From Oscillospiraceae bacterium (GTDB taxonomy: Bacteria > Bacillota > Clostridia > Oscillospirales > Oscillospiraceae): 64,000 nt of DNA. The notes beneath the pieces were generated by a model. That model saw only the letters and a program-made list of their open reading frames with translations. It made no database searches and was not told the DNA's origin. Numbering within the stretch: the first letter of the stretch is position 1; each line of letters starts with the position of its first letter. Positions 1 through 64,000 of this stretch are shown here, piece by piece. A program made the position numbers and the translations under genes. The stretch spans positions 62,001-126,000 of the forward strand of contig WRLE01000009.1 of NCBI GenBank assembly GCA_009777775.1, read 5' to 3'.

Positions 1-173
1 CTGGAAACTCTATTTTGCTCCGCTTTGTCTGATTCAACTGTTGCAATTACAGCCCTACGCTGAGCATCCAATTGGGTGATTTTAGCTATTTCAGCTGAAT
101 GATCGACCCCTCTTTTCAATAGTTTCCCAATTATAATATCGGGTTCTTCTCTAATTAACTTAATATCTATCAT
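1..173 (-). CDS. serS: Seryl-tRNA synthetase, N-terminal fragment (cut by window start)
   Basis: The reverse strand reads from an ATG at 171-173 out of the left edge. The 57 visible codons begin MIDIKLIREEPDIIIGKL and continue as a charged helix ending near AEQNR, which matches the start of the N-terminal coiled-coil tRNA-binding arm of SerRS (family pattern M-L-D-I-K-x-I-R-E-N-P). The catalytic domain lies outside the window. SerRS charges tRNA-Ser with serine in the cytoplasm. A GGCGG-like ribosome site lies upstream. It follows parB on the same strand with a gap of about 115 bp. No T-box is visible in that gap. Confidence 0.8.
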   Translation of the reverse strand, partial: MIDIKLIREEPDIIIGKLLKRGVDHSAEIAKITQLDAQRRAVIATVESDKAEQNRVS

Positions 174-288
174 AATCTATACCGCCTTTATTAAATGTAG
201 CATATTATAAAATTCTTGCCAAATTTTTAATACAAAATGTAATTTGTAATTGGTTTTGTGCCTAAAGTATAGTATTTACAAGCTGCTG

Positions 289-1158
289 CTATTTCGCTTT
301 GTTATTTATTCGTTTTACAAGGGAATCAAAAAGCTCATTAAAATCATCTAGGTCATAATATTCCAATTCTATCTTGCCTTTGAGCTTACCCTGCTTGATT
401 GTGACTTTTCGCCCCAAGGCTTCAGAGAGTTGATTTTGAGCATGGGCAACATAATCTACTTCTGAGCTTGCGATAGGTTTAGCTTCTGCTTTGCCTTTGT
501 TGATCCTCTTTGCGAGATTTTCGACCTCGCGAACATTCATCCCCTTTTCCACGACCTGCTTTGCTGCCAGAAGCATTTCATCAATGTTTTTTATTGCTAG
601 CAGAGCCCTTGCGCTACCCACCGAAAGAAAACCATTGCCAACAAAATCGATGAGTTCCTGTGGCAGTGTTAGTAGTCTTAATGCATTTGCAACTGCAGGA
701 CGTGATTTTCCCACCCTTGAAGCAACCAGTTCTTGGGTCATACCAAATTCATCCATCAATGCTTTATAACCGCGGGCTTCTTCAATAGGGCTTAAATCCT
801 CCCTTTGTAGGTTTTCCACCAGTGCGATTTCAAGAGCTGTTTTATCGTCCGCTTCGATGATTCTAACCGGAATTTCAGCTAAACCCACTTCGCGAGCAGC
901 GCGCCATCTTCGTTCTCCGGCGATAATTTGGTAATAACCCTCTCCTATACGGCGTACCGTGAGTGGCGAGAGTATTCCATGTTCCCGAATTGATTCTGCC
1001 AGTTCTTGAATTTTATCATCTTCAAATACAAGGCGCGGCTGAGTTTCTCTTGGCTCCACCAATTGTATTGGGACATATTCAAAATCACCTGAGACACCTG
1101 TGATTGCTGCATCTCCAAACAAAGCTCCCAAACCTGTTCCTAATCCTTTTGCTTTCAC
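289..1158 (-). CDS. parB: Chromosome-partitioning protein ParB / Spo0J
   Basis: This DNA-binding CTP switch loads at parS and spreads to organise the origin for segregation with ParA. The protein shows the ParB N-terminal signature KGLGTGLGALFGD, the CTP-binding motif GERRWRAA, then the helix-turn-helix (VASRVGKSRPAVANALRLL) and a C-terminal dimerisation tail. I prefer the GTG at 1156-1158, giving MKAKGLGTGLGALF, because it matches the usual family start and is preceded by GGGGGAAGG. The ATG at 1198-1200 would add 14 residues and has no clear ribosome site. It lies downstream of parA, and two exact parS sites are 0.9 and 2.2 kb away. Confidence 0.93.
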   Translation of the reverse strand: MKAKGLGTGLGALFGDAAITGVSGDFEYVPIQLVEPRETQPRLVFEDDKIQELAESIREHGILSPLTVRRIGEGYYQIIAGERRWRAAREVGLAEIPVRIIEADDKTALEIALVENLQREDLSPIEEARGYKALMDEFGMTQELVASRVGKSRPAVANALRLLTLPQELIDFVGNGFLSVGSARALLAIKNIDEMLLAAKQVVEKGMNVREVENLAKRINKGKAEAKPIASSEVDYVAHAQNQLSEALGRKVTIKQGKLKGKIELEYYDLDDFNELFDSLVKRINNKAK

Positions 1159-1219
1159 TCTACCTTCCCCCTTTTTTATATGCGTTTTGCTATTACTCAT
1201 TTGTCAAACAATATTATTG

Positions 1220-1978
1220 CTATTCGTTTCGCTTAATTAGTTCCTTTGCAAGTTCGATATATGCCACCGAACCCCTAGAGCTTCTATCATAGGCAGTCAC
1301 GGGCATACCGTGACTGGGTGCTTCTGCCAATCGAATATTGCGTGGAATCGATATGGTATATACTTTTCGACCAAAAAACTTCTTTATTTCCGCAGCCACC
1401 TGGGAAGAAAAATTCGTCCTGGAGTCGTACATTGTTAGTAAAACTCCTTCTATGTCTATGGAAGGATTAAGTGAACGCTTTATCATCCTGATGCTTGTCA
1501 TTAAATCAGACAGTCCTTCCAATGCAAAGTATTCGCATTGAACGGGTATCAGCACTGTATCCGCTGCGCATAAAGAGTTCAGGGTGAGCATTTCCAGAGA
1601 AGGCGGACAGTCTATCAATATGAAATCATACTGTTCTTTTATACTTGATAAAACATTTTTTAAGACAAATTCTCTATCATTTGTTGTAACAAGCTCGATG
1701 CCGGCGCCAGAGAGAATTTTATTTGAGGGTAGGACATCACCATAGGGTGTTGTTACAATTACTTCACTGGCTTTGATGCCATCAATTAATACATTGTAAA
1801 TATTGGGGTCAACTTTGTTTTTATCGATTCCCAATCCTGATGTTGCGTTCCCTTGGGGGTCCATATCACAGAGCAACACTCGTTTTTTTTGCTCCAAAAG
1901 GGCTGCACAAAGGTTTACACAAGTGGTTGTTTTCCCAACGCCACCCTTTTGGTTCGCTATTGCAATTACCTTCGCCAT
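1220..1978 (-). CDS. parA: Chromosome-partitioning ATPase ParA / Soj
   Basis: Deviant Walker ATPase that partners ParB in origin segregation and, in Bacillus, modulates DnaA. The start is MAKVIAIANQKGGVGKTTT, which contains the KGGVGKTT deviant Walker A motif; later come the DCPPS Walker B region and the C-terminal IPRNIRLAEAPSHG signature. The open frame runs on to 2164, but the extra 62 codons cross a parS site and have no homology, whereas GGAGG sits correctly before the ATG at 1978. The 252 residues are the normal Soj length. It forms a two-gene operon with parB. Confidence 0.95.
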   Translation of the reverse strand: MAKVIAIANQKGGVGKTTTCVNLCAALLEQKKRVLLCDMDPQGNATSGLGIDKNKVDPNIYNVLIDGIKASEVIVTTPYGDVLPSNKILSGAGIELVTTNDREFVLKNVLSSIKEQYDFILIDCPPSLEMLTLNSLCAADTVLIPVQCEYFALEGLSDLMTSIRMIKRSLNPSIDIEGVLLTMYDSRTNFSSQVAAEIKKFFGRKVYTISIPRNIRLAEAPSHGMPVTAYDRSSRGSVAYIELAKELIKRNE

Positions 1979-2096
1979 TAATATGCCTCCGTGATATATC
2001 ACTGATATATGGACACGATACACCCTGCTCATTCGTGTCCTTGTGGTATTATAGCACATTTCACCCGCTTTACAAGAAATTTTCAGGTAAAATCGA

Positions 2097-2112
2097 TGTT
2101 TCACGTGAAACA
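2097..2112. promoter_or_regulatory. parS: parS centromere site, copy 1
   Basis: The 16-bp palindrome TGTTTCACGTGAAACA is an exact match to the Bacillus subtilis parS consensus. It lies 118 bp upstream of parA, where ParB would load. It is inside the unit that is tandemly duplicated at 3356. Confidence 0.95.
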
Positions 2113-2398
2113 ATGGTTGCTGGTCATTGGGGGCATAAATCAAGAATATTGCTAGTAATTGCACACATTGAACGAACTAACAGTGTCATCTAAGAGCAAT
2201 AGCGAAGGATCTTACTAGGCTGTAATTGCTGTTTATTAAGATTGCCACGTCGCTTCGCTCCTCGCAATGACACTGGATTGTTACCCATGACCAGTAACGA
2301 AACACTAGTTGTTGATTCTTTATGGAACTCAATTAGACTTTTTTCGTCTTATATGATAAACTGCGCTGAAACTCTATCACTATATGGAGGAGATATGT

Positions 2399-2962
2399 AT
2401 GGAGGAACTTACTTCTGAATCAATTTTTGAGACGCATTGTGTTCATACTAAGGAATTTATTGCTGAATTATTCATATGGACGCATTTTAAAGGTCCTTCG
2501 TCTGTTTATACTCATCTTTTGTGGTTAATATTTTTATCGTTCGGTCTGTATATTAACATATACAGAGATAATGTAAAACAATATCAAAAGGTGATGCTCA
2601 TTATGCTTCCTTTTTTATTTCTTTTATTTGTATTCTTACGAATAACTAGATTCACAAAGTCAAACTACAACCATTCTTTAAAGATAAATCAAGGTGTTCC
2701 CATTGAAGTTAGGCTTATAATCACTGAAGAAATAATTTTCAATGCTGAGTATTTAAACACCGAAAGAAAAATCGAATTACCTATTTCGCGCATAATGAGG
2801 ATAAGAAAGAGCAAAAATCTCATTATATTAGGGACAAAAACAGAACAAATAATTATCCTAACAAAAGACGGATTCACAAAGGGTACACTAGATGAGTTTC
2901 TTGATTTCATTACAGCGAAAATAGCAATTAATAAACAACGCCACAAAGTAGTTGCGAGGTAA
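2399..2962 (+). CDS. YcxB-like membrane protein (intact copy)
   Basis: A 187-residue protein beginning MEELTSESIFE. It has two hydrophobic segments (about residues 37-53 and 63-83) and then a cytoplasmic C-terminal half with KSKNLIILGTK, resembling the PH-like C-terminal domain of the YcxB family; this assignment is by general pattern and is moderate. No enzyme function can be claimed. I use the ATG at 2399 because GGAGGAG ends 6 bp before it; an ATG at 2384 lies before that ribosome site. A frameshifted paralogue follows at 3699. The gene sits just downstream of parS on the strand opposite to parAB. Confidence 0.7.
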   Translation: MEELTSESIFETHCVHTKEFIAELFIWTHFKGPSSVYTHLLWLIFLSFGLYINIYRDNVKQYQKVMLIMLPFLFLLFVFLRITRFTKSNYNHSLKINQGVPIEVRLIITEEIIFNAEYLNTERKIELPISRIMRIRKSKNLIILGTKTEQIIILTKDGFTKGTLDEFLDFITAKIAINKQRHKVVAR

Positions 2963-3012
2963 ACAATTTACATTCGTTGATTTATTTACTAAGACATATT
3001 ACCGTAACAGGT

Positions 3013-3320
3013 GTAGGGCGCGGCATCCTTGATGCGCCGCCTGTGTTGCTTTGGATACCTCGCGGCATCCTTGACGCGCTATTGTTGTTGCTGTGGATAC
3101 CTTGCAGAATCCTTGACGCGCCATTGTTGTTGCTGTGGATACCTTGCTGAATTTTTGACGCGCTATTGTTGTTGCTGTGGATACCTTGCGGCGCGTCTGG
3201 GAAGCCGCGCCCTACAGAAGCCGCGCCCTACAGAAGCCACGCCCTACATTAGCCGCGCTCTACAGCAGCCACGCCCTACATTAGACGCGACCTACATTAG
3301 ACGCGCACAACAGAAGACAT
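3013..3320. repeat. REP-like and 42-bp tandem repeats
   Basis: The tract opens with TAGGGCGCGGCATCC, the reverse complement of the hairpin core repeated at 7811-8490. A 42-bp direct repeat starting GGATACC then occurs at 3053, 3095, 3137 and 3179. From about 3202 a 17-bp motif, GCCGCGCCCTACAGAA and variants, recurs about seven times. The 42-bp period is a multiple of three, which keeps a 154-codon frame open from 3029, but its repetitive, cysteine-rich product looks spurious and I do not call it a gene. Confidence 0.85.
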
Positions 3321-3396
3321 ACACGCTACTCAATCGTGTTCTAGTGAGATTAAACACATTTCACCCGCTTTACAAGAAATTTTCAGGTAAAATCGA

Positions 3397-3412
3397 TGTT
3401 TCACGTGAAACA
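3397..3412. promoter_or_regulatory. parS: parS centromere site, copy 2
   Basis: A second exact TGTTTCACGTGAAACA palindrome, exactly 1300 bp from the first, produced by the tandem duplication. Confidence 0.95.
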
Positions 3413-3698
3413 ATGGTTGCTGGTCATTGGGGGCATAAATCAAAAATATTGCTAGTAATTGCACACATTGAACGAACTAACAGTGTCATCTAAGAGCAAT
3501 AGCGAAGGATCTTACTAGGCTGTAATTGCTGTTTATTAAGATTGCCACGTCGCTTCGCTCATCGCAATGACACTGGATTGTTACCCATGACCAGTAACGA
3601 AACACTAATTTCTGGGTCTTTATGGAACTCAATTAGACTTTTTTCGTCTTATATGATAAACTGCGCTGAAACTCTATCACTATATGGAGGAGATATGT

Positions 3699-4246
3699 AT
3701 GGAAGAGCATGCTTTAGAATCAATTTTTGAGAATCAGTATATACGAACAAAAGAGTTTTTTGCTGAATTTTACAGATGGGCATATATCAAAAATCCTTCA
3801 TATGTTGTAGTCCATTCAATATGGTTTGCTTATTTCTTATTTGGCATTTTTACATACATATACTTTGATAGTGTAAAGCTATCTCAAAGGGTGATGATCC
3901 CTATTCTTCCATTTATTTTTTGGTTTTTCTTAATTTTACGTATAATTAGACACACGAAAATACAATATAAACGAGATTTGGAGGTAAATCAAGGCTCTCC
4001 CATTGAATTTATGTATATTATCAATGAAGAAGCAATTTTAATGCTGTCTATATGAATACCGATGTAAAATACAATATCCCTATTTCACAAATAAAGAGTA
4101 TTAAAAAAAGCAAGAATTTCATCTTGTTAAGGACAAAAGCAAAGCAAATAGTTGTCCTAGCAAAAGATGGATTCACAAAGGGTACATTGGATGAGTTTCT
4201 TGATTTCATAACAGCGAAGATAGCAATTAATAAGTATAACCGCTAA
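3699..4246 (+). pseudogene. YcxB-like membrane protein, frameshifted second copy
   Basis: Starts MEEHALESIFE with the same GGAGGAG ribosome site as the copy at 2399, and aligns with it throughout. The frame breaks at about 4039: the intact copy reads ATT TTC AAT GCT, this one ATT TT AAT GCT, a one-base loss. Translation then stops at 4055, while the remainder (NTDVKYNIPISQIKSIKKSK onwards) continues in the next frame to 4246. Both hydrophobic segments survive in the first part, so a truncated membrane protein could still be made. A sequencing error cannot be excluded from one sequence. Confidence 0.75.
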
Positions 4247-4275
4247 GTATAAACAAACAATAAGGTAATGTGTTG

Positions 4276-5289
4276 ATGGAATATTCGAGTTTAGAGCAGA
4301 GAATGGCGCAGGGTTATATAGATATGTTTCCCGACTTTGTTCCTGACGAAAGAGCACCAGTTAGCGTATCGGAGCAAGAGAGCTTTTATGATATAGTCAA
4401 AGGTATATATCAGCTAGCCTTTGATGAGCCACTGCTTTTTGTTCCATCGCTCCACGAAGATGATGTCTATCCTACTCGCACTAAGAATACATACGGAAAA
4501 CCAAAGCTGATAAATGATATGCGAAAATTTACCAAATCTGTTGGCGGGCTAATGCAAGCTATGTTTCTTCTTGGGCAGGGTGATGATGTAGTTTTGAACA
4601 ATAGACAAGCAGCAATTCTCTCGCAGCTTGGTATAAATAATTTGTCAAGTTTACCCCCTGCTTGGAAGTGGATGTCCACAAAAGAAGGAGCAAACATTAC
4701 TACTTTCTCCCATTGTTTATTTGATGATAACTATCCCTATACTACTAAAATATATGGAAAGTTGCTGGGTGAATCCGCATTTAACAAAATAGTGAATTGG
4801 ATGATTGAACATGGATATAAGAGGTATAATATATATAAAATTATAGCAAGCGATTGCAATTTGACTTTAACTATTGCCAATCCCATTTGGCATAAAGACC
4901 CGCCAAGGGGAGGCTTTGAATATAAAATCAAACATACGGGAATATCTGCTCAATACGATTTTTATACTGCAAAGCCAGCAATATTTGGTCTTTGCATACC
5001 AAATGGAATGAAAACATATTTGGAAGCATTTGAATCTATGGACGAGGATTTGCATGCATTTGTTGTTAAGCAAACTAAAGAATGCAATTTATGTAAGTAT
5101 TGCATTCAAACTGATAAAACAGGCAAACGACCTTTAGCAAACACAAGTGTAAAGTATCAAGGGCAGGAATACCAATTGTGCAACTACTATCCTGGTTACT
5201 ACTACAGCTGGTCTACCATCGATAACGATTTGGCTGATATGATTATAAAAATGCTTACTTTTATGGATGAATTTGCTCCCATAGTTTGA
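4276..5289 (+). CDS. Hypothetical protein with C-terminal cysteine motif
   Basis: A 337-residue soluble protein that I do not recognise. It begins MEYSSLEQRMAQGYIDMF. It has no signal peptide or membrane segment. Near residue 273 it carries ECNLCKYCIQTDKTGKRP, followed by a later LCNYYPGYYYSW; the three cysteines and spacing could bind a metal, but this is inference. The ATG at 4276 is preferred to the GTG at 4270 because of its spacing from AAGGTAA. It stands alone between the duplicated parS block and the PadR locus; a dispersed inverted repeat lies just downstream. Confidence 0.75.
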   Translation: MEYSSLEQRMAQGYIDMFPDFVPDERAPVSVSEQESFYDIVKGIYQLAFDEPLLFVPSLHEDDVYPTRTKNTYGKPKLINDMRKFTKSVGGLMQAMFLLGQGDDVVLNNRQAAILSQLGINNLSSLPPAWKWMSTKEGANITTFSHCLFDDNYPYTTKIYGKLLGESAFNKIVNWMIEHGYKRYNIYKIIASDCNLTLTIANPIWHKDPPRGGFEYKIKHTGISAQYDFYTAKPAIFGLCIPNGMKTYLEAFESMDEDLHAFVVKQTKECNLCKYCIQTDKTGKRPLANTSVKYQGQEYQLCNYYPGYYYSWSTIDNDLADMIIKMLTFMDEFAPIV

Positions 5290-5309
5290 GCAGAATTGTC
5301 ACGGCTTGC

Positions 5310-5396
5310 ATAATAGTTATTAGTCACGAGCTAATAACCCAGTGTCATTGCGAGCAGCGTTGCTTTGTTGCTATCTTAATAAACAGCAATTTAATA
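5310..5396 (-). repeat. Dispersed repeat, inverted copy
   Basis: The reverse complement reads TTGCTGTTTATTAAGAT, then CGCAATGACACTGG, matching the segments at about 2226-2285 and 3526-3585, with a diverged middle. It is the third copy in the window, in the opposite orientation. I see no open frame or terminal target duplication in it. Confidence 0.7.
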
Positions 5397-5403
5397 TTTC
5401 CCC

Positions 5404-5432
5404 TTGACATTAAAAATATCGTATAGTATTAT
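5404..5432 (+). promoter_or_regulatory. Sigma-A-type promoter of the PadR-DUF2812 operon
   Basis: TTGACA at 5404-5409 and TATTAT at 5427-5432 with a 17-bp spacer, about 60 bp upstream of the PadR start codon. Confidence 0.8.
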
Positions 5433-5447
5433 TATGCTATACGATAT
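5416..5447. promoter_or_regulatory. Palindromic operator candidate (PadR autoregulation)
   Basis: ATATCGTATAG at 5416-5426 is exactly inverted as CTATACGATAT at 5437-5447. The 10-bp centre contains the -10 element. A further self-palindrome, ACGATATATCGT, overlaps at 5441-5452. A dimeric repressor bound here would block the promoter. That it is the PadR protein encoded next door is inference from the known autoregulation of this family. Confidence 0.7.
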
Positions 5448-5494
5448 ATCGTTATGCATAGTATCGCGTAGCATAATAGAAAGAAGGTTACCCC

Positions 5495-5803
5495 ATGCCG
5501 TATTCTGGAGGTCCTATGACGGAGGCTATGTATTATGTGCTTTTGGCACTGATGAATCCGTCTCATGGTTACAAAATGATGCAGGAAATAAAAACAGCCT
5601 CCCAGGGGAGGCTTATCATGGGTCCTGGAACACTATATGGGGTACTCACACGTATGAAAAAGGATGGTCTTATCTCTTTGGAAGAAGATGACGGGCGTAG
5701 GAAGGTTTATCGAATAACTCCAGAAGGAAGAGTCGCATTTCGCATTGAATACCAGCGCCTTAAAGATATGCTGCGCGATGGCGAGGGAGAAGGGGAGGGT
5801 TAA
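5495..5803 (+). CDS. PadR-family transcriptional regulator
   Basis: A 102-residue winged-helix protein: TEAMYYVLLALMNPSHGYKMMQEI, then GPGTLYGVLTRMKKDGLI and YRITPEGR are the PadR domain hallmarks. It lacks the long C-terminal helical domain of PadR itself, so it belongs to the short (PadR-s2) type. AGAAGG precedes the ATG. It is separated by two bases from the DUF2812 gene, a standard PadR-DUF2812 pairing in Firmicutes in which the regulator controls the membrane partner. Promoter and palindrome lie just upstream. The ligand is unknown. Confidence 0.92.
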   Translation: MPYSGGPMTEAMYYVLLALMNPSHGYKMMQEIKTASQGRLIMGPGTLYGVLTRMKKDGLISLEEDDGRRKVYRITPEGRVAFRIEYQRLKDMLRDGEGEGEG

Positions 5804-5805
5804 TA

Positions 5806-7038
5806 ATGTCGGAAGCCAAAACAAAACGCAAGCGCAGACCAGAAGCATGGCAGCTTGGCGAACATGAGAGCTGGTTTACCCATATGTCTGCAGAGGGTTG
5901 GCACCTGGATGACATAGTGGGCGATAAAGCCTATTTTACCCAAGGGGAGCCCATGCAATATACTTATAGAGTGGATTTTGGAAATTTTACCGAAGCACGC
6001 ATAGATATTTATGCTCAAAGCGGTTGGGAATATGTTTGCGACAACTGGGATATGGGCGTTTTACGCTCGCCAGCAGACGCAAATACCCCAGAGATATATT
6101 CTGACCCAGCTGAGCTTGCATATGCAATGCGTAAAATAAGAAACCGAACGATTAGATCTACTCTATTTCTCATGATAATTATATATTTTTTGATTCGGTA
6201 TATTATTAAAAATCCTGGTAACAGATTTACACTATTCAATTTTATAACTTTCGATTTAGATATACTTTTCATTCAATTCATTAGTATTATATCTGGGATG
6301 TATCTCATGATAAAAGAATCTATGTCCACTGCTAGGTTAGTCTCCCAATTACGAAAAGGTCGCTCATATAATCATGAAGCTGACTGGCGAAAACCACTTC
6401 GCAAAAGAAACCGATATTATATAATACTTGGTTCTATCATAACAATATACATATGGATGATTATACAAGTTAACTATATCTATAAGGAAGTAAACCTTCT
6501 CCCAACTACGAAATCCATTGATATTTCTGGGAGTAGTATGAGCATTATCCGTCTTGCAGATATAGAAAATGATACTTCGCTCATTAAAAAGCCAGGACAT
6601 GAATCAAGAGGGATTGACCACGGTAACAGCATCGAATATAGATGGTCTCCTGCCATGTATTCATATATAGTAATAACAGAAAATGGTACAGTTCCAGAAC
6701 GTCCCTGGAAATACGACTCATTTAACCGATATTTATTTAAGGATTATTCACCACATTTATCGGTAAATATATACCATTTGCGATTTTCCTGGATGACTCC
6801 CATTATTTTTCAGGATTTATTCAGAAAAGATGAAGATTCCGTGTACCATTATAGATTCGAACCATATGATGATATAGCTTTTGACGATTTGCGCGTACAT
6901 GATGGCCGAGAATACGATACAACAGGACTTGTCATATATGCAAAGCTAAATGACTACATATTCAAGCTTCAATATACAGGCGAGGAGAGCATTGAAACGG
7001 TATTGGAGTTATTGCGAGACATGGTGGAATCCATATAA
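5806..7038 (+). CDS. DUF2812 membrane protein, long form
   Basis: A 410-residue protein. The N-terminal DUF2812 domain (about residues 15-105) has WQLGEHESWFTHMSAEGWHL, YRVDFG and a YAQSGWEYV motif. Three hydrophobic stretches follow (about 122-139, 146-168 and 203-220), and then an extracytoplasmic domain of about 190 residues ending RDMVESI. The family occurs beside PadR regulators and probably senses or responds to envelope stress, but no biochemical role is established. Its final codons and the downstream hairpin at 7048 are homologous to the repeat array at 7811-8490. A second, shorter DUF2812 gene follows. Confidence 0.85.
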   Translation: MSEAKTKRKRRPEAWQLGEHESWFTHMSAEGWHLDDIVGDKAYFTQGEPMQYTYRVDFGNFTEARIDIYAQSGWEYVCDNWDMGVLRSPADANTPEIYSDPAELAYAMRKIRNRTIRSTLFLMIIIYFLIRYIIKNPGNRFTLFNFITFDLDILFIQFISIISGMYLMIKESMSTARLVSQLRKGRSYNHEADWRKPLRKRNRYYIILGSIITIYIWMIIQVNYIYKEVNLLPTTKSIDISGSSMSIIRLADIENDTSLIKKPGHESRGIDHGNSIEYRWSPAMYSYIVITENGTVPERPWKYDSFNRYLFKDYSPHLSVNIYHLRFSWMTPIIFQDLFRKDEDSVYHYRFEPYDDIAFDDLRVHDGREYDTTGLVIYAKLNDYIFKLQYTGEESIETVLELLRDMVESI

Positions 7039-7107
7039 ATTAGCGATGCGGCGCGTCAGAGATGCTGTGTCATACATAAAAGCATAGACGAAGGGAGTGT
7101 TAGATTT

Positions 7108-7797
7108 ATGTCTGTCGCAGAAAAAAAAACAACATGGATACCTGAAAAATGGCAAATTGGCGAACAGGAGAGTATGTATGCTCAAATGTCAGCCGAAGGC
7201 TGGCATCTAGAAGCATTATTAGGCGAAAAAGCAAGCTTTGTTAAAGGGGAGCCCATGCAATATAAATACCGAGTCGATTTCGGACAGTTCGTAGATATCA
7301 TTGAATTGCAGATAGAATCACGCAAGGCACTATATGCACAGAGCGGTTGGGAATTCGTATGCAGTGTATGGAATATGGGAGTGTTTCGCTCAAATGAAGC
7401 TGAGAATGCTCCAGAGATTCATACAGACCTAACAGAACTAGCTATTGTAGTCCGAAAAATGAAAAACAGGCTTATTGCTTTCACATTAGCTCTAGTTGCA
7501 ATAATATTGGGTCCTAGAATAATAGCTATAAAAAATGGAATAATGCCGTTGATACATTGGACAGCATTATTTATGCATATAGTATTGATTCATAGATTCA
7601 TTAGAGAGTCTGTAGCTACCAGTAAGCTTGCTGCTTTTTTACGAATGGGTGGTTCATATAATCATGATGGCAATTGGCAATTGGCAACACAGAAAAAGAA
7701 ACGTTATTACCAACTCTGTACCACCATAATTATATTGCTATGTATACCAATGATATATGACAGTATTATAACCATAGTGAATTTAACAAAAAGGTAA
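7108..7797 (+). CDS. DUF2812 membrane protein, short paralogue
   Basis: A 229-residue paralogue of the preceding gene: the same WQIGEQESMYAQMSAEGWHLEA start, YRVDFG and YAQSGWEFV motifs, and three hydrophobic segments. It stops shortly after the third segment and has no counterpart to the 190-residue C-terminal domain of its neighbour. GGGAG stands upstream of the ATG. The array that begins directly after its stop codon contains fragments of a DUF2812 3' end, so this gene may have lost its C-terminal half to a rearrangement; this is inference. Confidence 0.82.
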   Translation: MSVAEKKTTWIPEKWQIGEQESMYAQMSAEGWHLEALLGEKASFVKGEPMQYKYRVDFGQFVDIIELQIESRKALYAQSGWEFVCSVWNMGVFRSNEAENAPEIHTDLTELAIVVRKMKNRLIAFTLALVAIILGPRIIAIKNGIMPLIHWTALFMHIVLIHRFIRESVATSKLAAFLRMGGSYNHDGNWQLATQKKKRYYQLCTTIIILLCIPMIYDSIITIVNLTKR

Positions 7798-7800
7798 ACA

Positions 7801-8496
7801 AATCGGCGATGCGGCCTGGGATGCTGCGCCAGGCGAATGTGGCGAGACATGGTGGAATTCATATGAGTTGTCGAAGCGGCGCGTCAGGGATGCCGCGCCC
7901 TACGAATGTGGCACGATGTGGTGGAATCCATATGAATTGGCGAAGCGGCGCGTCAGGGATGCCGCGCCCTACGAATGTGGTGAGATACGGTGGAATCCAT
8001 ATGAATTGGCGATGCGGCGCGTCAGGGATGCCGCGCCCTACGAATGTGGCACGATGTGGTGGAATCCATATGAATTGGCGAAGCGGCGCGTCAGGGATGC
8101 CGCGCCCTACGAATGTGGCACGATGTGGTGGAATCCATATGAGTTGTCGATGCGGCGCGTCAGGGATGCCGCGCCCTACGAAATGTTATGAGATTCGGTG
8201 GAATTTATGTGAATCGGCGAAGCGGCGCGTCAGGGATGCCGCGCCCTACGAATGTGGTGAGATGTGGTGGAATCCATATGAATTGGCGAAGCGGCGCGTC
8301 AGGGATGCCGCGCCCTACGAAATGTTATGAGATTCGGTGGAATTTATGTGAATCGGCGAAGCGGCGCGTCAGGGATGCCGCGCCCTACGAAATGTTATGA
8401 GATTCGGTGGAATTTATGTGAATCGGCGAAGCGGCGCGTCAGGGATGCCGCGCCCTACGAATGTGGCACGATGTGGTGGAATCCACACACATCATT
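7801..8496. repeat. 69-70 bp tandem repeat array with REP-like hairpins
   Basis: About ten units, with the hairpin core starting at 7811, 7876, 7945, 8014, 8083, 8152, 8222, 8291, 8361 and 8431. Each core contains GGCGCG and CGCGCC arms around a 10-nt loop. The unit also carries a remnant of a DUF2812 gene end: near 7843 the sequence still reads Arg-Asp-Met-Val-Glu-Phe-Ile-stop, like the tail of the gene ending at 7038. Long overlapping frames in this stretch arise because 69 is divisible by three; I treat them as spurious. Confidence 0.9.
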
Positions 8497-8589
8497 CCTC
8501 ACTCCTAACTCCTCATTCCTCACTCTTCACTCCTCACTCCTCACTCCTAACTCCTCATTCCTCACTCCTCATTCCTAATTCCTAATTCA
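8497..8589. repeat. Heptanucleotide microsatellite (ACTCCTC variants)
   Basis: About thirteen near-perfect 7-bp units (ACTCCTC, ACTCCTA, ATTCCTC) running to the HtrA stop codon. The stretch contains no gene. Confidence 0.9.
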
Positions 8590-10233
8590 TCTGGCTTGTC
8601 CTGCTGATAGGTCTTCGTCTAGGGTTATGCTTAGTTCTATGTACTCGCCGTCTCGCCATATTATTAGATTTGTTGTGTCGCCGGCTTTGTATTTTCGCAG
8701 GTTGAAGGTCAGTTCATCATGAGTTTCAATATCTACTTCACCCAAGCTGGTTATAATATCGCCCACTAAGATGCCGGCCCTTTCTGCTGCCGAATTATCT
8801 AGTACAGACATGACCCAGACACCTATGACCCAATCATAGAAAGCAGCATTTGCGCTTGTCACGTTTTGGACTGTTATGCCCATCAAAGGTCTGCCCGTTA
8901 TGTATCCAAATTCGATGAGCTCCATGGCAATTTCTATTGCATCATTAATGGGTATGGCAAATCCAATACCTTCCACCGATGCCGTTCTGGGCTTTGCTGT
9001 AACTATTCCTATTACCTCGCCAAGACTATTATACAAAGGACCACCGGAATTACCAGAATTTACAGCAGCACTAAATTGGAATGTGTTAATTGTCTTACCA
9101 TCAACGGAAACTTCCCTGTCACGCGCAGAGACTATCCCATCGGTCATCGTATATACCAGCTCTCCTAGAGGATTTCCCACGGCATATACGGTTTGACCGA
9201 CTTTTATATTGTCGCTATTTGCTATAATCACCGGACTCAGTCCCGTTGCCTCAATCTTTATCAAAGCCACATCATTATTAATATCATAACCCATAACCGT
9301 TGCTTCGTATTCTGCCCAATCGTTGAGCATCACAATGAGAGGCAGGTTATTTTTATATGAAGTCTCCACCACATGGTAATTGGTTAAAATATATCCATCG
9401 CTGGAAATGATAAAACCAGAGCCCGATTCAGTGTTAGAAGAGCTGGGGTTCATCCCTGAATAAAAACCACCGGGATATTCATATTTCGTCGATATGCTAA
9501 CAACTTGGTTACAAGCCATATCATAAATATCTTCTGCTGTTATATTTCCATTGCTAGCAAATAGAGGATCTGATATGCCAGCATTTTGTTGCCCATTATA
9601 GCTCCCTCCTAAAACAACGTGGTTCACAACTGTGAAATCGCCACGATTGAAGCGAAACTCCATTACGCCATATGCAGATAAGGCACTAGCTATCGCACAT
9701 ATAAGCACTAGGAACAACGCTCGCACAGATCTATTGCTCCGAGTGCTGTTTTCTCTATTGGGGCGAGGATTTCCCGGATCTATATTACTGCGCCTGCGCG
9801 AGGCACTTTGCTCAACACTGATGCCTGGAGTATACATTCCAGATGTTGTTTCAGGCTTTTCTTTGACTATGGGTTCGCTCCACTCATCAGGGCGGGGAGC
9901 GAAGTTTCGGTCGAGATTTCCCATATTTAAAAGCTTCGCAACTGTAACGGTTTCAGTACCTTTTCCGTTGTTATTTCCATTATTCTCACTTGATGATAGC
10001 TCTTTTTCCTCAATTTGAGCATCATCTCTTGTAAGCGCCGCATCCGTAAAAACAACACCTTCCCCCTGAGCTTGTTCATGCTCTTCTCCCTGCGATTCCC
10101 CCTGGGTTTGCTCCCGAGCTTCCCCCTGCACTTGCTCCTGCTCGTTGTTTTCGGATTCCATTTTAGCATCATTATTACTAGAATCATCATTTTTATCTAG
10201 CTCATTGTTGCCTTCATTGATATTTCGTTCCAT
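8587..10233 (-). CDS. HtrA/DegP-like membrane-anchored serine protease
   Basis: A 548-residue trypsin-like protease of the S1C family that degrades misfolded extracytoplasmic proteins. The order is a cytoplasmic, acidic, Gln/Glu-rich tail (1-170, with repeated EQ/QGE motifs at 30-60), one membrane helix (about 171-191), the protease domain with His287 (TNYHVVE), Asp321 (NNDVALIKIE) and Ser396 (NSGNSGGPL), and a PDZ domain (about 445-540). The cytoplasmic tail is much longer than in typical HtrA proteins. GGAGG precedes the ATG. The gene stands alone between a microsatellite and a MITE-like element. Confidence 0.93.
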   Translation of the reverse strand: MERNINEGNNELDKNDDSSNNDAKMESENNEQEQVQGEAREQTQGESQGEEHEQAQGEGVVFTDAALTRDDAQIEEKELSSSENNGNNNGKGTETVTVAKLLNMGNLDRNFAPRPDEWSEPIVKEKPETTSGMYTPGISVEQSASRRRSNIDPGNPRPNRENSTRSNRSVRALFLVLICAIASALSAYGVMEFRFNRGDFTVVNHVVLGGSYNGQQNAGISDPLFASNGNITAEDIYDMACNQVVSISTKYEYPGGFYSGMNPSSSNTESGSGFIISSDGYILTNYHVVETSYKNNLPLIVMLNDWAEYEATVMGYDINNDVALIKIEATGLSPVIIANSDNIKVGQTVYAVGNPLGELVYTMTDGIVSARDREVSVDGKTINTFQFSAAVNSGNSGGPLYNSLGEVIGIVTAKPRTASVEGIGFAIPINDAIEIAMELIEFGYITGRPLMGITVQNVTSANAAFYDWVIGVWVMSVLDNSAAERAGILVGDIITSLGEVDIETHDELTFNLRKYKAGDTTNLIIWRDGEYIELSITLDEDLSAGQAR

Positions 10234-10264
10234 TTAATAGCATCCTCCATGTTTTATATTGCAA

Positions 10265-10432
10265 ACTAGTACTCCGTATTTTAAATAACTGGTTTTATAT
10301 ACTGAGGATTTTTGTCGTCAGGTGGTGCGGGAAATCCGCAGGAATGCTATCGCCTTTCAAGGATTTACCGTGCCGCATGGCGGCAAAAAGACCGGTAGAT
10401 AGGAGTAGTTATTTAAAATACGGAGTACTAGT
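10265..10432. mobile_element. MITE-like element with 26-bp perfect terminal inverted repeats
   Basis: The 26 bases at 10265-10290 (starting ACTAGTACTCCG) are exactly the reverse complement of 10407-10432. The 168-bp element has no open frame. I see no convincing target-site duplication. It lies in the HtrA-guaB divergent gap. Confidence 0.85.
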
Positions 10433-10492
10433 GCGTATAATAAAGCCTGATTATGTACATTACATGAATAATAAACTAATATTCTTTTAAGC

Positions 10493-10522
10493 TTGACGCA
10501 CTCTTGTTATATAAAGTATAAT
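10493..10522 (+). promoter_or_regulatory. Promoter of guaB
   Basis: TTGACG at 10493-10498 and TATAAT at 10517-10522 with an 18-bp spacer. This leaves a leader of about 90 nt before the guaB start codon, too short to hold both a purine riboswitch and a terminator. Confidence 0.7.
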
Positions 10523-10622
10523 TATTCATCTTTATAAGAGCATCTAAAGGCTTGATAAGCGAAGATATATTATACCCAATCACAGCCTCAAGACTTACTA
10601 TATATAGAAAGGACTGGTCCAT

Positions 10623-12125
10623 ATGGCCTATTATTTCACCGAACCATCCCGCACTTTCAGCGAATATCTCCTTGTACCCGGATATTCCGGAGTAGACTGT
10701 ACGCCAGAAAATGTCAACCTTCGAACTCCCCTTGTAAAATTCCGCCGAGGGGAAAGCCCCGAAATGGAAATTAATATTCCCCTAACTTCCGCCATCATGC
10801 AAGCTGTGTCCGACGATACAATGGCCGTCGCACTGGCAAAAGAAGGCGGTATTTCATTTATTTACGGCTCTCAATCCATAGAAGACCAAGCTGCAATGGT
10901 AGGGCGGGTGAAATCCCACAAAGCGGGTTTTGTGGTAAGCGATTCCAATGTCACCCCAGAAATGACCTTAAATGACGTACTGGAGCTTAAAGAAAAAACA
11001 GGTCACTCGACGATTCCTGTAACATCAAATGGCGAAGCCGATGGCAAGCTCCTTGGGCTTATAACCAGTCGTGATTATCGCATAAGCCGTATGGATGGTA
11101 GCGAGAAGGTCAGTAGCTTCATGACTCCCATTGAAAAGCTCGTCACAGCACCCACAGGCACCTCTCTTAGCGAAGCAAATGATATTATATGGGATCATAA
11201 GCTCAATTGTCTCCCCATCATTGATGGTAACGGAGGTTTAGCCCATTTAGTATTCCGTAAGGATTACGATTCCCATAAGGCAAACCCGCTGGAATTATTA
11301 GATAACGAAAAAAAATATGTTGTTGGAGCTGGTATTAATACTCGTGACTATGAAGAGCGCATACCTGCTCTACTTGAAGCTGGTGCTGATATTTTATGTA
11401 TCGACTCCTCGGAAGGATATACCGAGTGGCAAAAAATAACCCTAGAGTGGGTGAGAGAAAACTACGGTGACACCGTTAAAATAGGTGCTGGCAATGTGGT
11501 GGATGCAGAAGGTTTTCGCTTTCTTGCCGATTGTGGAGCTGATTTCGTCAAGGTTGGAATCGGTGGTGGTTCCATATGCATAACAAGGGAGCAAAAGGGT
11601 ATCGGTCGGGGTCAAGCTACTGCTGTCATTGATGTTTGCAAGGCGAGAAATGAATATTACGAAGAAACAGGTATTTATGTCCCCCTCTGCTCCGATGGAG
11701 GCATTGTTCTCGATTATCATTGCACACTTGCCCTTGCCATGGGTGCAGACTTTCTCATGTTGGGTAGGTATTTTGCCAGATTTGATGAAAGTCCTTCAAA
11801 TCGTGTCAGCATTGGTGGAAGTTATATGAAAGAGTATTGGGGTGAGGGCTCTGCTCGCGCTCGCAATTGGCAGCGTTATGATACTGGTGGAGCACCATCT
11901 CTCTCCTTTGAAGAAGGTGTCGATTCATATGTGCCATATGCAGGTAGCCTGAAAGAGAATCTCGGCTTAACATTGGGAAAAGTCAAATCTGCAATGTGCA
12001 ATTGCGGAGCACTTTCCATCCCAGAGCTTCAAGACAAAGCAAAACTCACCTTGGTTTCTGCAACCTCCATTGTGGAAGGCGGCACACATGATGTATTATT
12101 AAAGGAAAATGTCACCCAGTCCTAA
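10623..12125 (+). CDS. guaB: IMP dehydrogenase, Tritrichomonas-foetus type
   Basis: Oxidises IMP to XMP with NAD, the committed step of GMP synthesis. The 500 residues hold a TIM barrel interrupted by a CBS pair (about 95-215). Catalytic Cys319 lies in [17 protein letters not shown], and the flap has RNWQRYD with Arg418 and Tyr419. These three positions have the same numbers as in the T. foetus enzyme, and the sequence follows that protein (for example [29 protein letters not shown]) rather than the common bacterial GuaB with DTAHGHS. AAAGGA precedes the ATG. It is convergent with rnhA. Confidence 0.95.
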
Positions 12126-12181
12126 CACAAACAGCTCTAGTGGCTCATTCTCGAAATACCTGCACAAAGCTTGCAATGCAT

Positions 12182-12625
12182 TTATGCATTTTCCTTATAT
12201 GCTCTACTTTCAGCGACAGCCAACTCATCGCAACGAATGTTGTATTCGTTCACATCGTGGCCCTTTATCCAAATAATCGTTGTTTCATGTTTTTTTAGCA
12301 GGGGAAGCAGTCGAAGCCACAAATCGATATTTTTCACAGCTCCGCCTTTGCGTGTCCAATTGCTTTTTTCCCAAGATTCCAGCCAGCCTAAATTAATGGC
12401 ATTTGCAACATATTGAGAATCCGTAAACAATTCAACTTCGCATTTTTCCAAAAGGGCTTCCAGGGCTGATATGACAGAAATAAGCTCCATGCGGTTGTTT
12501 GTTGTCATTGCTTCGCCGCCGGAGATAACCTTTTCTGTAGTGCCATATATTAGTATAGAAGCCCAACCCCCAGGACCTGGATTTCCGCTACAGGCACCAT
12601 CGGTATAAATGCTAACTTTTTTCAT
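12182..12625 (-). CDS. rnhA: Ribonuclease HI
   Basis: Cleaves RNA in RNA-DNA hybrids. The 147 residues have the full type 1 fold, with acidic catalytic residues in YTDGACSGNPGPGG (Asp9), NNRMEL (Glu), FTDSQYV (Asp), and the C-terminal KGHDVNEYNIRCDELA region (His and Asp). There is no N-terminal hybrid-binding domain. It follows gyrA by 33 bp in the same orientation and probably shares its transcript. Confidence 0.95.
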   Translation of the reverse strand: MKKVSIYTDGACSGNPGPGGWASILIYGTTEKVISGGEAMTTNNRMELISVISALEALLEKCEVELFTDSQYVANAINLGWLESWEKSNWTRKGGAVKNIDLWLRLLPLLKKHETTIIWIKGHDVNEYNIRCDELAVAESRAYKENA

Positions 12626-12658
12626 TGTATAAAGCGAGAGTATAGTCGATAACTAATG

Positions 12659-15169
12659 TCACTCGACTATACTCTCGGTGCCTTCCTCATCCTCTTCTTC
12701 TTTTTCCGTCAGCGCAATAGATATAACTCGAGATTCGCCATTGGTTCGCATTAAGCGGACACCTTGGGTGGCTCGGCTATATGTACTAATATCGGAAGCA
12801 GACATTCTAATGATGGTTCCATCATTTGAAATTATCAAGACATCATCATTATCATCCACAACCTTAATATCAGCAACCTTTCCTGTTTTGCTTGTTATTG
12901 AGTAATTTTTTCTACCAACGCCTCCGCGGCTTTGGACATCCCCTTCTTCGCCTCGTAAATATTCGCTGATTGCTGTACGTTTTCCATATCCGTTTTCAGT
13001 GACTGTAAGCAAGGAACCATCCAAGCGCGCCCTTGCGGCTCCAACACAATAATCTCCCTTTCGCAAACGAATTCCCCGAACACCTCCAGCAACTCTGCTG
13101 GTGGGTCTTATATCGGTTTCTTTGAAACAGATTGCCATACCATCATGGGTTGCGATCAGCATCATTTGTTGCCCATCGGTATCCCTGACGGCGATTAGTT
13201 CATCGTCCTCTCCCAGTTTTAAAGCACGTATACCAACATTTTTAATATTTCGAAGCTCCATCATCCTCATGCGCTTAACAGAGCCGCTGCGGGTTATCAT
13301 CATGAGATAAACTTCATCTTCAAACTCCCGCATTCTTATCATTGCCGATACCTTTTCACCTGGGTTTATAGGCAATATATTCACTATGTTCGTGCCCTTG
13401 GCTTGTCTACCCGCTTCCGGAATCATATATCCTTTTTTTCTATATACTCTGCCTTGATTGGTGAAAAATAATATGTAGTCGTGGCTGGAGGCTGTCATTA
13501 TGGTTTCCACATAGTCTTCTTCTCGCGTTGTCATACCGGTAATCCCGCGACCACCACGGCGTTGTGCTTTATATGTGTTTGCTGGCATACGTTTGATATA
13601 TCCAGCATTGGTAAGGGTAAACACACATTCTTCTTCATCAATGAGGTCTTCTATATCGATTTCGTCTTCGATAATCGCAATTTCCGTTCTTCGCTCATCG
13701 CCATATTTATCTCTAATTTCCGTTAGTTCAGAAATTAAGACTTCATCCAAGAGTTTTTCATCGCCCAACAAAGTAATATATTTTTCAATCATTTCAATAA
13801 GCTGAGCATATTCTCTTTCGATTCTATCTCTTTCTAGGCCTTGCAATTGCCTGATTCTCATATCCAGGATGGCTTGGGCTTGAATCTCAGATAATGAAAA
13901 ACGCTCCATCAACCGCTCCCTGGCATCATCATAACTTGAGCGGACTATTTGAATAATAATATCAATATTGTCGCCTTCGCAGGCAATACGGAGTCCTTCT
14001 AAGATATGGGCTCGTTCCTGAGCTCTTTTTAAGTCGTATTGTGTGCGCTTACGCACCACATCCCTTTGAAAGGCGATATACTCATCAAGCATTTGCTTCA
14101 GTGATAGCACCCTAGGTTGAGATTGATCATCCACCAAGGCAAGCATTACTATGGCAAATGTTGTTTGCATTTGTGTTTGAGTATAAAGATGATTGAGGAC
14201 TATCTGGGGATTGGCATCACGCTTTAGTTCAACGACGATACGCATTCCATCCCTGTCGGATTCATCTCTAATAACGGAAATACCATCTATCCTTTTACTT
14301 TTGACATTTGCATCCATGTTTTCCAAAAGCCTGGATTTATTCACCTGATAGGGTAGTTCGGTGACGATGATTCTCGTGCGACCTTGGGAAAACTCTTCCA
14401 GTTCTGTTCTGGCTCGAAGCCTGACCCTGCCTCGCCCTGTGGCATAGGCAGCTCGTATACCTGCTCTGCCCATTATGATGCCACTGGTTGGAAAATCCGG
14501 ACCTGTGATGTGCTCCATCAAATCATCCAGCTCTGCTTGAGGATTATTCATGACGCAAATAACAGCATTTATAACTTCCGTCAGATTATGGGGAGGTATA
14601 TTTGTTGTCATACCGACGGCAATGCCGCTGGATCCATTTACTAGCAAATTGGGGAAACGGCTGGGTAGCACCCTGGGTTGTTGCCTTGTTTCATCATAGT
14701 TGGGATACCAATCCACCGTGTCTTTATCGATATCCCTTAGCATTTCATCGGATATTTGCGACAATCTCGCCTCTGTGTATCGCATTGCAGCAGGAGGGTC
14801 TCCATCGATGGAACCGAAATTACCATGACCTGATACCAGCATATAGCGCATGGAAAAATCCTGTGCCATACGAACAAGGGCATCATAAATAGAGGCGTCA
14901 CCGTGGGGATGGTAGCGCCCCATTATATCACCCACTGCAGTGGCTGCTTTACGAAAAGGCCTATCGCTGGTGAGATTGCTCTCGTGCATGGTATATAGTA
15001 TTCGCCTATGAATCGGTTTGAGTCCGTCTCGCACATCAGGTAAGGCTCTATCGATGATGACAGACATTGCATAGGTAAGAAAAGATTTTTCCATCTCTTC
15101 TTCCAGGGGAGACTTGATTATTTTTTGATCAGGATAGCTGATGTCCCCAGTTTTTTCTTTTTTCGCCAT
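12659..15169 (-). CDS. gyrA: DNA gyrase subunit A
   Basis: Breaks and rejoins DNA in the A2B2 gyrase that introduces negative supercoils. The 836 residues have the winged-helix/tower core with the active tyrosine in PPAAMRYTEARLS, the coiled-coil gate, and a six-bladed C-terminal domain with the GyrA box QRRGGRG (about residue 540), which marks gyrase rather than topoisomerase IV. The tail is acidic. AAAGGGG precedes the ATG. It follows gyrB by 18 bp. Confidence 0.98.
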   Translation of the reverse strand: MAKKEKTGDISYPDQKIIKSPLEEEMEKSFLTYAMSVIIDRALPDVRDGLKPIHRRILYTMHESNLTSDRPFRKAATAVGDIMGRYHPHGDASIYDALVRMAQDFSMRYMLVSGHGNFGSIDGDPPAAMRYTEARLSQISDEMLRDIDKDTVDWYPNYDETRQQPRVLPSRFPNLLVNGSSGIAVGMTTNIPPHNLTEVINAVICVMNNPQAELDDLMEHITGPDFPTSGIIMGRAGIRAAYATGRGRVRLRARTELEEFSQGRTRIIVTELPYQVNKSRLLENMDANVKSKRIDGISVIRDESDRDGMRIVVELKRDANPQIVLNHLYTQTQMQTTFAIVMLALVDDQSQPRVLSLKQMLDEYIAFQRDVVRKRTQYDLKRAQERAHILEGLRIACEGDNIDIIIQIVRSSYDDARERLMERFSLSEIQAQAILDMRIRQLQGLERDRIEREYAQLIEMIEKYITLLGDEKLLDEVLISELTEIRDKYGDERRTEIAIIEDEIDIEDLIDEEECVFTLTNAGYIKRMPANTYKAQRRGGRGITGMTTREEDYVETIMTASSHDYILFFTNQGRVYRKKGYMIPEAGRQAKGTNIVNILPINPGEKVSAMIRMREFEDEVYLMMITRSGSVKRMRMMELRNIKNVGIRALKLGEDDELIAVRDTDGQQMMLIATHDGMAICFKETDIRPTSRVAGGVRGIRLRKGDYCVGAARARLDGSLLTVTENGYGKRTAISEYLRGEEGDVQSRGGVGRKNYSITSKTGKVADIKVVDDNDDVLIISNDGTIIRMSASDISTYSRATQGVRLMRTNGESRVISIALTEKEEEDEEGTESIVE

Positions 15170-15187
15170 GAAAATTACCCCTTTGCG

Positions 15188-17164
<1,977 letters not shown>

Positions 17165-17189
17165 CTATTATTTGTGATTAATTAATTAG

Positions 17190-17450
17190 CTATAACCAAC
17201 TGGACATTTCCGTTCGTTTTAACAATGTTTGGGAGGATAATTGGGATAAATACACACAGTTTTCGCCATTTTCACTACATAAAACAAAGGATTTCGGCAG
17301 CTCGTCGGAAACGCTTATTAAATTACCAGCTTTTTCTGCTTGACTGAGAAATCTTTTTGTTATATGCGAGCTTGTTGTGTTATCCAAATCAAAAATCCCG
17401 ATTACGGAAGACTCGGATACAACAACATTTTGACCTATATGTAAATACAT
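17190..17450 (-). CDS. remB: RemB/YaaB-like protein (DUF370)
   Basis: An 86-residue protein of the DUF370 family, beginning MYLHIGQNVVVSESSVIGIFD; the F-D-L-D-N-T sequence is the family hallmark. In Bacillus subtilis the equivalent gene (yaaB/remB) lies between recF and gyrB, as here. RemA/RemB proteins form ring-like DNA-binding oligomers affecting matrix and osmoprotection genes in Bacillus; the role in this organism is inference. AAGGTG precedes the ATG, 12 bp after recF. Confidence 0.85.
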   Translation of the reverse strand: MYLHIGQNVVVSESSVIGIFDLDNTTSSHITKRFLSQAEKAGNLISVSDELPKSFVLCSENGENCVYLSQLSSQTLLKRTEMSSWL

Positions 17451-17462
17451 ATTGTATACACC

Positions 17463-18638
17463 TTAAACACAATAATCATGTACTGTTGGAACATCATAAT
17501 CCCTTAAAGATGTCATTGTTGCCACAGGTTTTTCCAATTTTAGCTTGCCATTATCCACTTTAATTAAATAGCAGCCCTGGGAAAGAGAAATGGAGTTTTC
17601 ATCGCAACAGGTGATAAAAACTTGCCCTTTGGCGATTTTTTCCAATATATAGCTTTGTCTTTCATTGTCGAGTTCAGAAAGCACATCATCTAGTAAAAGT
17701 ATGGGATAGTCACCCTTATCATCATAATGGAGCTCGCGTTCTGCAAGTTTTATTGAAACTGCAGCAGTGCGCATTTGTCCTTGGGAACCGAATTTGCGCG
17801 CTGAGATACCATTTATATCGATTTCTAAATCGTCTTTTTGAACACCCATAAGGCATTGCCCAGCTCGCAGCTCAGCTTGATAGTACTCCCTTTGGCTCTC
17901 AATAATCTCTGGAAGTATTTCATCGGGCTTCTTTCCGCTGGCATCCATATTTCCAATTGTTTTATATTTAATTGTGAGAGACTCGGTACCGCCTGAAAAC
18001 TCTTCGTGGACAAGAGCTGCTCTCCGTGACAAAGCCGCCGCAAAAGCTGTCCTATAATAAATCAGCCGTGCGCTCTGTTGGGCAATTCGATAATTAAAAT
18101 CATTTAAAAGCTCGAGTAGAGAAGGTTTTTCGTGGAAGTTTTTTAGAATTTTGACTTTATTGTCATAAAGCTTATTAAATTCAGAAAGAGCCGCTGTATA
18201 AATTGGTCTCATTTGTGACAAACAAGTGTCCATGAGCTTTCGTCTGACTGCTGCACCGTCTTTTATCATGTCAAGGTCATCTGGACCAAATTGAACAACA
18301 GTTAAGCGTCCTGTGAGATCAGAGACTTTTTTAAGCTTCACTCCATTTGCAAAAAGCTCGCGCCTTCGTTCGCGAAACAACCTGGCTTCAAGGCTTTGCT
18401 CCCTATTGCTTGATTGTATATTTGCTTTGATATATGCGCTGTCACTTTGAAATGATATTAAATCCTTATCGCTAGCTTGTCTGAAAGAGCGCCCAGCAGC
18501 GAGGATATATATAGCTTCGATTAGGTTGGTTTTTCCTTGTGCATTGCCACCGGTTATTATATTAGCTCCGCTGCTAAACTCAACAGCTTCGCTTATGTAA
18601 TTGCGGAAATGTTCCAAGTATAGTTCATTTACTAGCAT
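17463..18638 (-). CDS. recF: DNA replication and repair protein RecF
   Basis: An SMC/Rad50-like ATPase that helps load RecA at gaps. The 391 residues begin MLVNELYLEHFRNY, with Walker A GGNAQGKTN, the ABC signature FGSQGQMRT and Walker B ILLLDDVLSELD. The start codon is only 5 bp after the yaaA stop, so translation is probably coupled. The position between yaaA and remB is the standard Firmicute order. Confidence 0.97.
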   Translation of the reverse strand: MLVNELYLEHFRNYISEAVEFSSGANIITGGNAQGKTNLIEAIYILAAGRSFRQASDKDLISFQSDSAYIKANIQSSNREQSLEARLFRERRRELFANGVKLKKVSDLTGRLTVVQFGPDDLDMIKDGAAVRRKLMDTCLSQMRPIYTAALSEFNKLYDNKVKILKNFHEKPSLLELLNDFNYRIAQQSARLIYYRTAFAAALSRRAALVHEEFSGGTESLTIKYKTIGNMDASGKKPDEILPEIIESQREYYQAELRAGQCLMGVQKDDLEIDINGISARKFGSQGQMRTAAVSIKLAERELHYDDKGDYPILLLDDVLSELDNERQSYILEKIAKGQVFITCCDENSISLSQGCYLIKVDNGKLKLEKPVATMTSLRDYDVPTVHDYCV

Positions 18639-18643
18639 TTAAA

Positions 18644-18895
18644 TTATTTTGTACGGACAATCAGTATTTGATTTCCATAGCGCACAATATCGCCTGCCTT
18701 AATTTTCTTTCCACGTATTGTGCATATTTCTCCATTTAGCAGTATTTCTTCATTTTGTATGAGCATTTTTGCTTCGCCACCTGTGGACACAATGGATGCG
18801 TATTTTAATAGGGCATCGAGTTTAATGTATTCATCCCTTATTGAGATTTGGCTGACTCCAGGTAGCTTGATTTTTTGTCTAGCTTCTTGTTCCAT
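18644..18895 (-). CDS. yaaA: S4-domain RNA-binding protein YaaA
   Basis: An 83-residue S4-domain protein of the YaaA/RlbA family. IKLDALLKYASIVSTGGEAKMLI and ILLNGEICTIRGKKIKAGDIV show the S4 fold. It is encoded between dnaN and recF as in Bacillus. The family is thought to bind rRNA in 50S assembly; that function is knowledge from homologues. Confidence 0.9.
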   Translation of the reverse strand: MEQEARQKIKLPGVSQISIRDEYIKLDALLKYASIVSTGGEAKMLIQNEEILLNGEICTIRGKKIKAGDIVRYGNQILIVRTK

Positions 18896-18996
18896 ATATT
18901 ACTCCAAGGTAATTTTTTCAAATATAGGCTAACACTAATGAGTTTGCTACCTTTATGGCACACTTGTAATTGTCTATCAAGTTAATGAAGGGGTTC

Positions 18997-20115
18997 TTAG
19001 ACCTCGTTTGGGCGAAGCCTGACAGGTAGAATCATATAGGTGAAGTTGTTTGAATCATCAGCAGGTGAGATTACGCATGGCGTTATTCCAGAAGATAAGC
19101 CGATTTTTATTTCATCTGCTGGAGCCGCCTTTAGAGCATCTATGAGGTATTGGTCATTGAAACCTATTTCAAGTTCCTCGCCATTACCAGACATGATGCA
19201 TTCATCGCTGGCTTTTCCCAGTGCCGATGCTGAAGAAAGCTTGATGATCTTGTCTCCGAAAAAGCACCTCACAGGACCTTTGTTTTTGTCACTGAGAATT
19301 AAGGAAACACGTTCCACAGCATTGATAATTTCGCTTCTTTCCACAACAAATTGATATTTGGAAGACTGGGGTATGGAAGTTCTGTAATTTAGAAACTCCC
19401 CTTCCAATCGGCGAGATATTAGCATTGTTTCGCCTATCAGAAATTGAATATGCTTTGAACCTAAAGTAATATTTACCCGATTTTCACTGTCCGATGACAC
19501 CTTCTCGACTTCGCTGAGAGCAGTACCTGGCACCACAAAACTCAATGTTTGATCTTCGCTGTCTTCCAAGCTTTCGCGACAGAGTGCAAGCCTATATCCA
19601 TCAACAGCCACTATGGTAAGCTCTCCTCCATCTGCTTCAAAGAGAGCACCCATATGAACTGGTCTTGTTTCATTGTCGCTTACAGCGAAATTTGTTTGCG
19701 CTATCATTTTTTTAAGCTTTCCTTCGGCGATGGCTATACTGTCTTCTCCATCAATGGCAGGAAGCTCGGGAAAGTCCGTTATAGGTGAGCCAAGAATCTC
19801 AAATTCGCTCATTTCGCTGGTTATGGTGACCACATATCTAGGATTTGACTCAATGGTTATATATTGACCAGGAGCTTTTCGGATAATATCGCCAAATAAA
19901 CGAGCGTTTAGAACAATTCCGCCTGGTTCATCAATTTGAGCATCTAAATTGACAACAATTCCTGTTTTTAAGTCATATCCTGTTATAGTGACGCTATTGT
20001 CAATTGTTTCGATGAGCAAACCCTCCAGGGAGGGAACTGGGCTTTTTGAAACAGTGGCTCGGGTCGCTGTTTGTATAGCAGAGAGTAGCAAAACCTTTTC
20101 ACAAGTGAATTTCAT
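18997..20115 (-). CDS. dnaN: DNA polymerase III beta subunit (sliding clamp)
   Basis: Ring-shaped processivity clamp, 372 residues, starting MKFTCEKVLLLSAIQTATRA with three repeated clamp domains and the C-terminal TYMILPVRL that forms part of the partner-binding pocket. AAGGAAA precedes the ATG. It lies directly downstream of oriC and dnaA. Confidence 0.97.
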   Translation of the reverse strand: MKFTCEKVLLLSAIQTATRATVSKSPVPSLEGLLIETIDNSVTITGYDLKTGIVVNLDAQIDEPGGIVLNARLFGDIIRKAPGQYITIESNPRYVVTITSEMSEFEILGSPITDFPELPAIDGEDSIAIAEGKLKKMIAQTNFAVSDNETRPVHMGALFEADGGELTIVAVDGYRLALCRESLEDSEDQTLSFVVPGTALSEVEKVSSDSENRVNITLGSKHIQFLIGETMLISRRLEGEFLNYRTSIPQSSKYQFVVERSEIINAVERVSLILSDKNKGPVRCFFGDKIIKLSSASALGKASDECIMSGNGEELEIGFNDQYLIDALKAAPADEIKIGLSSGITPCVISPADDSNNFTYMILPVRLRPNEV

Positions 20116-20373
20116 GATATTTCCTTTCTTTCGCTCGCTGGTGTTTTGTATATTTTGGTATGGATTGCGTTTTATTTTTATATATAGAATATATCTATAT
20201 TTATAGTAACAGGAGTAGTAGAGAAAACTTATGTGGAAAACTCAAAAATGTCCTTATTTTGCAAGGCTTTGGAGAAATCTTCCCTGTGGAAAACTAATGT
20301 GTATAAAGTGGAAAACAAGTGGAGTAATGGTTTTCCACAATTTGTCCACAGTTGGATTATGTGGAAATGTGGA
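20116..20373. other. oriC: Putative replication origin (oriC) between dnaA and dnaN
   Basis: DnaA-box-like 9-mers: TGTGGAAAA at 20232 and 20285, TGTGTATAA at 20298 (a strict box), TTTTCCACA at 20331, TTGTCCACA at 20342 and TGTGGAAAT at 20360. They occur in both orientations within 140 bp. An AT-only stretch at about 20170-20206 next to dnaN is a plausible unwinding element. This is the usual location of the second oriC box cluster in Firmicutes. No comparable cluster is visible upstream of dnaA, where only about 140 bp separate it from rpsT. Confidence 0.8.
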
Positions 20374-21687
20374 CTAATTTTTTGAGTTAATGTTTGAGGT
20401 GATGTCCCTGATGATTTTTGAAAAATCTGGTGAATCTTCAATGTTTGCTTCGATTTTGCGTATTGAGGACAAAACCGTTGTATGATCTCTACCGCCAAAT
20501 AAAGCACCGATTTCCTTTAGGGATAAATTGGTCAGTTTGCGTATAAGAAACATGGAAACTTGCCTAGCATGGGCGGTGTCCCGGGTTTTCCGTTGGCTTT
20601 TCAGCTCTTCTGGGGATTGGGTGTAGTATTTTGCAGTTTCTTCAATGATGGTATCCACAGTGGGGAGCAGGTCTTCTGATGCCTTGTATATCTCTTTGAG
20701 CCTTGCGGCAACAGAAGCAACGGTAATATCTTCGTCCATGATGTCTCGCAGGGCGATAATCATCTTAACAGCACCTTCTAGCTGGCGTACATTGGAGGTC
20801 ATTGTGTCTGCAATATAGTCGATGACATCATCAGGGAGTATGACTCCAAGCTGGGAAGCTTTATTGCGAATAATCGCTATGCGAAGCTCAGGATCGGGTG
20901 TTTGAATGTCGGCGATGAGGCTAGATTCCAATCTGCCACGCAACCTGTCTTCAAGCCTATAAATGTCGCTTGGTGGTCTATCGGAGGTGAATACAATTTG
21001 CTTGCCGATTTCATAGAGCGTGTTAAATGTGTTAAAAAACTCTTCTTGTGTAGATATTCTACCAGCGATGAACTGTATATCATCCATCAAAAAGATGTCA
21101 GCGCCTCGGTATTTCTCACGAAACTCGAAGTTTTTTCCCAATTGTATGGCTTCTATGAGCTCATTGGTAAAAACCTCGCCTTTTACGAAAACAATGTTGT
21201 AATGGGGATATTTTTTTGAAACAGAGTGGCGTATAGCGTGGAGCAAATGTGTTTTACCCAAGCCGGATTCGCCATATATGAAGAGGGGATTATAGTTTTT
21301 GCGCACGACTCCATCAGAAACTGCAAGGGCAGCTGCATGGGCGAATTTGTTGGAATTGCCAACTACGAATTTTTCAAAGGTATAGTCGTCTGTATATAGG
21401 TGGTCAGGCTCCTTTGATGCTTCCTTTAAGGCTTCAAGCCCCTCATCGTCAAGGACGACTATATCAACATTTCCGGAAAATAGCTCGCTAAGAGCCTCTT
21501 TAATCGTTTTTGTGAAACGCTCATCAATGACACTTTTGCGAAATTCCGAAGGCGTATGGAGATAAAGTCTGTTGCTGGCAAAGTCAACAGCTGTGCAATC
21601 GCTGAACCAAGTTGATATTGCGGTTGAAGTTAAATCTGTACTTAGGATTTTAAGTACGCGATTCCATACATCGACAGCGGAATTCAT
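20374..21687 (-). CDS. dnaA: Chromosomal replication initiator DnaA
   Basis: Initiator AAA+ ATPase, 437 residues: N-terminal domain I (1-80), Walker A GESGLGKTHL (about 140), Walker B IFLMDDIQFIAG, sensor RLRGRLESSL, and C-terminal domain IV with the DnaA-box recognition signature GGRDHTTVLSSIRKIE. It is the first gene of the origin operon running to gyrA and rnhA. The upstream gene is rpsT, not rpmH as in many Firmicutes. Confidence 0.98.
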   Translation of the reverse strand: MNSAVDVWNRVLKILSTDLTSTAISTWFSDCTAVDFASNRLYLHTPSEFRKSVIDERFTKTIKEALSELFSGNVDIVVLDDEGLEALKEASKEPDHLYTDDYTFEKFVVGNSNKFAHAAALAVSDGVVRKNYNPLFIYGESGLGKTHLLHAIRHSVSKKYPHYNIVFVKGEVFTNELIEAIQLGKNFEFREKYRGADIFLMDDIQFIAGRISTQEEFFNTFNTLYEIGKQIVFTSDRPPSDIYRLEDRLRGRLESSLIADIQTPDPELRIAIIRNKASQLGVILPDDVIDYIADTMTSNVRQLEGAVKMIIALRDIMDEDITVASVAARLKEIYKASEDLLPTVDTIIEETAKYYTQSPEELKSQRKTRDTAHARQVSMFLIRKLTNLSLKEIGALFGGRDHTTVLSSIRKIEANIEDSPDFSKIIRDITSNINSKN

Positions 21688-21728
21688 AAAGTTTTTCCCC
21701 TTTTTTGTTAGCTGTTTTTCCTAGATAC

Positions 21729-21757
21729 ATGATACCAAAAAAATACCAAAAAAGCAA
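21729..21757 (-). promoter_or_regulatory. Putative dnaA promoter within inverted repeats
   Basis: On the minus strand, TTGCTT (21752-21757) and TATCAT (21729-21734) are 17 bp apart. ATACCAAAAAA occurs twice directly (21732, 21744) and once inverted near 21762-21771, so the promoter is embedded in a dyad that may be regulatory. Confidence 0.55.
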
Positions 21758-21781
21758 GGTTTTTTGGTATTTTCCAATGAC

Positions 21782-21807
21782 AAAAACTCGCCAAAAGGCG
21801 AGTTTTT
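21782..21807 (-). terminator. Intrinsic terminator of rpsT
   Basis: AAAAACTCGCC and GGCGAGTTTTT pair perfectly around a 4-nt loop, with T-tracts on both strands, 20 bp after the rpsT stop codon. Confidence 0.9.
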
Positions 21808-21826
21808 GGAGTAGCTTCAGTTATGA

Positions 21827-22108
21827 TTAATCCTGGCTTATGTTATTGAGCCTTTTTGCCATTGCGCTTTTACGTCTTGATGCTTTGTTTTTATGTATCA
21901 GACCTTTAGTTGCAGCGCGATCAATGGTTTTGACGGCTGTTTTGTGAGCGTTATCGATTAGTTCTCGATCGCCGGCAGCAACCGCAGCGTCAAACTTTTT
22001 CAGATTAGTTTTCATCAGCGATTTTGCAGCTTTGTTTTTAGCAGCTGCTTTCTGCGATGTAAGCACTCTCTTGGCTGAGGATTTGATATTCGGCACTGGT
22101 TTTGCCAC
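21827..22108 (-). CDS. rpsT: 30S ribosomal protein S20
   Basis: A 93-residue, strongly basic, helical protein (MAKPVPNIKSSAKRVLTSQKAA start; later KKFDAAVAAGDRE, HKNKASRRKSAMAKRL) that binds 16S rRNA in the small subunit. GGAGG precedes the ATG. It has its own terminator and lies between hflC and dnaA. S20 is autoregulated in other bacteria; no such element is evident here. Confidence 0.96.
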   Translation of the reverse strand: MAKPVPNIKSSAKRVLTSQKAAAKNKAAKSLMKTNLKKFDAAVAAGDRELIDNAHKTAVKTIDRAATKGLIHKNKASRRKSAMAKRLNNISQD

Positions 22109-22248
22109 CTCCTTTCGTAATGAAAGTAAAACAGCTCATTTCTACTTGAAATAATTGTTTATATTCACAGGGAAAGCCATAATATCACCATCTGGTGTGA
22201 AATGCAAGTTTTTTTAACAAAAATAGCACCAAAGGGTGTTATATAACC

Positions 22249-23232
22249 TTAGTCTATACCAAGCAGGTATTTAGCAAAGGGGCTGTCTAGGGGTACTACC
22301 AAAGTGGAGCTGCTGCCTATTGTGAGGCGGTATGTATCGAGCAAATTGTAAAACTCGAAAAACTCTGGGTCACGGCTGTATGCTTCATTGTATATACGAG
22401 CAGCCTCGCTGTCTCCTTCGCCTCGGATTTCCTCTGCTCTGCGCTCTGCTTCCGATGTTATAGATATAACCCTGCGATCTGTTTCTGAGCGAATTTCCAA
22501 TAAATCTCGGTCACCTTGGGAGCGATTTTCGGCTGCTACCCTTTGGCGCTCGGTATTCATACGGTTATATATGCTTGCATATGTTTCACTGGGAAGGTCG
22601 GTGCGCTTTATGCGAATATCTATAACGATGATACCTTGTTCAGCAAAGTTTCTACTAACGGCTTCTGCCATATCAAGTAGCATCTTACCAGATGTTTCCC
22701 GATCGCTTATCAAAACATAGGAGTTTAGGCGACCCACGCTGATGCGCATTTCTGAATAAAGCACGTCATCGATGCGCTCCTTGGCACCATCGATATTATT
22801 ATATGCCTCGTAAAAAAGCAATGGATTTTCAATCCGCCATTGGGCAGTGTTGTCAAAGTAGAGCCTATGTCTATCCAGGGTGAGGACTTCCCTGGGTGGT
22901 GAATCATATAAAATCAACTTTGACGAATATTTTATCACATTGTCTATGAATGGAACTTTGAATTTTAGTCCCGTTCCCAAGTATAGATCAACTTCCGGAC
23001 GGTCTCTTAAATATTCAATAACAGTTGGGGATGCATCGCGCATATAAACAGATTCGATTCTACCAAAACGTTGAACCAGAGCGGATTCGTCTTCATTGAG
23101 AAAAAAGAAGGAGTTATATGCAAGTATTGCTAATGCAACAATAATGAATAATATTAGATATGGTCTAATGCTGCGTTTGGGAGTTGGAGCAGCATTATCG
23201 TTCACAAAGGAATATGTATTGCCTTGACTCAT
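22249..23232 (-). CDS. hflC: HflC-like SPFH/prohibitin membrane protein
   Basis: A 327-residue SPFH protein: one N-terminal membrane helix (about residues 24-46), then ESALVQRFGRIESVY, the band-7 domain, and a coiled coil rich in RSETDRRVISITSEAERRAEE, ending in a hydrophobic patch. With HflK it forms a membrane cage that, in E. coli, controls the FtsH protease. GGGAGG precedes the ATG, 13 bp after hflK. Confidence 0.9.
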   Translation of the reverse strand: MSQGNTYSFVNDNAAPTPKRSIRPYLILFIIVALAILAYNSFFFLNEDESALVQRFGRIESVYMRDASPTVIEYLRDRPEVDLYLGTGLKFKVPFIDNVIKYSSKLILYDSPPREVLTLDRHRLYFDNTAQWRIENPLLFYEAYNNIDGAKERIDDVLYSEMRISVGRLNSYVLISDRETSGKMLLDMAEAVSRNFAEQGIIVIDIRIKRTDLPSETYASIYNRMNTERQRVAAENRSQGDRDLLEIRSETDRRVISITSEAERRAEEIRGEGDSEAARIYNEAYSRDPEFFEFYNLLDTYRLTIGSSSTLVVPLDSPFAKYLLGID

Positions 23233-23245
23233 ATTGATAACCTCC

Positions 23246-24223
23246 CTATGGTGTCAGATTTAGGATTTCTATGAGGTTACCTGAGGTAGGATCGACAAAA
23301 TAGACGTTTTCTATCCTTGGCATAACCTCGCGTATCATTTCCAGATATAGCCTGGTGCGCATAATATCGGGCTGATTGCGATATTCTTCTTCTATGGCGG
23401 TATACCTTGCCACGGCTCCAAGTGCCTCGTTGATTCGACGTTCTTTATATGATTCTGCTTCGTTTATAGCAGCTACAGCGCGTCCTTGGGCTCGTGGAAG
23501 CTCTTCGTTTCTATACCGCTCTGCTTCGTTTGTCTTAGCGATTCTATCTTCCAGAGACCTTGTGACATCGAGAAAGGCTTCCCGTACTTCATTGGGAGGG
23601 GAAGCATCTTGAAGCTGAACCGCAGTGATTTCGATTCCCATTTCGTATTTATTGCAGATTTCTTGTAAATCCCGCAGTATTTCCCGCTGTATATCATCTT
23701 TGCGGTCTGTCAATATATCGTCAAGGGGATAGGCAGCAGCTACGCGTCTATATGCTGCTTGTGTGATGGAATGGAGGGTGGACTCGGGATCGTCTACTTT
23801 GAACAAATAGTTGTAGCTGTTGGATATGCGGTATTGGATAACCCAATCGGCATTGACCAGTCCATTTACTCGGCTCAATTCGCCTGTGAGCATGAGGGCT
23901 TCTTCAGGTATATCAACATAGACTCCATTTACAAGGGTTGAACCAAACTCCATACGTCGCACGCCTTGGACATTGACGATATGAGCTGTTTCAACAAATG
24001 GCAACCTGAATTTCAAACCAGCATCGGTTTCCGTCCTTACCCATTTACCGAAACGAGTAACAACAGCCTCCTCACCGCTGTTTAAGCTGTAAAAGCAGTT
24101 TGTTGCCAAAAAACCAATAATCACAAGAATTATGACAATGGGAATGAAGCGCCGTCCTTTATTGAAAAAGTCTTTCATATTGGGTGTTCGGACATTGCTC
24201 CGAAACGGGGATTGATTAAACAT
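23246..24223 (-). CDS. hflK: HflK-like SPFH/prohibitin membrane protein
   Basis: A 325-residue partner of HflC: a short positively charged N-terminus, a membrane helix (about 28-47), NSGEEAVVTRFGKWVRTETDAG and the coiled coil NEAESYKERRINEALGAVAR. The HflK C-terminal motif VMPRIENVYFVDP is also present. GGAGG precedes the ATG. No ftsH is present in the window. Confidence 0.9.
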   Translation of the reverse strand: MFNQSPFRSNVRTPNMKDFFNKGRRFIPIVIILVIIGFLATNCFYSLNSGEEAVVTRFGKWVRTETDAGLKFRLPFVETAHIVNVQGVRRMEFGSTLVNGVYVDIPEEALMLTGELSRVNGLVNADWVIQYRISNSYNYLFKVDDPESTLHSITQAAYRRVAAAYPLDDILTDRKDDIQREILRDLQEICNKYEMGIEITAVQLQDASPPNEVREAFLDVTRSLEDRIAKTNEAERYRNEELPRAQGRAVAAINEAESYKERRINEALGAVARYTAIEEEYRNQPDIMRTRLYLEMIREVMPRIENVYFVDPTSGNLIEILNLTP

Positions 24224-24280
24224 GGCTAATCCTCCTTAATAAAACCATTGTAGCATTAATCCTTTGCCACTGCAAGGATA

Positions 24281-25117
24281 TTATCGAAGCTCCAAGCTTC
24301 TTGTGTAAAAATAAATGTATTGCTGGGCAATTCCAGCATATAGACCGAAAGCCGTATAGTCAAAGTCATCACCATAATTTTGCGAAATTGCACGTTTCAT
24401 CCAAACATCAACTGGAAATGCGTTTTTCATATGCAGTCCATATAACATGACGCATTGGGCAATCTTTTCACCGACACCTTTAATTTTGATAAGCTCCCTA
24501 CGAGCATCGTCTATGCTTTGAGTCATTAGTTTATCCAGGTCAATTTCTCCACTATCAACTGCCTTTGCAGCAGCTATGACATATTTCGCCCTAAATCCGC
24601 TGCGGATGGGAGCTAAATCATCTTCATTAAGCTTTGCCAGTGTAGATGCCGCTGGAAAACTGTAATTATTCTTTCCTAAATAATCAATGTTATTACCAAA
24701 TTCCTGACATAAAGTTGCTATGATTTTTTTGATTCTAGGGATATTGTTTTGAGACGATAATATAAAAGAACAAAGGGCTTCCCAACCATCTTGTCGCAAT
24801 ATCCTTATACCTTTTCCAAATTCAATAGCTGTGCCAATGAAATCATCAATGGCAAGGTCGTTACGGATAAGGCTATAGTCGCTATCCAAATCAAAATAAT
24901 CATACCAAATCGATTCAAATTCCTCCATGGAAGCTGCAAGAAATATGCTATCGCCACTACTGCGCAGTCGAAGTGCCTTGCCCTTGGCAACACCCCAATA
25001 ATAGCCGTTTTCGTCAGCGTCCCACCTGAAGCATTGTCCACATTCAAATGTTTTTACTAAATCGAAATCGTCACAAGCCATTATTTCGATTTCGTCGCCT
25101 CTATCATAATAAAGCAA
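24281..25117 (-). CDS. 8-oxoguanine DNA glycosylase/AP lyase (OGG1 family)
   Basis: Removes 8-oxoguanine opposite C. It contains the N-terminal TFECGQCFRW motif, the helix-hairpin-helix IKGVGEKIAQCVMLYGL with the catalytic lysine in GEKIA, and the catalytic aspartate in FPVDVWMKR. The frame stays open to 25315, but that extension overlaps the divergent HAD gene and has no homology. The TTG at 25117 (LYYDRGDEIEI) keeps the N-terminal beta strands; an ATG at 25081 would cut them. The start is therefore uncertain by 12 codons. Confidence 0.88.
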   Translation of the reverse strand: MLYYDRGDEIEIMACDDFDLVKTFECGQCFRWDADENGYYWGVAKGKALRLRSSGDSIFLAASMEEFESIWYDYFDLDSDYSLIRNDLAIDDFIGTAIEFGKGIRILRQDGWEALCSFILSSQNNIPRIKKIIATLCQEFGNNIDYLGKNNYSFPAASTLAKLNEDDLAPIRSGFRAKYVIAAAKAVDSGEIDLDKLMTQSIDDARRELIKIKGVGEKIAQCVMLYGLHMKNAFPVDVWMKRAISQNYGDDFDYTAFGLYAGIAQQYIYFYTRSLELR

Positions 25118-25222
25118 AATATCACACCCCAATTGTCCATTTTGTGGAAATAATTGACAAAAAAGACTTGAAAATATCGTTGGCATATGGTAATATGTCC
25201 TACACGAAAGGCAGAAGGTTCG

Positions 25223-25852
25223 ATGAAAATAGGAATAGATATAGATGGCGTGCTCACCGACATCCATGGCTTCCACCGCAGACACGCCCCTGAATATTTC
25301 ATGCGAAAATATCAACGCATGACCATTGATGACAGCTTATATGATGTGCAAGAAATGTTTGGTTGCCCACCAAAGGAATTTAGATCATATTGGAAAAGGC
25401 ATTGGATTCGATATGTAATAAATGAACCTGCCCGCAAAGATGCAGGTCAAATAGTCCGTAAATTTCTCGATGATGGGCATACAATATACATAATCTCCAA
25501 ACGCGCTTACGCCTACCAAAAAAGCATTAAAGGAAGGCTTATGCGCGCATTTGTGCGAAATTGGCTATACAGAAACGACATAAACTATGAAGAAGTGATT
25601 TTTTGCGACCACAACGCACCGGAAAGTAAAAGGGCTGTTTGCTTGGAAAAAGACCTGGATGTTATGATTGATGACGACCCGGAAAACATCAGTGTCATAG
25701 CTCCTGTGGCAAAAGTCATCTGTTACGATGCACCATACAACAGGGATTGCAGAGGAGAAAATATCCTACGTGCAATCGATTGGAATACTGTTTATATGCT
25801 AGTATCCAATATGGACAACAATAACGAAAGCGACTGTTTTCCAAATAATTAG
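25223..25852 (+). CDS. HAD-superfamily 5'-nucleotidase-like protein (NT5C type)
   Basis: A 209-residue HAD hydrolase: MKIGIDIDGVLTDIHG holds the DxDGVLTD nucleophile motif, IYIISKRAYAY the second motif, and DVMIDDDPENI the C-terminal acidic motif. Related proteins dephosphorylate deoxynucleotides, but the substrate here is unproven. AGAAGG precedes the ATG. It is the only plus-strand gene between 12.2 and 47.7 kb, divergent from the glycosylase and convergent with tadA. Confidence 0.82.
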   Translation: MKIGIDIDGVLTDIHGFHRRHAPEYFMRKYQRMTIDDSLYDVQEMFGCPPKEFRSYWKRHWIRYVINEPARKDAGQIVRKFLDDGHTIYIISKRAYAYQKSIKGRLMRAFVRNWLYRNDINYEEVIFCDHNAPESKRAVCLEKDLDVMIDDDPENISVIAPVAKVICYDAPYNRDCRGENILRAIDWNTVYMLVSNMDNNNESDCFPNN

Positions 25853-25859
25853 CAAATAA

Positions 25860-26306
25860 TCAGCGCATCTCTTTGAAAAAGCTAGCCAGCAGAGCAGATG
25901 ATTCATCTGCTAAAATACCACCCACAATTTGTGTGTTATGTCTGAATGGCTCCATGAATAAGTTTACCACACTTCCGCAGGAGCCTGTGTTTTCCTCTCG
26001 AGAGCCGTAGTAAACCTTGCTGATGCGCGACATTAGCATTGCCCCGGCGCACATTGGACAAGGCTCCAGGGTTACATAGAGGGAACAGCCCAGAAGGCGC
26101 CAATCGCCCAGTGTTTTACAAGCGTTCTCTATAGCCTCTATTTCCGCATGAGCTATTGCACTAGATAGCTTTTCACGTCGGTTGCGTCCTTTGCCGATGA
26201 CAATGCCATCAGGATTTACAATTATGGAGCCAACCGGCGTTTCTTTATCTCTTGCAGCTTCTTTTGCAAGGTTCAGAGCCAAGCGCATATAGTCATCGTG
26301 GTTCAT
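25860..26306 (-). CDS. tadA: tRNA-specific adenosine deaminase TadA
   Basis: Deaminates adenosine-34 to inosine in tRNA-Arg. The 148 residues have the zinc and catalytic motifs AHAEIEAI and PCPMCAGAM, and RISKVYYGSREENTGSCGS. I choose the ATG at 26306 (MNHDDYMRLAL), which follows AAGGGA with correct spacing; the longer frame to 26399 overlaps rluD and adds non-homologous residues. It is last in the lspA-rluD-tadA run. Confidence 0.93.
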   Translation of the reverse strand: MNHDDYMRLALNLAKEAARDKETPVGSIIVNPDGIVIGKGRNRREKLSSAIAHAEIEAIENACKTLGDWRLLGCSLYVTLEPCPMCAGAMLMSRISKVYYGSREENTGSCGSVVNLFMEPFRHNTQIVGGILADESSALLASFFKEMR

Positions 26307-26364
26307 AATCATTCCCTTATTGTCTACAAACTGCTGCATCATCTCCAAAGGTTGATTGCAGCAG

Positions 26365-27282
26365 TTATTTTTTTCCCTCGAGTTTTCCCAATAAATCAAG
26401 GAAATAATCGGGAAGTTTCGAGATTAGCTCCATTGGCTTATTTGTCTTTGGATGAATAAATACAAGCTTTGTGGCATGGAGACATTGGGTAGACATTCCA
26501 AGCTCTGGTTTTTTTTGTCCATAAATGCTGTCACCCACAATGGGATGCCCAATGTATGCCATATGCACTCGTATCTGGTGGGTTCGACCTGTTTCCAAAC
26601 GACAGCGAAGCCAAGAATGCTTTTCATAGTAAGAGACGACTTCCCAGTGGGTAATGGCGAAGCGGGAATTGCGCTCTGTAACTGCTTGGCGTTGTCTGTT
26701 AGTGGGATGGCGACCAATGGGAGCATCCACTGTACCCTGGTCGTTTTTCATGACACCACGCACTATTGCATCATATTCTCGTTTTAGAGTCCTTGCTGAT
26801 AATTGTCTGGATAATGATAAATGGGCATGGTTACTTTTTGCAGCGATTACCAGACCCGATGTGTCTTTATCGATGCGATGGACTATACCAGGGCGTATAA
26901 CACCTCCAATGCCAGATAGACTTCCTTTACAATGGCTTAAAAGGGCATTAACTAGTGTCCCATCGGGATGTCCTGGAGCGGGATGCACAACCATCCCTTT
27001 AGGTTTGTTGACAACTATGATATCATCATCTTCAAAAATGATATCTAAAGGAATATCTTGGGCAATTGCAACAGAAGCCACCGGTTCGTCTTCTGTCACT
27101 ACAAAAGACTCACCAAATGACGTTCTGTGGTTTTTTTTCACAATAGCTCCATCCAAGGTCACGCGACCAGCTTCCAACAGCTTTTGGATGGAGCTTCTTG
27201 TATGATTTATCATATTTTCTGCAAGGAACACGTCAAGGCGTGTTCCTTCGTTAAAACTCTGTATCGTCGTCTTCAAAACCAT
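26365..27282 (-). CDS. rluD: RluA/RluD-family pseudouridine synthase
   Basis: Isomerises uridines in 23S rRNA. It has an N-terminal S4 domain (GTRLDVFLAENMINHTRSSIQ) and the catalytic domain with HRIDKDTSGLVIAAK, in which the aspartate attacks the base; later RTHQIRVHMAYIGHPIVGD. The start (ATG at 27282) overlaps the 3' end of lspA by 32 bp, and no good ribosome site is visible, suggesting coupling. In Bacillus the orthologue ylyB also follows lspA. Confidence 0.93.
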   Translation of the reverse strand: MVLKTTIQSFNEGTRLDVFLAENMINHTRSSIQKLLEAGRVTLDGAIVKKNHRTSFGESFVVTEDEPVASVAIAQDIPLDIIFEDDDIIVVNKPKGMVVHPAPGHPDGTLVNALLSHCKGSLSGIGGVIRPGIVHRIDKDTSGLVIAAKSNHAHLSLSRQLSARTLKREYDAIVRGVMKNDQGTVDAPIGRHPTNRQRQAVTERNSRFAITHWEVVSYYEKHSWLRCRLETGRTHQIRVHMAYIGHPIVGDSIYGQKKPELGMSTQCLHATKLVFIHPKTNKPMELISKLPDYFLDLLGKLEGKK

Positions 27283-28075
27283 ATTCACGAAGCAGATCGT
27301 CGATGTCTTTGTCTATCTCCATATCTGCAAGTTCCTTTTCCAATTCGGAGAGAACATCCAGGGCATTGGCAATATCGGAGGGAAACTCATCATCGGCACT
27401 GTCCGAACTAGAATCGGCGGAAGTCAAATAAGCCGATTTGGAATAGCGCGACTCACTAATACCACCTGAATTTTGCTCATCTTGGGTTAAGTTGTCTTCT
27501 TGTCTGGATTTTTCTCCATACTCAAAATCATAAAGTCCTATTTCGTCTTTAACTTGGGGTGGCGGCTCTGCAATAACCCTTTCGCTGCTACGTTCTTCAA
27601 CTGGAGCGGCGACACTCACAGGCTGCTTTGCCGGTGGTGAAAATGTAGAAATTATTATGTAAATTATAACTGTTAGACAACCCAGGACAATAAAGACATC
27701 GGCTATGTTAAAGATGGCAAAATTTGCAAATTGAAAATCAAAAATGTCAATGACATGACCATATGCCAAGCGGTCCACGAGATTCCCAATAGCACCGCCA
27801 AGAACGCTAGATAGTCCAAGCATCCCCCAAAAACCTTCGTCATATCGGAGCAATAAGGCAATGAGCATTAATGCGCATAAAAATGCAATTGCTGTGAGCA
27901 GCCACCGCTGGTTCGGCAATATGCCAAAGGCGGCACCTGGATTTTGCACATGGGTGAGTCCTATGATTCCAGGAATCAGGGGAGCGCTTTCGTGAAGAGG
28001 CAGAGTTAAAAGCACCCATCGCTTTATAAATTGGTCCAGGAGCACAACCAGTGCTGCAAAAACAAAACAAAGCAT
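27251..28075 (-). CDS. lspA: Lipoprotein signal peptidase with acidic C-terminal extension
   Basis: Membrane aspartic protease that removes lipoprotein signal peptides. Four membrane helices lie in residues 1-145. The catalytic aspartates are in GNLVDRLAYGHVIDIFDF (about 101) and FAIFNIADVFI (about 126). Unlike usual LspA proteins of about 150-170 residues, this one has an extra ~125 residues, hydrophilic and rich in Asp, Glu and Ser, ending REYGFEDDDTEF. The last 32 bp overlap rluD in another frame. The ATG at 28075 fits GAGAGG better than the TTG at 28084. Confidence 0.93.
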   Translation of the reverse strand: MLCFVFAALVVLLDQFIKRWVLLTLPLHESAPLIPGIIGLTHVQNPGAAFGILPNQRWLLTAIAFLCALMLIALLLRYDEGFWGMLGLSSVLGGAIGNLVDRLAYGHVIDIFDFQFANFAIFNIADVFIVLGCLTVIIYIIISTFSPPAKQPVSVAAPVEERSSERVIAEPPPQVKDEIGLYDFEYGEKSRQEDNLTQDEQNSGGISESRYSKSAYLTSADSSSDSADDEFPSDIANALDVLSELEKELADMEIDKDIDDLLREYGFEDDDTEF

Positions 28076-28159
28076 GACAAGCAATCCTCTCTATTAGTGG
28101 CCCATTTTAAAATACACTACAATATTTGTACAGTTATTTCGGTAATAGACCGCTGATGG

Positions 28160-30964
28160 TCAATTCATTGCGGTAACTACAGTGTTGCACCTGGGACACA
28201 ATTCTGGATGCTCTGGGTTTATGCCCACATCCTTATCATGTGTCCAGCATCGGGCGCACTTTGGCTCTTGGCATTCCTCGACTAAAATAGTCACGCCAGA
28301 AAAGGCGGTACCTGCATAACCTTCGCCGCTTCCTGTTATCTTTTCAAGGGAGGAAACGATAAAGAGAGCCTTCAAATCGAATCCTTCCAATTCGGCAAAG
28401 GAAGAAGCCGTACTATCGTCAATATATAGAGTCACCGCGGCATCCAAGGGTTTGCCGATTATTTTATTTGCCCTAGCTAGCTCCAGAGCTTTGTTCACAT
28501 CGGAACGCAATCCTAATAGCTTATCCCAAAGAGCTTGGTTTTGAGCGGATATGGAATACTCTTCAGCTGCGCTGGGCATGGGGTTAAACAATACGCTATC
28601 GCTCTTAGCGTTTTGACCATGGGGCATGATTGCCCAAATTTCCTCTGATGTGAAAGCTAGGATGGGTGCCAACATTCGCACCAGGGCATCGAGGATAATA
28701 TAAATGGCAGTTTGCGCGCTACGGCGGGGTAAACCATCTTTTTCGTCACAGTAAAGCCTATCCTTTATCACATCAAGATAAAAGTTTGACATATCAACAG
28801 TACAGAAATTGTGAATGGCGTGGTAAATGGTATGGTATTCATATCTTTCGTATGCTGCAGTCACTCGGGCTATAAGCTCATTTAGCTTTGACAAAGCCCA
28901 ACGGTCAAGATCCGGCATATCGGTGATAGCCACTGGCGAATCTGGGTCAAAACCCTCTAGATTACCCAATATATATCGAGCAGTATTGCGGATTTTTAAG
29001 TAAATGTCCGAGAGCTGTTTTAGTATGTCCCCGGAAATGCGACTGTCTACTTTATAATCGGAGGAAGCGACCCAAAGCCTTAATATATCGGCACCATAAT
29101 CCTTTATTACTTCCTCTGGTGCCACTGCATTGCCAAGGGATTTATGCATGGCTTTGCCCTCTCCGTCAACTGTCCAGCCGTGGGTTATAATGGTCTTATA
29201 TGGTGCTATGCCATTGACTGCGATGCTGGTGAGCATGGAGGATTGGAACCAGCCTCGATATTGGTCTCCGCCTTCAAGATAAACATCTGCAGGATAGCTC
29301 AAAGAGGGGAACTCATCTGAGCTAAGTACACCAGCGTGGGTAGAACCAGAGTCAAACCAACAGTCGAGGGAGTCTGTTCCCTTGGTCAATTTGCTGCTGC
29401 CGCAATGGGGGCAAGAAAAGTCATTTGGCAATATTTCATTGGTTTCCATATCATGCCAAGCATTTGAACCCTTTTCACCAAAGAGATTTGCGACTATCTC
29501 AATTGTCTCAGGAGTACAAACAGGCTGGCCGCAATCATCACAATAGAAAACGGGTATTGGTAAACCCCAATGTCGCTGCCTGGAAATGCACCAATCAGAA
29601 CGCTCGATTATCATTGCAATCATGCGCTCCTTGCCCCATTGGGGAATCCAGGTGATGTCATCGCAGGCTTTTACAGCTGCATCTTTCATGGCATCCACAG
29701 AAGCAAACCACTGTTCGGTGGCTCTGTATATGACAGGATCCTTGCAACGCCAGCAATGGGGATATGAGTGAACAAGCTCCTCGGCTGCAAAAAGCGCACC
29801 GCTTGTTTTTAAGTCTTCGATTATGGCATCATTGGCTTTTGTGTAGTAAAGTCCTTCGTATTGGACTGCTTCTGCGGTCATCATTCCATATGCATCCACA
29901 GGGGTGATAACTGGTAATTGGGGATAATTATGGCAGACATTGAAGTCGTCAGCACCATGCCCTGGTGCTGTATGGACGCAGCCGGTACCAGTGTCAGTTT
30001 TTACATGCTCGCCAAGGATTATCAATGACTCTCGATCATAAAATGGATGCTTCGCTGTCATTAGTTCAAATGCCGAACCGGGTAATGTCTTTAAAACATC
30101 GTATTTTTCAATACCTGCTTTACCGAACACTTCCTTGGCAAGATCAGTTGCAATGATATACGCTTCGCCGTTTACAGAGCATATAGAGTATTCTATATCG
30201 GCACCAAGGCATATTGCCAGGTTACCTGGTAGAGTCCATGCTGTGGTGGTCCATATTAGAAAGCTGATGCTGTCTCCATAGTTTATATCATCGAACAGAC
30301 CCTTTGAGTCTAAAACAGGAAATTTAACAAAAGCAGCAACACAAGGAACATCCTCATACTCGATTTCCGCTTCAGCAAGGGCGGTTTCGTCTGTGGGACA
30401 CCAATAAACAGGCTTTACCCCTTTATAAATATATCCCTTTTCATACATACTTCCGAAAACACGGACTTCATGAGCCTCAAAAGCCTTGTCCATGGTGAGG
30501 TAGGGATTGTCCCAATCGCCAATGACACCAAGACGCTTGAATTGCTCACGCTGACGATTTACATAATTAGCTGCAAAATCCCGACAAGCATCGCGAAACT
30601 CAGGGATTGTCATTTGTTTTCTATCTATATTATTACTTTTGATTATTGCACTCTCAATGGGCATACCATGATTATCCCAACCTGGGGTGTAGGGAGCATA
30701 ATACCCTGACATATTTTTATATTTGACAATAATGTCTTTGAGTATTTTATTCATCGCTGTGCCAATGTGAATGTCTCCATTGGAAAAGGGAGGACCATCA
30801 TGGAGAATGAATTCTGGTTTACCTGCATTTGCTTCCATTAATGTCTCGTATACTTTTTTATCATATAATGCTTGGAGCATCTCGGGCTCCCGTGCTGGCA
30901 ATCCGGCACGCATGGGAAACTCCGTTTTTGGCAGATTTATGGTTTCATTATAATCTTGGGACAT
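28160..30964 (-). CDS. ileS: Isoleucyl-tRNA synthetase
   Basis: Charges tRNA-Ile. The 934 residues have the HIGH-type motif DIHIGTAMN, the editing domain, the KMSKS-type motif in AMHKSLGNAV, and a C-terminal zinc finger (CARCWTHDK and CPRC). I start at MSQDYNETINLPKTEFPM, preceded by AAAGGAG; the open frame to 31132 reads through an inverted-repeat element. It lies in the canonical divIVA-ileS-lspA order. Confidence 0.97.
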   Translation of the reverse strand: MSQDYNETINLPKTEFPMRAGLPAREPEMLQALYDKKVYETLMEANAGKPEFILHDGPPFSNGDIHIGTAMNKILKDIIVKYKNMSGYYAPYTPGWDNHGMPIESAIIKSNNIDRKQMTIPEFRDACRDFAANYVNRQREQFKRLGVIGDWDNPYLTMDKAFEAHEVRVFGSMYEKGYIYKGVKPVYWCPTDETALAEAEIEYEDVPCVAAFVKFPVLDSKGLFDDINYGDSISFLIWTTTAWTLPGNLAICLGADIEYSICSVNGEAYIIATDLAKEVFGKAGIEKYDVLKTLPGSAFELMTAKHPFYDRESLIILGEHVKTDTGTGCVHTAPGHGADDFNVCHNYPQLPVITPVDAYGMMTAEAVQYEGLYYTKANDAIIEDLKTSGALFAAEELVHSYPHCWRCKDPVIYRATEQWFASVDAMKDAAVKACDDITWIPQWGKERMIAMIIERSDWCISRQRHWGLPIPVFYCDDCGQPVCTPETIEIVANLFGEKGSNAWHDMETNEILPNDFSCPHCGSSKLTKGTDSLDCWFDSGSTHAGVLSSDEFPSLSYPADVYLEGGDQYRGWFQSSMLTSIAVNGIAPYKTIITHGWTVDGEGKAMHKSLGNAVAPEEVIKDYGADILRLWVASSDYKVDSRISGDILKQLSDIYLKIRNTARYILGNLEGFDPDSPVAITDMPDLDRWALSKLNELIARVTAAYERYEYHTIYHAIHNFCTVDMSNFYLDVIKDRLYCDEKDGLPRRSAQTAIYIILDALVRMLAPILAFTSEEIWAIMPHGQNAKSDSVLFNPMPSAAEEYSISAQNQALWDKLLGLRSDVNKALELARANKIIGKPLDAAVTLYIDDSTASSFAELEGFDLKALFIVSSLEKITGSGEGYAGTAFSGVTILVEECQEPKCARCWTHDKDVGINPEHPELCPRCNTVVTAMN

Positions 30965-30992
30965 ATCATACTCCTTTTCCAGTAGATATAAT

Positions 30993-31119
30993 AGGGTAGC
31001 GCAGAGTGTCTGTTTTTTAGTTCCGTCAAGCGAAACCAAGGACGGTGTAGCGCGCGAATTGACGCATGGATGCGTCACTGAGCGATAGGAACTAAAAAAC
31101 AGACACTCTGTGCTACCCT
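30993..31119. mobile_element. MITE-like inverted-repeat element in the ileS leader
   Basis: About 32-bp arms (30993-31024 and 31088-31119) pair with one mismatch. Smaller hairpins lie inside (CCGTC/GACGG; GACGCA/TGCGTC). GTAGATATAATAGGGTA occurs at the left boundary and again at about 31137, just beyond the right end, as if flanking DNA had been duplicated. There is no open frame. It would be transcribed as a long hairpin ahead of ileS. Confidence 0.7.
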
Positions 31120-31153
31120 CCTGAAAAGACACGACTGTAGATATAATAGGGTA

Positions 31154-31185
31154 TCGGGAGTCGATCCCAGTTTGGCGACTCCCGA
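31154..31185 (-). terminator. Hairpin downstream of divIVA
   Basis: TCGGGAGTCG and CGACTCCCGA pair perfectly (10 bp), about 30 bp after the divIVA stop codon. There is no strong T-tract, so it may be a weak terminator or a processing or stability hairpin rather than a full stop. Confidence 0.5.
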
Positions 31186-31216
31186 CAGCCTATGTGTTGC
31201 AGGTTCGCTGGTGAAA

Positions 31217-32014
31217 TTAATCATCATCGTCTTCGCTATTGACATTTGAGCCGAATCTCAAATCATCAAAATCGAATCTGGGCCGAGGGGTCATGGTATC
31301 TTGCTCTTCTTCCCCATCTGAGGCATATACACCCACTAGGGCATCATCGTCATTGTCATCGGTATCATTTCTTGCAATTGCTATGTCAATGGTATCTTCA
31401 GAATACTCCGAAAGAGACGAAGTTGATGAGCCATTGCCGGTAATTTTATCCATCACATCGCCGATTTCATCCGCTGTTTCAGCAATTTGATCTTCGTGGG
31501 AGGGTCTAATAATTTCTTCGCTGGAAACCACCTGTTGGGAAGCTGAATCGGGGAGAACAGCTCTTGTTGCAGTTTCGAGCCTGGATAGAAACTCAGTATG
31601 CTTGCGCATAATCGCTTGGGACAACTCAATAAACCGCCCAGTTTCTTTTGCAGCAACGCTCAGGCGCAGCTGCTCGTCTGAAATCCTCTTTGCGGTTTCG
31701 TCTAGTTTCGCTTTGATTTCCAAATCGGTTTTGCGAAGAGTTTCTTCTTTGATTTTATTTGCTTCTGTTGTTATTTCCTCACCCATGCGTTGAGCAGTCA
31801 AAAGAGCCATTCGCATGGAATCTTCGGTGGAACGATATTCTTCCACCTTTTCTACAAGAACCTTAAGCTTTCCCTTTAGGATGGCGTTTTCCTTATAAAG
31901 GGCAGCATAATCTGCGTTGATGGACTCTAAAAAGTCATCGACTTCTGTCATATCATAGCCACCAACAAAAGCTTTGGTAAATGCTTTTTCTGTTATTTCC
32001 TGTGGAGTCAGCAT
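31217..32014 (-). CDS. divIVA: Cell-division/polarity protein DivIVA
   Basis: A curvature-sensing coiled-coil protein that marks poles and septa. The 265 residues start MLTPQEITEKAFTKAFVGGYD, the membrane-binding N-terminal domain, then a long coiled coil (about 35-160) and an acidic disordered tail ending in Asp/Glu repeats. GGAAGG precedes the ATG. It lies between sepF and ileS; ylmG and ylmH, usual here in Bacillus, are absent. The 188-bp gap to sepF holds no gene. Confidence 0.93.
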   Translation of the reverse strand: MLTPQEITEKAFTKAFVGGYDMTEVDDFLESINADYAALYKENAILKGKLKVLVEKVEEYRSTEDSMRMALLTAQRMGEEITTEANKIKEETLRKTDLEIKAKLDETAKRISDEQLRLSVAAKETGRFIELSQAIMRKHTEFLSRLETATRAVLPDSASQQVVSSEEIIRPSHEDQIAETADEIGDVMDKITGNGSSTSSLSEYSEDTIDIAIARNDTDDNDDDALVGVYASDGEEEQDTMTPRPRFDFDDLRFGSNVNSEDDDD

Positions 32015-32202
32015 AAATCCTTCCTTTCGATTATCGGTATTTCCTTTTTCGATTCCGACTCACTTGAAACGAGGTATCTTCAAATACCCTTTGGGACACA
32101 TCCTTGCTTCCCAATTTTGCCTAGTGAAATCACAAATTCGATGTTTTACCCTGTAATTCTAGCGAGCGCATACAAAATAGTAGCTTTCACCCCATACCAG
32201 TA

Positions 32203-32667
32203 CTAGAAGTAAAGCCCGTTGTTTTCCAGCTCATCGATTAAATCGCCCAGCAAATCGACATTATAGGGCGTAATGAGATAAGTGTTTACTGCGACTTTCT
32301 TTATTTTTCCATCTTGAGCATATGCGACACCGCTGAGAAAATCAACGAGCCTCCGAGCTATATCTTTGTTTGTTTGCTCAAGATTTAGAACAACAGTACG
32401 CCTTTCGCGCAAATGATCCGCAATTTCTGCAGCGGCTTCAAATCGTTCCGGCTTCACGAGCACGACTTGAAGCTGGGCTGTCGCATGGATGCTAACAACC
32501 TTATTGCTATCGCGAGTCTCCTCAAAGCCTCCATATGAACTGCGCGCTTGCGTAGTCGTTCTGGGAGCGGGAGGCAAATCCTCCGTACGCTTTGGTTGAA
32601 AATCGTCAAAATCATCCTCATCGTCATATGGTTTTGTCAATTTTTTTAAATCGCTAAAAAAGCCCAA
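32203..32667 (-). CDS. sepF: Cell-division protein SepF
   Basis: Membrane-anchored FtsZ-ring partner, 154 residues. The SepF domain shows VVLVKPERFEAAAEIADHL, RTVVLNLE, RLVDFLSGVAYA and TYLITPYNVDL. The N-terminal amphipathic segment MGFFSDLKKL would bind membrane. The start is a TTG, supported by GGAGGT eight bases upstream. It follows the YlmE gene by 18 bp. Confidence 0.95.
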   Translation of the reverse strand: MGFFSDLKKLTKPYDDEDDFDDFQPKRTEDLPPAPRTTTQARSSYGGFEETRDSNKVVSIHATAQLQVVLVKPERFEAAAEIADHLRERRTVVLNLEQTNKDIARRLVDFLSGVAYAQDGKIKKVAVNTYLITPYNVDLLGDLIDELENNGLYF

Positions 32668-32685
32668 GTCATGACACCTCCTTTT

Positions 32686-33378
32686 TCAGGTCCTATCGCC
32701 AAAGATAGCTGTGCCTATCCGAACCATGTTGGAACCTGCTTGGATGGCATCAACATAGCTATCGCTCATACCCATCGATAAAAAATCCATAGAGACATTA
32801 TCGTATTTTTTCTTCCCCATGTCAATAAAAAGCTGAAACATTATGTCAAAATAGTAACAATTTCTCTCAATATCATCGGAAAAAGGCGGTATTGCCATTA
32901 ATCCGAGGACTTTAATCCCCTGTGTCTGGGAAGCCAAATATAATAGATTTTCCAGCTCCTCGGGGTTAATTCCGCTTTTTGATGCTTCTTTTCCGATATT
33001 TACTTCGATGAGCATATTTTGCACAATATCCATGGACTGCGCTCTTTTTCCGATGGCTGTGAGCAAAGCTTCAGAGCTAACAGATTCGATTAAATCACAT
33101 ATACCCACCACTTGCCTGACCTTGTTGGACTGTAAATGTCCGATAAAATGTAGCGGGGCTCCCTCATAGGCATCGCGACTCCGTTTATCCAGCATTTCCT
33201 GAACTCGGTTTTCGCCAATGGCATCAATACCAGCTGCAATTGCCTGCTTTACCATATCAGCGGATTTCGTCTTTGCTGCGGCAACTAGGCTAATATCACG
33301 AGGTTCTCTTCCTGATTTCAATGCTGCTTCGTTAATATTGTCTCGTATTCTCTTTATATTATCGTCAATACTTGTCAT
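32686..33378 (-). CDS. YggS/YlmE-family PLP-binding protein
   Basis: A 230-residue PLP homeostasis protein; the lysine in LVAAAKTKSADMV carries PLP, and FIGHLQSNK and LSMGMSDSYVDAI are family motifs. It has no racemase activity in studied homologues. Its start codon overlaps the stop codon of the HlyD-like gene (ATGA), and sepF follows. This is the ylmE position of the Firmicute division cluster. Confidence 0.93.
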   Translation of the reverse strand: MTSIDDNIKRIRDNINEAALKSGREPRDISLVAAAKTKSADMVKQAIAAGIDAIGENRVQEMLDKRSRDAYEGAPLHFIGHLQSNKVRQVVGICDLIESVSSEALLTAIGKRAQSMDIVQNMLIEVNIGKEASKSGINPEELENLLYLASQTQGIKVLGLMAIPPFSDDIERNCYYFDIMFQLFIDMGKKKYDNVSMDFLSMGMSDSYVDAIQAGSNMVRIGTAIFGDRT

Positions 33379-34544
33379 CTTACCACTTTCCCGTCGTATA
33401 AATCATTGGCTTTGACTATAATCGTGGAGCCAACCCGCAAGGGAGAACCTGTTCGGGCACCATCTGGCACAATATAACTATCGCCAGTTTCCATTAATAT
33501 CTCAACATCCACCCGCTCTGCCAAGACACCTGTTTGAAGATAAATGAATGTGGTTCTTCCATCATCGTCCAGATGTATGGCTTCCTTTGGTATGCGAATA
33601 CCCGATATGACATCGAAAAGAATATCAGCTCGCAGTTCCCTTAGAGGAGCGACATTGTGTATGCTTTGGGAGCTGGAAAAAAGAACAACACAAATATCTT
33701 CTTCTCGTCTACCAATTTGCTCCACATTCATGCTTATGGAATCGTTAAAAGCTCCCGAAAGTAAAACTGTCGCTCTGCGCCCTTCTGTTAAATGCCTGGC
33801 ATCGTCGGCATTCATAATGGCAGCATAGTACCATTTAAACTCGCTTATCAGTTTACCATAACCAGATACTGTCGAAGGAGTACTAAACAAATTATTAAGA
33901 GCGGTGGGTAGTATGTCAAAGACCACATCAGGAGTCAAGTGTTCATAACCATCCACAGTCTGGGTAAAAGTGCCACTAAAAGGAGCATAGACCATGGAAA
34001 CACCTGTTGCCCGTGTCTCCAAAGATTCCAAGCGTGTTTTCATTGCCGGTAAATCATCGTGGGAAGTCGCATAACTGGCGAAAATGCTGGTTTCCACATT
34101 GAGAATCAATTCATCAAGGCGACGGAAATCACCCAATCCCAGTGCCTTTGAGAGTTCCATCACACTTTGCAATCTAATGGCTTCAGCAGCATCGGCGTTT
34201 CCTGATGTCTCAATCTGGGAAATCATTAATCGAAGAGCGCGAATCTCAGAAGCTGTTTCCAGAGCTTCTCTACCTGTATATTCCACTGCAATCGCTTGAC
34301 CTGAAGCAACCTTTTCACCATCGGAAACAATCGGCAATACTACATTATCTGATTGTTGGAGCACTGTTTCAGTCCTGAGAATAAAACCCTGCGAACGAAA
34401 TGTCCTCTCAATGGTAAAATGAATAGCCTCCGTTGTCTCGTACGACTTCATCGCCGCATTGTAAACATATATACCGATATAACAAACAACGGCTAAAAAT
34501 AACACTGCAGTGATTAATTTGATATAGAAATCGTTACGCCTCAT
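33375..34544 (-). CDS. HlyD-like membrane-anchored adaptor protein
   Basis: A 389-residue protein: a short cytoplasmic N-terminus MRRNDFYIK, one membrane helix (about 9-29), then a lipoyl/barrel-sandwich region (VASGQAIAVEY and YAPFSGTFTQTVDGYE flanking a helical hairpin) and a C-terminal beta domain. The architecture resembles HlyD-type adaptors, but no transporter is adjacent. Such genes often accompany sepF in Clostridia, so an envelope or division role is likely. GAAGGTG precedes the ATG; the longer frame overlaps miaA. Confidence 0.78.
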   Translation of the reverse strand: MRRNDFYIKLITAVLFLAVVCYIGIYVYNAAMKSYETTEAIHFTIERTFRSQGFILRTETVLQQSDNVVLPIVSDGEKVASGQAIAVEYTGREALETASEIRALRLMISQIETSGNADAAEAIRLQSVMELSKALGLGDFRRLDELILNVETSIFASYATSHDDLPAMKTRLESLETRATGVSMVYAPFSGTFTQTVDGYEHLTPDVVFDILPTALNNLFSTPSTVSGYGKLISEFKWYYAAIMNADDARHLTEGRRATVLLSGAFNDSISMNVEQIGRREEDICVVLFSSSQSIHNVAPLRELRADILFDVISGIRIPKEAIHLDDDGRTTFIYLQTGVLAERVDVEILMETGDSYIVPDGARTGSPLRVGSTIIVKANDLYDGKVVR

Positions 34545-34557
34545 TTCACCTTCTCCA

Positions 34558-35523
34558 TCACGGGGTATTTTCGAAGCATTGGCTGGGTTTAAGTACAGAG
34601 TCAAGGGCAGATAAAAGCTGTAGACGCACATCACCCTTGCCGTCATCATCTTTATAGAGCCATTTTATATCCTTGTCGCGCCTGAGCCAAGTGAGCTGAC
34701 GCTTGGCATATCGCCTTGTTTCCATTTTGATTTTATCCACAGCAATAGATAATTCACATTCGCCATTTATAACAGCAAACATTTCTTTGTATCCAATGGC
34801 TTGCATTGCGGTGCTACTGGAGGGAACACCCATTTCAATCAGTTTTAAAACTTCGCCATATAGTCCCATTTCCAACATAATATCAACGCGTTTGTTGATA
34901 ATTTCATACAAAATTTCTCTGTTAGCATAGGTCAGAGCGAATTTAACAACATCATATCTTGGCGGTATGGATTTTGTCTCCATATCATGCACAGAAATTG
35001 TTTTGCCAGAGAGCATATAGACTTCCATGGCGCGAACTATACGTTTTTTATCGTTTTCATGTAGAGTGTTTGCGCTAGCTTCGTCGAATCTTTTAAGTTT
35101 GTCCAGCATTGCTTTACCGCTTGTTTGCTCATATTCCATCTCTAGGGATTTTCGCAATGCGTCATCGGAAACAGGGGAAAAACTCCTGGCAGATATCAAT
35201 GAATCTATGTATAAACCTGTGCCACCTACGATAATGGGGAGCTTTCCTCGCTCGTGAATACCATCAATGCAACTCACAGCATCTTTGACATAAAGAGCAG
35301 CCGAGTAGCTATCAAAGGGTGATATTATATCTATCATATGATGGGGGACTGACAATTGCTCTTTTAAACTGGGCTTTGCTGTGCCTATATTCATATATCG
35401 GTAAATTTGCATGGAATCGGCGGAAACTATTTCGCCGCCGACTTCCTTTGCCACATAAAGTCCTAACTCGCTTTTCCCAGAAGCGGTGGGACCAGTAATA
35501 ACGATAACTTTGCCTTTATTCAT
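34558..35523 (-). CDS. miaA: tRNA dimethylallyltransferase MiaA
   Basis: Adds a dimethylallyl group to A37 of tRNAs reading U-starting codons. The 321 residues have the P-loop GPTASGKSELG, the DSMQIYRYMNIGTAKP loop, GGTGLYIDSL and TRRYAKRQLTWLRRD. The ATG (35523) overlaps the mutL stop as ATGA, so translation is coupled. Its product is the substrate of MiaB, encoded 9 kb away. Confidence 0.96.
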   Translation of the reverse strand: MNKGKVIVITGPTASGKSELGLYVAKEVGGEIVSADSMQIYRYMNIGTAKPSLKEQLSVPHHMIDIISPFDSYSAALYVKDAVSCIDGIHERGKLPIIVGGTGLYIDSLISARSFSPVSDDALRKSLEMEYEQTSGKAMLDKLKRFDEASANTLHENDKKRIVRAMEVYMLSGKTISVHDMETKSIPPRYDVVKFALTYANREILYEIINKRVDIMLEMGLYGEVLKLIEMGVPSSSTAMQAIGYKEMFAVINGECELSIAVDKIKMETRRYAKRQLTWLRRDKDIKWLYKDDDGKGDVRLQLLSALDSVLKPSQCFENTP

Positions 35524-37376
35524 AGCCGTAAAAATCCACGGTCGAGAGTGGCCTTTGAAATTTCCATCATTACAGGCCTCCCATGGGGACATTTCGTTAC
35601 CTCGCCAGACATAACTCTGGCAGCCAATTGGGAGAGCTCTTCCATATGGGAAGACTTTCCAGCTTTGATGGCAGCTTTACATGCTATTGCCTTATACACC
35701 TCATCCAGTTGGACAAGGGTAGGAGTTTCACCGAGAGTAAGCCTGGTACATATATCTGACAAGACAGCTTCGGCATCGGTGTATTCGATTTGTGTAGGTA
35801 TTTGCCTGACTGCGATGGCATCTTCGCCAAAGCTTTCCACAAAGAAACCAAGTTTTTCCAATAAATCAACGTTTTCCATTAATATTGAAGCTTCTTCGTG
35901 TCCCTGCCTACAAATGATAGGTGTTATCAAGCTTTGGGGCATCGGTTCATATGCTGTATTTCGTAGTGCGTCAAAGTGGATTCGCTCGTGAGCCGCATGT
36001 TTATCAATGAGCCGAATACCATCGAAACACTCCAGGATGATATATGTGTTTAATGCTTCGCCAATTACTCGATATGCTGGAGCATTTTGATTTAATTCGA
36101 AGTTTTGGATATGGATTTCGTCATCCTTGGTGATGTCTTCATAGGTTATAGGTTTTATGAATGCTTCGTAAGTATTAGTGTCAACCGGGAAAGTATTGCT
36201 GCTTTGCTTGAATAGGCTTGATTCCTGCACAGAAAGCTGCTCATTTTCGCCAGCAACTGTTTGAGTGCTATATGTTTTACGATATGCATCGGCATCCATG
36301 GAGCGGAAACCTCCGCTCCGTCCAAGGCTTGTCGTTGTATCTCTTTTTTCGCCCTCAGAAAAGCCCATTTGATTGTTTCCTGTTGATTTATAATTGCTAA
36401 TGGCAGAAAGAGCAGCATAATAAACCCCATCAAAGACCTGTTTATCAGAAGCAAACTTCACCTCTGTTTTTGCAGGATGAACGTTCACATCCACCTGATG
36501 AAAAGCGATGTTAATATAAAGTACGCATGAGGGAAAACGTCCAGAGGGAAGATTGTTGGCAAAAGCCTGCTCTAGGGCAGCTTGTAGAGTTCTAGATGAA
36601 ATTGGTCTTCCATTTACAATGAAGAATTGATAACTCCGATTTCCCCTGGGGAAAGTTGGAGCGGAGACATAACCAGTGACAGCTATTGTCTCGTCATTGG
36701 AGGAAGCCTCAATGAGCCCCTGCATGAACTCTCGACCAAGCAGACTATAAATGGTGGAATCCACACGTCCATCGCCGGGAGTGTGGTATTCGCTTTTTCC
36801 ATCCTTTATAAAACGAATCGAAACATGAGGGCTTGATAAAGCGCAGCGCAAAACAACAGTAGCCACCGCAGCGCTTTCGGAGCGGTCTGTTTTCATGAAT
36901 TTTTGGCGAGCTGGGGTGTTGAAAAAAAGGTCTCGTACAATGATGGTTGTGCCTTCGGGGCAGCCTGCGGGAGAACTCTCAATAATATTTCCAGCTTCAA
37001 GGGACAAAGAGACTCCTTCGTTTGAAGCTTGTTCCCTGGTGAGTAGCTCGATGCGAGACACAGCAGCAATTGCCGCCAGTGCCTCTCCCCTAAAACCTAG
37101 GGTACCAATTGCTTCCAGCTCATTAGCAGCTCGCAACTTGCTGGTGGCATGGCGCAAAAAAGCTGTTGCAGCATCCTCTGGTGACATTCCCGAGCCATTA
37201 TCTGTGACCCTGATAAAGGACATCCCTCCAGCTTGAATCTCAACAGTAATGGCAGTGGCACCAGCATCAATGGAGTTTTCCACAAGTTCCTTCACCACAG
37301 AAGCAGGACGCTCCACCACTTCACCTGCGGCGATTAGATTTGCTATATGCTGATCTAGCTCAAAAATCTTTTTCAT
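35520..37376 (-). CDS. mutL: DNA mismatch repair protein MutL
   Basis: GHKL ATPase and nicking endonuclease of mismatch repair. The 618 residues have ELVENSIDAGA, DNGSGM, GFRGEALAAIAAVS and PAKTEVKF in the N-terminal half. The C-terminal domain has LIDKHAAHERIHF (usually DQHAxxER) and CPHGRPVMMEI, the metal-binding motifs of the endonuclease class. It overlaps the alr-like gene by 4 bp at its start and miaA at its end. No mutS is seen in the window. Confidence 0.96.
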   Translation of the reverse strand: MKKIFELDQHIANLIAAGEVVERPASVVKELVENSIDAGATAITVEIQAGGMSFIRVTDNGSGMSPEDAATAFLRHATSKLRAANELEAIGTLGFRGEALAAIAAVSRIELLTREQASNEGVSLSLEAGNIIESSPAGCPEGTTIIVRDLFFNTPARQKFMKTDRSESAAVATVVLRCALSSPHVSIRFIKDGKSEYHTPGDGRVDSTIYSLLGREFMQGLIEASSNDETIAVTGYVSAPTFPRGNRSYQFFIVNGRPISSRTLQAALEQAFANNLPSGRFPSCVLYINIAFHQVDVNVHPAKTEVKFASDKQVFDGVYYAALSAISNYKSTGNNQMGFSEGEKRDTTTSLGRSGGFRSMDADAYRKTYSTQTVAGENEQLSVQESSLFKQSSNTFPVDTNTYEAFIKPITYEDITKDDEIHIQNFELNQNAPAYRVIGEALNTYIILECFDGIRLIDKHAAHERIHFDALRNTAYEPMPQSLITPIICRQGHEEASILMENVDLLEKLGFFVESFGEDAIAVRQIPTQIEYTDAEAVLSDICTRLTLGETPTLVQLDEVYKAIACKAAIKAGKSSHMEELSQLAARVMSGEVTKCPHGRPVMMEISKATLDRGFLRL

Positions 37377-38437
37377 ATATATACTACCGGCAAACCTTTG
37401 ACGTTCACAGGGTCAACGTCCAACACGGCGATGTCTCCCACGGTGCAATCGATATTAGTGACATCCACCATTGTGTGTAATAAACCGACACTACCTAAAA
37501 CTCGAGCGCGCTCGCCGTTTATTCTAACATATGCCTTGCGGCGACGGAATCTGACTATATCAAAAAGGCTTCTTTCGACAATATTGCGGTCAACGCCGAA
37601 ACCATGGAAATAACCAACGGACAATATGGCGATTTTCGTGGGAGCCCTCGTTTTGAAGCTGCGTTCTGTGCCGATGATATGCCCCTTGGGATACCAGCCC
37701 ACTTCCTCGAGACCGGCTTCTATATAACCGACCTTTGTTAAGCCAGCTACAGCTTTGCCTGGAATCCTGCCTGTGAGAGCGGTATCTACTCTCACTGCAT
37801 CCATCAATTCTATCTCGTAGCGAAACAAAGCAGCGGAATCGCAAGCATGGGCAACACCAGGTTCCAGTCCCATTTCGATGAGTTTGTCGAGAACGCTGTT
37901 GAAAGTATCAAGCTGCAGCAAGGTCAGTTTTTTGCTGCGCCAAGATGCGGAAAATGTGGTAAAAGTCCCAACAACAGTAAGGCTGGACATATATCTGTGT
38001 ATTGCCGCAACCTTATCTAGCTCCGATGGTTTAAAGCCATATCGACCTAGCCCAGTATCAATCTTTACTTGAATCTGCGCCTGAACACCTTCGGATTCGG
38101 CAATGCCATTTATCGCCACAGCAGCATCATAGGAACCTGCTGTGCAAATGACGTTTTGGGATAGCAATTGGATTATTTCGTTGGGGTCAGCGGTACTGCG
38201 AAGCATCATAATACGCTCTGTGGCAAAGCCGTTTTCCCTCAGAATCTTCGCATCAGCGGGATCGGATACTGCAAAGTTTCGCAATCCTTCATCTCGCAAA
38301 AACTGAGCGACGGGCAAAAGCCCCATTCCACTGGCGTTGGCGCTTAAATCAGCAAATACATGAACACCTTGTGCTCGATCTTTGATTGCCCTAAGGTTGT
38401 TTCTCACCACTCGCAGGTCAATAACAAGATTCTTCAT
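37373..38437 (-). CDS. Alanine-racemase-like protein lacking catalytic residues
   Basis: A 354-residue fold-type III PLP-barrel plus C-terminal beta domain, similar in order to alanine racemase (KIDTGLGRYGF, ILSVGYFHGFG). The PLP-lysine motif V-K-A-N-A-Y-G-H-G is replaced by L-S-A-N-A-S-G-M-G (Ser32 for Lys), and the second-domain tyrosine appears lost (GHIIGTERSF). It is therefore unlikely to racemise alanine. The frame is intact. It is the first gene of the mutL-miaA run, coupled to mutL by ATGA. I start at the ATG at 38437 after AAAGGTG. Confidence 0.8.
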   Translation of the reverse strand: MKNLVIDLRVVRNNLRAIKDRAQGVHVFADLSANASGMGLLPVAQFLRDEGLRNFAVSDPADAKILRENGFATERIMMLRSTADPNEIIQLLSQNVICTAGSYDAAVAINGIAESEGVQAQIQVKIDTGLGRYGFKPSELDKVAAIHRYMSSLTVVGTFTTFSASWRSKKLTLLQLDTFNSVLDKLIEMGLEPGVAHACDSAALFRYEIELMDAVRVDTALTGRIPGKAVAGLTKVGYIEAGLEEVGWYPKGHIIGTERSFKTRAPTKIAILSVGYFHGFGVDRNIVERSLFDIVRFRRRKAYVRINGERARVLGSVGLLHTMVDVTNIDCTVGDIAVLDVDPVNVKGLPVVYI

Positions 38438-38622
38438 CAATCTACACCTTTATATCAATAAAATGCATCGAAATAGCATATTTTAATCAAGAGAACGATA
38501 TACACATAGATTATACGTTATTTATGAAAAGAATACCAGTTAAAATTTATGTATTATGTATCTGGTATAGTATTGGGATAGTAAGCTGAATATTCGAATT
38601 GATTGTGTATAAAACAAAACAA

Positions 38623-38648
38623 AGGACTTACAAAGAAAAGCAAGTCCT
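38623..38648 (-). terminator. Terminator of the RCC1-repeat gene
   Basis: On the minus strand AGGACTT and AAGTCCT pair around a 12-nt loop and are followed by a T-rich run (TTTGTTTTGTTTT). Confidence 0.75.
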
Positions 38649-38695
38649 CCATTCCACAATAATGCGTGTATGCATACTCGCACTATAAGCTTATA

Positions 38696-40195
38696 TTATT
38701 TCGTGATAATGACCGTTCGGGTAATGGGGTTCCATTCGACCATACAGCCAAAGGTTTCAGCGATGAATCGTAGCGGAACTAGTGGTACTCCATTAACTAA
38801 AATACAAGGTTGATCTATCATGGTAATTTCACCGTTGATAGTTGGTGTATAATTGCTGATGGACATAATGAGGGTTGTCTCCCCATTTTCCACTTTGATA
38901 GTTCCATGCTCTATATTATATTCATATAAATAGCCAAACTCATCTAATAATGTCATCATTGGCACCATTGTGCGACCGTTTCTTATTAGTGGGGGAGATT
39001 CAAATGTCATCAACTTATAGTCTACTAAGACTTTGATATAATTTGATGAATTTGCAGGTAACTGTACGTTCTCCATGATTTTAATTGGAGTATGTCGTTC
39101 TATACCTGTTCCGTCTCCGAGAATGCCATTATCGTTGGAACCCCAAGCCCAGAGGCTTCCATCTGTCTTGACTGCCAAAGCATGGCTTCCACCACAAGAT
39201 ACTGAAGCTACGCTATTCATAATCCAAACAGGTGAAAGTCTGTTTGTCGTGGTTCCGTCACCTAACTGTCCTTGGTTATTGTTGCCCCAAGCCCAAAGGC
39301 TCCCATCGGTCTTAACAGCCATCGTGAATGCAGCTCCCGATGATACGGTTGAAACATTGTCCATGATTTTTATAGGGCTGTTACTGCTCGTTGTAGTGCC
39401 GTCGCCAAGCTGCCCGAAATCGTTGTTGCCCCAAGCCCAGAGGCTGCCGTCAGTTTTAATAGCATATATCGAGTATTCAAGCCCTGCATGGACTGAAACT
39501 ACATTGTCCATTATCTTTATGGGTACCGAACGAACAGGTTCGAAACGATCGTATGCGGTGCCGTCACCGAGCATACCTTCGTTTCTGCGCCCCCAAGACC
39601 ACAGGCTTCCATCGGTTTTGATGACAAAGCTACAGCTACCACCAGCAACTGCTGATGCGACATCATCCATAATCATAGTAGGTACAAAACTGTTTGTATA
39701 TGCTTCGACTTCAGATAGTATTGGTACGTAGCTACCCCAAGCCCAGAGGCTACCATCTGTTTTCACAGCTAAACTGTGGATGGGACCTGCTGATACAGAA
39801 GTGACATCATCCATAATCCATACTGGCGAAAAACGGCTAATATCAGTTCCATCGCCCAAAAGATTTGAGATGTTCAATCCCCAAGCCCAAAGACTACCGT
39901 CTTCTGCTATTGCGTGACTGTGAACTACACCGGCAGAGACAAAGCGTACACTATCCATTATCTTCGTTGGTATAAAAGGGATTTCGTAAGATTCATCCTT
40001 ATTCAGCTGGTTAACACGCACACCCCAAGCCCAGAGGCTTCCATCAGTAGTTATTGCGGTACTGCTATAAACACCTGCGGAAAACGTGCTATTAACATCA
40101 CCTGCTGCATATGTTGGTAGTACTGCTGCAAATGACATTACAATTACTAGTGAAATCACTGCTAGTCTTAATATCTTCTTTTTTATTAGTATCAT
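38696..40195 (-). CDS. Secreted RCC1-repeat protein with copper-amine-oxidase-like domain
   Basis: A 499-residue exported protein. A signal peptide (about 1-30, ending TYAAG) is followed by seven RCC1-type repeats of the form TDGSLWAWG..GQLGDGT..P.KIMDNV, expected to form a seven-bladed propeller (about 35-375). The C-terminal ~110 residues match the copper amine oxidase N-terminal-like domain (GRTMVPMMTLLDEFG, NGVPLVPLRFIAETFG) common in Clostridia surface proteins. The ligand is unknown. It has its own terminator. The nearest ribosome-like AAAGGA abuts the start codon. Confidence 0.85.
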   Translation of the reverse strand: MILIKKKILRLAVISLVIVMSFAAVLPTYAAGDVNSTFSAGVYSSTAITTDGSLWAWGVRVNQLNKDESYEIPFIPTKIMDSVRFVSAGVVHSHAIAEDGSLWAWGLNISNLLGDGTDISRFSPVWIMDDVTSVSAGPIHSLAVKTDGSLWAWGSYVPILSEVEAYTNSFVPTMIMDDVASAVAGGSCSFVIKTDGSLWSWGRRNEGMLGDGTAYDRFEPVRSVPIKIMDNVVSVHAGLEYSIYAIKTDGSLWAWGNNDFGQLGDGTTTSSNSPIKIMDNVSTVSSGAAFTMAVKTDGSLWAWGNNNQGQLGDGTTTNRLSPVWIMNSVASVSCGGSHALAVKTDGSLWAWGSNDNGILGDGTGIERHTPIKIMENVQLPANSSNYIKVLVDYKLMTFESPPLIRNGRTMVPMMTLLDEFGYLYEYNIEHGTIKVENGETTLIMSISNYTPTINGEITMIDQPCILVNGVPLVPLRFIAETFGCMVEWNPITRTVIITK

Positions 40196-40279
40196 TCCTT
40201 TCGATGTTTATATGACTGTCACTTTAATTAACTTATTACAGTCATGCCAATTAAGTCAATCGGTATTATTTAAAGGTTA

Positions 40280-40486
40280 TCATTTGGTTCGAGAAATACC
40301 TGTAAATGACCACAGGCAATCAATAATGATGTTCTTTAAGCTGTCTTTTTGGGCTTGTGACATATCATTGAAGTCGTGCCAGTTGCCGACAGCTGCGATT
40401 TGGATTACATTCAATGGAGTGGATGTTATATAGTTACAACATAAAGGACTTGCACCGAAAAGCAAGTCCTTAGGTATTTTCATCAA
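40280..40486 (-). other. Short open frame, possible gene remnant
   Basis: A 68-codon frame whose first half reads through the MBOAT terminator hairpin, so that part is not credible. The last ~45 residues (from NVIQIAAVGNWHDFNDMSQA) look protein-like, and may be the remnant of a lost gene. I do not recognise it and find no ribosome site. Confidence 0.25.
40444..40471 (-). terminator. Terminator of the MBOAT gene
   Basis: AAGGACTTGC and GCAAGTCCTT form a perfect 10-bp stem, with a moderate T-tract, 23 bp after the stop codon. The stem resembles that at 38623. Confidence 0.75.
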
Positions 40487-40493
40487 CAGACCA

Positions 40494-41873
40494 TTAAAAT
40501 CTGAAATATAGAAATGGGTTGTATGTTTGTCCGACTAGCATTGTGAAAACTGCTAGCATGAGAGCCACGTTCAGGATTGGCTCCAGTATGGGTAGTTTTT
40601 CCCTTGCTAAGGTAGCTATGCGTTTTGGTAGCGGACTGGCTGCGATTGTTAATATAATAAGTAAAAATATATTGGAATAAAAAACCGAATACACGCGAAA
40701 ATCGTATAAGGGAGCAGAACCGAAAGCTGCTTTGAACCATGCAAATAATTCAGTTGCATCTGTAAAGTAGAAAAGAGCCCAACCAATGAGAACAGCAGGG
40801 AGTGTGTAGATACGGCATATCGATTCTCGCTTGACAAAACGTAAAATGATGAACTTTTCAATTATGAGCAGAGCGGCATAATATAAGCCCCATAAAATGA
40901 AATTCCAACTTGCTCCGTGCCACAAGCCAGTGAGAAACCAGACTATGATAAGGTTGCGAGTTTGCAATCTCCTGTTTCCGCCAAGGGGGATATATACATA
41001 GTCTCGGAAAAATGTCGAAAGGGAAATATGCCAACGACGCCAAAAATCCGTAATCGTTGGAGCTATGTAAGGGTAGTTGAAGTTTTCTTTATAAGTAAAT
41101 CCAATCATGCGACCAAGACCAATCGCCATATCGGAGTAACCAGAAAAATCGAAATATATTTGAAATGCATAAAAAATAATCCCCAACCAGCTACCTAGCA
41201 CTGTATGTCGAATGTTGCCATAAAACATGGTTTCCACTGCTCGTCCAGCGGCATTGGCAAGAAGGACTTTCTTTCCTAAGCCAGTGGCAAAGCGAGTGAT
41301 ACCATCGGAGAAACCTGCAAGGGTTGTTTTCCTATGATTGAGCTCGTCTTCAATGTCAGCATAACGCACAATGGGACCAGCGACAAGCTGGGGGAACATA
41401 GCCACATAAGCCAAAAATGCTGTGAGCGAGTGCTGGCATTTTATCTCGCCTCGGTACATATCGATGGAGTAAGAAAGGGTCTGGAAAGTATAAAATGATA
41501 TTCCTAAAGGGAGCGTCAGAGTGGGAATAGGAAGCGTTAGCCTAAAGATAGCATTGATGTTTTCCACAATGAAGCCAGAATATTTAAATATGCACAAAAG
41601 CCCAAGATTAAGAATCAACGATGATAATAACGCCGCTTTTGCTTGCCATTTGCCGAAATGCTTTTCGATTATTATCCCATGTACATAGTCGATACCCCCA
41701 GAAAAGAGTAGCGCGACAATCCAGATAGGTTCCCCAAAAGCATAGAAAACCAGCGAAAAGATAACAAGGGTGACATTTCTCATTCGAGGCAGTGTATAGT
41801 ATATCAATAAAAAAGCTGGGAGAAAGAGGCACAAAAAAGTCAATGACGAGAATACCAATATTAGCAACTCCAT
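40494..41873 (-). CDS. MBOAT-family O-acyltransferase (AlgI/DltB-like)
   Basis: A 459-residue polytopic membrane protein with about ten hydrophobic segments. RRWHISLSTFFRDYVYIPLGG and GLWHGASWNFILWG contain the conserved MBOAT histidines. Members move acetyl or alanyl groups across the membrane onto extracellular polymers. AlgI-type enzymes usually have an SGNH/AlgJ or DltD partner; none is intact here, although an unrecognised remnant follows. The substrate is unknown. Confidence 0.9.
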   Translation of the reverse strand: MELLILVFSSLTFLCLFLPAFLLIYYTLPRMRNVTLVIFSLVFYAFGEPIWIVALLFSGGIDYVHGIIIEKHFGKWQAKAALLSSLILNLGLLCIFKYSGFIVENINAIFRLTLPIPTLTLPLGISFYTFQTLSYSIDMYRGEIKCQHSLTAFLAYVAMFPQLVAGPIVRYADIEDELNHRKTTLAGFSDGITRFATGLGKKVLLANAAGRAVETMFYGNIRHTVLGSWLGIIFYAFQIYFDFSGYSDMAIGLGRMIGFTYKENFNYPYIAPTITDFWRRWHISLSTFFRDYVYIPLGGNRRLQTRNLIIVWFLTGLWHGASWNFILWGLYYAALLIIEKFIILRFVKRESICRIYTLPAVLIGWALFYFTDATELFAWFKAAFGSAPLYDFRVYSVFYSNIFLLIILTIAASPLPKRIATLAREKLPILEPILNVALMLAVFTMLVGQTYNPFLYFRF

Positions 41874-41933
41874 TTCTTGTTTGTATAAATGCTCTTTGAT
41901 TGCAGTTAATTATACACTTTTAATCCTTTTTTA

Positions 41934-42575
41934 TCAAAACAACTCCGATGCCCAGATACCCAGCTCGATTGCTTTTTCGCATTCCAAGGGGAAAATTTCG
42001 TTTCTAATGCGGCGGCGTTCTTGCTCATCAAACCTAGACATATGGTATTTACTATAATCATCTGTTTGCAATGTTTCACCAACAGCCAGAGTTCTACACT
42101 CGCCAAAAATTCTAGCGAGCATATTTTCATAACGCTGGAACATTGCCGTGTAGCCAGTCTGCTCATATGCGGAAGCGGAAGCATTCGTTGTAAAAATAAA
42201 AGCTGTTTTAATTTTCATATTAAAAAGAGGCGGGCTATCATTATCATATGAAATATATTGAAAAATGAGCCGCTCATAGAAAGCTCGCATCATTCCCGAT
42301 ACTTCCCCAATATATATGGGTGAACCAAGTATAAAAGCATCACATTCCTCTATTTTATCTAAAACAAGGCGAGCATCGTCATTGACGACGCATCGACCAT
42401 TTAACCCATCTTGACGTTTACAACCAAAGCAACTGTAACAGCCTTTGTAGTCGAGCTCATAAAGATTGATAATTTCGGTCTCTGCTCCGTTTGAGGCAGC
42501 ACCTTCAAGGGTCTTTTCCAAAAGCATATGGGTATTCCAGCTCTTCCTCGGGCTTCCGTTTATGGCTAATACCAT
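41934..42575 (-). CDS. Flavodoxin-fold NAD(P)H-dependent oxidoreductase
   Basis: A 213-residue flavoprotein of the NADPH-dependent FMN reductase group: MVLAINGSPRKSWNTHMLL is the FMN phosphate loop, ILGSPIYIGEVSGMMRAFYER the isoalloxazine-binding segment. A cysteine motif, CYSCFGCK, near residue 47 is typical of the clostridial iron-sulphur-flavoprotein-like subgroup. I start at 42575 after AAGGAG. The electron partner is unknown. Confidence 0.87.
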   Translation of the reverse strand: MVLAINGSPRKSWNTHMLLEKTLEGAASNGAETEIINLYELDYKGCYSCFGCKRQDGLNGRCVVNDDARLVLDKIEECDAFILGSPIYIGEVSGMMRAFYERLIFQYISYDNDSPPLFNMKIKTAFIFTTNASASAYEQTGYTAMFQRYENMLARIFGECRTLAVGETLQTDDYSKYHMSRFDEQERRRIRNEIFPLECEKAIELGIWASELF

Positions 42576-42672
42576 GATAGCATCTCCTTTTATATTGTTG
42601 TTTATAACTGCAACAAATGACATTATCTCTTGTTGAGTAATGTTATATTTTCAATTAAACTTATATACGTTA

Positions 42673-44073
42673 CTACGTTCTTTTCCACTTTATGCCTTGG
42701 GGCGTGTCTTCTAGGACTATGCCCATATCACTTAATTGATCGCGAATTTTATCCGCCTGCGCCCAGTCCTTGTTTTCCCTTGCTGTCTGACGAGCTGCAA
42801 TCAGGTTTTCTATATCCTCATCAAGGTCGCCAGCTTCCTTGTCGTTATAAAATAAGCCAAGTACATTAGCCAGTTCATTGAGGACAGCCAAAGAACCTTC
42901 CGCAAAAGCAATCGATGGCTCTGTCCCTGCTGCCAGGCTGTTGCTTTCCCTGACCAGCTCAAATATGACCGATATGGCATCTGCTGTATTAAAATCATCA
43001 TCCAGGCAATCAACAAAGCGTTCCCTATATCGGGAAAGAGATTCGAGAAAGGCGGACTCGTTTTCCTTTAATGTTTCCGAACCGCTTTTAGCGATGAACT
43101 CCAGTGTGCCTTTAGCTGTCTTTAACCGTTCCAATGCATTTTTTGCTTGAACGAGAATATCTCCGGAATAATTTAGCGGACTTCTATAGTGGCTCATGAG
43201 CATGAACATTCTAATATTTTCGTAACCGTGAGCCTCCGCCGCTTCTCGCACTGTGAAGAAATTGCCCAATGATTTCGACATTTTTTCATTATCCACGCTG
43301 ATAAAGCCATTGTGCAGCCAATATCTGACAAACTGTACTCCATGATGGGCTTCCGATTGGGCTATTTCGTTTTCATGATGGGGGAATGTCAGATCCTGAC
43401 CACCGCAATGAATGTCGATGGACTGCCCGAGAAGCTTCCCAACCATGGCAGAGCATTCTATATGCCATCCTGGGCGACCTTGTCCCCAAGGTGAATCCCA
43501 ATATGGCTCTCCTGGTTTCGCCGCTTTCCACAGTGCGAAATCCGCAGGACTCTCTTTTTCGTCATCCACATCAACTCTGGAACCAGCCATTAAATCATTG
43601 ATACGTTGATTGGAAAGCTTACCATATGTTGGAAAGCTCGCAGTCCTGAAATAGACATCGCCCCCCAATTGATACGCACTGCCCTTTTCGATAAGCCCTG
43701 AGACCATTTCGATTATTTCATCAATGGTTTCAGTTGCCTTTGGGTGATGGGTTGCATCATGTACTCCGAGACCTCGAGCATCGATTAGATATTCTTCTAT
43801 ATATTTAAGCGCAATTTCTTCGCTTGTCGTGTTTTCTTCTTCTGCACGGTTGATTATTTTGTCGTCCACATCAGTAAAATTTTGCACAAAGGTGACATCA
43901 AAACCTTTGTATTCGAAAAATCGCCTTAGAGCATCAAAAACAATAACCGGTCTCGCATTACCCACATGGATAAAGTTGTAAACAGTGGGACCGCAAGCAT
44001 ACATTTTAACCTTACCCTGTTCTAATGGTATAAATTCCTCTTTTTTCTTCGTCATTGTATTATATAGCTTCAT
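42673..44073 (-). CDS. cysS: Cysteinyl-tRNA synthetase
   Basis: Charges tRNA-Cys. The 466 residues have the zinc site cysteine and HIGH motif in YACGPTVYNFIHVGNARP, GGQDLTFPHHENEIAQ and KMSKS in NEKMSKSLGNFF. The start is the ATG at 44073 (MKLYNTMTKK) after TTGGAG; a GTG three codons upstream lacks that spacing. It lies downstream of miaB with a gap of 73 bp. No T-box leader is present. Confidence 0.96.
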   Translation of the reverse strand: MKLYNTMTKKKEEFIPLEQGKVKMYACGPTVYNFIHVGNARPVIVFDALRRFFEYKGFDVTFVQNFTDVDDKIINRAEEENTTSEEIALKYIEEYLIDARGLGVHDATHHPKATETIDEIIEMVSGLIEKGSAYQLGGDVYFRTASFPTYGKLSNQRINDLMAGSRVDVDDEKESPADFALWKAAKPGEPYWDSPWGQGRPGWHIECSAMVGKLLGQSIDIHCGGQDLTFPHHENEIAQSEAHHGVQFVRYWLHNGFISVDNEKMSKSLGNFFTVREAAEAHGYENIRMFMLMSHYRSPLNYSGDILVQAKNALERLKTAKGTLEFIAKSGSETLKENESAFLESLSRYRERFVDCLDDDFNTADAISVIFELVRESNSLAAGTEPSIAFAEGSLAVLNELANVLGLFYNDKEAGDLDEDIENLIAARQTARENKDWAQADKIRDQLSDMGIVLEDTPQGIKWKRT

Positions 44074-44146
44074 AAATTCCACTCCAAAAGTTTATAGGGT
44101 AATTATAGGTTAAGTATACCCGCAAAGTCAAGATGCACATAAATAT

Positions 44147-45664
44147 TCATTTAACATAACTCCCCACTTCTCCAAAGAGTGCCCAGGATGTGCTGTGGGT
44201 TATTTTTGCTGCCACATAGCTACCTAGTATATCAGTATCACCATGAAGGTGTACTAGTCGCCCGCCGTTTGTTCTAGCTTTTAAGGGATACCTCTCATCG
44301 TGTGACTCTTCATCTACTAAAACTTTGAGGGTTTTCCCAATATACGCAGAGTGTTTCGTTTCTGATATGGTATTTTGAAGCTCTATAAGGCGGTCGAATC
44401 TTATCTGCTTTTCTTCACGAGTAACTGAATCAGGCATTGATGCCGCAGGTGTTCCTGGTCTCTTGGAATATATAAATGTGAACATGGCATCAAATTGAGC
44501 TTGCTCAATAAGTCTCAAAGTGTCTTCGAACTCTTCATCGGTTTCACCAGGAAATCCCACAATTACATCACTGGTGATGACAATATCTGGCATGAGTTTC
44601 CGAGCCAATGATATCTTGTCCATATACTCTTCATGTGAATATCCCCTATTCATGAGTTCGAGTACCCTGTTGTTGCCAGACTGGAAGGGAAGATGGATAT
44701 GCTTGGCAGCTTTTTCGCTCTCTGCCATTGCTTGAAATAACTCCTCCGATGCATCCTTTGGATGGCTCGTCATAAATCGTATAAAAAAATCACCTTCTAT
44801 ATCGTTGATTTGTCTGATTATATCAGCAAAATTTATATCTTCATCTAAGCCCACTCCATAAGAATTTACATTTTGCCCCAGCAAGGTGATGTCTTTATAT
44901 CCATTTGCCACTAGCTCCTTGGCTTCAGCTAATATATCCTCAGACCTTCTGCTCCGCTCTCTACCCCTTACATATGGCACGATGCAATAGGAGCAAAAAT
45001 TGTTGCAGCCATACATGATGGGAAGCCAAGCTTTAATTGGTCTATCTCGATGTATTGGAAATCCTTCGACAATATAACCTTCGCCTACTTCGTTCGGAGT
45101 TGATTCATATGAGACTGAGCACTCTGTATCAGATTCACCAACTAGCAAAGCATCGTCAATTATAGCATCATTACTCATAGCTAATGGTGATATATTATCC
45201 ATGTTCCCAATTGCGCCCGAAGATAATAAGACATCATAGAGCAATTGGGGAAATAACCATAAATTGTTTGGCGAAAACATCACATCCACATGCTTGTATG
45301 ACTGCTTGATTTTTTCAGCAACTTCAGCAATGGGAGCCATGCAGCCACAAAAAAAGATAAGCTGCGATGGCTTTGCCTTTTTCGTGTGTACCAAAGCACC
45401 CACATTGCCAAAAACTCGATTCTCTGCATTTTCCCTTATGGCACAGGTGTTGATAATAATGACATCAGCTGCAAATTCATCGCTGGTGAAACCATAACCC
45501 ATTTCTTCCAACATCCCCCGCAGTCTTTCGCTGTCGGATTCATTTTGCTGGCAGCCATAGGTGTCAATATAAGCAAGGGGCGATGATGTCCGTTGCAATA
45601 CAGCATCACGCACCTTCGCCATATATGCTTTTTGCCTGTTTGCTTGCTCTATAGGTAATTGCAT
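44147..45664 (-). CDS. miaB: tRNA methylthiotransferase MiaB
   Basis: Radical-SAM enzyme that thiomethylates i6A37. The 505 residues have the N-terminal MTTase domain (YGCQQNESDSERLRGML, cysteines for the second cluster), the radical-SAM CxxxCxxC in YGCNNFCSYCIVPYVRGRE, and a C-terminal TRAM domain. AGGAG precedes the ATG. There is an unusual acidic insertion of about 30 residues before the radical-SAM motif (around residues 160-205). Confidence 0.95.
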   Translation of the reverse strand: MQLPIEQANRQKAYMAKVRDAVLQRTSSPLAYIDTYGCQQNESDSERLRGMLEEMGYGFTSDEFAADVIIINTCAIRENAENRVFGNVGALVHTKKAKPSQLIFFCGCMAPIAEVAEKIKQSYKHVDVMFSPNNLWLFPQLLYDVLLSSGAIGNMDNISPLAMSNDAIIDDALLVGESDTECSVSYESTPNEVGEGYIVEGFPIHRDRPIKAWLPIMYGCNNFCSYCIVPYVRGRERSRRSEDILAEAKELVANGYKDITLLGQNVNSYGVGLDEDINFADIIRQINDIEGDFFIRFMTSHPKDASEELFQAMAESEKAAKHIHLPFQSGNNRVLELMNRGYSHEEYMDKISLARKLMPDIVITSDVIVGFPGETDEEFEDTLRLIEQAQFDAMFTFIYSKRPGTPAASMPDSVTREEKQIRFDRLIELQNTISETKHSAYIGKTLKVLVDEESHDERYPLKARTNGGRLVHLHGDTDILGSYVAAKITHSTSWALFGEVGSYVK

Positions 45665-45772
45665 TTTTCTGCTCCTGGGTACAATTTTAGATACGGTATA
45701 CTATATCAATAGATTCATGAATTACATATTGTATGCATTTTAGCCAAAACTACGAAATATTCCATTTTCCAT

Positions 45773-47434
45773 TTATTGATTCAATTCCATTGCCACTTCA
45801 CATGATTTTTTATAGAAAGCAATTCCATATCTATATATTTTTGTATAACCTTCATTGGTCAGATTATGGACATAAGCTTTTTCCTTTATCTGCTCTAAGC
45901 CTTTTTCCGCTTCTTCACGCAGGTTTTCTGTCTCACTTTTCAAGTGCTTGAACTCCACTACCACAGCTGCGATGCTTTTATCTTTGGGCTTTATAACACA
46001 ATCAGCTCTTCCCATACCCGATTCCTGATTTGAAAAGACACTGTAGTTACTCGAAGCAGCTAGTATCCCATATATGAACATATGATAGCTGTTCTCGCTG
46101 GTTAAATCGAAATTGCTAGGATTATTTAACAAATCCTCATTTAGGATGTCAGCAACACCTTTAGCATCACCAGAAAACAAATATTTTAAAAATGCTTGTA
46201 TTGCAACAGAAAGCCCTACTCGCTCTTCCCGCAGCCATTCAATTGCATAGCGAGTAAATGTATCTTTTACCTCCATATTCACTAGCTCGGCTTTGAACTC
46301 TCCCCCCTTTGTTTCATCGCAAGGCTTGAGATAGCCGGCATGGAGGAGAAGCGTCCAAAAGGTATTCGAGCTGGCATATTTAATGGGATAAGTGATCTGG
46401 TCAGCAAGTGACATAGAAATGGGTGAATTTGTAAGAAGACCTGCAAGGTCGTCTCTTAATTTATCGTCACCTTTGTGAAACACATCTTGGAGTACTTGCA
46501 TTGAACCAGTATTCACCCAGTAGTTTAAAAACTTTTGTCTGTCAAGGTACATCGTGATGCTCCAGGGGTTATACATATCATGCCCGCCCATCCTGTAGCC
46601 ATCGTACCAACTCTTGATGTCTAAGTATTTATCGCTTATATCGTACATTTCGCAAGCAGCTATAACCTCATCTTCGGTAAATCCAAAGCTGGTGGCATAC
46701 TCTTCATCTAAAACGCCACATACTTTCGGGTTGTTGAAACTGCTGAAAAGACCTTCCTTGGATATCCTCTGAACACCTGTTATCACACCGAATTCTAGGT
46801 GATCGTTCGTCTTAAAAACGCTCCCGAGAAAACCTTGCATGAAACCTATCATTTTATTATAATAGCCATATATTTCAGCATTGTCCAATGGAGCATCATA
46901 TTCATCCAAGAGCACAATCGTCCGTTTCTGATAATATGTATATAAACAAGAGGTCAAAAATTTCAGTGAAGAACGTAGACCTACTTCGCTTGCTTCCATA
47001 GAACAATATTTATGAAAGATTTCCTTTTCGTATGTGCTGAGTTTTTCGCTTTCGCATATGTATAGATACTCGAGATAAACAGTAGAAACCAGTTCTGCTA
47101 TGCTTTCAATAGCTTCTTCGTAAGTTGACATTTCTACATTTTTTAAAGTCATTGAAATAACAGGATACTGGTTCATGTGCTTTTCACAGATTTCGTGATG
47201 TTGTGTGATTGCTAAATCATCAAAGAAGCTTATGCTATTGCGATTGACATCGAAGAAGCTCCGCAGCATACTCATATTCAGCGTTTTCCCAAAACGTCTA
47301 GGCCTCGTTATGAGTGTAACTGCATCTTTATTATCAAGAAGCTCCTTGATAAACAATGTCTTGTCTATATAAAAGCAGTTGTCTTCCATTATTCTTTCAA
47401 AAGACTCAGCACCAATGAATATCTGTTTTTTCAA
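45773..47434 (-). CDS. AAA-ATPase-like protein with PD-(D/E)XK nuclease domain
   Basis: A 553-residue protein of the family that pairs an AAA-like domain (SFERIMEDNCFYIDKTLFI, then Walker A-like TRPRRFGKTLNMSML, Walker B IVLLDEYDAPLD) with a C-terminal PD-(D/E)XK-type region (GRADCVIKPKDKSIAAVVVEFK, where D, E and K are the catalytic residues). These genes are often multicopy in anaerobes; function is unknown, possibly mobile-element or defence related. The start is TTG (47434) after GGAGGT; the first candidate codon at 47449 is also TTG and precedes that site. Confidence 0.88.
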   Translation of the reverse strand: MKKQIFIGAESFERIMEDNCFYIDKTLFIKELLDNKDAVTLITRPRRFGKTLNMSMLRSFFDVNRNSISFFDDLAITQHHEICEKHMNQYPVISMTLKNVEMSTYEEAIESIAELVSTVYLEYLYICESEKLSTYEKEIFHKYCSMEASEVGLRSSLKFLTSCLYTYYQKRTIVLLDEYDAPLDNAEIYGYYNKMIGFMQGFLGSVFKTNDHLEFGVITGVQRISKEGLFSSFNNPKVCGVLDEEYATSFGFTEDEVIAACEMYDISDKYLDIKSWYDGYRMGGHDMYNPWSITMYLDRQKFLNYWVNTGSMQVLQDVFHKGDDKLRDDLAGLLTNSPISMSLADQITYPIKYASSNTFWTLLLHAGYLKPCDETKGGEFKAELVNMEVKDTFTRYAIEWLREERVGLSVAIQAFLKYLFSGDAKGVADILNEDLLNNPSNFDLTSENSYHMFIYGILAASSNYSVFSNQESGMGRADCVIKPKDKSIAAVVVEFKHLKSETENLREEAEKGLEQIKEKAYVHNLTNEGYTKIYRYGIAFYKKSCEVAMELNQ

Positions 47435-47554
47435 AGCAATGACCTCCAAAATAGTCTCCGTTTCGATTATATCACTTCAAAGAGACAAATACCACTATAT
47501 AATATTATATGCTGCGGCCTTGTCAGTTAATCACATGAAAAAAAGAGAAAAGCC

Positions 47555-47583
47555 TTGACGAGGCTTGAACTGTTTGGTAGAAT
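47555..47583 (+). promoter_or_regulatory. Promoter of the CDF exporter gene
   Basis: TTGACG (47555-47560) and TAGAAT (47578-47583) with a 17-bp spacer. AAGCCT and AGGCTT form an inverted repeat around the -35 (47550-47566), a possible operator. Confidence 0.7.
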
Positions 47584-47589
47584 GGCGAT

Positions 47590-47766
47590 AACGAATTTCG
47601 ATTCTTCTATTGTATTTAAATAAGTACTAGAATCTGAGCAGGCGATGACTCCGAGATTGGGGTTGTGGGGCTGGGCCAATACGGCAGCAAGAGCAAAAAC
47701 GCACTTGTGGGACAGTATATGTTCCATATGTGCGTTTATATTTTTATCTATTTGCGGAGGCATAAA
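47590..47766 (+). promoter_or_regulatory. Structured leader of the CDF gene (candidate metal-sensing riboswitch)
   Basis: About 175 nt between promoter and start codon with no credible coding. It contains a GATTCT/AGAATC stem and G-rich segments before a terminator at 47697. A leader with a terminator before a metal exporter is the arrangement of manganese and NiCo riboswitches. I cannot match it with certainty to a known class. Confidence 0.45.
47697..47746 (+). terminator. Intrinsic terminator/attenuator before the CDF gene
   Basis: AAACGCAC and GTGCGTTT form an 8-bp outer stem, TGGGAC and GTTCCA an inner one, followed by ATATTTTTAT, 20 bp before the start codon. Transcription must read through this hairpin to express the exporter. 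Confidence 0.8.
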
Positions 47767-48651
47767 ATGGGAAGGACTAACGAAAAACTCGCAATGACGG
47801 TGACAAGCATCAACATCATTGAAAATACTGTACTGACAGCATTCAAAATGTTTGCTGGTATCTTTGGGAAATCAGCAGCAATGGTTTCTGATGCGCTACA
47901 TTCCCTGTCTGATGTGGTAAGCACTTTGATTGTCAAAATAGGCGTTACTATGGCAAATCAAGCACCTGATGAGGAACATCCCTATGGACACGAACGCTTT
48001 GAATGTGTTGCAGCGGTCATTTTATCAGCGATTCTCTTTATAACAGGAGCTGGAATTGGCATAAATGGTATCCGCAATATCATTTCTGGAAACTATGGAG
48101 AGCTGGCAGTTCCGGGAATGCTCGCCCTGGTTGCTGCCATTGTCTCAATAACAGTTAAAGAAGGAATGTTTTGGTTCACCCGCTGGGCAGCGAAAAAAAC
48201 GGATTCCAGCGCATTGATGGCTTCTGCTTGGCATAGCCGCTCAGATGCCTTTTCCTCCGTTGGTAGTTTCATTGGCATCTTCGGTGCTCGAATGGGATAC
48301 CCGATACTTGATTCAGTGGCTTGCATAATCATATGCTTACTCATAATCAAGGTATCTGTAGATATATTCAAAGAAGCCGTTGGGAAAATGACGGATAAAG
48401 CAGTAGAAACCGATATTGTAGACGATATGCGCAAGACGATTTTAGCAGTGGATCAAGTAATTGGAATCGATTTGCTGAGAACCCGTTTATTTGGCAATCG
48501 AATTTATGTGGATGTGGACATTGCTGTAGATGGCAGTAAAACATTAACAGAAGCCCACAAGGTAGCAGAGAGTGTCCATGAGTGTATTGAAAGGGAGTTT
48601 CAAAAAGTAAAACACTGCACGGTACATGTTAATCCCATGGAAATGGTTTGA
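47767..48651 (+). CDS. Cation diffusion facilitator (CDF) metal exporter
   Basis: A 294-residue divalent-metal/proton antiporter: six membrane helices, with metal-site residues in SDALHSLSDVVSTL and SAWHSRSDAFSS, and a cytoplasmic C-terminal ferredoxin-like domain ending HCTVHVNPME. The first site HxxxD resembles manganese or iron exporters of the MneP type, but metal choice is inference. I start at the ATG at 47767 (MGRTNEK) after GGAGG; the frame upstream is part of the structured leader. Confidence 0.92.
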   Translation: MGRTNEKLAMTVTSINIIENTVLTAFKMFAGIFGKSAAMVSDALHSLSDVVSTLIVKIGVTMANQAPDEEHPYGHERFECVAAVILSAILFITGAGIGINGIRNIISGNYGELAVPGMLALVAAIVSITVKEGMFWFTRWAAKKTDSSALMASAWHSRSDAFSSVGSFIGIFGARMGYPILDSVACIIICLLIIKVSVDIFKEAVGKMTDKAVETDIVDDMRKTILAVDQVIGIDLLRTRLFGNRIYVDVDIAVDGSKTLTEAHKVAESVHECIEREFQKVKHCTVHVNPMEMV

Positions 48652-48668
48652 CCAGATTTAATAAAAAA

Positions 48669-50873
48669 TTAAGGGAATAATGCTTCTTTCAATCCTTCAA
48701 AATCCAAATAATCCTCGATGAATTGTTTTCTAAGTAGGTTTTTTGGTACAAATTCGTTGTATTTTCCGCGTACTTGGATGTTGTCGGGGAGCGGCAGGTC
48801 GTATAGGTTTAAGTCAGATTGCATAATGTCATATATTAGTGCTTCCAATTCCTTGGCAGTACCATCAAATATCACTTCAAGGAAAACCGCACTTATCCAA
48901 GGCAGCTTGCTTTTGATGCCCCTGTGGAGTAACGAATAATGTAGAGTAAAAAGCTGTCTTGTGCCCACCCAGGGGAAGATGGCGAATTTTTTATCTGAAA
49001 GCTGGGTCACCAAATTATCCAGAATGCCGCTACCTGCGGCGATGTAGCGTATTTCCAAAAGTCTATCTTGGCAACGCTCACTAATATAGGGATATTCATC
49101 CTCAGACTCTAAAACACTTCGTATTTTCCTCACTAGAATCGTGTGAAGCTCCACGTCAAAATCAACATCCCAATCAACCAGGGAGATGCCGGGAACGTGC
49201 TTGACGAAAATCACTTTTGCCTTTTCGTTCACATCAATAGTTTCCCAAGCCATACCAGCAAGGGCAAAGCGATACCCAACAGGATATATTTTATCAACCG
49301 TACCAATGGTGCGGTTTTCGTCTTTTACGAGAAGATAATCTGTAGCGATGAATACTGTGAGAAACTTATGGCTATTTACCACCTTTTCTCCAGCTTTTCC
49401 TATAATGAGTCCTCCCCGTTCTGTACGCTCCAGTTGTTCTGTAAATATGAGATAGCTTAGTAGCTCCCTATAATCATCTTGAGATATTTTTTTAAAGCTG
49501 CCAAGAGTCAGAATGGACGATGCCAGCGCAGCAGCGGAAGTTTCTCCATTGCTTTTTAAGTGGCTCATGGTCTGGTGATAAAGCAGGTTATATGGGTGGT
49601 GATGGGGGTAGAGTGGCTCTATCCAATTATCCTTGGTATATAACTCGATTATGGCTATTATTCTGATGAATTCCCAATTGATTGGACCAAGAATATCAGA
49701 AGCATCGACCCGCAGGTTTTCCACGAAAGTGAATAGCAGCTGGGGTATTTGACCTCTTCGCCCACAGCGACCAAGTCTCTGGGCAAAGCTTGATACTGTA
49801 AGGGGTGCGCCCACTTGGACGGCTTGGTCTAAGGAACCGATGTCAATACCCAGTTCCAAGGTGACAGTTGCTCCCGTGACTATCTTTTCGTCCTCGGACT
49901 TCATTTCATCTTCCGTTGTCTCTCTGAGAAGAGCGGATACATTTCCATGATGAACCCTGTAAACATCGGGGGATTTATTTTTTAAGGCAATTTCCCGCAG
50001 GTTTGCCATGATAAATTCGGTTTCTTCCCGGCTGTTGGTGAAAATAATGGTCTTTTTGTCCAGAGTCATTTTATATAAATACTCAAAATGCTCTCGATGA
50101 CCAATATCACCCTCTCCTATGACATTTATCACATTTCCGCTACCATCTCGCTCAACAAAGTCTCGTTTATCTGCGAAATTCACAAAACGCTCCACATGGA
50201 GGCGAACACGCTTTTTACCCTCATCTGATATGGGAGCGGCACAGTTACGTCCTGTACCTGTGTTTAACCAATTTTGCGCCATGGTAACATCACCAAGGGT
50301 GGCGGAAAGCCCGATTCTCCTTGGGATAACACCTGTCAAATTCTGTAGTCTTTCAAGGACGCATAAAAGCTGTACACCCCTGGAGTCTCGCATGAAATGA
50401 TGCACCTCGTCGATAATCACATATCGCAAGTCTGAAAACATTTGAAGGCTGGCTCCCCGCTTGTTGGTGAGTAGACTTTCCAAAGACTCTGGAGTAATTT
50501 GTATCAAGCCCTGGGGTTTTTTGATAAGCTGCTCTTTCTTTGTTTGAGAGGCGTCGCCATGCCATTTTGTTACTGGAATATTGGAGTCCAGGAGTAACAG
50601 CTCCAGCCGCTTAAACTGGTCGTTTATTAATGCCTTAAGGGGAGAAATATACATTACACCCACAGTTTTCGATGGATTATTATACATATCTGTGAGTATG
50701 GGGAGAAAAGCCGCTTCGGTTTTCCCAGAAGCAGTTCCGCTGGAGAGAAGGAGGTTATCGTCGCTATCGAATATAATATCGCAAGCAGCAACCTGAATCC
50801 CACGCAATTCTTCCCATTTGTTTAAATATATGAAATCCTGAATAAAAGGAGCAAGCCTATTAAATACTTCCAT
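48669..50873 (-). CDS. Lhr-like DEVH-box superfamily 2 helicase
   Basis: A 734-residue helicase: Walker A GTASGKTEA (46-54), IIDEVHHF (DEVH at 155-158), SATLGD (motif III), GATVTLELGIDIG, and motif VI QRLGRCGRRG, followed by a C-terminal region of about 340 residues. Helicases of this type occur beside BREX-type ATPases and TerB-domain proteins in Firmicutes. Here those partners are encoded on the same strand 6-11 kb away, separated by surface-protein genes. It is convergent with the CDF gene (17-bp gap). Confidence 0.88.
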   Translation of the reverse strand: MEVFNRLAPFIQDFIYLNKWEELRGIQVAACDIIFDSDDNLLLSSGTASGKTEAAFLPILTDMYNNPSKTVGVMYISPLKALINDQFKRLELLLLDSNIPVTKWHGDASQTKKEQLIKKPQGLIQITPESLESLLTNKRGASLQMFSDLRYVIIDEVHHFMRDSRGVQLLCVLERLQNLTGVIPRRIGLSATLGDVTMAQNWLNTGTGRNCAAPISDEGKKRVRLHVERFVNFADKRDFVERDGSGNVINVIGEGDIGHREHFEYLYKMTLDKKTIIFTNSREETEFIMANLREIALKNKSPDVYRVHHGNVSALLRETTEDEMKSEDEKIVTGATVTLELGIDIGSLDQAVQVGAPLTVSSFAQRLGRCGRRGQIPQLLFTFVENLRVDASDILGPINWEFIRIIAIIELYTKDNWIEPLYPHHHPYNLLYHQTMSHLKSNGETSAAALASSILTLGSFKKISQDDYRELLSYLIFTEQLERTERGGLIIGKAGEKVVNSHKFLTVFIATDYLLVKDENRTIGTVDKIYPVGYRFALAGMAWETIDVNEKAKVIFVKHVPGISLVDWDVDFDVELHTILVRKIRSVLESEDEYPYISERCQDRLLEIRYIAAGSGILDNLVTQLSDKKFAIFPWVGTRQLFTLHYSLLHRGIKSKLPWISAVFLEVIFDGTAKELEALIYDIMQSDLNLYDLPLPDNIQVRGKYNEFVPKNLLRKQFIEDYLDFEGLKEALFP

Positions 50874-51000
50874 TTTCTATTCATCACATCCTGTCGCTTA
50901 ATATATTGGATTAATTGTACACCAAATATATATAAAGGTCAAAAGAATAAGAAAGAGAGCTACAATAATTGGTAAATTGTTTTGATGTCTTTGCATTATC

Positions 51001-51025
51001 AGCCACATCTGATGTGGCTTTTATA
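51001..51025 (+). terminator. Orphan terminator upstream of the surface-protein operon
   Basis: AGCCACATC and GATGTGGCT form a 9-bp stem followed by TTTTAT. No gene on the plus strand ends here, so it may be an attenuator of the following operon or end a small RNA. The rest of the 347-bp gap (50874-51220) is AT-rich and shows nothing else. Confidence 0.65.
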
Positions 51026-51220
51026 TTGCAAAACTTGTAAGAAAATTCATATAATGCTGAATTGTTATTCAAAATTTCCCATTAAAATTAATCGTTTTAC
51101 AAGCAAAATGTTGAAATCATCATTACTAATGTGTAATTAAGGGTTTTCCATAGTTGCTACGAATTAAGCTATAGCAATTAAGAATTGTACACTAGCTAAT
51201 AAAACTGGAGGTAGATTGTC

Positions 51221-53488
51221 TTGAAAACCAGATATGGATTATTAAGAGTTACCTCCATTAGTTTTGTGATTATATTAGTCATATCAATGATAATGCCATA
51301 TATGGCTTTTGCCCATGCTACAGAAAGCAGCTTGATGGGAACGGAATCATCTGGAAATAGCACATCATCTGTGGCATCCGAAACATCTCTAACAGCAGCT
51401 TCCGCGACTTCGCTACCGAGAAGCCGTGGAGTTGGTGCTGATTTTGTAATTGATATAGGCATAGGACCACCGACTATTCCTGGGGTCGTTCCCCATCCCA
51501 CTGGAGCGGGTACGGGATATAGCGTAACAGCAGGACCGAATAGGACTATTGATTTTAATACAGTTGCAAATACCTACACCTATGAAATTACCCAAACAGG
51601 AGGCAGCTCTGGTTTTTGGACAATTAACCTTCCCACAGGAGTAAATACCACAATAATACTGCGTGACATCAATGCAAGTGTCTATATTCATATGAATGGA
51701 AATGCACATCTAAACCTACTACTTGCTGGCGATAATATCATTACTGCGGGATACATTACTGTGAGAGAGTTTGCCAGCATTACAATAGATAGCGCAGATG
51801 TAGCAGGGTCTGAACTTGGCTCTCTCAACATAACTAGCGCACATGGAGGATATGCAGCAATTGGTGGATATTATAATACCAGCTCCACACCCAATTCTTC
51901 CCATAGTGGGAATATCACGATAAATGGTGGCACAATCATAGCAACCCACAATAGCGGACAAACCCCATCGGCAGCAGTCATTGGAGGCGCATATGGAACC
52001 CAAGGCACCATAAATATAAACGGAGGGTACGTTAGCGCAACGGCATTAAATTCCAGCTCAGCAGCTGCAATTGGAGGTGGGCAAGGAGCAAAGGGAACGG
52101 TAAGCATCACAGGAGGAACAGTGGTGGCTACCATAAGCACTGGTGGTAGCAGTGCCCTTCCTGCGTATCGTGGCGGTGCTGCCATTGGCGGAGGTGCTGG
52201 AGGAGGTACACCCACCAGTGGAAATGCCTATGTCTCCATCAGTGGTGGGAAAGTAATTGCATCCGCATATAATGGAGCCGCCATTGGTGGTGGTATGCTT
52301 AGCGCAAATGCTGTTGTGGAAATATTAGCAGGTGAAATAATTGCTTCCACATCGGGTTTGGGAGCGGCAATCGGTGGCGGTGGCGGAACAACAGGAGGAA
52401 GCAATATTATTGTAGGTGCCGTGGATGTGAGCATCAGCGGAGGACATCTGGAGCTGAAAGCATCAAATGGCGCAGCCGTTGGAAATGGAGGATATCAATC
52501 TGGTGCTGTGCCAGTCCACAGTGATGCCTTATCGGGGATTGTTTCCATTACCGGAGGTGAAATAATCGCCGATGTAAACCAAGGCAATGGTATTGGTACT
52601 GGGTGGAACAACAAAGTAATACCGCAATTTCAAATTGATACAGGAGCGGATATTATTGTTTTCGGACGAACACGAACATCCTTTGCAGGTATTTATGCTG
52701 GAGATAATACCTCAAGTTATGGATATGGCATGAATACTGGAGATGCATACTATATAAATCTCGGTTTTCCAGACTCAGGAGCGCAGATGAAAGAAGGAAC
52801 GACACTACTTGTTTTTCCTTATGGAGGGACAGAAAATCCTATTAGGAACATAACTGTACCCTATGATATAGGAATGCTCTCTTTTACCATGGGAGACGGA
52901 GCATATGCACAATATAGTATATTTGCGCAAACTACATCGGGATATATCCAGCTTGCCCATGCCAGCGCTCCACTTCCAAGCCCGCTACCATTGGCGAGTA
53001 ACATTGTGTATAACGATGGCAATATATACACAGTGAATCAAACTTTCAGTTATTACAACAATGGTCATGTCCATGATACATATTTTCGATCTCTACCTGT
53101 GAAAGCTGGTAGTGGATTTGGCTATTATCATTTGGTTACCGAGAGATACATAAATATGTCTGGGAATCCAATTTCTTCTCAAACCATGAAGCTCGTACCT
53201 GTGGGTGGCGCTTATACTAAAAGCATCCTATCCATCCCTGGTTATACATATAAAGGTTATAAATGGGACGGCCTACCCATAGGTGGCGATTATATAGCAG
53301 CCAATCCCACAGGCGAGCTTATATACACAAACAGGCTAATTTATTTTGTTTACGACACTTACCAAGCAGTTCCCACAGGAATAAAGAACAGCGATGGGGA
53401 GCTTGGGTTGTTTACCTTGGCAACCGTATCTCTAACAACAATTGGTCTGCTAGTTTTTAGGTATATAAAAAGGAAAGTGGGTGTATAG
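51221..53488 (+). CDS. Cell-surface protein with glycine-rich beta-helix repeats
   Basis: A 755-residue exported protein. It begins with a TTG supported by GGAGGT, and has a signal peptide (about 1-30, ending AFAHA). Residues 150-480 contain repeats of about 30 residues of the form AAIGGG.G..GTV.ITGGTV.A, expected to form a right-handed beta helix; similar proteins are annotated as carbohydrate-binding. The C-terminus has VPTGI, a hydrophobic helix and a basic tail (KRKVGV), a variant sorting signal. It is first in an operon with two pilin-like genes. Confidence 0.85.
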   Translation: MKTRYGLLRVTSISFVIILVISMIMPYMAFAHATESSLMGTESSGNSTSSVASETSLTAASATSLPRSRGVGADFVIDIGIGPPTIPGVVPHPTGAGTGYSVTAGPNRTIDFNTVANTYTYEITQTGGSSGFWTINLPTGVNTTIILRDINASVYIHMNGNAHLNLLLAGDNIITAGYITVREFASITIDSADVAGSELGSLNITSAHGGYAAIGGYYNTSSTPNSSHSGNITINGGTIIATHNSGQTPSAAVIGGAYGTQGTININGGYVSATALNSSSAAAIGGGQGAKGTVSITGGTVVATISTGGSSALPAYRGGAAIGGGAGGGTPTSGNAYVSISGGKVIASAYNGAAIGGGMLSANAVVEILAGEIIASTSGLGAAIGGGGGTTGGSNIIVGAVDVSISGGHLELKASNGAAVGNGGYQSGAVPVHSDALSGIVSITGGEIIADVNQGNGIGTGWNNKVIPQFQIDTGADIIVFGRTRTSFAGIYAGDNTSSYGYGMNTGDAYYINLGFPDSGAQMKEGTTLLVFPYGGTENPIRNITVPYDIGMLSFTMGDGAYAQYSIFAQTTSGYIQLAHASAPLPSPLPLASNIVYNDGNIYTVNQTFSYYNNGHVHDTYFRSLPVKAGSGFGYYHLVTERYINMSGNPISSQTMKLVPVGGAYTKSILSIPGYTYKGYKWDGLPIGGDYIAANPTGELIYTNRLIYFVYDTYQAVPTGIKNSDGELGLFTLATVSLTTIGLLVFRYIKRKVGV

Positions 53489-53614
53489 GGATGCCGCTTA
53501 CTTAATGATTGTATAAGTATTTTGCGAAGCCTTAGTGTTGGTATTTTAAATAACTGTGCAAGTGCCAATACAAATATTTCAAGCAAGACATCTATAATGC
53601 AAAGGAGCGTTCTA

Positions 53615-54988
53615 ATGAAAAAGAAAAGGGACAATAATCACAAAAAAATCAGCTGTATAGCACTTGCTCTAATAATAGCCATCGGCTTGTTATCACCTGT
53701 GCTGAAGCAATCGGCGAGTGCGTCAAGCTATTCGGTGGGAACAGATGCATTAAACCCAGCACCATCGGCAATCACTAAAATTTTTAAAATGCCAACGGGA
53801 ACAACAACGCCCACCGCAAGCTTTCGATTTATATTTCAGCCAATTGGAATTAATGAACTCACTGACCCTGCGACAATTGCAACGATGCCACCAATTAGTG
53901 ACAAGCTTATAAATTTTTCTGCCGCTGACGATATTTCCGGCTCAGGCGTGTCGATTTTTACCAGTGGCGATGTGAAATCTGTGGTGAAGGAATCGTCTGA
54001 TTTAAGCAGCGACCCCTTGATTGTTTGGCCTGGAGTGGGCGTATACAAGTATTATGTCAGCGAAACACAAGTTAGCCATACCAGCATACCTGGTCTAAGC
54101 ACGATGGAAAATGCTGATGCCGTATACTCCCAGGCAAGATATATTGTGGAATTTTGGGTGGACTTAGACTCCAGTAGTCAGCTTTTTGTGAAGTATGTCA
54201 ATGCCATTACAGTGGCGGGCTTCATTGATGAATACTACCCTGGCGACCCTGGGGGCTCAAAGGTTGACCCAACTCCTGGCGAAGATAGGACAAATCCCTA
54301 TGTCACCATTGAAGATGGATTTTCACAGCTAATATTTACAAATAGGTTTTGGAAAAGCGATGGAACAGGACCTGATACTCCCGATGTAAACGCTCTGGAA
54401 ATTACAAAGAGCATAGATGGCATGGACGATGACCCGCTGAGATTCGACAGATATTTCACCTTTACCATTAAAGTCACTCAACCCAGCCTCATATCAGCAA
54501 CACAAAGCTACAAAGCCTATGTTCTCAATGCCAGCGGAGTGAAAGTCATAAGTAATGATAATTATCCTGGGATTCCAGTGGATGGCTTAATCGAATTTGT
54601 ATCGGGAACTGAAGAGGTGGTAAAGCTAAAGCATGGGGAAAGGCTTGCCTTTGTGGACTTGCATATTGGGTCACGAGTGGAAGTTATGGAAGCTGCCGAT
54701 GCTTTGTATAGACCAAGTTATCAGCGGACCTTTGCAGGTACAAGCGTATTTGTCGGTACTGCAGGAGCTTCATGGGGTTTCCCAAGGGCTGCAACTCCAG
54801 TGGATGCAGCACCCCATTATCTCCCTGAAGGTAATGGAAACAAAGCGAACTTTATAAATACCAGAGTCAATGCAACTCCCACCGGTGTAAAAGTCGATGA
54901 CCTGCCATATGTACTCTTGCTCGGACTTGCACCCACTAGCCTTGCTGGATATATTATCGTGAAAGCACGTAAAAAAACAAGGGACTAG
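53615..54988 (+). CDS. Pilin-like surface protein with FctA/Spy0128-type domains
   Basis: A 457-residue exported protein: signal peptide (about 8-38), then two Ig-like modules of the streptococcal pilin (FctA/Spy0128) type, the first from AITKIFKMPTG to FTNRFWKSDG, the second from LEITKSIDGMDDDPLRF. Such modules form Lys-Asn isopeptide bonds. The C-terminus reads TPTGVKVDD, a hydrophobic helix and KARKKTRD, an atypical sorting signal. I start at 53615 after AAAGGAG; the upstream frame is non-homologous. Confidence 0.83.
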   Translation: MKKKRDNNHKKISCIALALIIAIGLLSPVLKQSASASSYSVGTDALNPAPSAITKIFKMPTGTTTPTASFRFIFQPIGINELTDPATIATMPPISDKLINFSAADDISGSGVSIFTSGDVKSVVKESSDLSSDPLIVWPGVGVYKYYVSETQVSHTSIPGLSTMENADAVYSQARYIVEFWVDLDSSSQLFVKYVNAITVAGFIDEYYPGDPGGSKVDPTPGEDRTNPYVTIEDGFSQLIFTNRFWKSDGTGPDTPDVNALEITKSIDGMDDDPLRFDRYFTFTIKVTQPSLISATQSYKAYVLNASGVKVISNDNYPGIPVDGLIEFVSGTEEVVKLKHGERLAFVDLHIGSRVEVMEAADALYRPSYQRTFAGTSVFVGTAGASWGFPRAATPVDAAPHYLPEGNGNKANFINTRVNATPTGVKVDDLPYVLLLGLAPTSLAGYIIVKARKKTRD

Positions 54989-55061
54989 ACAAGCGAATAT
55001 TATATAGCAGGCTCATGAAATATCCACACTGAGGTTTATTAGCATTAAGGAATGAAGACGA

Positions 55062-55868
55062 ATGTGTAAAAAGCTCGTTATTATTATCATAATAATGTCG
55101 CTGATGGCAATGTTGCCCGTTTCTACAAACGGTGCAAGCAATAGTGTCAGTATTACAGTTGAACAGAGCTACCATGCAATATCGGGTTCATTTCAGGGAG
55201 ATTTTACTTACAGGTTCTATCCTCTTGATTCTGACGCTCCGATGCCATCAGGGAGTACAGCCTCTGCCTACACATTCGTCATATCAGGCAATAAAAGTGT
55301 GATTATTGGTCCTCTCAATTTTGAGAGGGAGGGTATATTTCATTATATTCTTTTTCAATTAATAGAAAACGAAGTCTCGGGGTTAACATATGATCGACAG
55401 GTATATACCATCGAAATTCATGTGGACGCTTCATACAATGCATATATGATTGTCAAGTATAGCACTGGCGAAAAAGCGGATAGAATACTATTTGTCAACA
55501 GCTATAGCGGAGGTGGTGAAACAAATCCACCACCTCCGCAAAGCAGCAGCAATCCGAATACGCCCACAATACCCAGTGTTTCGCCAATTCCGAACCCCTC
55601 ACCTATCCCATCATACATACCGGAGCATCCAGAAACAACAAACCCCTCCCCAGGGGGAGAGGTTTTTGAAGCATCAATAATTAACGACTATGATTTAGAT
55701 GAATCCGATTTACCCAACATAGGAGCCAGTCCAGATAGACAAGCATCCCAACTACCTCAAACAGGAGATAGCAGCAACTTATTAGCCTATTGGCTACTGT
55801 TTTGCCTAGGATTTATCCTCGTAGTAGGTGCTTTGGTACTATTAATATGTAAAGCTGACAATCGGTGA
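55062..55868 (+). CDS. Small FctA-type pilin with LPQTG sorting signal
   Basis: A 268-residue surface protein: signal peptide (about 1-25), one FctA/Spy0128-like domain (about 27-145, with YRFYPLDS, YEIHV-like strands and FVNSY), a proline-rich linker (150-195), and a canonical C-terminal anchor LPQTG, hydrophobic helix and short basic tail. It is the last gene of the three-gene operon and may be the basal or tip pilin. No sortase gene is found in the window. Confidence 0.85.
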   Translation: MCKKLVIIIIIMSLMAMLPVSTNGASNSVSITVEQSYHAISGSFQGDFTYRFYPLDSDAPMPSGSTASAYTFVISGNKSVIIGPLNFEREGIFHYILFQLIENEVSGLTYDRQVYTIEIHVDASYNAYMIVKYSTGEKADRILFVNSYSGGGETNPPPPQSSSNPNTPTIPSVSPIPNPSPIPSYIPEHPETTNPSPGGEVFEASIINDYDLDESDLPNIGASPDRQASQLPQTGDSSNLLAYWLLFCLGFILVVGALVLLICKADNR

Positions 55869-55889
55869 AAAAGACGGGATTTTTTCACC
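55864..55889 (+). terminator. Terminator of the surface-protein operon
   Basis: GGTGAAAAA and TTTTTTCACC pair around GACGGGA. The stem overlaps the stop codon of the last gene. It may act on both strands, because the minus-strand operon also ends nearby. Confidence 0.75.
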
Positions 55890-55903
55890 ATGACTTGTAA
55901 CTA

Positions 55904-56248
55904 TTAATCGAGTTCTACTAAGTAGAGTTCATCCAAGTCGCATTTACCCATAGTTACCATGAGCAAAGCAAATTCATCGTATTCGCTCAAGCCATTGTCT
56001 CGCAGGATTTCTCGTATATTATGTCGCCCTGGTGGACAGATACGCCCTTTTGTCCAGCGCAATACATCCTCGTGAAATAATTCGTATTTTCCCCGTTTAG
56101 CGAAACCTTCAATGGATAATGGTAATTTCTCTGGATTTATATCTTTAAATATCGTCATTGAGAGCTGTGTAGTTTCGCTATCATATGATAAAGTACCCAC
56201 TTGGGTATCTTCCAAGTTACCGTCAATCAATGCGAAATTTCTCAACAT
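55904..56248 (-). CDS. Small partner protein of HipA-like kinase
   Basis: A 114-residue protein, MLRNFALIDGNLEDTQVGTLSYD, with a beta-rich first half and FHEDVLRWTKGRICPPGRHNIREILRDNGL in the second. It overlaps the kinase gene by 26 bp and is co-transcribed. It resembles the small partner often encoded with HipA-like kinases in Firmicutes, and might correspond to the separate N-terminal subdomain of HipA or an antitoxin; I cannot distinguish them. It contains no helix-turn-helix that I can see. Confidence 0.65.
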   Translation of the reverse strand: MLRNFALIDGNLEDTQVGTLSYDSETTQLSMTIFKDINPEKLPLSIEGFAKRGKYELFHEDVLRWTKGRICPPGRHNIREILRDNGLSEYDEFALLMVTMGKCDLDELYLVELD

Positions 56249-57062
56249 TATCCCAACGCCTCCATATTATTTCCCATATCATAATAAAATAACTCTCAGG
56301 CAAGACTCCTTTTAGACCATAAAAGAGTTTTTCCTTATCTGTTTCTTGTAATATTTCAAAAGGTAGTTTCATATTAATTAGTTGCAAATTTTCTTCTAAA
56401 CGCTTTGAACCAATGAAATTATTAACTGGTCGGTCTTCCATAATATTAAATGATTGCAAATCTCTTTCTTCAAAACAGGAACAAAGCAATGACAATCCGT
56501 TGTCAAACAGAGGGGAGAGCTTTTTTATGTCATTTTTTAAAACTTCAAGATTAGCACCATGCCTATCACGGTTTATGATTAAATAGTCAAAGACAAACAT
56601 CATATAAATTTCGCTTGCCCAATTGAATCTAATACAAAGCTCGAATGGCGATTCTGCATCAGAGAGCCTATTATCAAGATAAAAATCCTCAAATGATATT
56701 CGGCTTTCGGTGGTCTTGAAAGACTTTGCCATAAAGACATAAGCCTCATGCTCCTTTTCATCGATTCTCACTAAGCTTCTTCTAAGCTCTCCTGAAGGCA
56801 CATTGAAACCTAGTAATTCGCCAAGCCGTATAGCAATCAGTTCGTTGACGGCTTCATGACCATAAATACCACGATAACTATCATAATTAGATAGCTTCAA
56901 ATAATGCTTTTCGCCATCGAGCATTAAGTCTGTCTTCATAAAAACACCATCGGTGGCAATGCTTCCAGAAGACCTGCTCCAAACAAGCTCACGTATATCC
57001 CAAAGGGGCTCATCTGCAATATTCAATGAAGCATTCCTTTCTCTTTCATTTTCATCAAACAT
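56223..57062 (-). CDS. HipA-like protein kinase
   Basis: A 279-residue kinase of the HipA/CtkA fold: the nucleotide-binding segment YLKLSNYDSYRGIYGHEAV, the catalytic loop NRDRHGAN (Asp166, Asn171) and the metal-binding LFDNG (Asp187). HipA toxins phosphorylate GltX and cause growth arrest; the target here is unknown. It starts 8 bp after the BREX-type ATPase stop and overlaps the next gene, so it is part of the TerB-ATPase operon. It lacks the N-terminal subdomain of full-length HipA (~440 residues). Confidence 0.82.
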   Translation of the reverse strand: MFDENERERNASLNIADEPLWDIRELVWSRSSGSIATDGVFMKTDLMLDGEKHYLKLSNYDSYRGIYGHEAVNELIAIRLGELLGFNVPSGELRRSLVRIDEKEHEAYVFMAKSFKTTESRISFEDFYLDNRLSDAESPFELCIRFNWASEIYMMFVFDYLIINRDRHGANLEVLKNDIKKLSPLFDNGLSLLCSCFEERDLQSFNIMEDRPVNNFIGSKRLEENLQLINMKLPFEILQETDKEKLFYGLKGVLPESYFIMIWEIIWRRWDNVEKFRID

Positions 57063-57070
57063 TATACTGA

Positions 57071-58387
57071 CTAAACTTCAAATTCGGCGAATTCGGCGTG
57101 GATGTCTTCGTCGCTTAGGCCGCCTTTTGCTAGCTCGAAGCTGTTTGAACCTAGGATGTCTTCTACTGTGGTGTGGGGGTTTTGGTGGAGGATTCCCACC
57201 AGCTCGATGAAATCGCGGATTATTTCCCTGGGGGTGATGTGGGACTCGGCACCCACTCGATTGTACTCAACTGTTAAAAAATATAGTAAATCCTCGTGCT
57301 TCATCAAAGGGGAATAATCATAAAGCTGAGCATGGATGTCTCGGAGTTTTTCCACTAGGACATACATTTCCTCTTGGGTGAGCATCTGAAGGCGTATAAT
57401 GGGTGCGGATAAATCCTTTAAATCCTCGGTGGCGAAATGTCCCTCTGCCAAGCGGGAGCGTAGAGCTTCATAACTGAATACACCTTTGTATTTATCTTCG
57501 ATGCATTGGGGAGTCCCACCCATGAGAAAACCGATATGGCGGGCTTTTCCCTGAAGTACATCGTTGTAAATTGTCAGGATTTTTTCGTAGTTATTGTTTC
57601 GACTGATGGAGTTTGGAATTTTGAATATATTTACAAGTTCGTCAACGAGTACCAATAAGCCATTGTAACCAGCACTCACCAGGAATACAGCTAGGATTTT
57701 TAAGAAATCATACCAGTTTTCATCGGAAATGATGAAATTTATGTCTAAATCCGCTTTCGCATCCCTGCGGGTGGTGTATTCGCCACAAAACCAGCGAAGT
57801 ACATTGCTTTTTGTTGCAGCATCGTCCTGACGGTAAGCACGCCAATAGGTGATTATGGCTTTGGCAAAATCAAAGCCATTTACCATGCCTTCAAGGGAAT
57901 CGGTGACGGCGTATATTTGCTTTTCAACTTCCATTTCAAACTCGTGACCCTCCAGATTGCTGGAAGTTTTCACCGAGGATTGTATACCAGATATCCATTT
58001 TTCCAAAACCAGGGGGAGAGCACCGCCATCGGGCTTTGATTTCGTGGAGAGGTTGCGGAGCAGTTCTTTGTAAGTTGCTAGACCTTGACCCTTGGTTCCA
58101 GCAAAACGCCGCTCGGGAGAAAGGTCTGCATCAACAACGGCAAAACCCTTTGCTGTGGCATAATTGCGGATAGTTTGAAGCAAGAAGCTTTTCCCGCTAC
58201 CGTATTTGCCCACGATGAAGCGGAAGGTCGCTCCACCATCGGACACCATTTCTATATCATGTAATATTGCTGATATTTCCTGTGTACGTCCCACGGTGAT
58301 GTATTCTAAGCCCACCCTGGGGACGACACCGCCCTTTAAGGCATTCATGAGGATGTTTGCGATTCTTGCTGGTACTTGCATACTCAT
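57071..58387 (-). CDS. BREX-type ATP-binding protein (DUF2791, BrxD-like)
   Basis: A 438-residue P-loop ATPase: VGRTQEISAIL, Walker A VGKYGSGKSFLL (about 59-70) and Walker B GLLVLVDELVNIF, then a winged-helix-like C-terminal region (ITPREIIRDFIELV). It matches the DUF2791/BREX ATP-binding family, seen in BREX type 2 as BrxD and in TerB-linked clusters. It lies between a TerB-domain gene and a HipA-like kinase. No BREX methylase, PglZ or BrxL is in the window, so this is not a full BREX. Confidence 0.88.
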   Translation of the reverse strand: MSMQVPARIANILMNALKGGVVPRVGLEYITVGRTQEISAILHDIEMVSDGGATFRFIVGKYGSGKSFLLQTIRNYATAKGFAVVDADLSPERRFAGTKGQGLATYKELLRNLSTKSKPDGGALPLVLEKWISGIQSSVKTSSNLEGHEFEMEVEKQIYAVTDSLEGMVNGFDFAKAIITYWRAYRQDDAATKSNVLRWFCGEYTTRRDAKADLDINFIISDENWYDFLKILAVFLVSAGYNGLLVLVDELVNIFKIPNSISRNNNYEKILTIYNDVLQGKARHIGFLMGGTPQCIEDKYKGVFSYEALRSRLAEGHFATEDLKDLSAPIIRLQMLTQEEMYVLVEKLRDIHAQLYDYSPLMKHEDLLYFLTVEYNRVGAESHITPREIIRDFIELVGILHQNPHTTVEDILGSNSFELAKGGLSDEDIHAEFAEFEV

Positions 58388-58486
58388 GTTAAATCTCCTA
58401 ATAAATTACCGCGAGACGAGGTCTATCGTTTCGCTTAATTCTATGCCCCTATGATTTTCTTTATGAATGATATGCCTAGGAAGCTA

Positions 58487-60271
58487 TTAAATGGCATTTG
58501 GAAAAAGCTTTATTATACTTTCTACATATTCGTCAAAAATACTCATGCCATCATCTGTTTCCAATATGCTGTCACCAATGTGGTCAAAGGCTTTTTCGTT
58601 GATACTATCGGCTAGGACTTCCAGCATAATATCGTTTTCCTTGGCATATGTTTTTATATCCGTATCGCCTTTTATTAGTATTGACAAGGTTTCCCGCTCG
58701 AGACCTGTGAGTGCTTTTTCAAAGGAAGTCCAGCCATTTTCTGGGAAGGTTTCCAGCATATCTGCGTCCATTAGCTTGCTATCATCAGATATGTTGGTTT
58801 CCATTTCATTAATTTCAACAGCGGCTGGAAGATTTAGCTCTTGTCCCTTAACAACTAAAGCTATATTATCGTCTTCTGGAACAATGAGTTTTTCCTGTGT
58901 TCCCAAGGCTTCTTGGCGTATGCGATCCAGATTCGATAGGTCAACGTTGACAACTGTGAGATTTTGCATTTTGTGGAAATCCTCCACAGCCTTATCGATG
59001 GTATAAGACAAGCCGATACCCTGCTTATCCAGCTCTTTGAGTTTGTTAAATCCTTCGTAGAAGTATTGCCTATAAACTGCGGTGAGCTTGTTTTTATGTC
59101 CTGTCTGCTTTCTGAGGCAGGCTTCGGTTTTTTTTATGATATATGCAACTAAATCCTTTTGGTGGGAATAATAAATGGGAACACTGGCAGCAAAACGATT
59201 GTTTTTGCGGATATATTCCCCTTGCCCGGGGATAGATATGGAATAATCCTCGTTCCTTTTAAAGTCATAAAAAAGAGCCTGCTTGAAAGGCTGCCATATT
59301 GTGCGACGGCTGGTGGTATATACGAAAAATTCGTCATGATTGAGATTGTTGTTTGCGCAAAGTTTTTTAAGGCTCTTTATAACAGCGTCAAAACAGTCTT
59401 TCATTAGCGTTTCATTGCCTTGGTTATAAAAAAGGGATTTGGTGATGTCGTATCCTGATATGCTGTTCCATAAGTCTAGGCTGTTTTCAATGCTCTCGTC
59501 AAATAGATAGGGGATGGGGAAATATTCGTATAAATCGTGTTCTTTAATGAAATCAGAAAAATTTTGAGACAAATTATAATAAATATGGTAATCTTTGAAC
59601 CAATTTGGTATATAGCTCTTTAGCATTGGAGCAAAATCCATGCAGTTGTACCACACTTTCAGGAGCAGATCCAGACCCTCTTCTGGACCGCTCACACCGA
59701 TGTTGTGTAGTAGCTCGTAAGCATATACGAACATATATGAGACTGATGTGGGGAGGATTTTACCATTTCGAAAATTGCTACGCCATGTGAAGTAAGTGCG
59801 TAATTGCTCATAGCTCATATGTTGATAATAAGGATAGTACATATGAAAAGTTTCATTTTCGGAATAGTTATCTGTAAAATCTGCCATGAATTTCGCTTGT
59901 TTATAAAATAACTCCGCATCACTTTTGGCAAATGGTCTATTCGATGACAAGCTTCGCATTTCGTAAAATTTCAAACGAATTGGGTCTTGGTTTCTAGAGA
60001 TTTTTTCCTCTGGAGGGGTGAGGGAGGTGAAGTATCGAAGGGCAGTATCGTATGTGGATGTTGCTTTTTTACTATTGTCGATTTCCACTTCTGCAAAAAT
60101 ACCATCGGAAAATAAGCTGATATCATTATTGCTATCATCATCGTCTTTGCTGTGTATCGTTTCGTCTTTAGTCACAGTATTAGAGGATAAAGGCTTAGTA
60201 GTAGCAGCTTTATCAACAGAAGGTTCTCTTTTTTTTATTAATTGTGAGAGGTATTTCCTTTGTTCATCCAT
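58487..60271 (-). CDS. TerB-N/TerB-C domain protein
   Basis: A 594-residue protein. After a disordered acidic N-terminus (1-90) comes the TerB-N region with YYPYYQHMSYEQLRTYFTWR, and at the C-terminus a TerB-C-like region (about 510-590) with GWTSFEKALTGLERETLSIL and INEKAFDHIGD. These domains are known from tellurite-resistance-linked stress and DNA-processing clusters, often with a BREX-type ATPase and SF2 helicase. The start at 60271 follows GGTGA; an ATG at 60283 is an alternative. It is first in the four-gene operon. Confidence 0.87.
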   Translation of the reverse strand: MDEQRKYLSQLIKKREPSVDKAATTKPLSSNTVTKDETIHSKDDDDSNNDISLFSDGIFAEVEIDNSKKATSTYDTALRYFTSLTPPEEKISRNQDPIRLKFYEMRSLSSNRPFAKSDAELFYKQAKFMADFTDNYSENETFHMYYPYYQHMSYEQLRTYFTWRSNFRNGKILPTSVSYMFVYAYELLHNIGVSGPEEGLDLLLKVWYNCMDFAPMLKSYIPNWFKDYHIYYNLSQNFSDFIKEHDLYEYFPIPYLFDESIENSLDLWNSISGYDITKSLFYNQGNETLMKDCFDAVIKSLKKLCANNNLNHDEFFVYTTSRRTIWQPFKQALFYDFKRNEDYSISIPGQGEYIRKNNRFAASVPIYYSHQKDLVAYIIKKTEACLRKQTGHKNKLTAVYRQYFYEGFNKLKELDKQGIGLSYTIDKAVEDFHKMQNLTVVNVDLSNLDRIRQEALGTQEKLIVPEDDNIALVVKGQELNLPAAVEINEMETNISDDSKLMDADMLETFPENGWTSFEKALTGLERETLSILIKGDTDIKTYAKENDIMLEVLADSINEKAFDHIGDSILETDDGMSIFDEYVESIIKLFPNAI

Positions 60272-60340
60272 AACTTTCACCATTGTGTTTGATTTTACTA
60301 TGTATGGTAATCACATCATTTTACTGTATATCACAAAAGA

Positions 60341-60375
60341 AAACAAGCCAATAATTGTGAATTATTAGCTTGTTT
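60341..60375 (-). terminator. Terminator of the lipoprotein gene
   Basis: AAACAAGC and GCTTGTTT with an inner AATAATT/AATTATT stem, followed on the minus strand by TTTTCTTTTG, 30 bp after the stop codon. Confidence 0.85.
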
Positions 60376-60404
60376 CAATTGTAACGGGCATGTATCTTGT
60401 AGTT

Positions 60405-61619
60405 TTACTGTAGTAGATGTATTTTTAGTAGCAGCATATTTTCTAGAAAGAATGCATAAAACGAATTAACCTCACCGACAAAGAAGCCAACTGCTTTTCC
60501 ATCGACATATTTATTGATAATTGTATTTGCTTCTAATAGTAATTTTGAAATTGTACCATTTTCATAACTTATTATATAATTAGCAAACCTGTTTGTAGTT
60601 GTAATGATGGTATTCGCACTAAAGGTTTGCATCCTGTAGTACGCTGTATCCCAGGCACTCCTTTCTTCTGCAATGTCATTATTGTCGAAATCTCTATATA
60701 CAAGCTTGCGGTGCCACTCGCTTGTTCCTTCATCGACAGATAGACATAGAAATAATGCATCTGGTAAAATACTATAGTCATCGATTTTTTCTCCTTCATT
60801 CAATGGTAGATATGTAATAATGTCATTCTCATTTCCTACAATGATTGTTCCAACATCATTCAGTTTGCAAAAAAAAGCAAATTTGTCACCATAACATGAA
60901 AAGACTGTTCTTAGCAATTCATTTTTGTCTGTATTTTTTTCGTGAAGAATTTCATTGTTCGAGATACCATCAAATGTATTAATTCCGTAATAAACATCAT
61001 TATTTTCCATTATACTTTGATAGCTGTATATGTAATTCCCATTGCTAAAGATTTTAATGAAAGGAGTGAGAAACGCATTAGCATTACAATAACTGCTAAA
61101 CACAATTTTTTCTAGTGAGTCATTCTCATATACAATCTCAATATATGTAATTTCGTTATATACTTCTGGTTCAAACTTATAATAACTGTACAAGAGTGTT
61201 TTACCATCTGTCGAACCCGAAACACATTTTATAATGCTGTCAAATGTCTTAGTAAAAATGATATCATTAAGTATAGTGTCAATTATACCGATTTCAATCG
61301 TCACATAATAAGGAATAATAAATGAAGAACCATTATTAATATCTGTTAATTGTTGTTCGATGAATCTAGTTTCTATAATTTCATAAAACAGATACTCCTT
61401 ATGTGCATCATGTACTTGAATCATTTGGTCTGTAGTTAAAGATATTAGGTCTTGCATATCAAATTCTTCGATAGAATATGCTATGGTTTGGTAGTTAGTT
61501 TCATTTTCATTTAATTTGGTTGTCGGTATGGCTTGTTCATTATTAAGAGAATTCCCAATATCGCAACTAACTAAATACATAGATGCAATTAGGAGAAATA
61601 AAGAAACCTTATTTTTCAT
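60405..61619 (-). CDS. Putative lipoprotein of unknown function
   Basis: A 404-residue protein with a lipoprotein signal: MKNKVSLFLLIASMYLVSC, lipobox cysteine at 19. The mature part is rich in beta strands with repeated TDGKTLLYSYY-like and GDKFAFFCKL-like segments, suggesting a beta-propeller or beta-sandwich, which is inference. I do not recognise the family. GAGGGG precedes the ATG. It has its own terminator and is AT-rich, like the DNA to its right. Confidence 0.75.
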   Translation of the reverse strand: MKNKVSLFLLIASMYLVSCDIGNSLNNEQAIPTTKLNENETNYQTIAYSIEEFDMQDLISLTTDQMIQVHDAHKEYLFYEIIETRFIEQQLTDINNGSSFIIPYYVTIEIGIIDTILNDIIFTKTFDSIIKCVSGSTDGKTLLYSYYKFEPEVYNEITYIEIVYENDSLEKIVFSSYCNANAFLTPFIKIFSNGNYIYSYQSIMENNDVYYGINTFDGISNNEILHEKNTDKNELLRTVFSCYGDKFAFFCKLNDVGTIIVGNENDIITYLPLNEGEKIDDYSILPDALFLCLSVDEGTSEWHRKLVYRDFDNNDIAEERSAWDTAYYRMQTFSANTIITTTNRFANYIISYENGTISKLLLEANTIINKYVDGKAVGFFVGEVNSFYAFFLENMLLLKIHLLQ

Positions 61620-61943
61620 TTAATACAACCCCTCTTTTTTAATGGATACAAAATGGTTATGAAACTAAAATGTGCTGAATATTTTTAAATTAATTTAGTT
61701 AGTTATCGTGAAAGGAAAAATCAATAAAAACTTATTCACACTTAAAAAACATTTTCAGCTATTGGTTGAAAAACCATTTGGCGAAAAATCAAAGATCTAG
61801 ATACTCCCATCCGGTATCTCACCCCTCTACACATCGCAAATCAAATAGTCGTCGCTCCTCACTCACCCCGCGATGCACCGTACCATGTCTACTGCAGATG
61901 AAAGCGGCTGTTCTTTAGTATAATAAAATAAGTTCATCAGAAA
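61620..61943. other. Gap upstream of the peptide ORF
   Basis: About 320 bp, AT-rich on its left and more GC-rich at 61790-61920. I see no open frame, RNA gene or strong repeat. Confidence 0.6.
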
Positions 61944-61952
61944 TGTTATAAT
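61944..61952 (+). promoter_or_regulatory. Extended -10 promoter of the 30-aa peptide ORF
   Basis: TGTTATAAT has a perfect -10 with the extended TGn motif. There is no good -35 at the usual distance. Confidence 0.5.
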
Positions 61953-61995
61953 TTGGGTGTACAAAACTAATAAACAAAATTAAGGAGAAGCTCTT

Positions 61996-62088
61996 ATGTG
62001 TAGTTTAGACGATAACACCCTAGATAGCAACAAAAAATTAGGTGTAACTTCGATGGTGGCGTACTCTCGAAAACCGTATATAATTTAA
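61996..62088 (+). CDS. Putative 30-residue peptide
   Basis: A short frame, MCSLDDNTLDSNKKLGV followed by TSMVAYSRKPYII, preceded by AAGGAG at ideal spacing (8 bp) and an extended -10 promoter 44 bp upstream. A strong terminator follows at 62266, so a transcript of about 340 nt is likely. I do not recognise the peptide. It could be a small regulatory or precursor peptide, or the truncated start of a lost gene. The secreted C39-like protease gene lies to its right on the opposite strand. Confidence 0.45.
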   Translation: MCSLDDNTLDSNKKLGVTSMVAYSRKPYII

Positions 62089-62265
62089 ATTCATCTGTAC
62101 ATTGATAAGTGTGAAATGAGTGATAAGATATGATATTGAGACTTCTTAGTGTTTATTAGTTGCATAAACTGAGATTATGTTAACATATTTTTGTGATGTG
62201 AGCATAGCTTTATGGGTGTGATGACATTTAGTTTTAGAGATTAATTACCAAGTAAAAATAATAAG
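62089..62265. other. 3' region of the peptide transcript
   Basis: 177 bp, AT-rich, without an open frame. If the promoter and terminator are used this is a long 3' untranslated region or a small RNA. Confidence 0.4.
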
Positions 62266-62310
62266 AGGTGCAAGTAAGAAGCGGATTTACCTGCACCTTT
62301 ATTATTATTG
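62266..62310 (+). terminator. Terminator after the 30-aa peptide ORF
   Basis: AGGTGCA and TGCACCT pair, extended by GTAA/TTAC inside, followed by TTATTATTATTG. Confidence 0.75.
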
Positions 62311-62430
62311 TATAAAGTGTTCTCGTGTTCCAAATGTTATAAAATTTGTGTTCTGTGATATTTTGTATTAGTTAATCTATATGGCAATACTAGTTGATAT
62401 TCAATCGGAAATGCGTAATAGCTTAGATAT

Positions 62431-63213
62431 TTATGAAGCTCTGATATAATGATCGTTATTCATTGAAATAGCAGTAACCATGGCAGGAATTTCAATAACA
62501 AATTGTCCATAATAACTGTTGTTGTAGTTTGAATCGTTATAATAACAATCCTGGATATAATTCTGGCCTGAAAAACCAGCCTTATATCCTCTGGCTAAAA
62601 CATAGTGTGCACTACTAGAATTCGATGGATATTGTGTTAAATAAGCTGTATTAATACAACATAACACTGGTCTATTTTTATCTATGCTATAAATAAGGCT
62701 ACTTGAAAAACTACTCGTAGTTGTAGTTGTATATTGATATTGTGTTTCATTCGAGTTCAAGTAGCTATTTATAACATTAGTTGCCTTATATACAATAGTA
62801 CCATTGTCATTAACAGTATCACATTCAGCAGTTAATGTTGCCATAGTTGGGTAGTTATTAGGCTTTATATATCTGAGAGCCATATAAATGCATGCTGGCC
62901 CACAGTTAATAGTACTTGTTTGTTGAGCCAATGTGATAGCAAGTATGTTCGTAGCGACCGATCTAGTAGCTAACGATTGTGTGTGGAATATATCCATGTA
63001 GTCATCTATCTTTTTGTTAGTTTCAGCAATTTCATTTAAATACTGCGTTATGTTGAGATTTGGGTCTAATCCAGGAGCGACTCCACTAATAAATCCCGAA
63101 CTAATATTATCAGAAGAAATATCGTTTGTTGCAAGGGTTGTCATTAAGGATAGGGGTAAAACCAATCCGACAAGTATTACCATAAACATAATGATACATA
63201 TAAATTTTTTCAT
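62431..63213 (-). CDS. Secreted C39-like (papain-fold) peptidase
   Basis: A 260-residue exported protein: signal peptide (1-29, ending TTLATN), then the C39-like domain with the motif QQTSTINCGPACIYMALRY (Cys104 catalytic, Gln98 oxyanion) and SAHYVLARGY with the catalytic His; the third residue is probably the Asp/Asn of QDCYYND. Classic C39 domains cut double-glycine leaders, but in secreted form the substrate is unknown. I start at 63213, after GAGGTG. It stands alone. Confidence 0.83.
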   Translation of the reverse strand: MKKFICIIMFMVILVGLVLPLSLMTTLATNDISSDNISSGFISGVAPGLDPNLNITQYLNEIAETNKKIDDYMDIFHTQSLATRSVATNILAITLAQQTSTINCGPACIYMALRYIKPNNYPTMATLTAECDTVNDNGTIVYKATNVINSYLNSNETQYQYTTTTTSSFSSSLIYSIDKNRPVLCCINTAYLTQYPSNSSSAHYVLARGYKAGFSGQNYIQDCYYNDSNYNNSYYGQFVIEIPAMVTAISMNNDHYIRAS

Positions 63214-63627
63214 AACACACCTCTTTATTATATATAGTGAATGATTGTTGAGTATATACAAAACAAAAAATTAGTAGGTCTGTAGTTTCCTCATTAATTA
63301 TTGTCGTAATATCTTCGTTGTTGCTTTAACTGCTATTTTATGGAGTCTTTATTATTTCAAGTAGGTAAAAATCCTATGGATTACGAAATTATCTAAAACT
63401 GGATAAAGTTAGCATACTAGAAACATGATTTATTATCCTGAATTATTCACGGTTTTCAAAAATACGCTAATCACACCCACGAAGTACGTGGTTGCGGACG
63501 AAAACCATGACTTGCCTGTTTAAAACTAGAGACAAAACGCCGATTAACGGATTTTTGGAACAGCAAACTAAACATCCCCTGTGGAGAGTGTTGACAAGCA
63601 GCGTTTTCAGTTACTGTCCACCGCAGC
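63214..63627. other. Gap between the protease and the transposase
   Basis: 414 bp without a credible gene. It probably contains the end of the IS1380-like element: the hairpin CCCACGAAGTACGTGG lies at 63476-63491 and TGAATTATTCACGG at 63439-63452. I cannot fix the terminal inverted repeat because the other end is outside the window. Confidence 0.4.
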
Positions 63628-64000
63628 CTATGCAAGCTGCGGGCGTAGACATCGGATATTTTCAAGAGTTTTGCAGAACTCTCGCTTGTAAGCGAAGCTA
63701 CTGCATAGCTTGAAAATGAAGTACCTACCCGACCGCATCAGTTTCGCTGCTATCTTCATCAGCTTAAGCCAGATGGTGTCCACCATATGATTTTTCATCG
63801 ACTCCGGCAGCGCAAACCGTCTGAAATAGTTGAAAATGTTGTATGCTAAAGCGTGTGTTTGAAACCTGTTCGCATTCACGATTTCAGAGCTACTGCTGAC
63901 GGCAGCGAAGTCGAAGCCGCCTTTGCCCTCTTTTATGAAATTCTCCATACAACCCCTATTGCGGTAGTACATGACCACATCCTCTGGACTCATCTCCATG
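63628..64000 (-). mobile_element. IS1380-family transposase, C-terminal part (cut by window end)
   Basis: A minus-strand frame open to the right edge, at least 123 codons. YYRNRGCMENFIKEGKGGFD carries the catalytic glutamate region (ENxIKE) of the DDE transposase; FQTHALAYNIFNYFRRFALPE and KIAAKLMRSGRYFIFKLCSS are typical of IS1380 C-termini. The methionine at 63999 is probably internal. The frame is intact in the visible part, so the element could be active. Confidence 0.85.

What the first reader, a model, noticed from the sequence alone, without database searches (positions are those of the whole stretch)
48669..60271. Split TerB-ATPase-helicase system with a HipA-like kinase in the operon
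The minus-strand operon 60271-55904 encodes a TerB-N/TerB-C protein, a BREX-type (DUF2791) ATPase, a HipA-like kinase and a small partner. The spacings are 99 bp, 8 bp and a 26-bp overlap. An Lhr-like helicase, the usual third partner of TerB/ATPase pairs, is on the same strand at 48669-50873, about 5 kb further on, with an oppositely oriented pilin operon between. No BREX methylase, PglZ or BrxL is present. Established: TerB domains and BREX ATPases are linked to stress or phage-defence DNA processing, HipA kinases to growth arrest. Inference: this is a defence system in which the kinase is the effector, and it was interrupted by insertion of the surface genes.
Basis: partly seen in the sequence, partly recalled or inferred. 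Interest (0 to 1): 0.88.

Follow-up and report, generated by a model that had tools for sequence, protein, structure and literature searches.

The report
Split Shango defence genes, unrelated kinase
A gut bacterium carries the three genes of a known anti-phage system, Shango, but its helicase gene has been parted from the other two, and the kinase pair lying between them looks like an ordinary, separately mobile toxin-antitoxin module rather than a piece of the system.

Summary
The genes, coordinates and spacings are right. The TerB protein, ATPase and helicase match PADLOC's Shango models (SngA 1.7e-63, SngB 5.6e-180, SngC 3e-216): a known defence system. The kinase and 114-aa partner are a split-HipA pair like the published hipJS toxin-antitoxin organisation. 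The effector claim fails: no HipA-like kinase was found in 100 other Shango loci fetched (94 distinct; control: 12 of 13 HipA loci detected), and the same kind of pair sits away from Shango in 6 of 6 other near relatives examined, genus-mate G010 included. The split is real and derived: SngC is next to SngB in 69 of 86 testable loci, and Sng genes are parted in several genus-mates without stops inside. A control, ruvAB, is also broken in that clade, so operon erosion there is general. New here: SngB and rpoB trees share one nine-genome clade, so Shango has been resident there; SngA changes about three to four times faster than SngB by pN/pS. Shango's mechanism stays unknown. Structure prediction never ran.

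The parts
58487..60271 (-). SngA: TerB_N/TerB_C protein of Shango (frame open from 60283)
   Evidence: PADLOC SngA 1.7e-63; Pfam TerB_N 4.7e-31, TerB_C 3.4e-15
57071..58387 (-). SngB: BrxC/D-family ATPase of Shango, Walker A GKYGSGKS at residue 60
   Evidence: PADLOC SngB 5.6e-180 against BrxD 9e-47; PF10923 3.4e-160; motif
48669..50873 (-). SngC: SF2 helicase of Shango, parted from SngB by about 6.2 kb; DEVH at 155, QRLGRCGR at 365
   Evidence: PADLOC SngC 3e-216 against BrxHI/BrxHII 8.9e-116; DExH motif in 80 of 80 SngC rows
56223..57062 (-). HipA-like kinase without HipA N-terminal domain (HipJ/HipT-like toxin), conserved kinase residues kept
   Evidence: HipA_C 7.6e-8 over cut-off; PDC-M03A 9.5e-13; D166, N171, D187 invariant in the 24 rows of A5, window included; their catalytic role is recalled
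55904..56248 (-). HipS-like 114-aa partner (putative antitoxin), 26-bp overlap with the kinase gene
   Evidence: Couple_hipA 0.027 alone, below cut-off; 5 of 9 family members match, best 1.6e-6; hhalign to a HipA N-domain profile 88.5% with A4, 29.8% with A7
51221..55868 (+). three surface/pilin-like genes in opposite orientation between SngC and the kinase pair
   Evidence: DUF7601 1.8e-9, FctA 1.4e-5; the first gene had no match at 0.001
55864..55889 (.). AT-rich hairpin between the convergent ends of the pilin-like genes and the partner gene (possible shared terminator)
   Evidence: folds at -10.1 and -11.3 kcal/mol, z about -2; place read from the sequence; not among the terminator-like sites listed
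50914..50942 (-). promoter-like site just upstream of SngC (weak evidence)
   Evidence: 10 of 12 match, but 45 sites found in the region against 37.1 +/- 6.4 expected

Best explanation
This is a Shango anti-phage system (SngA TerB protein, SngB ATPase, SngC SF2 helicase) whose operon has been taken apart by chromosomal rearrangement, together with an unrelated hipJS-type toxin-antitoxin module lying just downstream of SngB. Shown: family membership by profile, open frames and motifs, low pN/pS of SngB and SngC, independence of the kinase pair from Shango in the other loci examined, frequent parting of Sng genes in this genus. Inferred: the three Sng proteins still work together in trans; SngB is an oligomeric ATPase that loads or drives the SngC helicase on phage DNA, and fast-evolving SngA is the recognising or activating subunit. 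Also inferred: the HipS-like partner covers and blocks the kinase; loss of the partner frees the kinase to phosphorylate a translation factor and stop growth.
For: PADLOC SngA/B/C far above the BREX models. SngA-SngB-SngC contiguous in 50 of 63 testable loci outside the genus. HipA-like kinase in 0 of 100 other Shango loci (94 distinct) with a broad kinase model that found kinases in 12 of 13 HipA-domain control loci (L233 missed) and in L209; L054 was also found but was part of the model. Kinase with HipS-like partner directly downstream and no Shango in 6 of 6 other near relatives examined: L053, L054, L055, L090 plasmid, L209 in genus-mate G010, L263 viral contig. hipJS (short kinase, HipS downstream) is described in PMC8262856 (abstract and passages). 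pN/pS for genome pairs without the window: SngB 0.026-0.095, SngC 0.042-0.121, SngA 0.177-0.275.
Against: The kinase gene starts 8 bp after SngB, so in this one genome it is probably transcribed with SngA-SngB, and a local functional link cannot be excluded. The partner itself misses the Couple_hipA cut-off (15.4 of 22.5 bits), its nearest relative in G010 gave no Pfam match, and one of two profile comparisons was weak (29.8%). No structure could be predicted. I have no expression or phage data for these genes. The genomes compared are mostly metagenome assemblies.
Confidence: 0.85

Rival explanations
1. A composite defence system in which the kinase pair is the captured effector of SngA-SngB and the helicase is optional.
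For: 8-bp spacing to SngB and common strand; HipA-like kinases with DUF3037 partners do defend against phage (PMC12548924, PMC13092281, passages seen).
Against: 0 of 100 other Shango loci (94 distinct) hold such a kinase in the stretch fetched; pair independent in 6 of 6 other loci examined; SngC is open, conserved and clusters with G014 SngC; genes in the SngB-SngC gap of other genomes are mostly unrelated (HAD, VOC, AlgI-like, NUDIX, GNAT; named by eye), though one gap (G007) holds a DUF3990 gene.
Confidence: 0.07
2. Shango genes in this gut lineage have been turned to a resident housekeeping (DNA repair or stress) role and no longer serve mainly against phage.
For: SngB in 17 of 19 genus genomes (own included) against 5 of 21 other relatives; the same nine genomes form a clade in rpoB (100/100) and SngB (98/95) trees, and the eight of them with SngC in the SngC tree (91); SngA beside a pyrB-like gene in 6 of those 9; low pN/pS of SngB and SngC.
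Against: G003 and G016 lack SngB; G015 and G018 carry SngB and SngC of another lineage, so transfer also happens; SngC distances do not follow rpoB significantly (p 0.075); SngA evolves fast, as expected of an arms race; no functional data.
Confidence: 0.2
3. The parted genes are decaying remnants.
For: Operon broken, promoter of SngC uncertain.
Against: All frames open, motifs present; SngC end branch 0.19 is ordinary (median 0.17); pN/pS of the window's SngC against G014 0.12.
Confidence: 0.04

Closest known systems
Shango (SngABC)
   Same: All three proteins by profile; TerB, ATPase and helicase as described for Pseudomonas aeruginosa PA14 (PMC10250203, passages)
   Different: SngC lies about 6.2 kb from SngB behind oppositely oriented surface genes and a kinase pair
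hipJS toxin-antitoxin organisation (Gerdes et al. 2021, PMC8262856)
   Same: Short HipA-like kinase without N-terminal domain, downstream HipS-like partner
   Different: Not placed on the published kinase tree here; identity with HipJ not tested
PDC-M03 (PADLOC phage-defence candidate)
   Same: Kinase 9.5e-13 and partner 1.3e-4
   Different: Partner lacks the HIRAN domain seen in L061 and L062
HipAD / DS-6 (HipA kinase + DUF3037)
   Same: HipA-like kinase with a partner gene
   Different: No DUF3037 match of the partner in Pfam
BREX with BrxC/D ATPases and BrxHI
   Same: ATPase family and distant helicase similarity
   Different: Scores far below the Shango models

Membership tests
Shango | SngA TerB-domain protein | tested here: met
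   1.7e-63
Shango | SngB ATPase | tested here: met
   5.6e-180
Shango | SngC helicase | tested here: met
   3e-216
Shango | three genes in one contiguous operon | tested here: not met
   SngC parted by about 6.2 kb. I treat this as a rearranged member: I take the genes, not their order, to define the family, and the order is lost in 9 of 13 testable genus loci too
Shango | protects against phages | not testable with these tools
   needs experiment
hipJS-type toxin-antitoxin | HipA-like core kinase with conserved kinase residues, no N-terminal domain | tested here: met
   HipA_C over cut-off; residues invariant in A5
hipJS-type toxin-antitoxin | downstream HipS-like partner | tested here: inconclusive
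   family matches Couple_hipA (5 of 9, best 1.6e-6; L062 over cut-off) and hhalign 88.5%, but the window protein alone is below cut-off and hhalign of A7 gave 29.8%
hipJS-type toxin-antitoxin | kinase belongs to the HipJ branch of the published tree | not tested
   published sequences not fetched
hipJS-type toxin-antitoxin | kinase toxic, partner neutralises it | not testable with these tools
   needs experiment
HipBST | HipB DNA-binding gene and order B-S-T | tested here: not met
   kinase comes first, and no DNA-binding domain was found in the neighbouring genes scanned
HipAD | DUF3037 partner | tested here: not met
   only Couple_hipA listed at E up to 10
BREX | PglX methylase, PglZ, BrxL | not tested
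   no genome-wide search; none among the ORFs scanned

The most novel reading that the evidence does not exclude
In this gut Oscillospiraceae lineage Shango has become a long-resident chromosomal system, inherited vertically with RpoB-like conservation of SngB and SngC, its genes scattered over the chromosome and working in trans, while SngA alone diversifies quickly as the part that meets the phage.
Probability: 0.3. Interest if true: 0.5.

Novelty: new member of a known kind. Interest (0 to 1): 0.33.

Why it matters
It removes a tempting but unsupported 'kinase effector' from Shango. It also points to natural genomes in which the three Shango genes are parted, which can be used to ask whether the parts act in trans and which of them meets the phage. 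The contrast between slow SngB and SngC and fast SngA makes SngA the first candidate for recognition.

Tried and rejected
Kinase as Shango effector: rejected on 0 of 100 Shango loci (94 distinct) and on the independent occurrence of the pair. Partner as DUF3037: no match. First guess that L041 (G014) carries the same pilin genes in the gap: wrong, they read by eye as AlgI-like, AlgX-like and LuxR-type genes. Special meaning of Sng dispersal: weakened by the ruvA-ruvB control. There ruvA is missing upstream or on the other strand in 7 of 7 testable members of the nine-genome clade (G007 and G008 are cut by contig ends); in the 10 other genus members ruvA and ruvB are on one strand in order, within 300 nt in 7 and with a gap of about 610-630 nt in G011, G012 and G017. 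Insertion scars around the pilin-like genes: no convincing repeats. Close relatives of the kinase by single-protein scans of genome contigs and viral contigs: none. PDB by sequence: none for kinase or partner. Structure prediction of partner and kinase: never run, machine busy. SngC against rpoB distances: not significant (Mantel p 0.075). Three further plasmid records and three phage records with partial kinase matches were not examined.
Full report
What is there. On the minus strand, in order of transcription, the window holds a TerB_N/TerB_C protein (58487-60271), a BrxC/D-family ATPase (57071-58387), a HipA-like kinase (56223-57062) and a 114-aa protein (55904-56248); then three oppositely oriented surface or pilin-like genes (51221-55868); then a 734-aa DExH helicase on the minus strand (48669-50873). 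The window lies in contig 9 of a 2.8-Mb assembly. That match is an inference, and 'termite gut' is my recollection of those isolate codes.

What the three genes are. PADLOC scores SngA at 1.7e-63, SngB at 5.6e-180 and SngC at 3e-216, while BREX models are far weaker (BrxD 9e-47, BrxHI/BrxHII 8.9e-116). They are therefore Shango, a published three-gene system with modest protection (10-100-fold on plates) against several Pseudomonas phages (PMC10250203, passages) and a helicase that groups with BrxHI, DruE and DpdJ (PMC12278908, passages). The passages seen give no mechanism; a review table lists TerB in Shango with function 'N/A' (PMC10952713, one passage).

What the kinase pair is. The kinase matches HipA_C above its cut-off and keeps the residues D166, N171 and D187, invariant in the 24 rows of A5; it lacks the HipA N-terminal domain. 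The partner matches that missing domain weakly (Couple_hipA 0.027, below cut-off). Across its family 5 of 9 members match, best 1.6e-6, one (L062) above the cut-off, while the nearest relative (G010) gave no match at 0.1. Profile-profile comparison with 10 HipA N-domains gave 88.5% for the 11-row alignment A4 but only 29.8% for the 9-row A7. Gerdes et al. 2021 describe such pairs, short kinase then HipS, as hipJS, and with a HIRAN domain as hipIN (PMC8262856, abstract and passages). I call the window pair hipJS-type, not proven hipJS.

Is the kinase part of Shango? With 20 stretches from 20 of the 21 other genomes with a SngB match (G038, at contig ends, left out) this gives 100 loci, 94 distinct after dropping six that share a contig length with another. 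A kinase and a partner model found nothing at E 1e-4. A broader kinase model from 24 sequences found nothing at E 1e-3, while it found kinases in 12 of 13 HipA-domain control loci given to it (L233 missed; L237, the fourteenth locus, was not given) and in L209; L054 was found too but is part of the model. Limits: the sample is the nearest SngB relatives, several stretches are short, and absence holds only inside the stretches. Conversely, I examined six other near relatives of the kinase: L053, L054, L055, L090 (plasmid), L209 (G010), L263 (viral contig). Each has a partner gene directly downstream, and none has a Sng gene in the stretch (blastp; for L090 by its annotation table only). The 30 wider PDC-M03A loci were held with 1.5 kb flanks and not tested for Shango; a partner was recognised in 6 of those 30. 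By sequence the kinase is rare: 4 of 295 order genomes, the own one included, at E 1e-8, and 2 of 19 in the genus at E 1e-5. By profile such kinases are common: 70 of 391 class genomes, six matches in the own genome.

Why the helicase is apart. Among loci with enough flank, SngA is within 300 nt of SngB in 69 of 81 and SngC in 69 of 86. All three are contiguous in 4 of 13 testable genus loci and 50 of 63 others (Fisher p 0.0011); for SngC alone the difference is not significant (9 of 15 against 60 of 71, p 0.067). The window is not in these counts. In G010 the three genes lie on three contigs; in G004 SngA and SngB lie apart and no strong SngC match was found; in G008 SngA lies apart; in G014 SngA lies on another contig and SngC 6 kb from SngB. 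The matches have no stops inside. SngC of the window is nearest to G014 SngC (support 96), then L091 (95); L091 has the three genes together. The gap genes differ between the window and G014. The control against over-reading: ruvA is missing upstream or on the other strand in 7 of 7 testable members of the nine-genome clade below, and in order in the 10 other genus members, three of these with a gap over 600 nt. Gene order is thus eroding there in general.

Inheritance. The rpoB tree has a nine-genome clade (G002, G004-G010, G013; 100/100). The same nine form a clade in the SngB tree (98/95), and the eight with SngC form one in the SngC tree (91, quick method, not a starred branch). Within it pairs such as G007+G008 recur. 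SngA was found in eight of the nine, in G013 only as a piece at a contig end and in G007 (73% complete) not at all. SngA sits beside a pyrB-like gene (named by eye) in six of the nine (G002, G004, G005, G006, G009, G010), in G004 and G010 without SngB. In the window genome the pyrB-like gene is on another contig. Distances: SngB with rpoB r 0.40, p 0.0035, 17 genomes; SngC with rpoB r 0.26, p 0.075, 15 genomes; SngB with SngC r 0.68, p 0.0005. Against pure vertical descent: G015 and G018 carry another lineage in both trees, G003 and G016 have no SngB, and a SngB 82% identical to the window's occurs in Lacrimispora. So residence is well supported in the nine-genome clade, less so for the window genome itself, which lies outside it.

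Rates. pN/pS is 0.18-0.45 for SngA and 0.06-0.13 for SngB over the same eight genome pairs, a ratio of 2.7 to 4.0; SngC is 0.04-0.17 over seven pairs; SngB of G007-G008, with no SngA to compare, is 0.026. Most synonymous sites are saturated, so only the order of the three matters. SngB and SngC identity to the window (77-85%) is like that of RpoB (79-84%) over the same genomes.

How it may work. Inferred, not shown: SngB ATPase with SngC helicase acts on phage DNA, SngA recognises or triggers. Orientation makes it unlikely that SngC is read from the SngA promoter, since 4.6 kb of opposite genes and a hairpin at 55864-55889 lie between; the promoter-like site before SngC is one of a set barely above chance. 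The kinase, 8 bp behind SngB, is likely read together with SngA-SngB in this genome.

Not in print? Searches for Shango with HipA (one genome paper listed, not read) and Shango with TerB and vertical (at least two of three terms; listing only) showed nothing on either point. Subscription papers such as Millman et al. 2022 (recalled as the E. coli report of Shango) are probably not held, so this is weak.

Noticed in passing
window 45773-47449: Predicted AAA-ATPase with PD-(D/E)XK nuclease domain (AAA-ATPase_like 3.6e-45, PDDEXK_9 7.4e-20) two genes from SngC.
   Followed up: no
L053:8546-9361, L090:9826-10587, L263:5770-6582: HipS-like partners with a long C-terminal part; in L053 it matches DUF2442 and HTH_17, L090 gave no Pfam match, and the viral-contig copy is 94% identical to that of L053. 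A HipS-DUF2442-HTH antitoxin is not among the organisations named in the passages of PMC8262856 that I saw (DUF2442: 0 occurrences in its text).
   Followed up: partly
L034:3963-4897: A DUF3990 gene (5.9e-48) with small neighbours sits between SngB and SngC in G007; a DUF3990-like gene (by eye) also lies near the kinase pair of G010 (L209:11136-11618).
   Followed up: partly
L126, L127: Two Defluviitaleaceae assemblies have SngA about 7.3 kb upstream of SngB and no SngC in the stretch held: parted Shango in another family.
   Followed up: no
L243-L261: ruvA missing upstream of ruvB or on the other strand in 7 of 7 testable members of one nine-genome clade of the genus, in order in the 10 other genus members: operon erosion.
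   Followed up: yes
own genome contigs 1, 3, 9, 12, 16, 27: Six matches to the PDC-M03A kinase profile in the window's genome: many HipA-like kinases in one genome.
   Followed up: no
L209:12643-15081: 812-aa protein with nSTAND_NTPase5 (2.1e-9) and a SIR2_2 match below cut-off beside the G010 kinase pair, possibly another defence gene.
   Followed up: no
L176:7055-9283: A second protein in G002 that matches the SngC profile fully (1.4e-216) but is only 38% identical to the window's SngC and has no SngA or SngB match in the 16 kb fetched.
   Followed up: no
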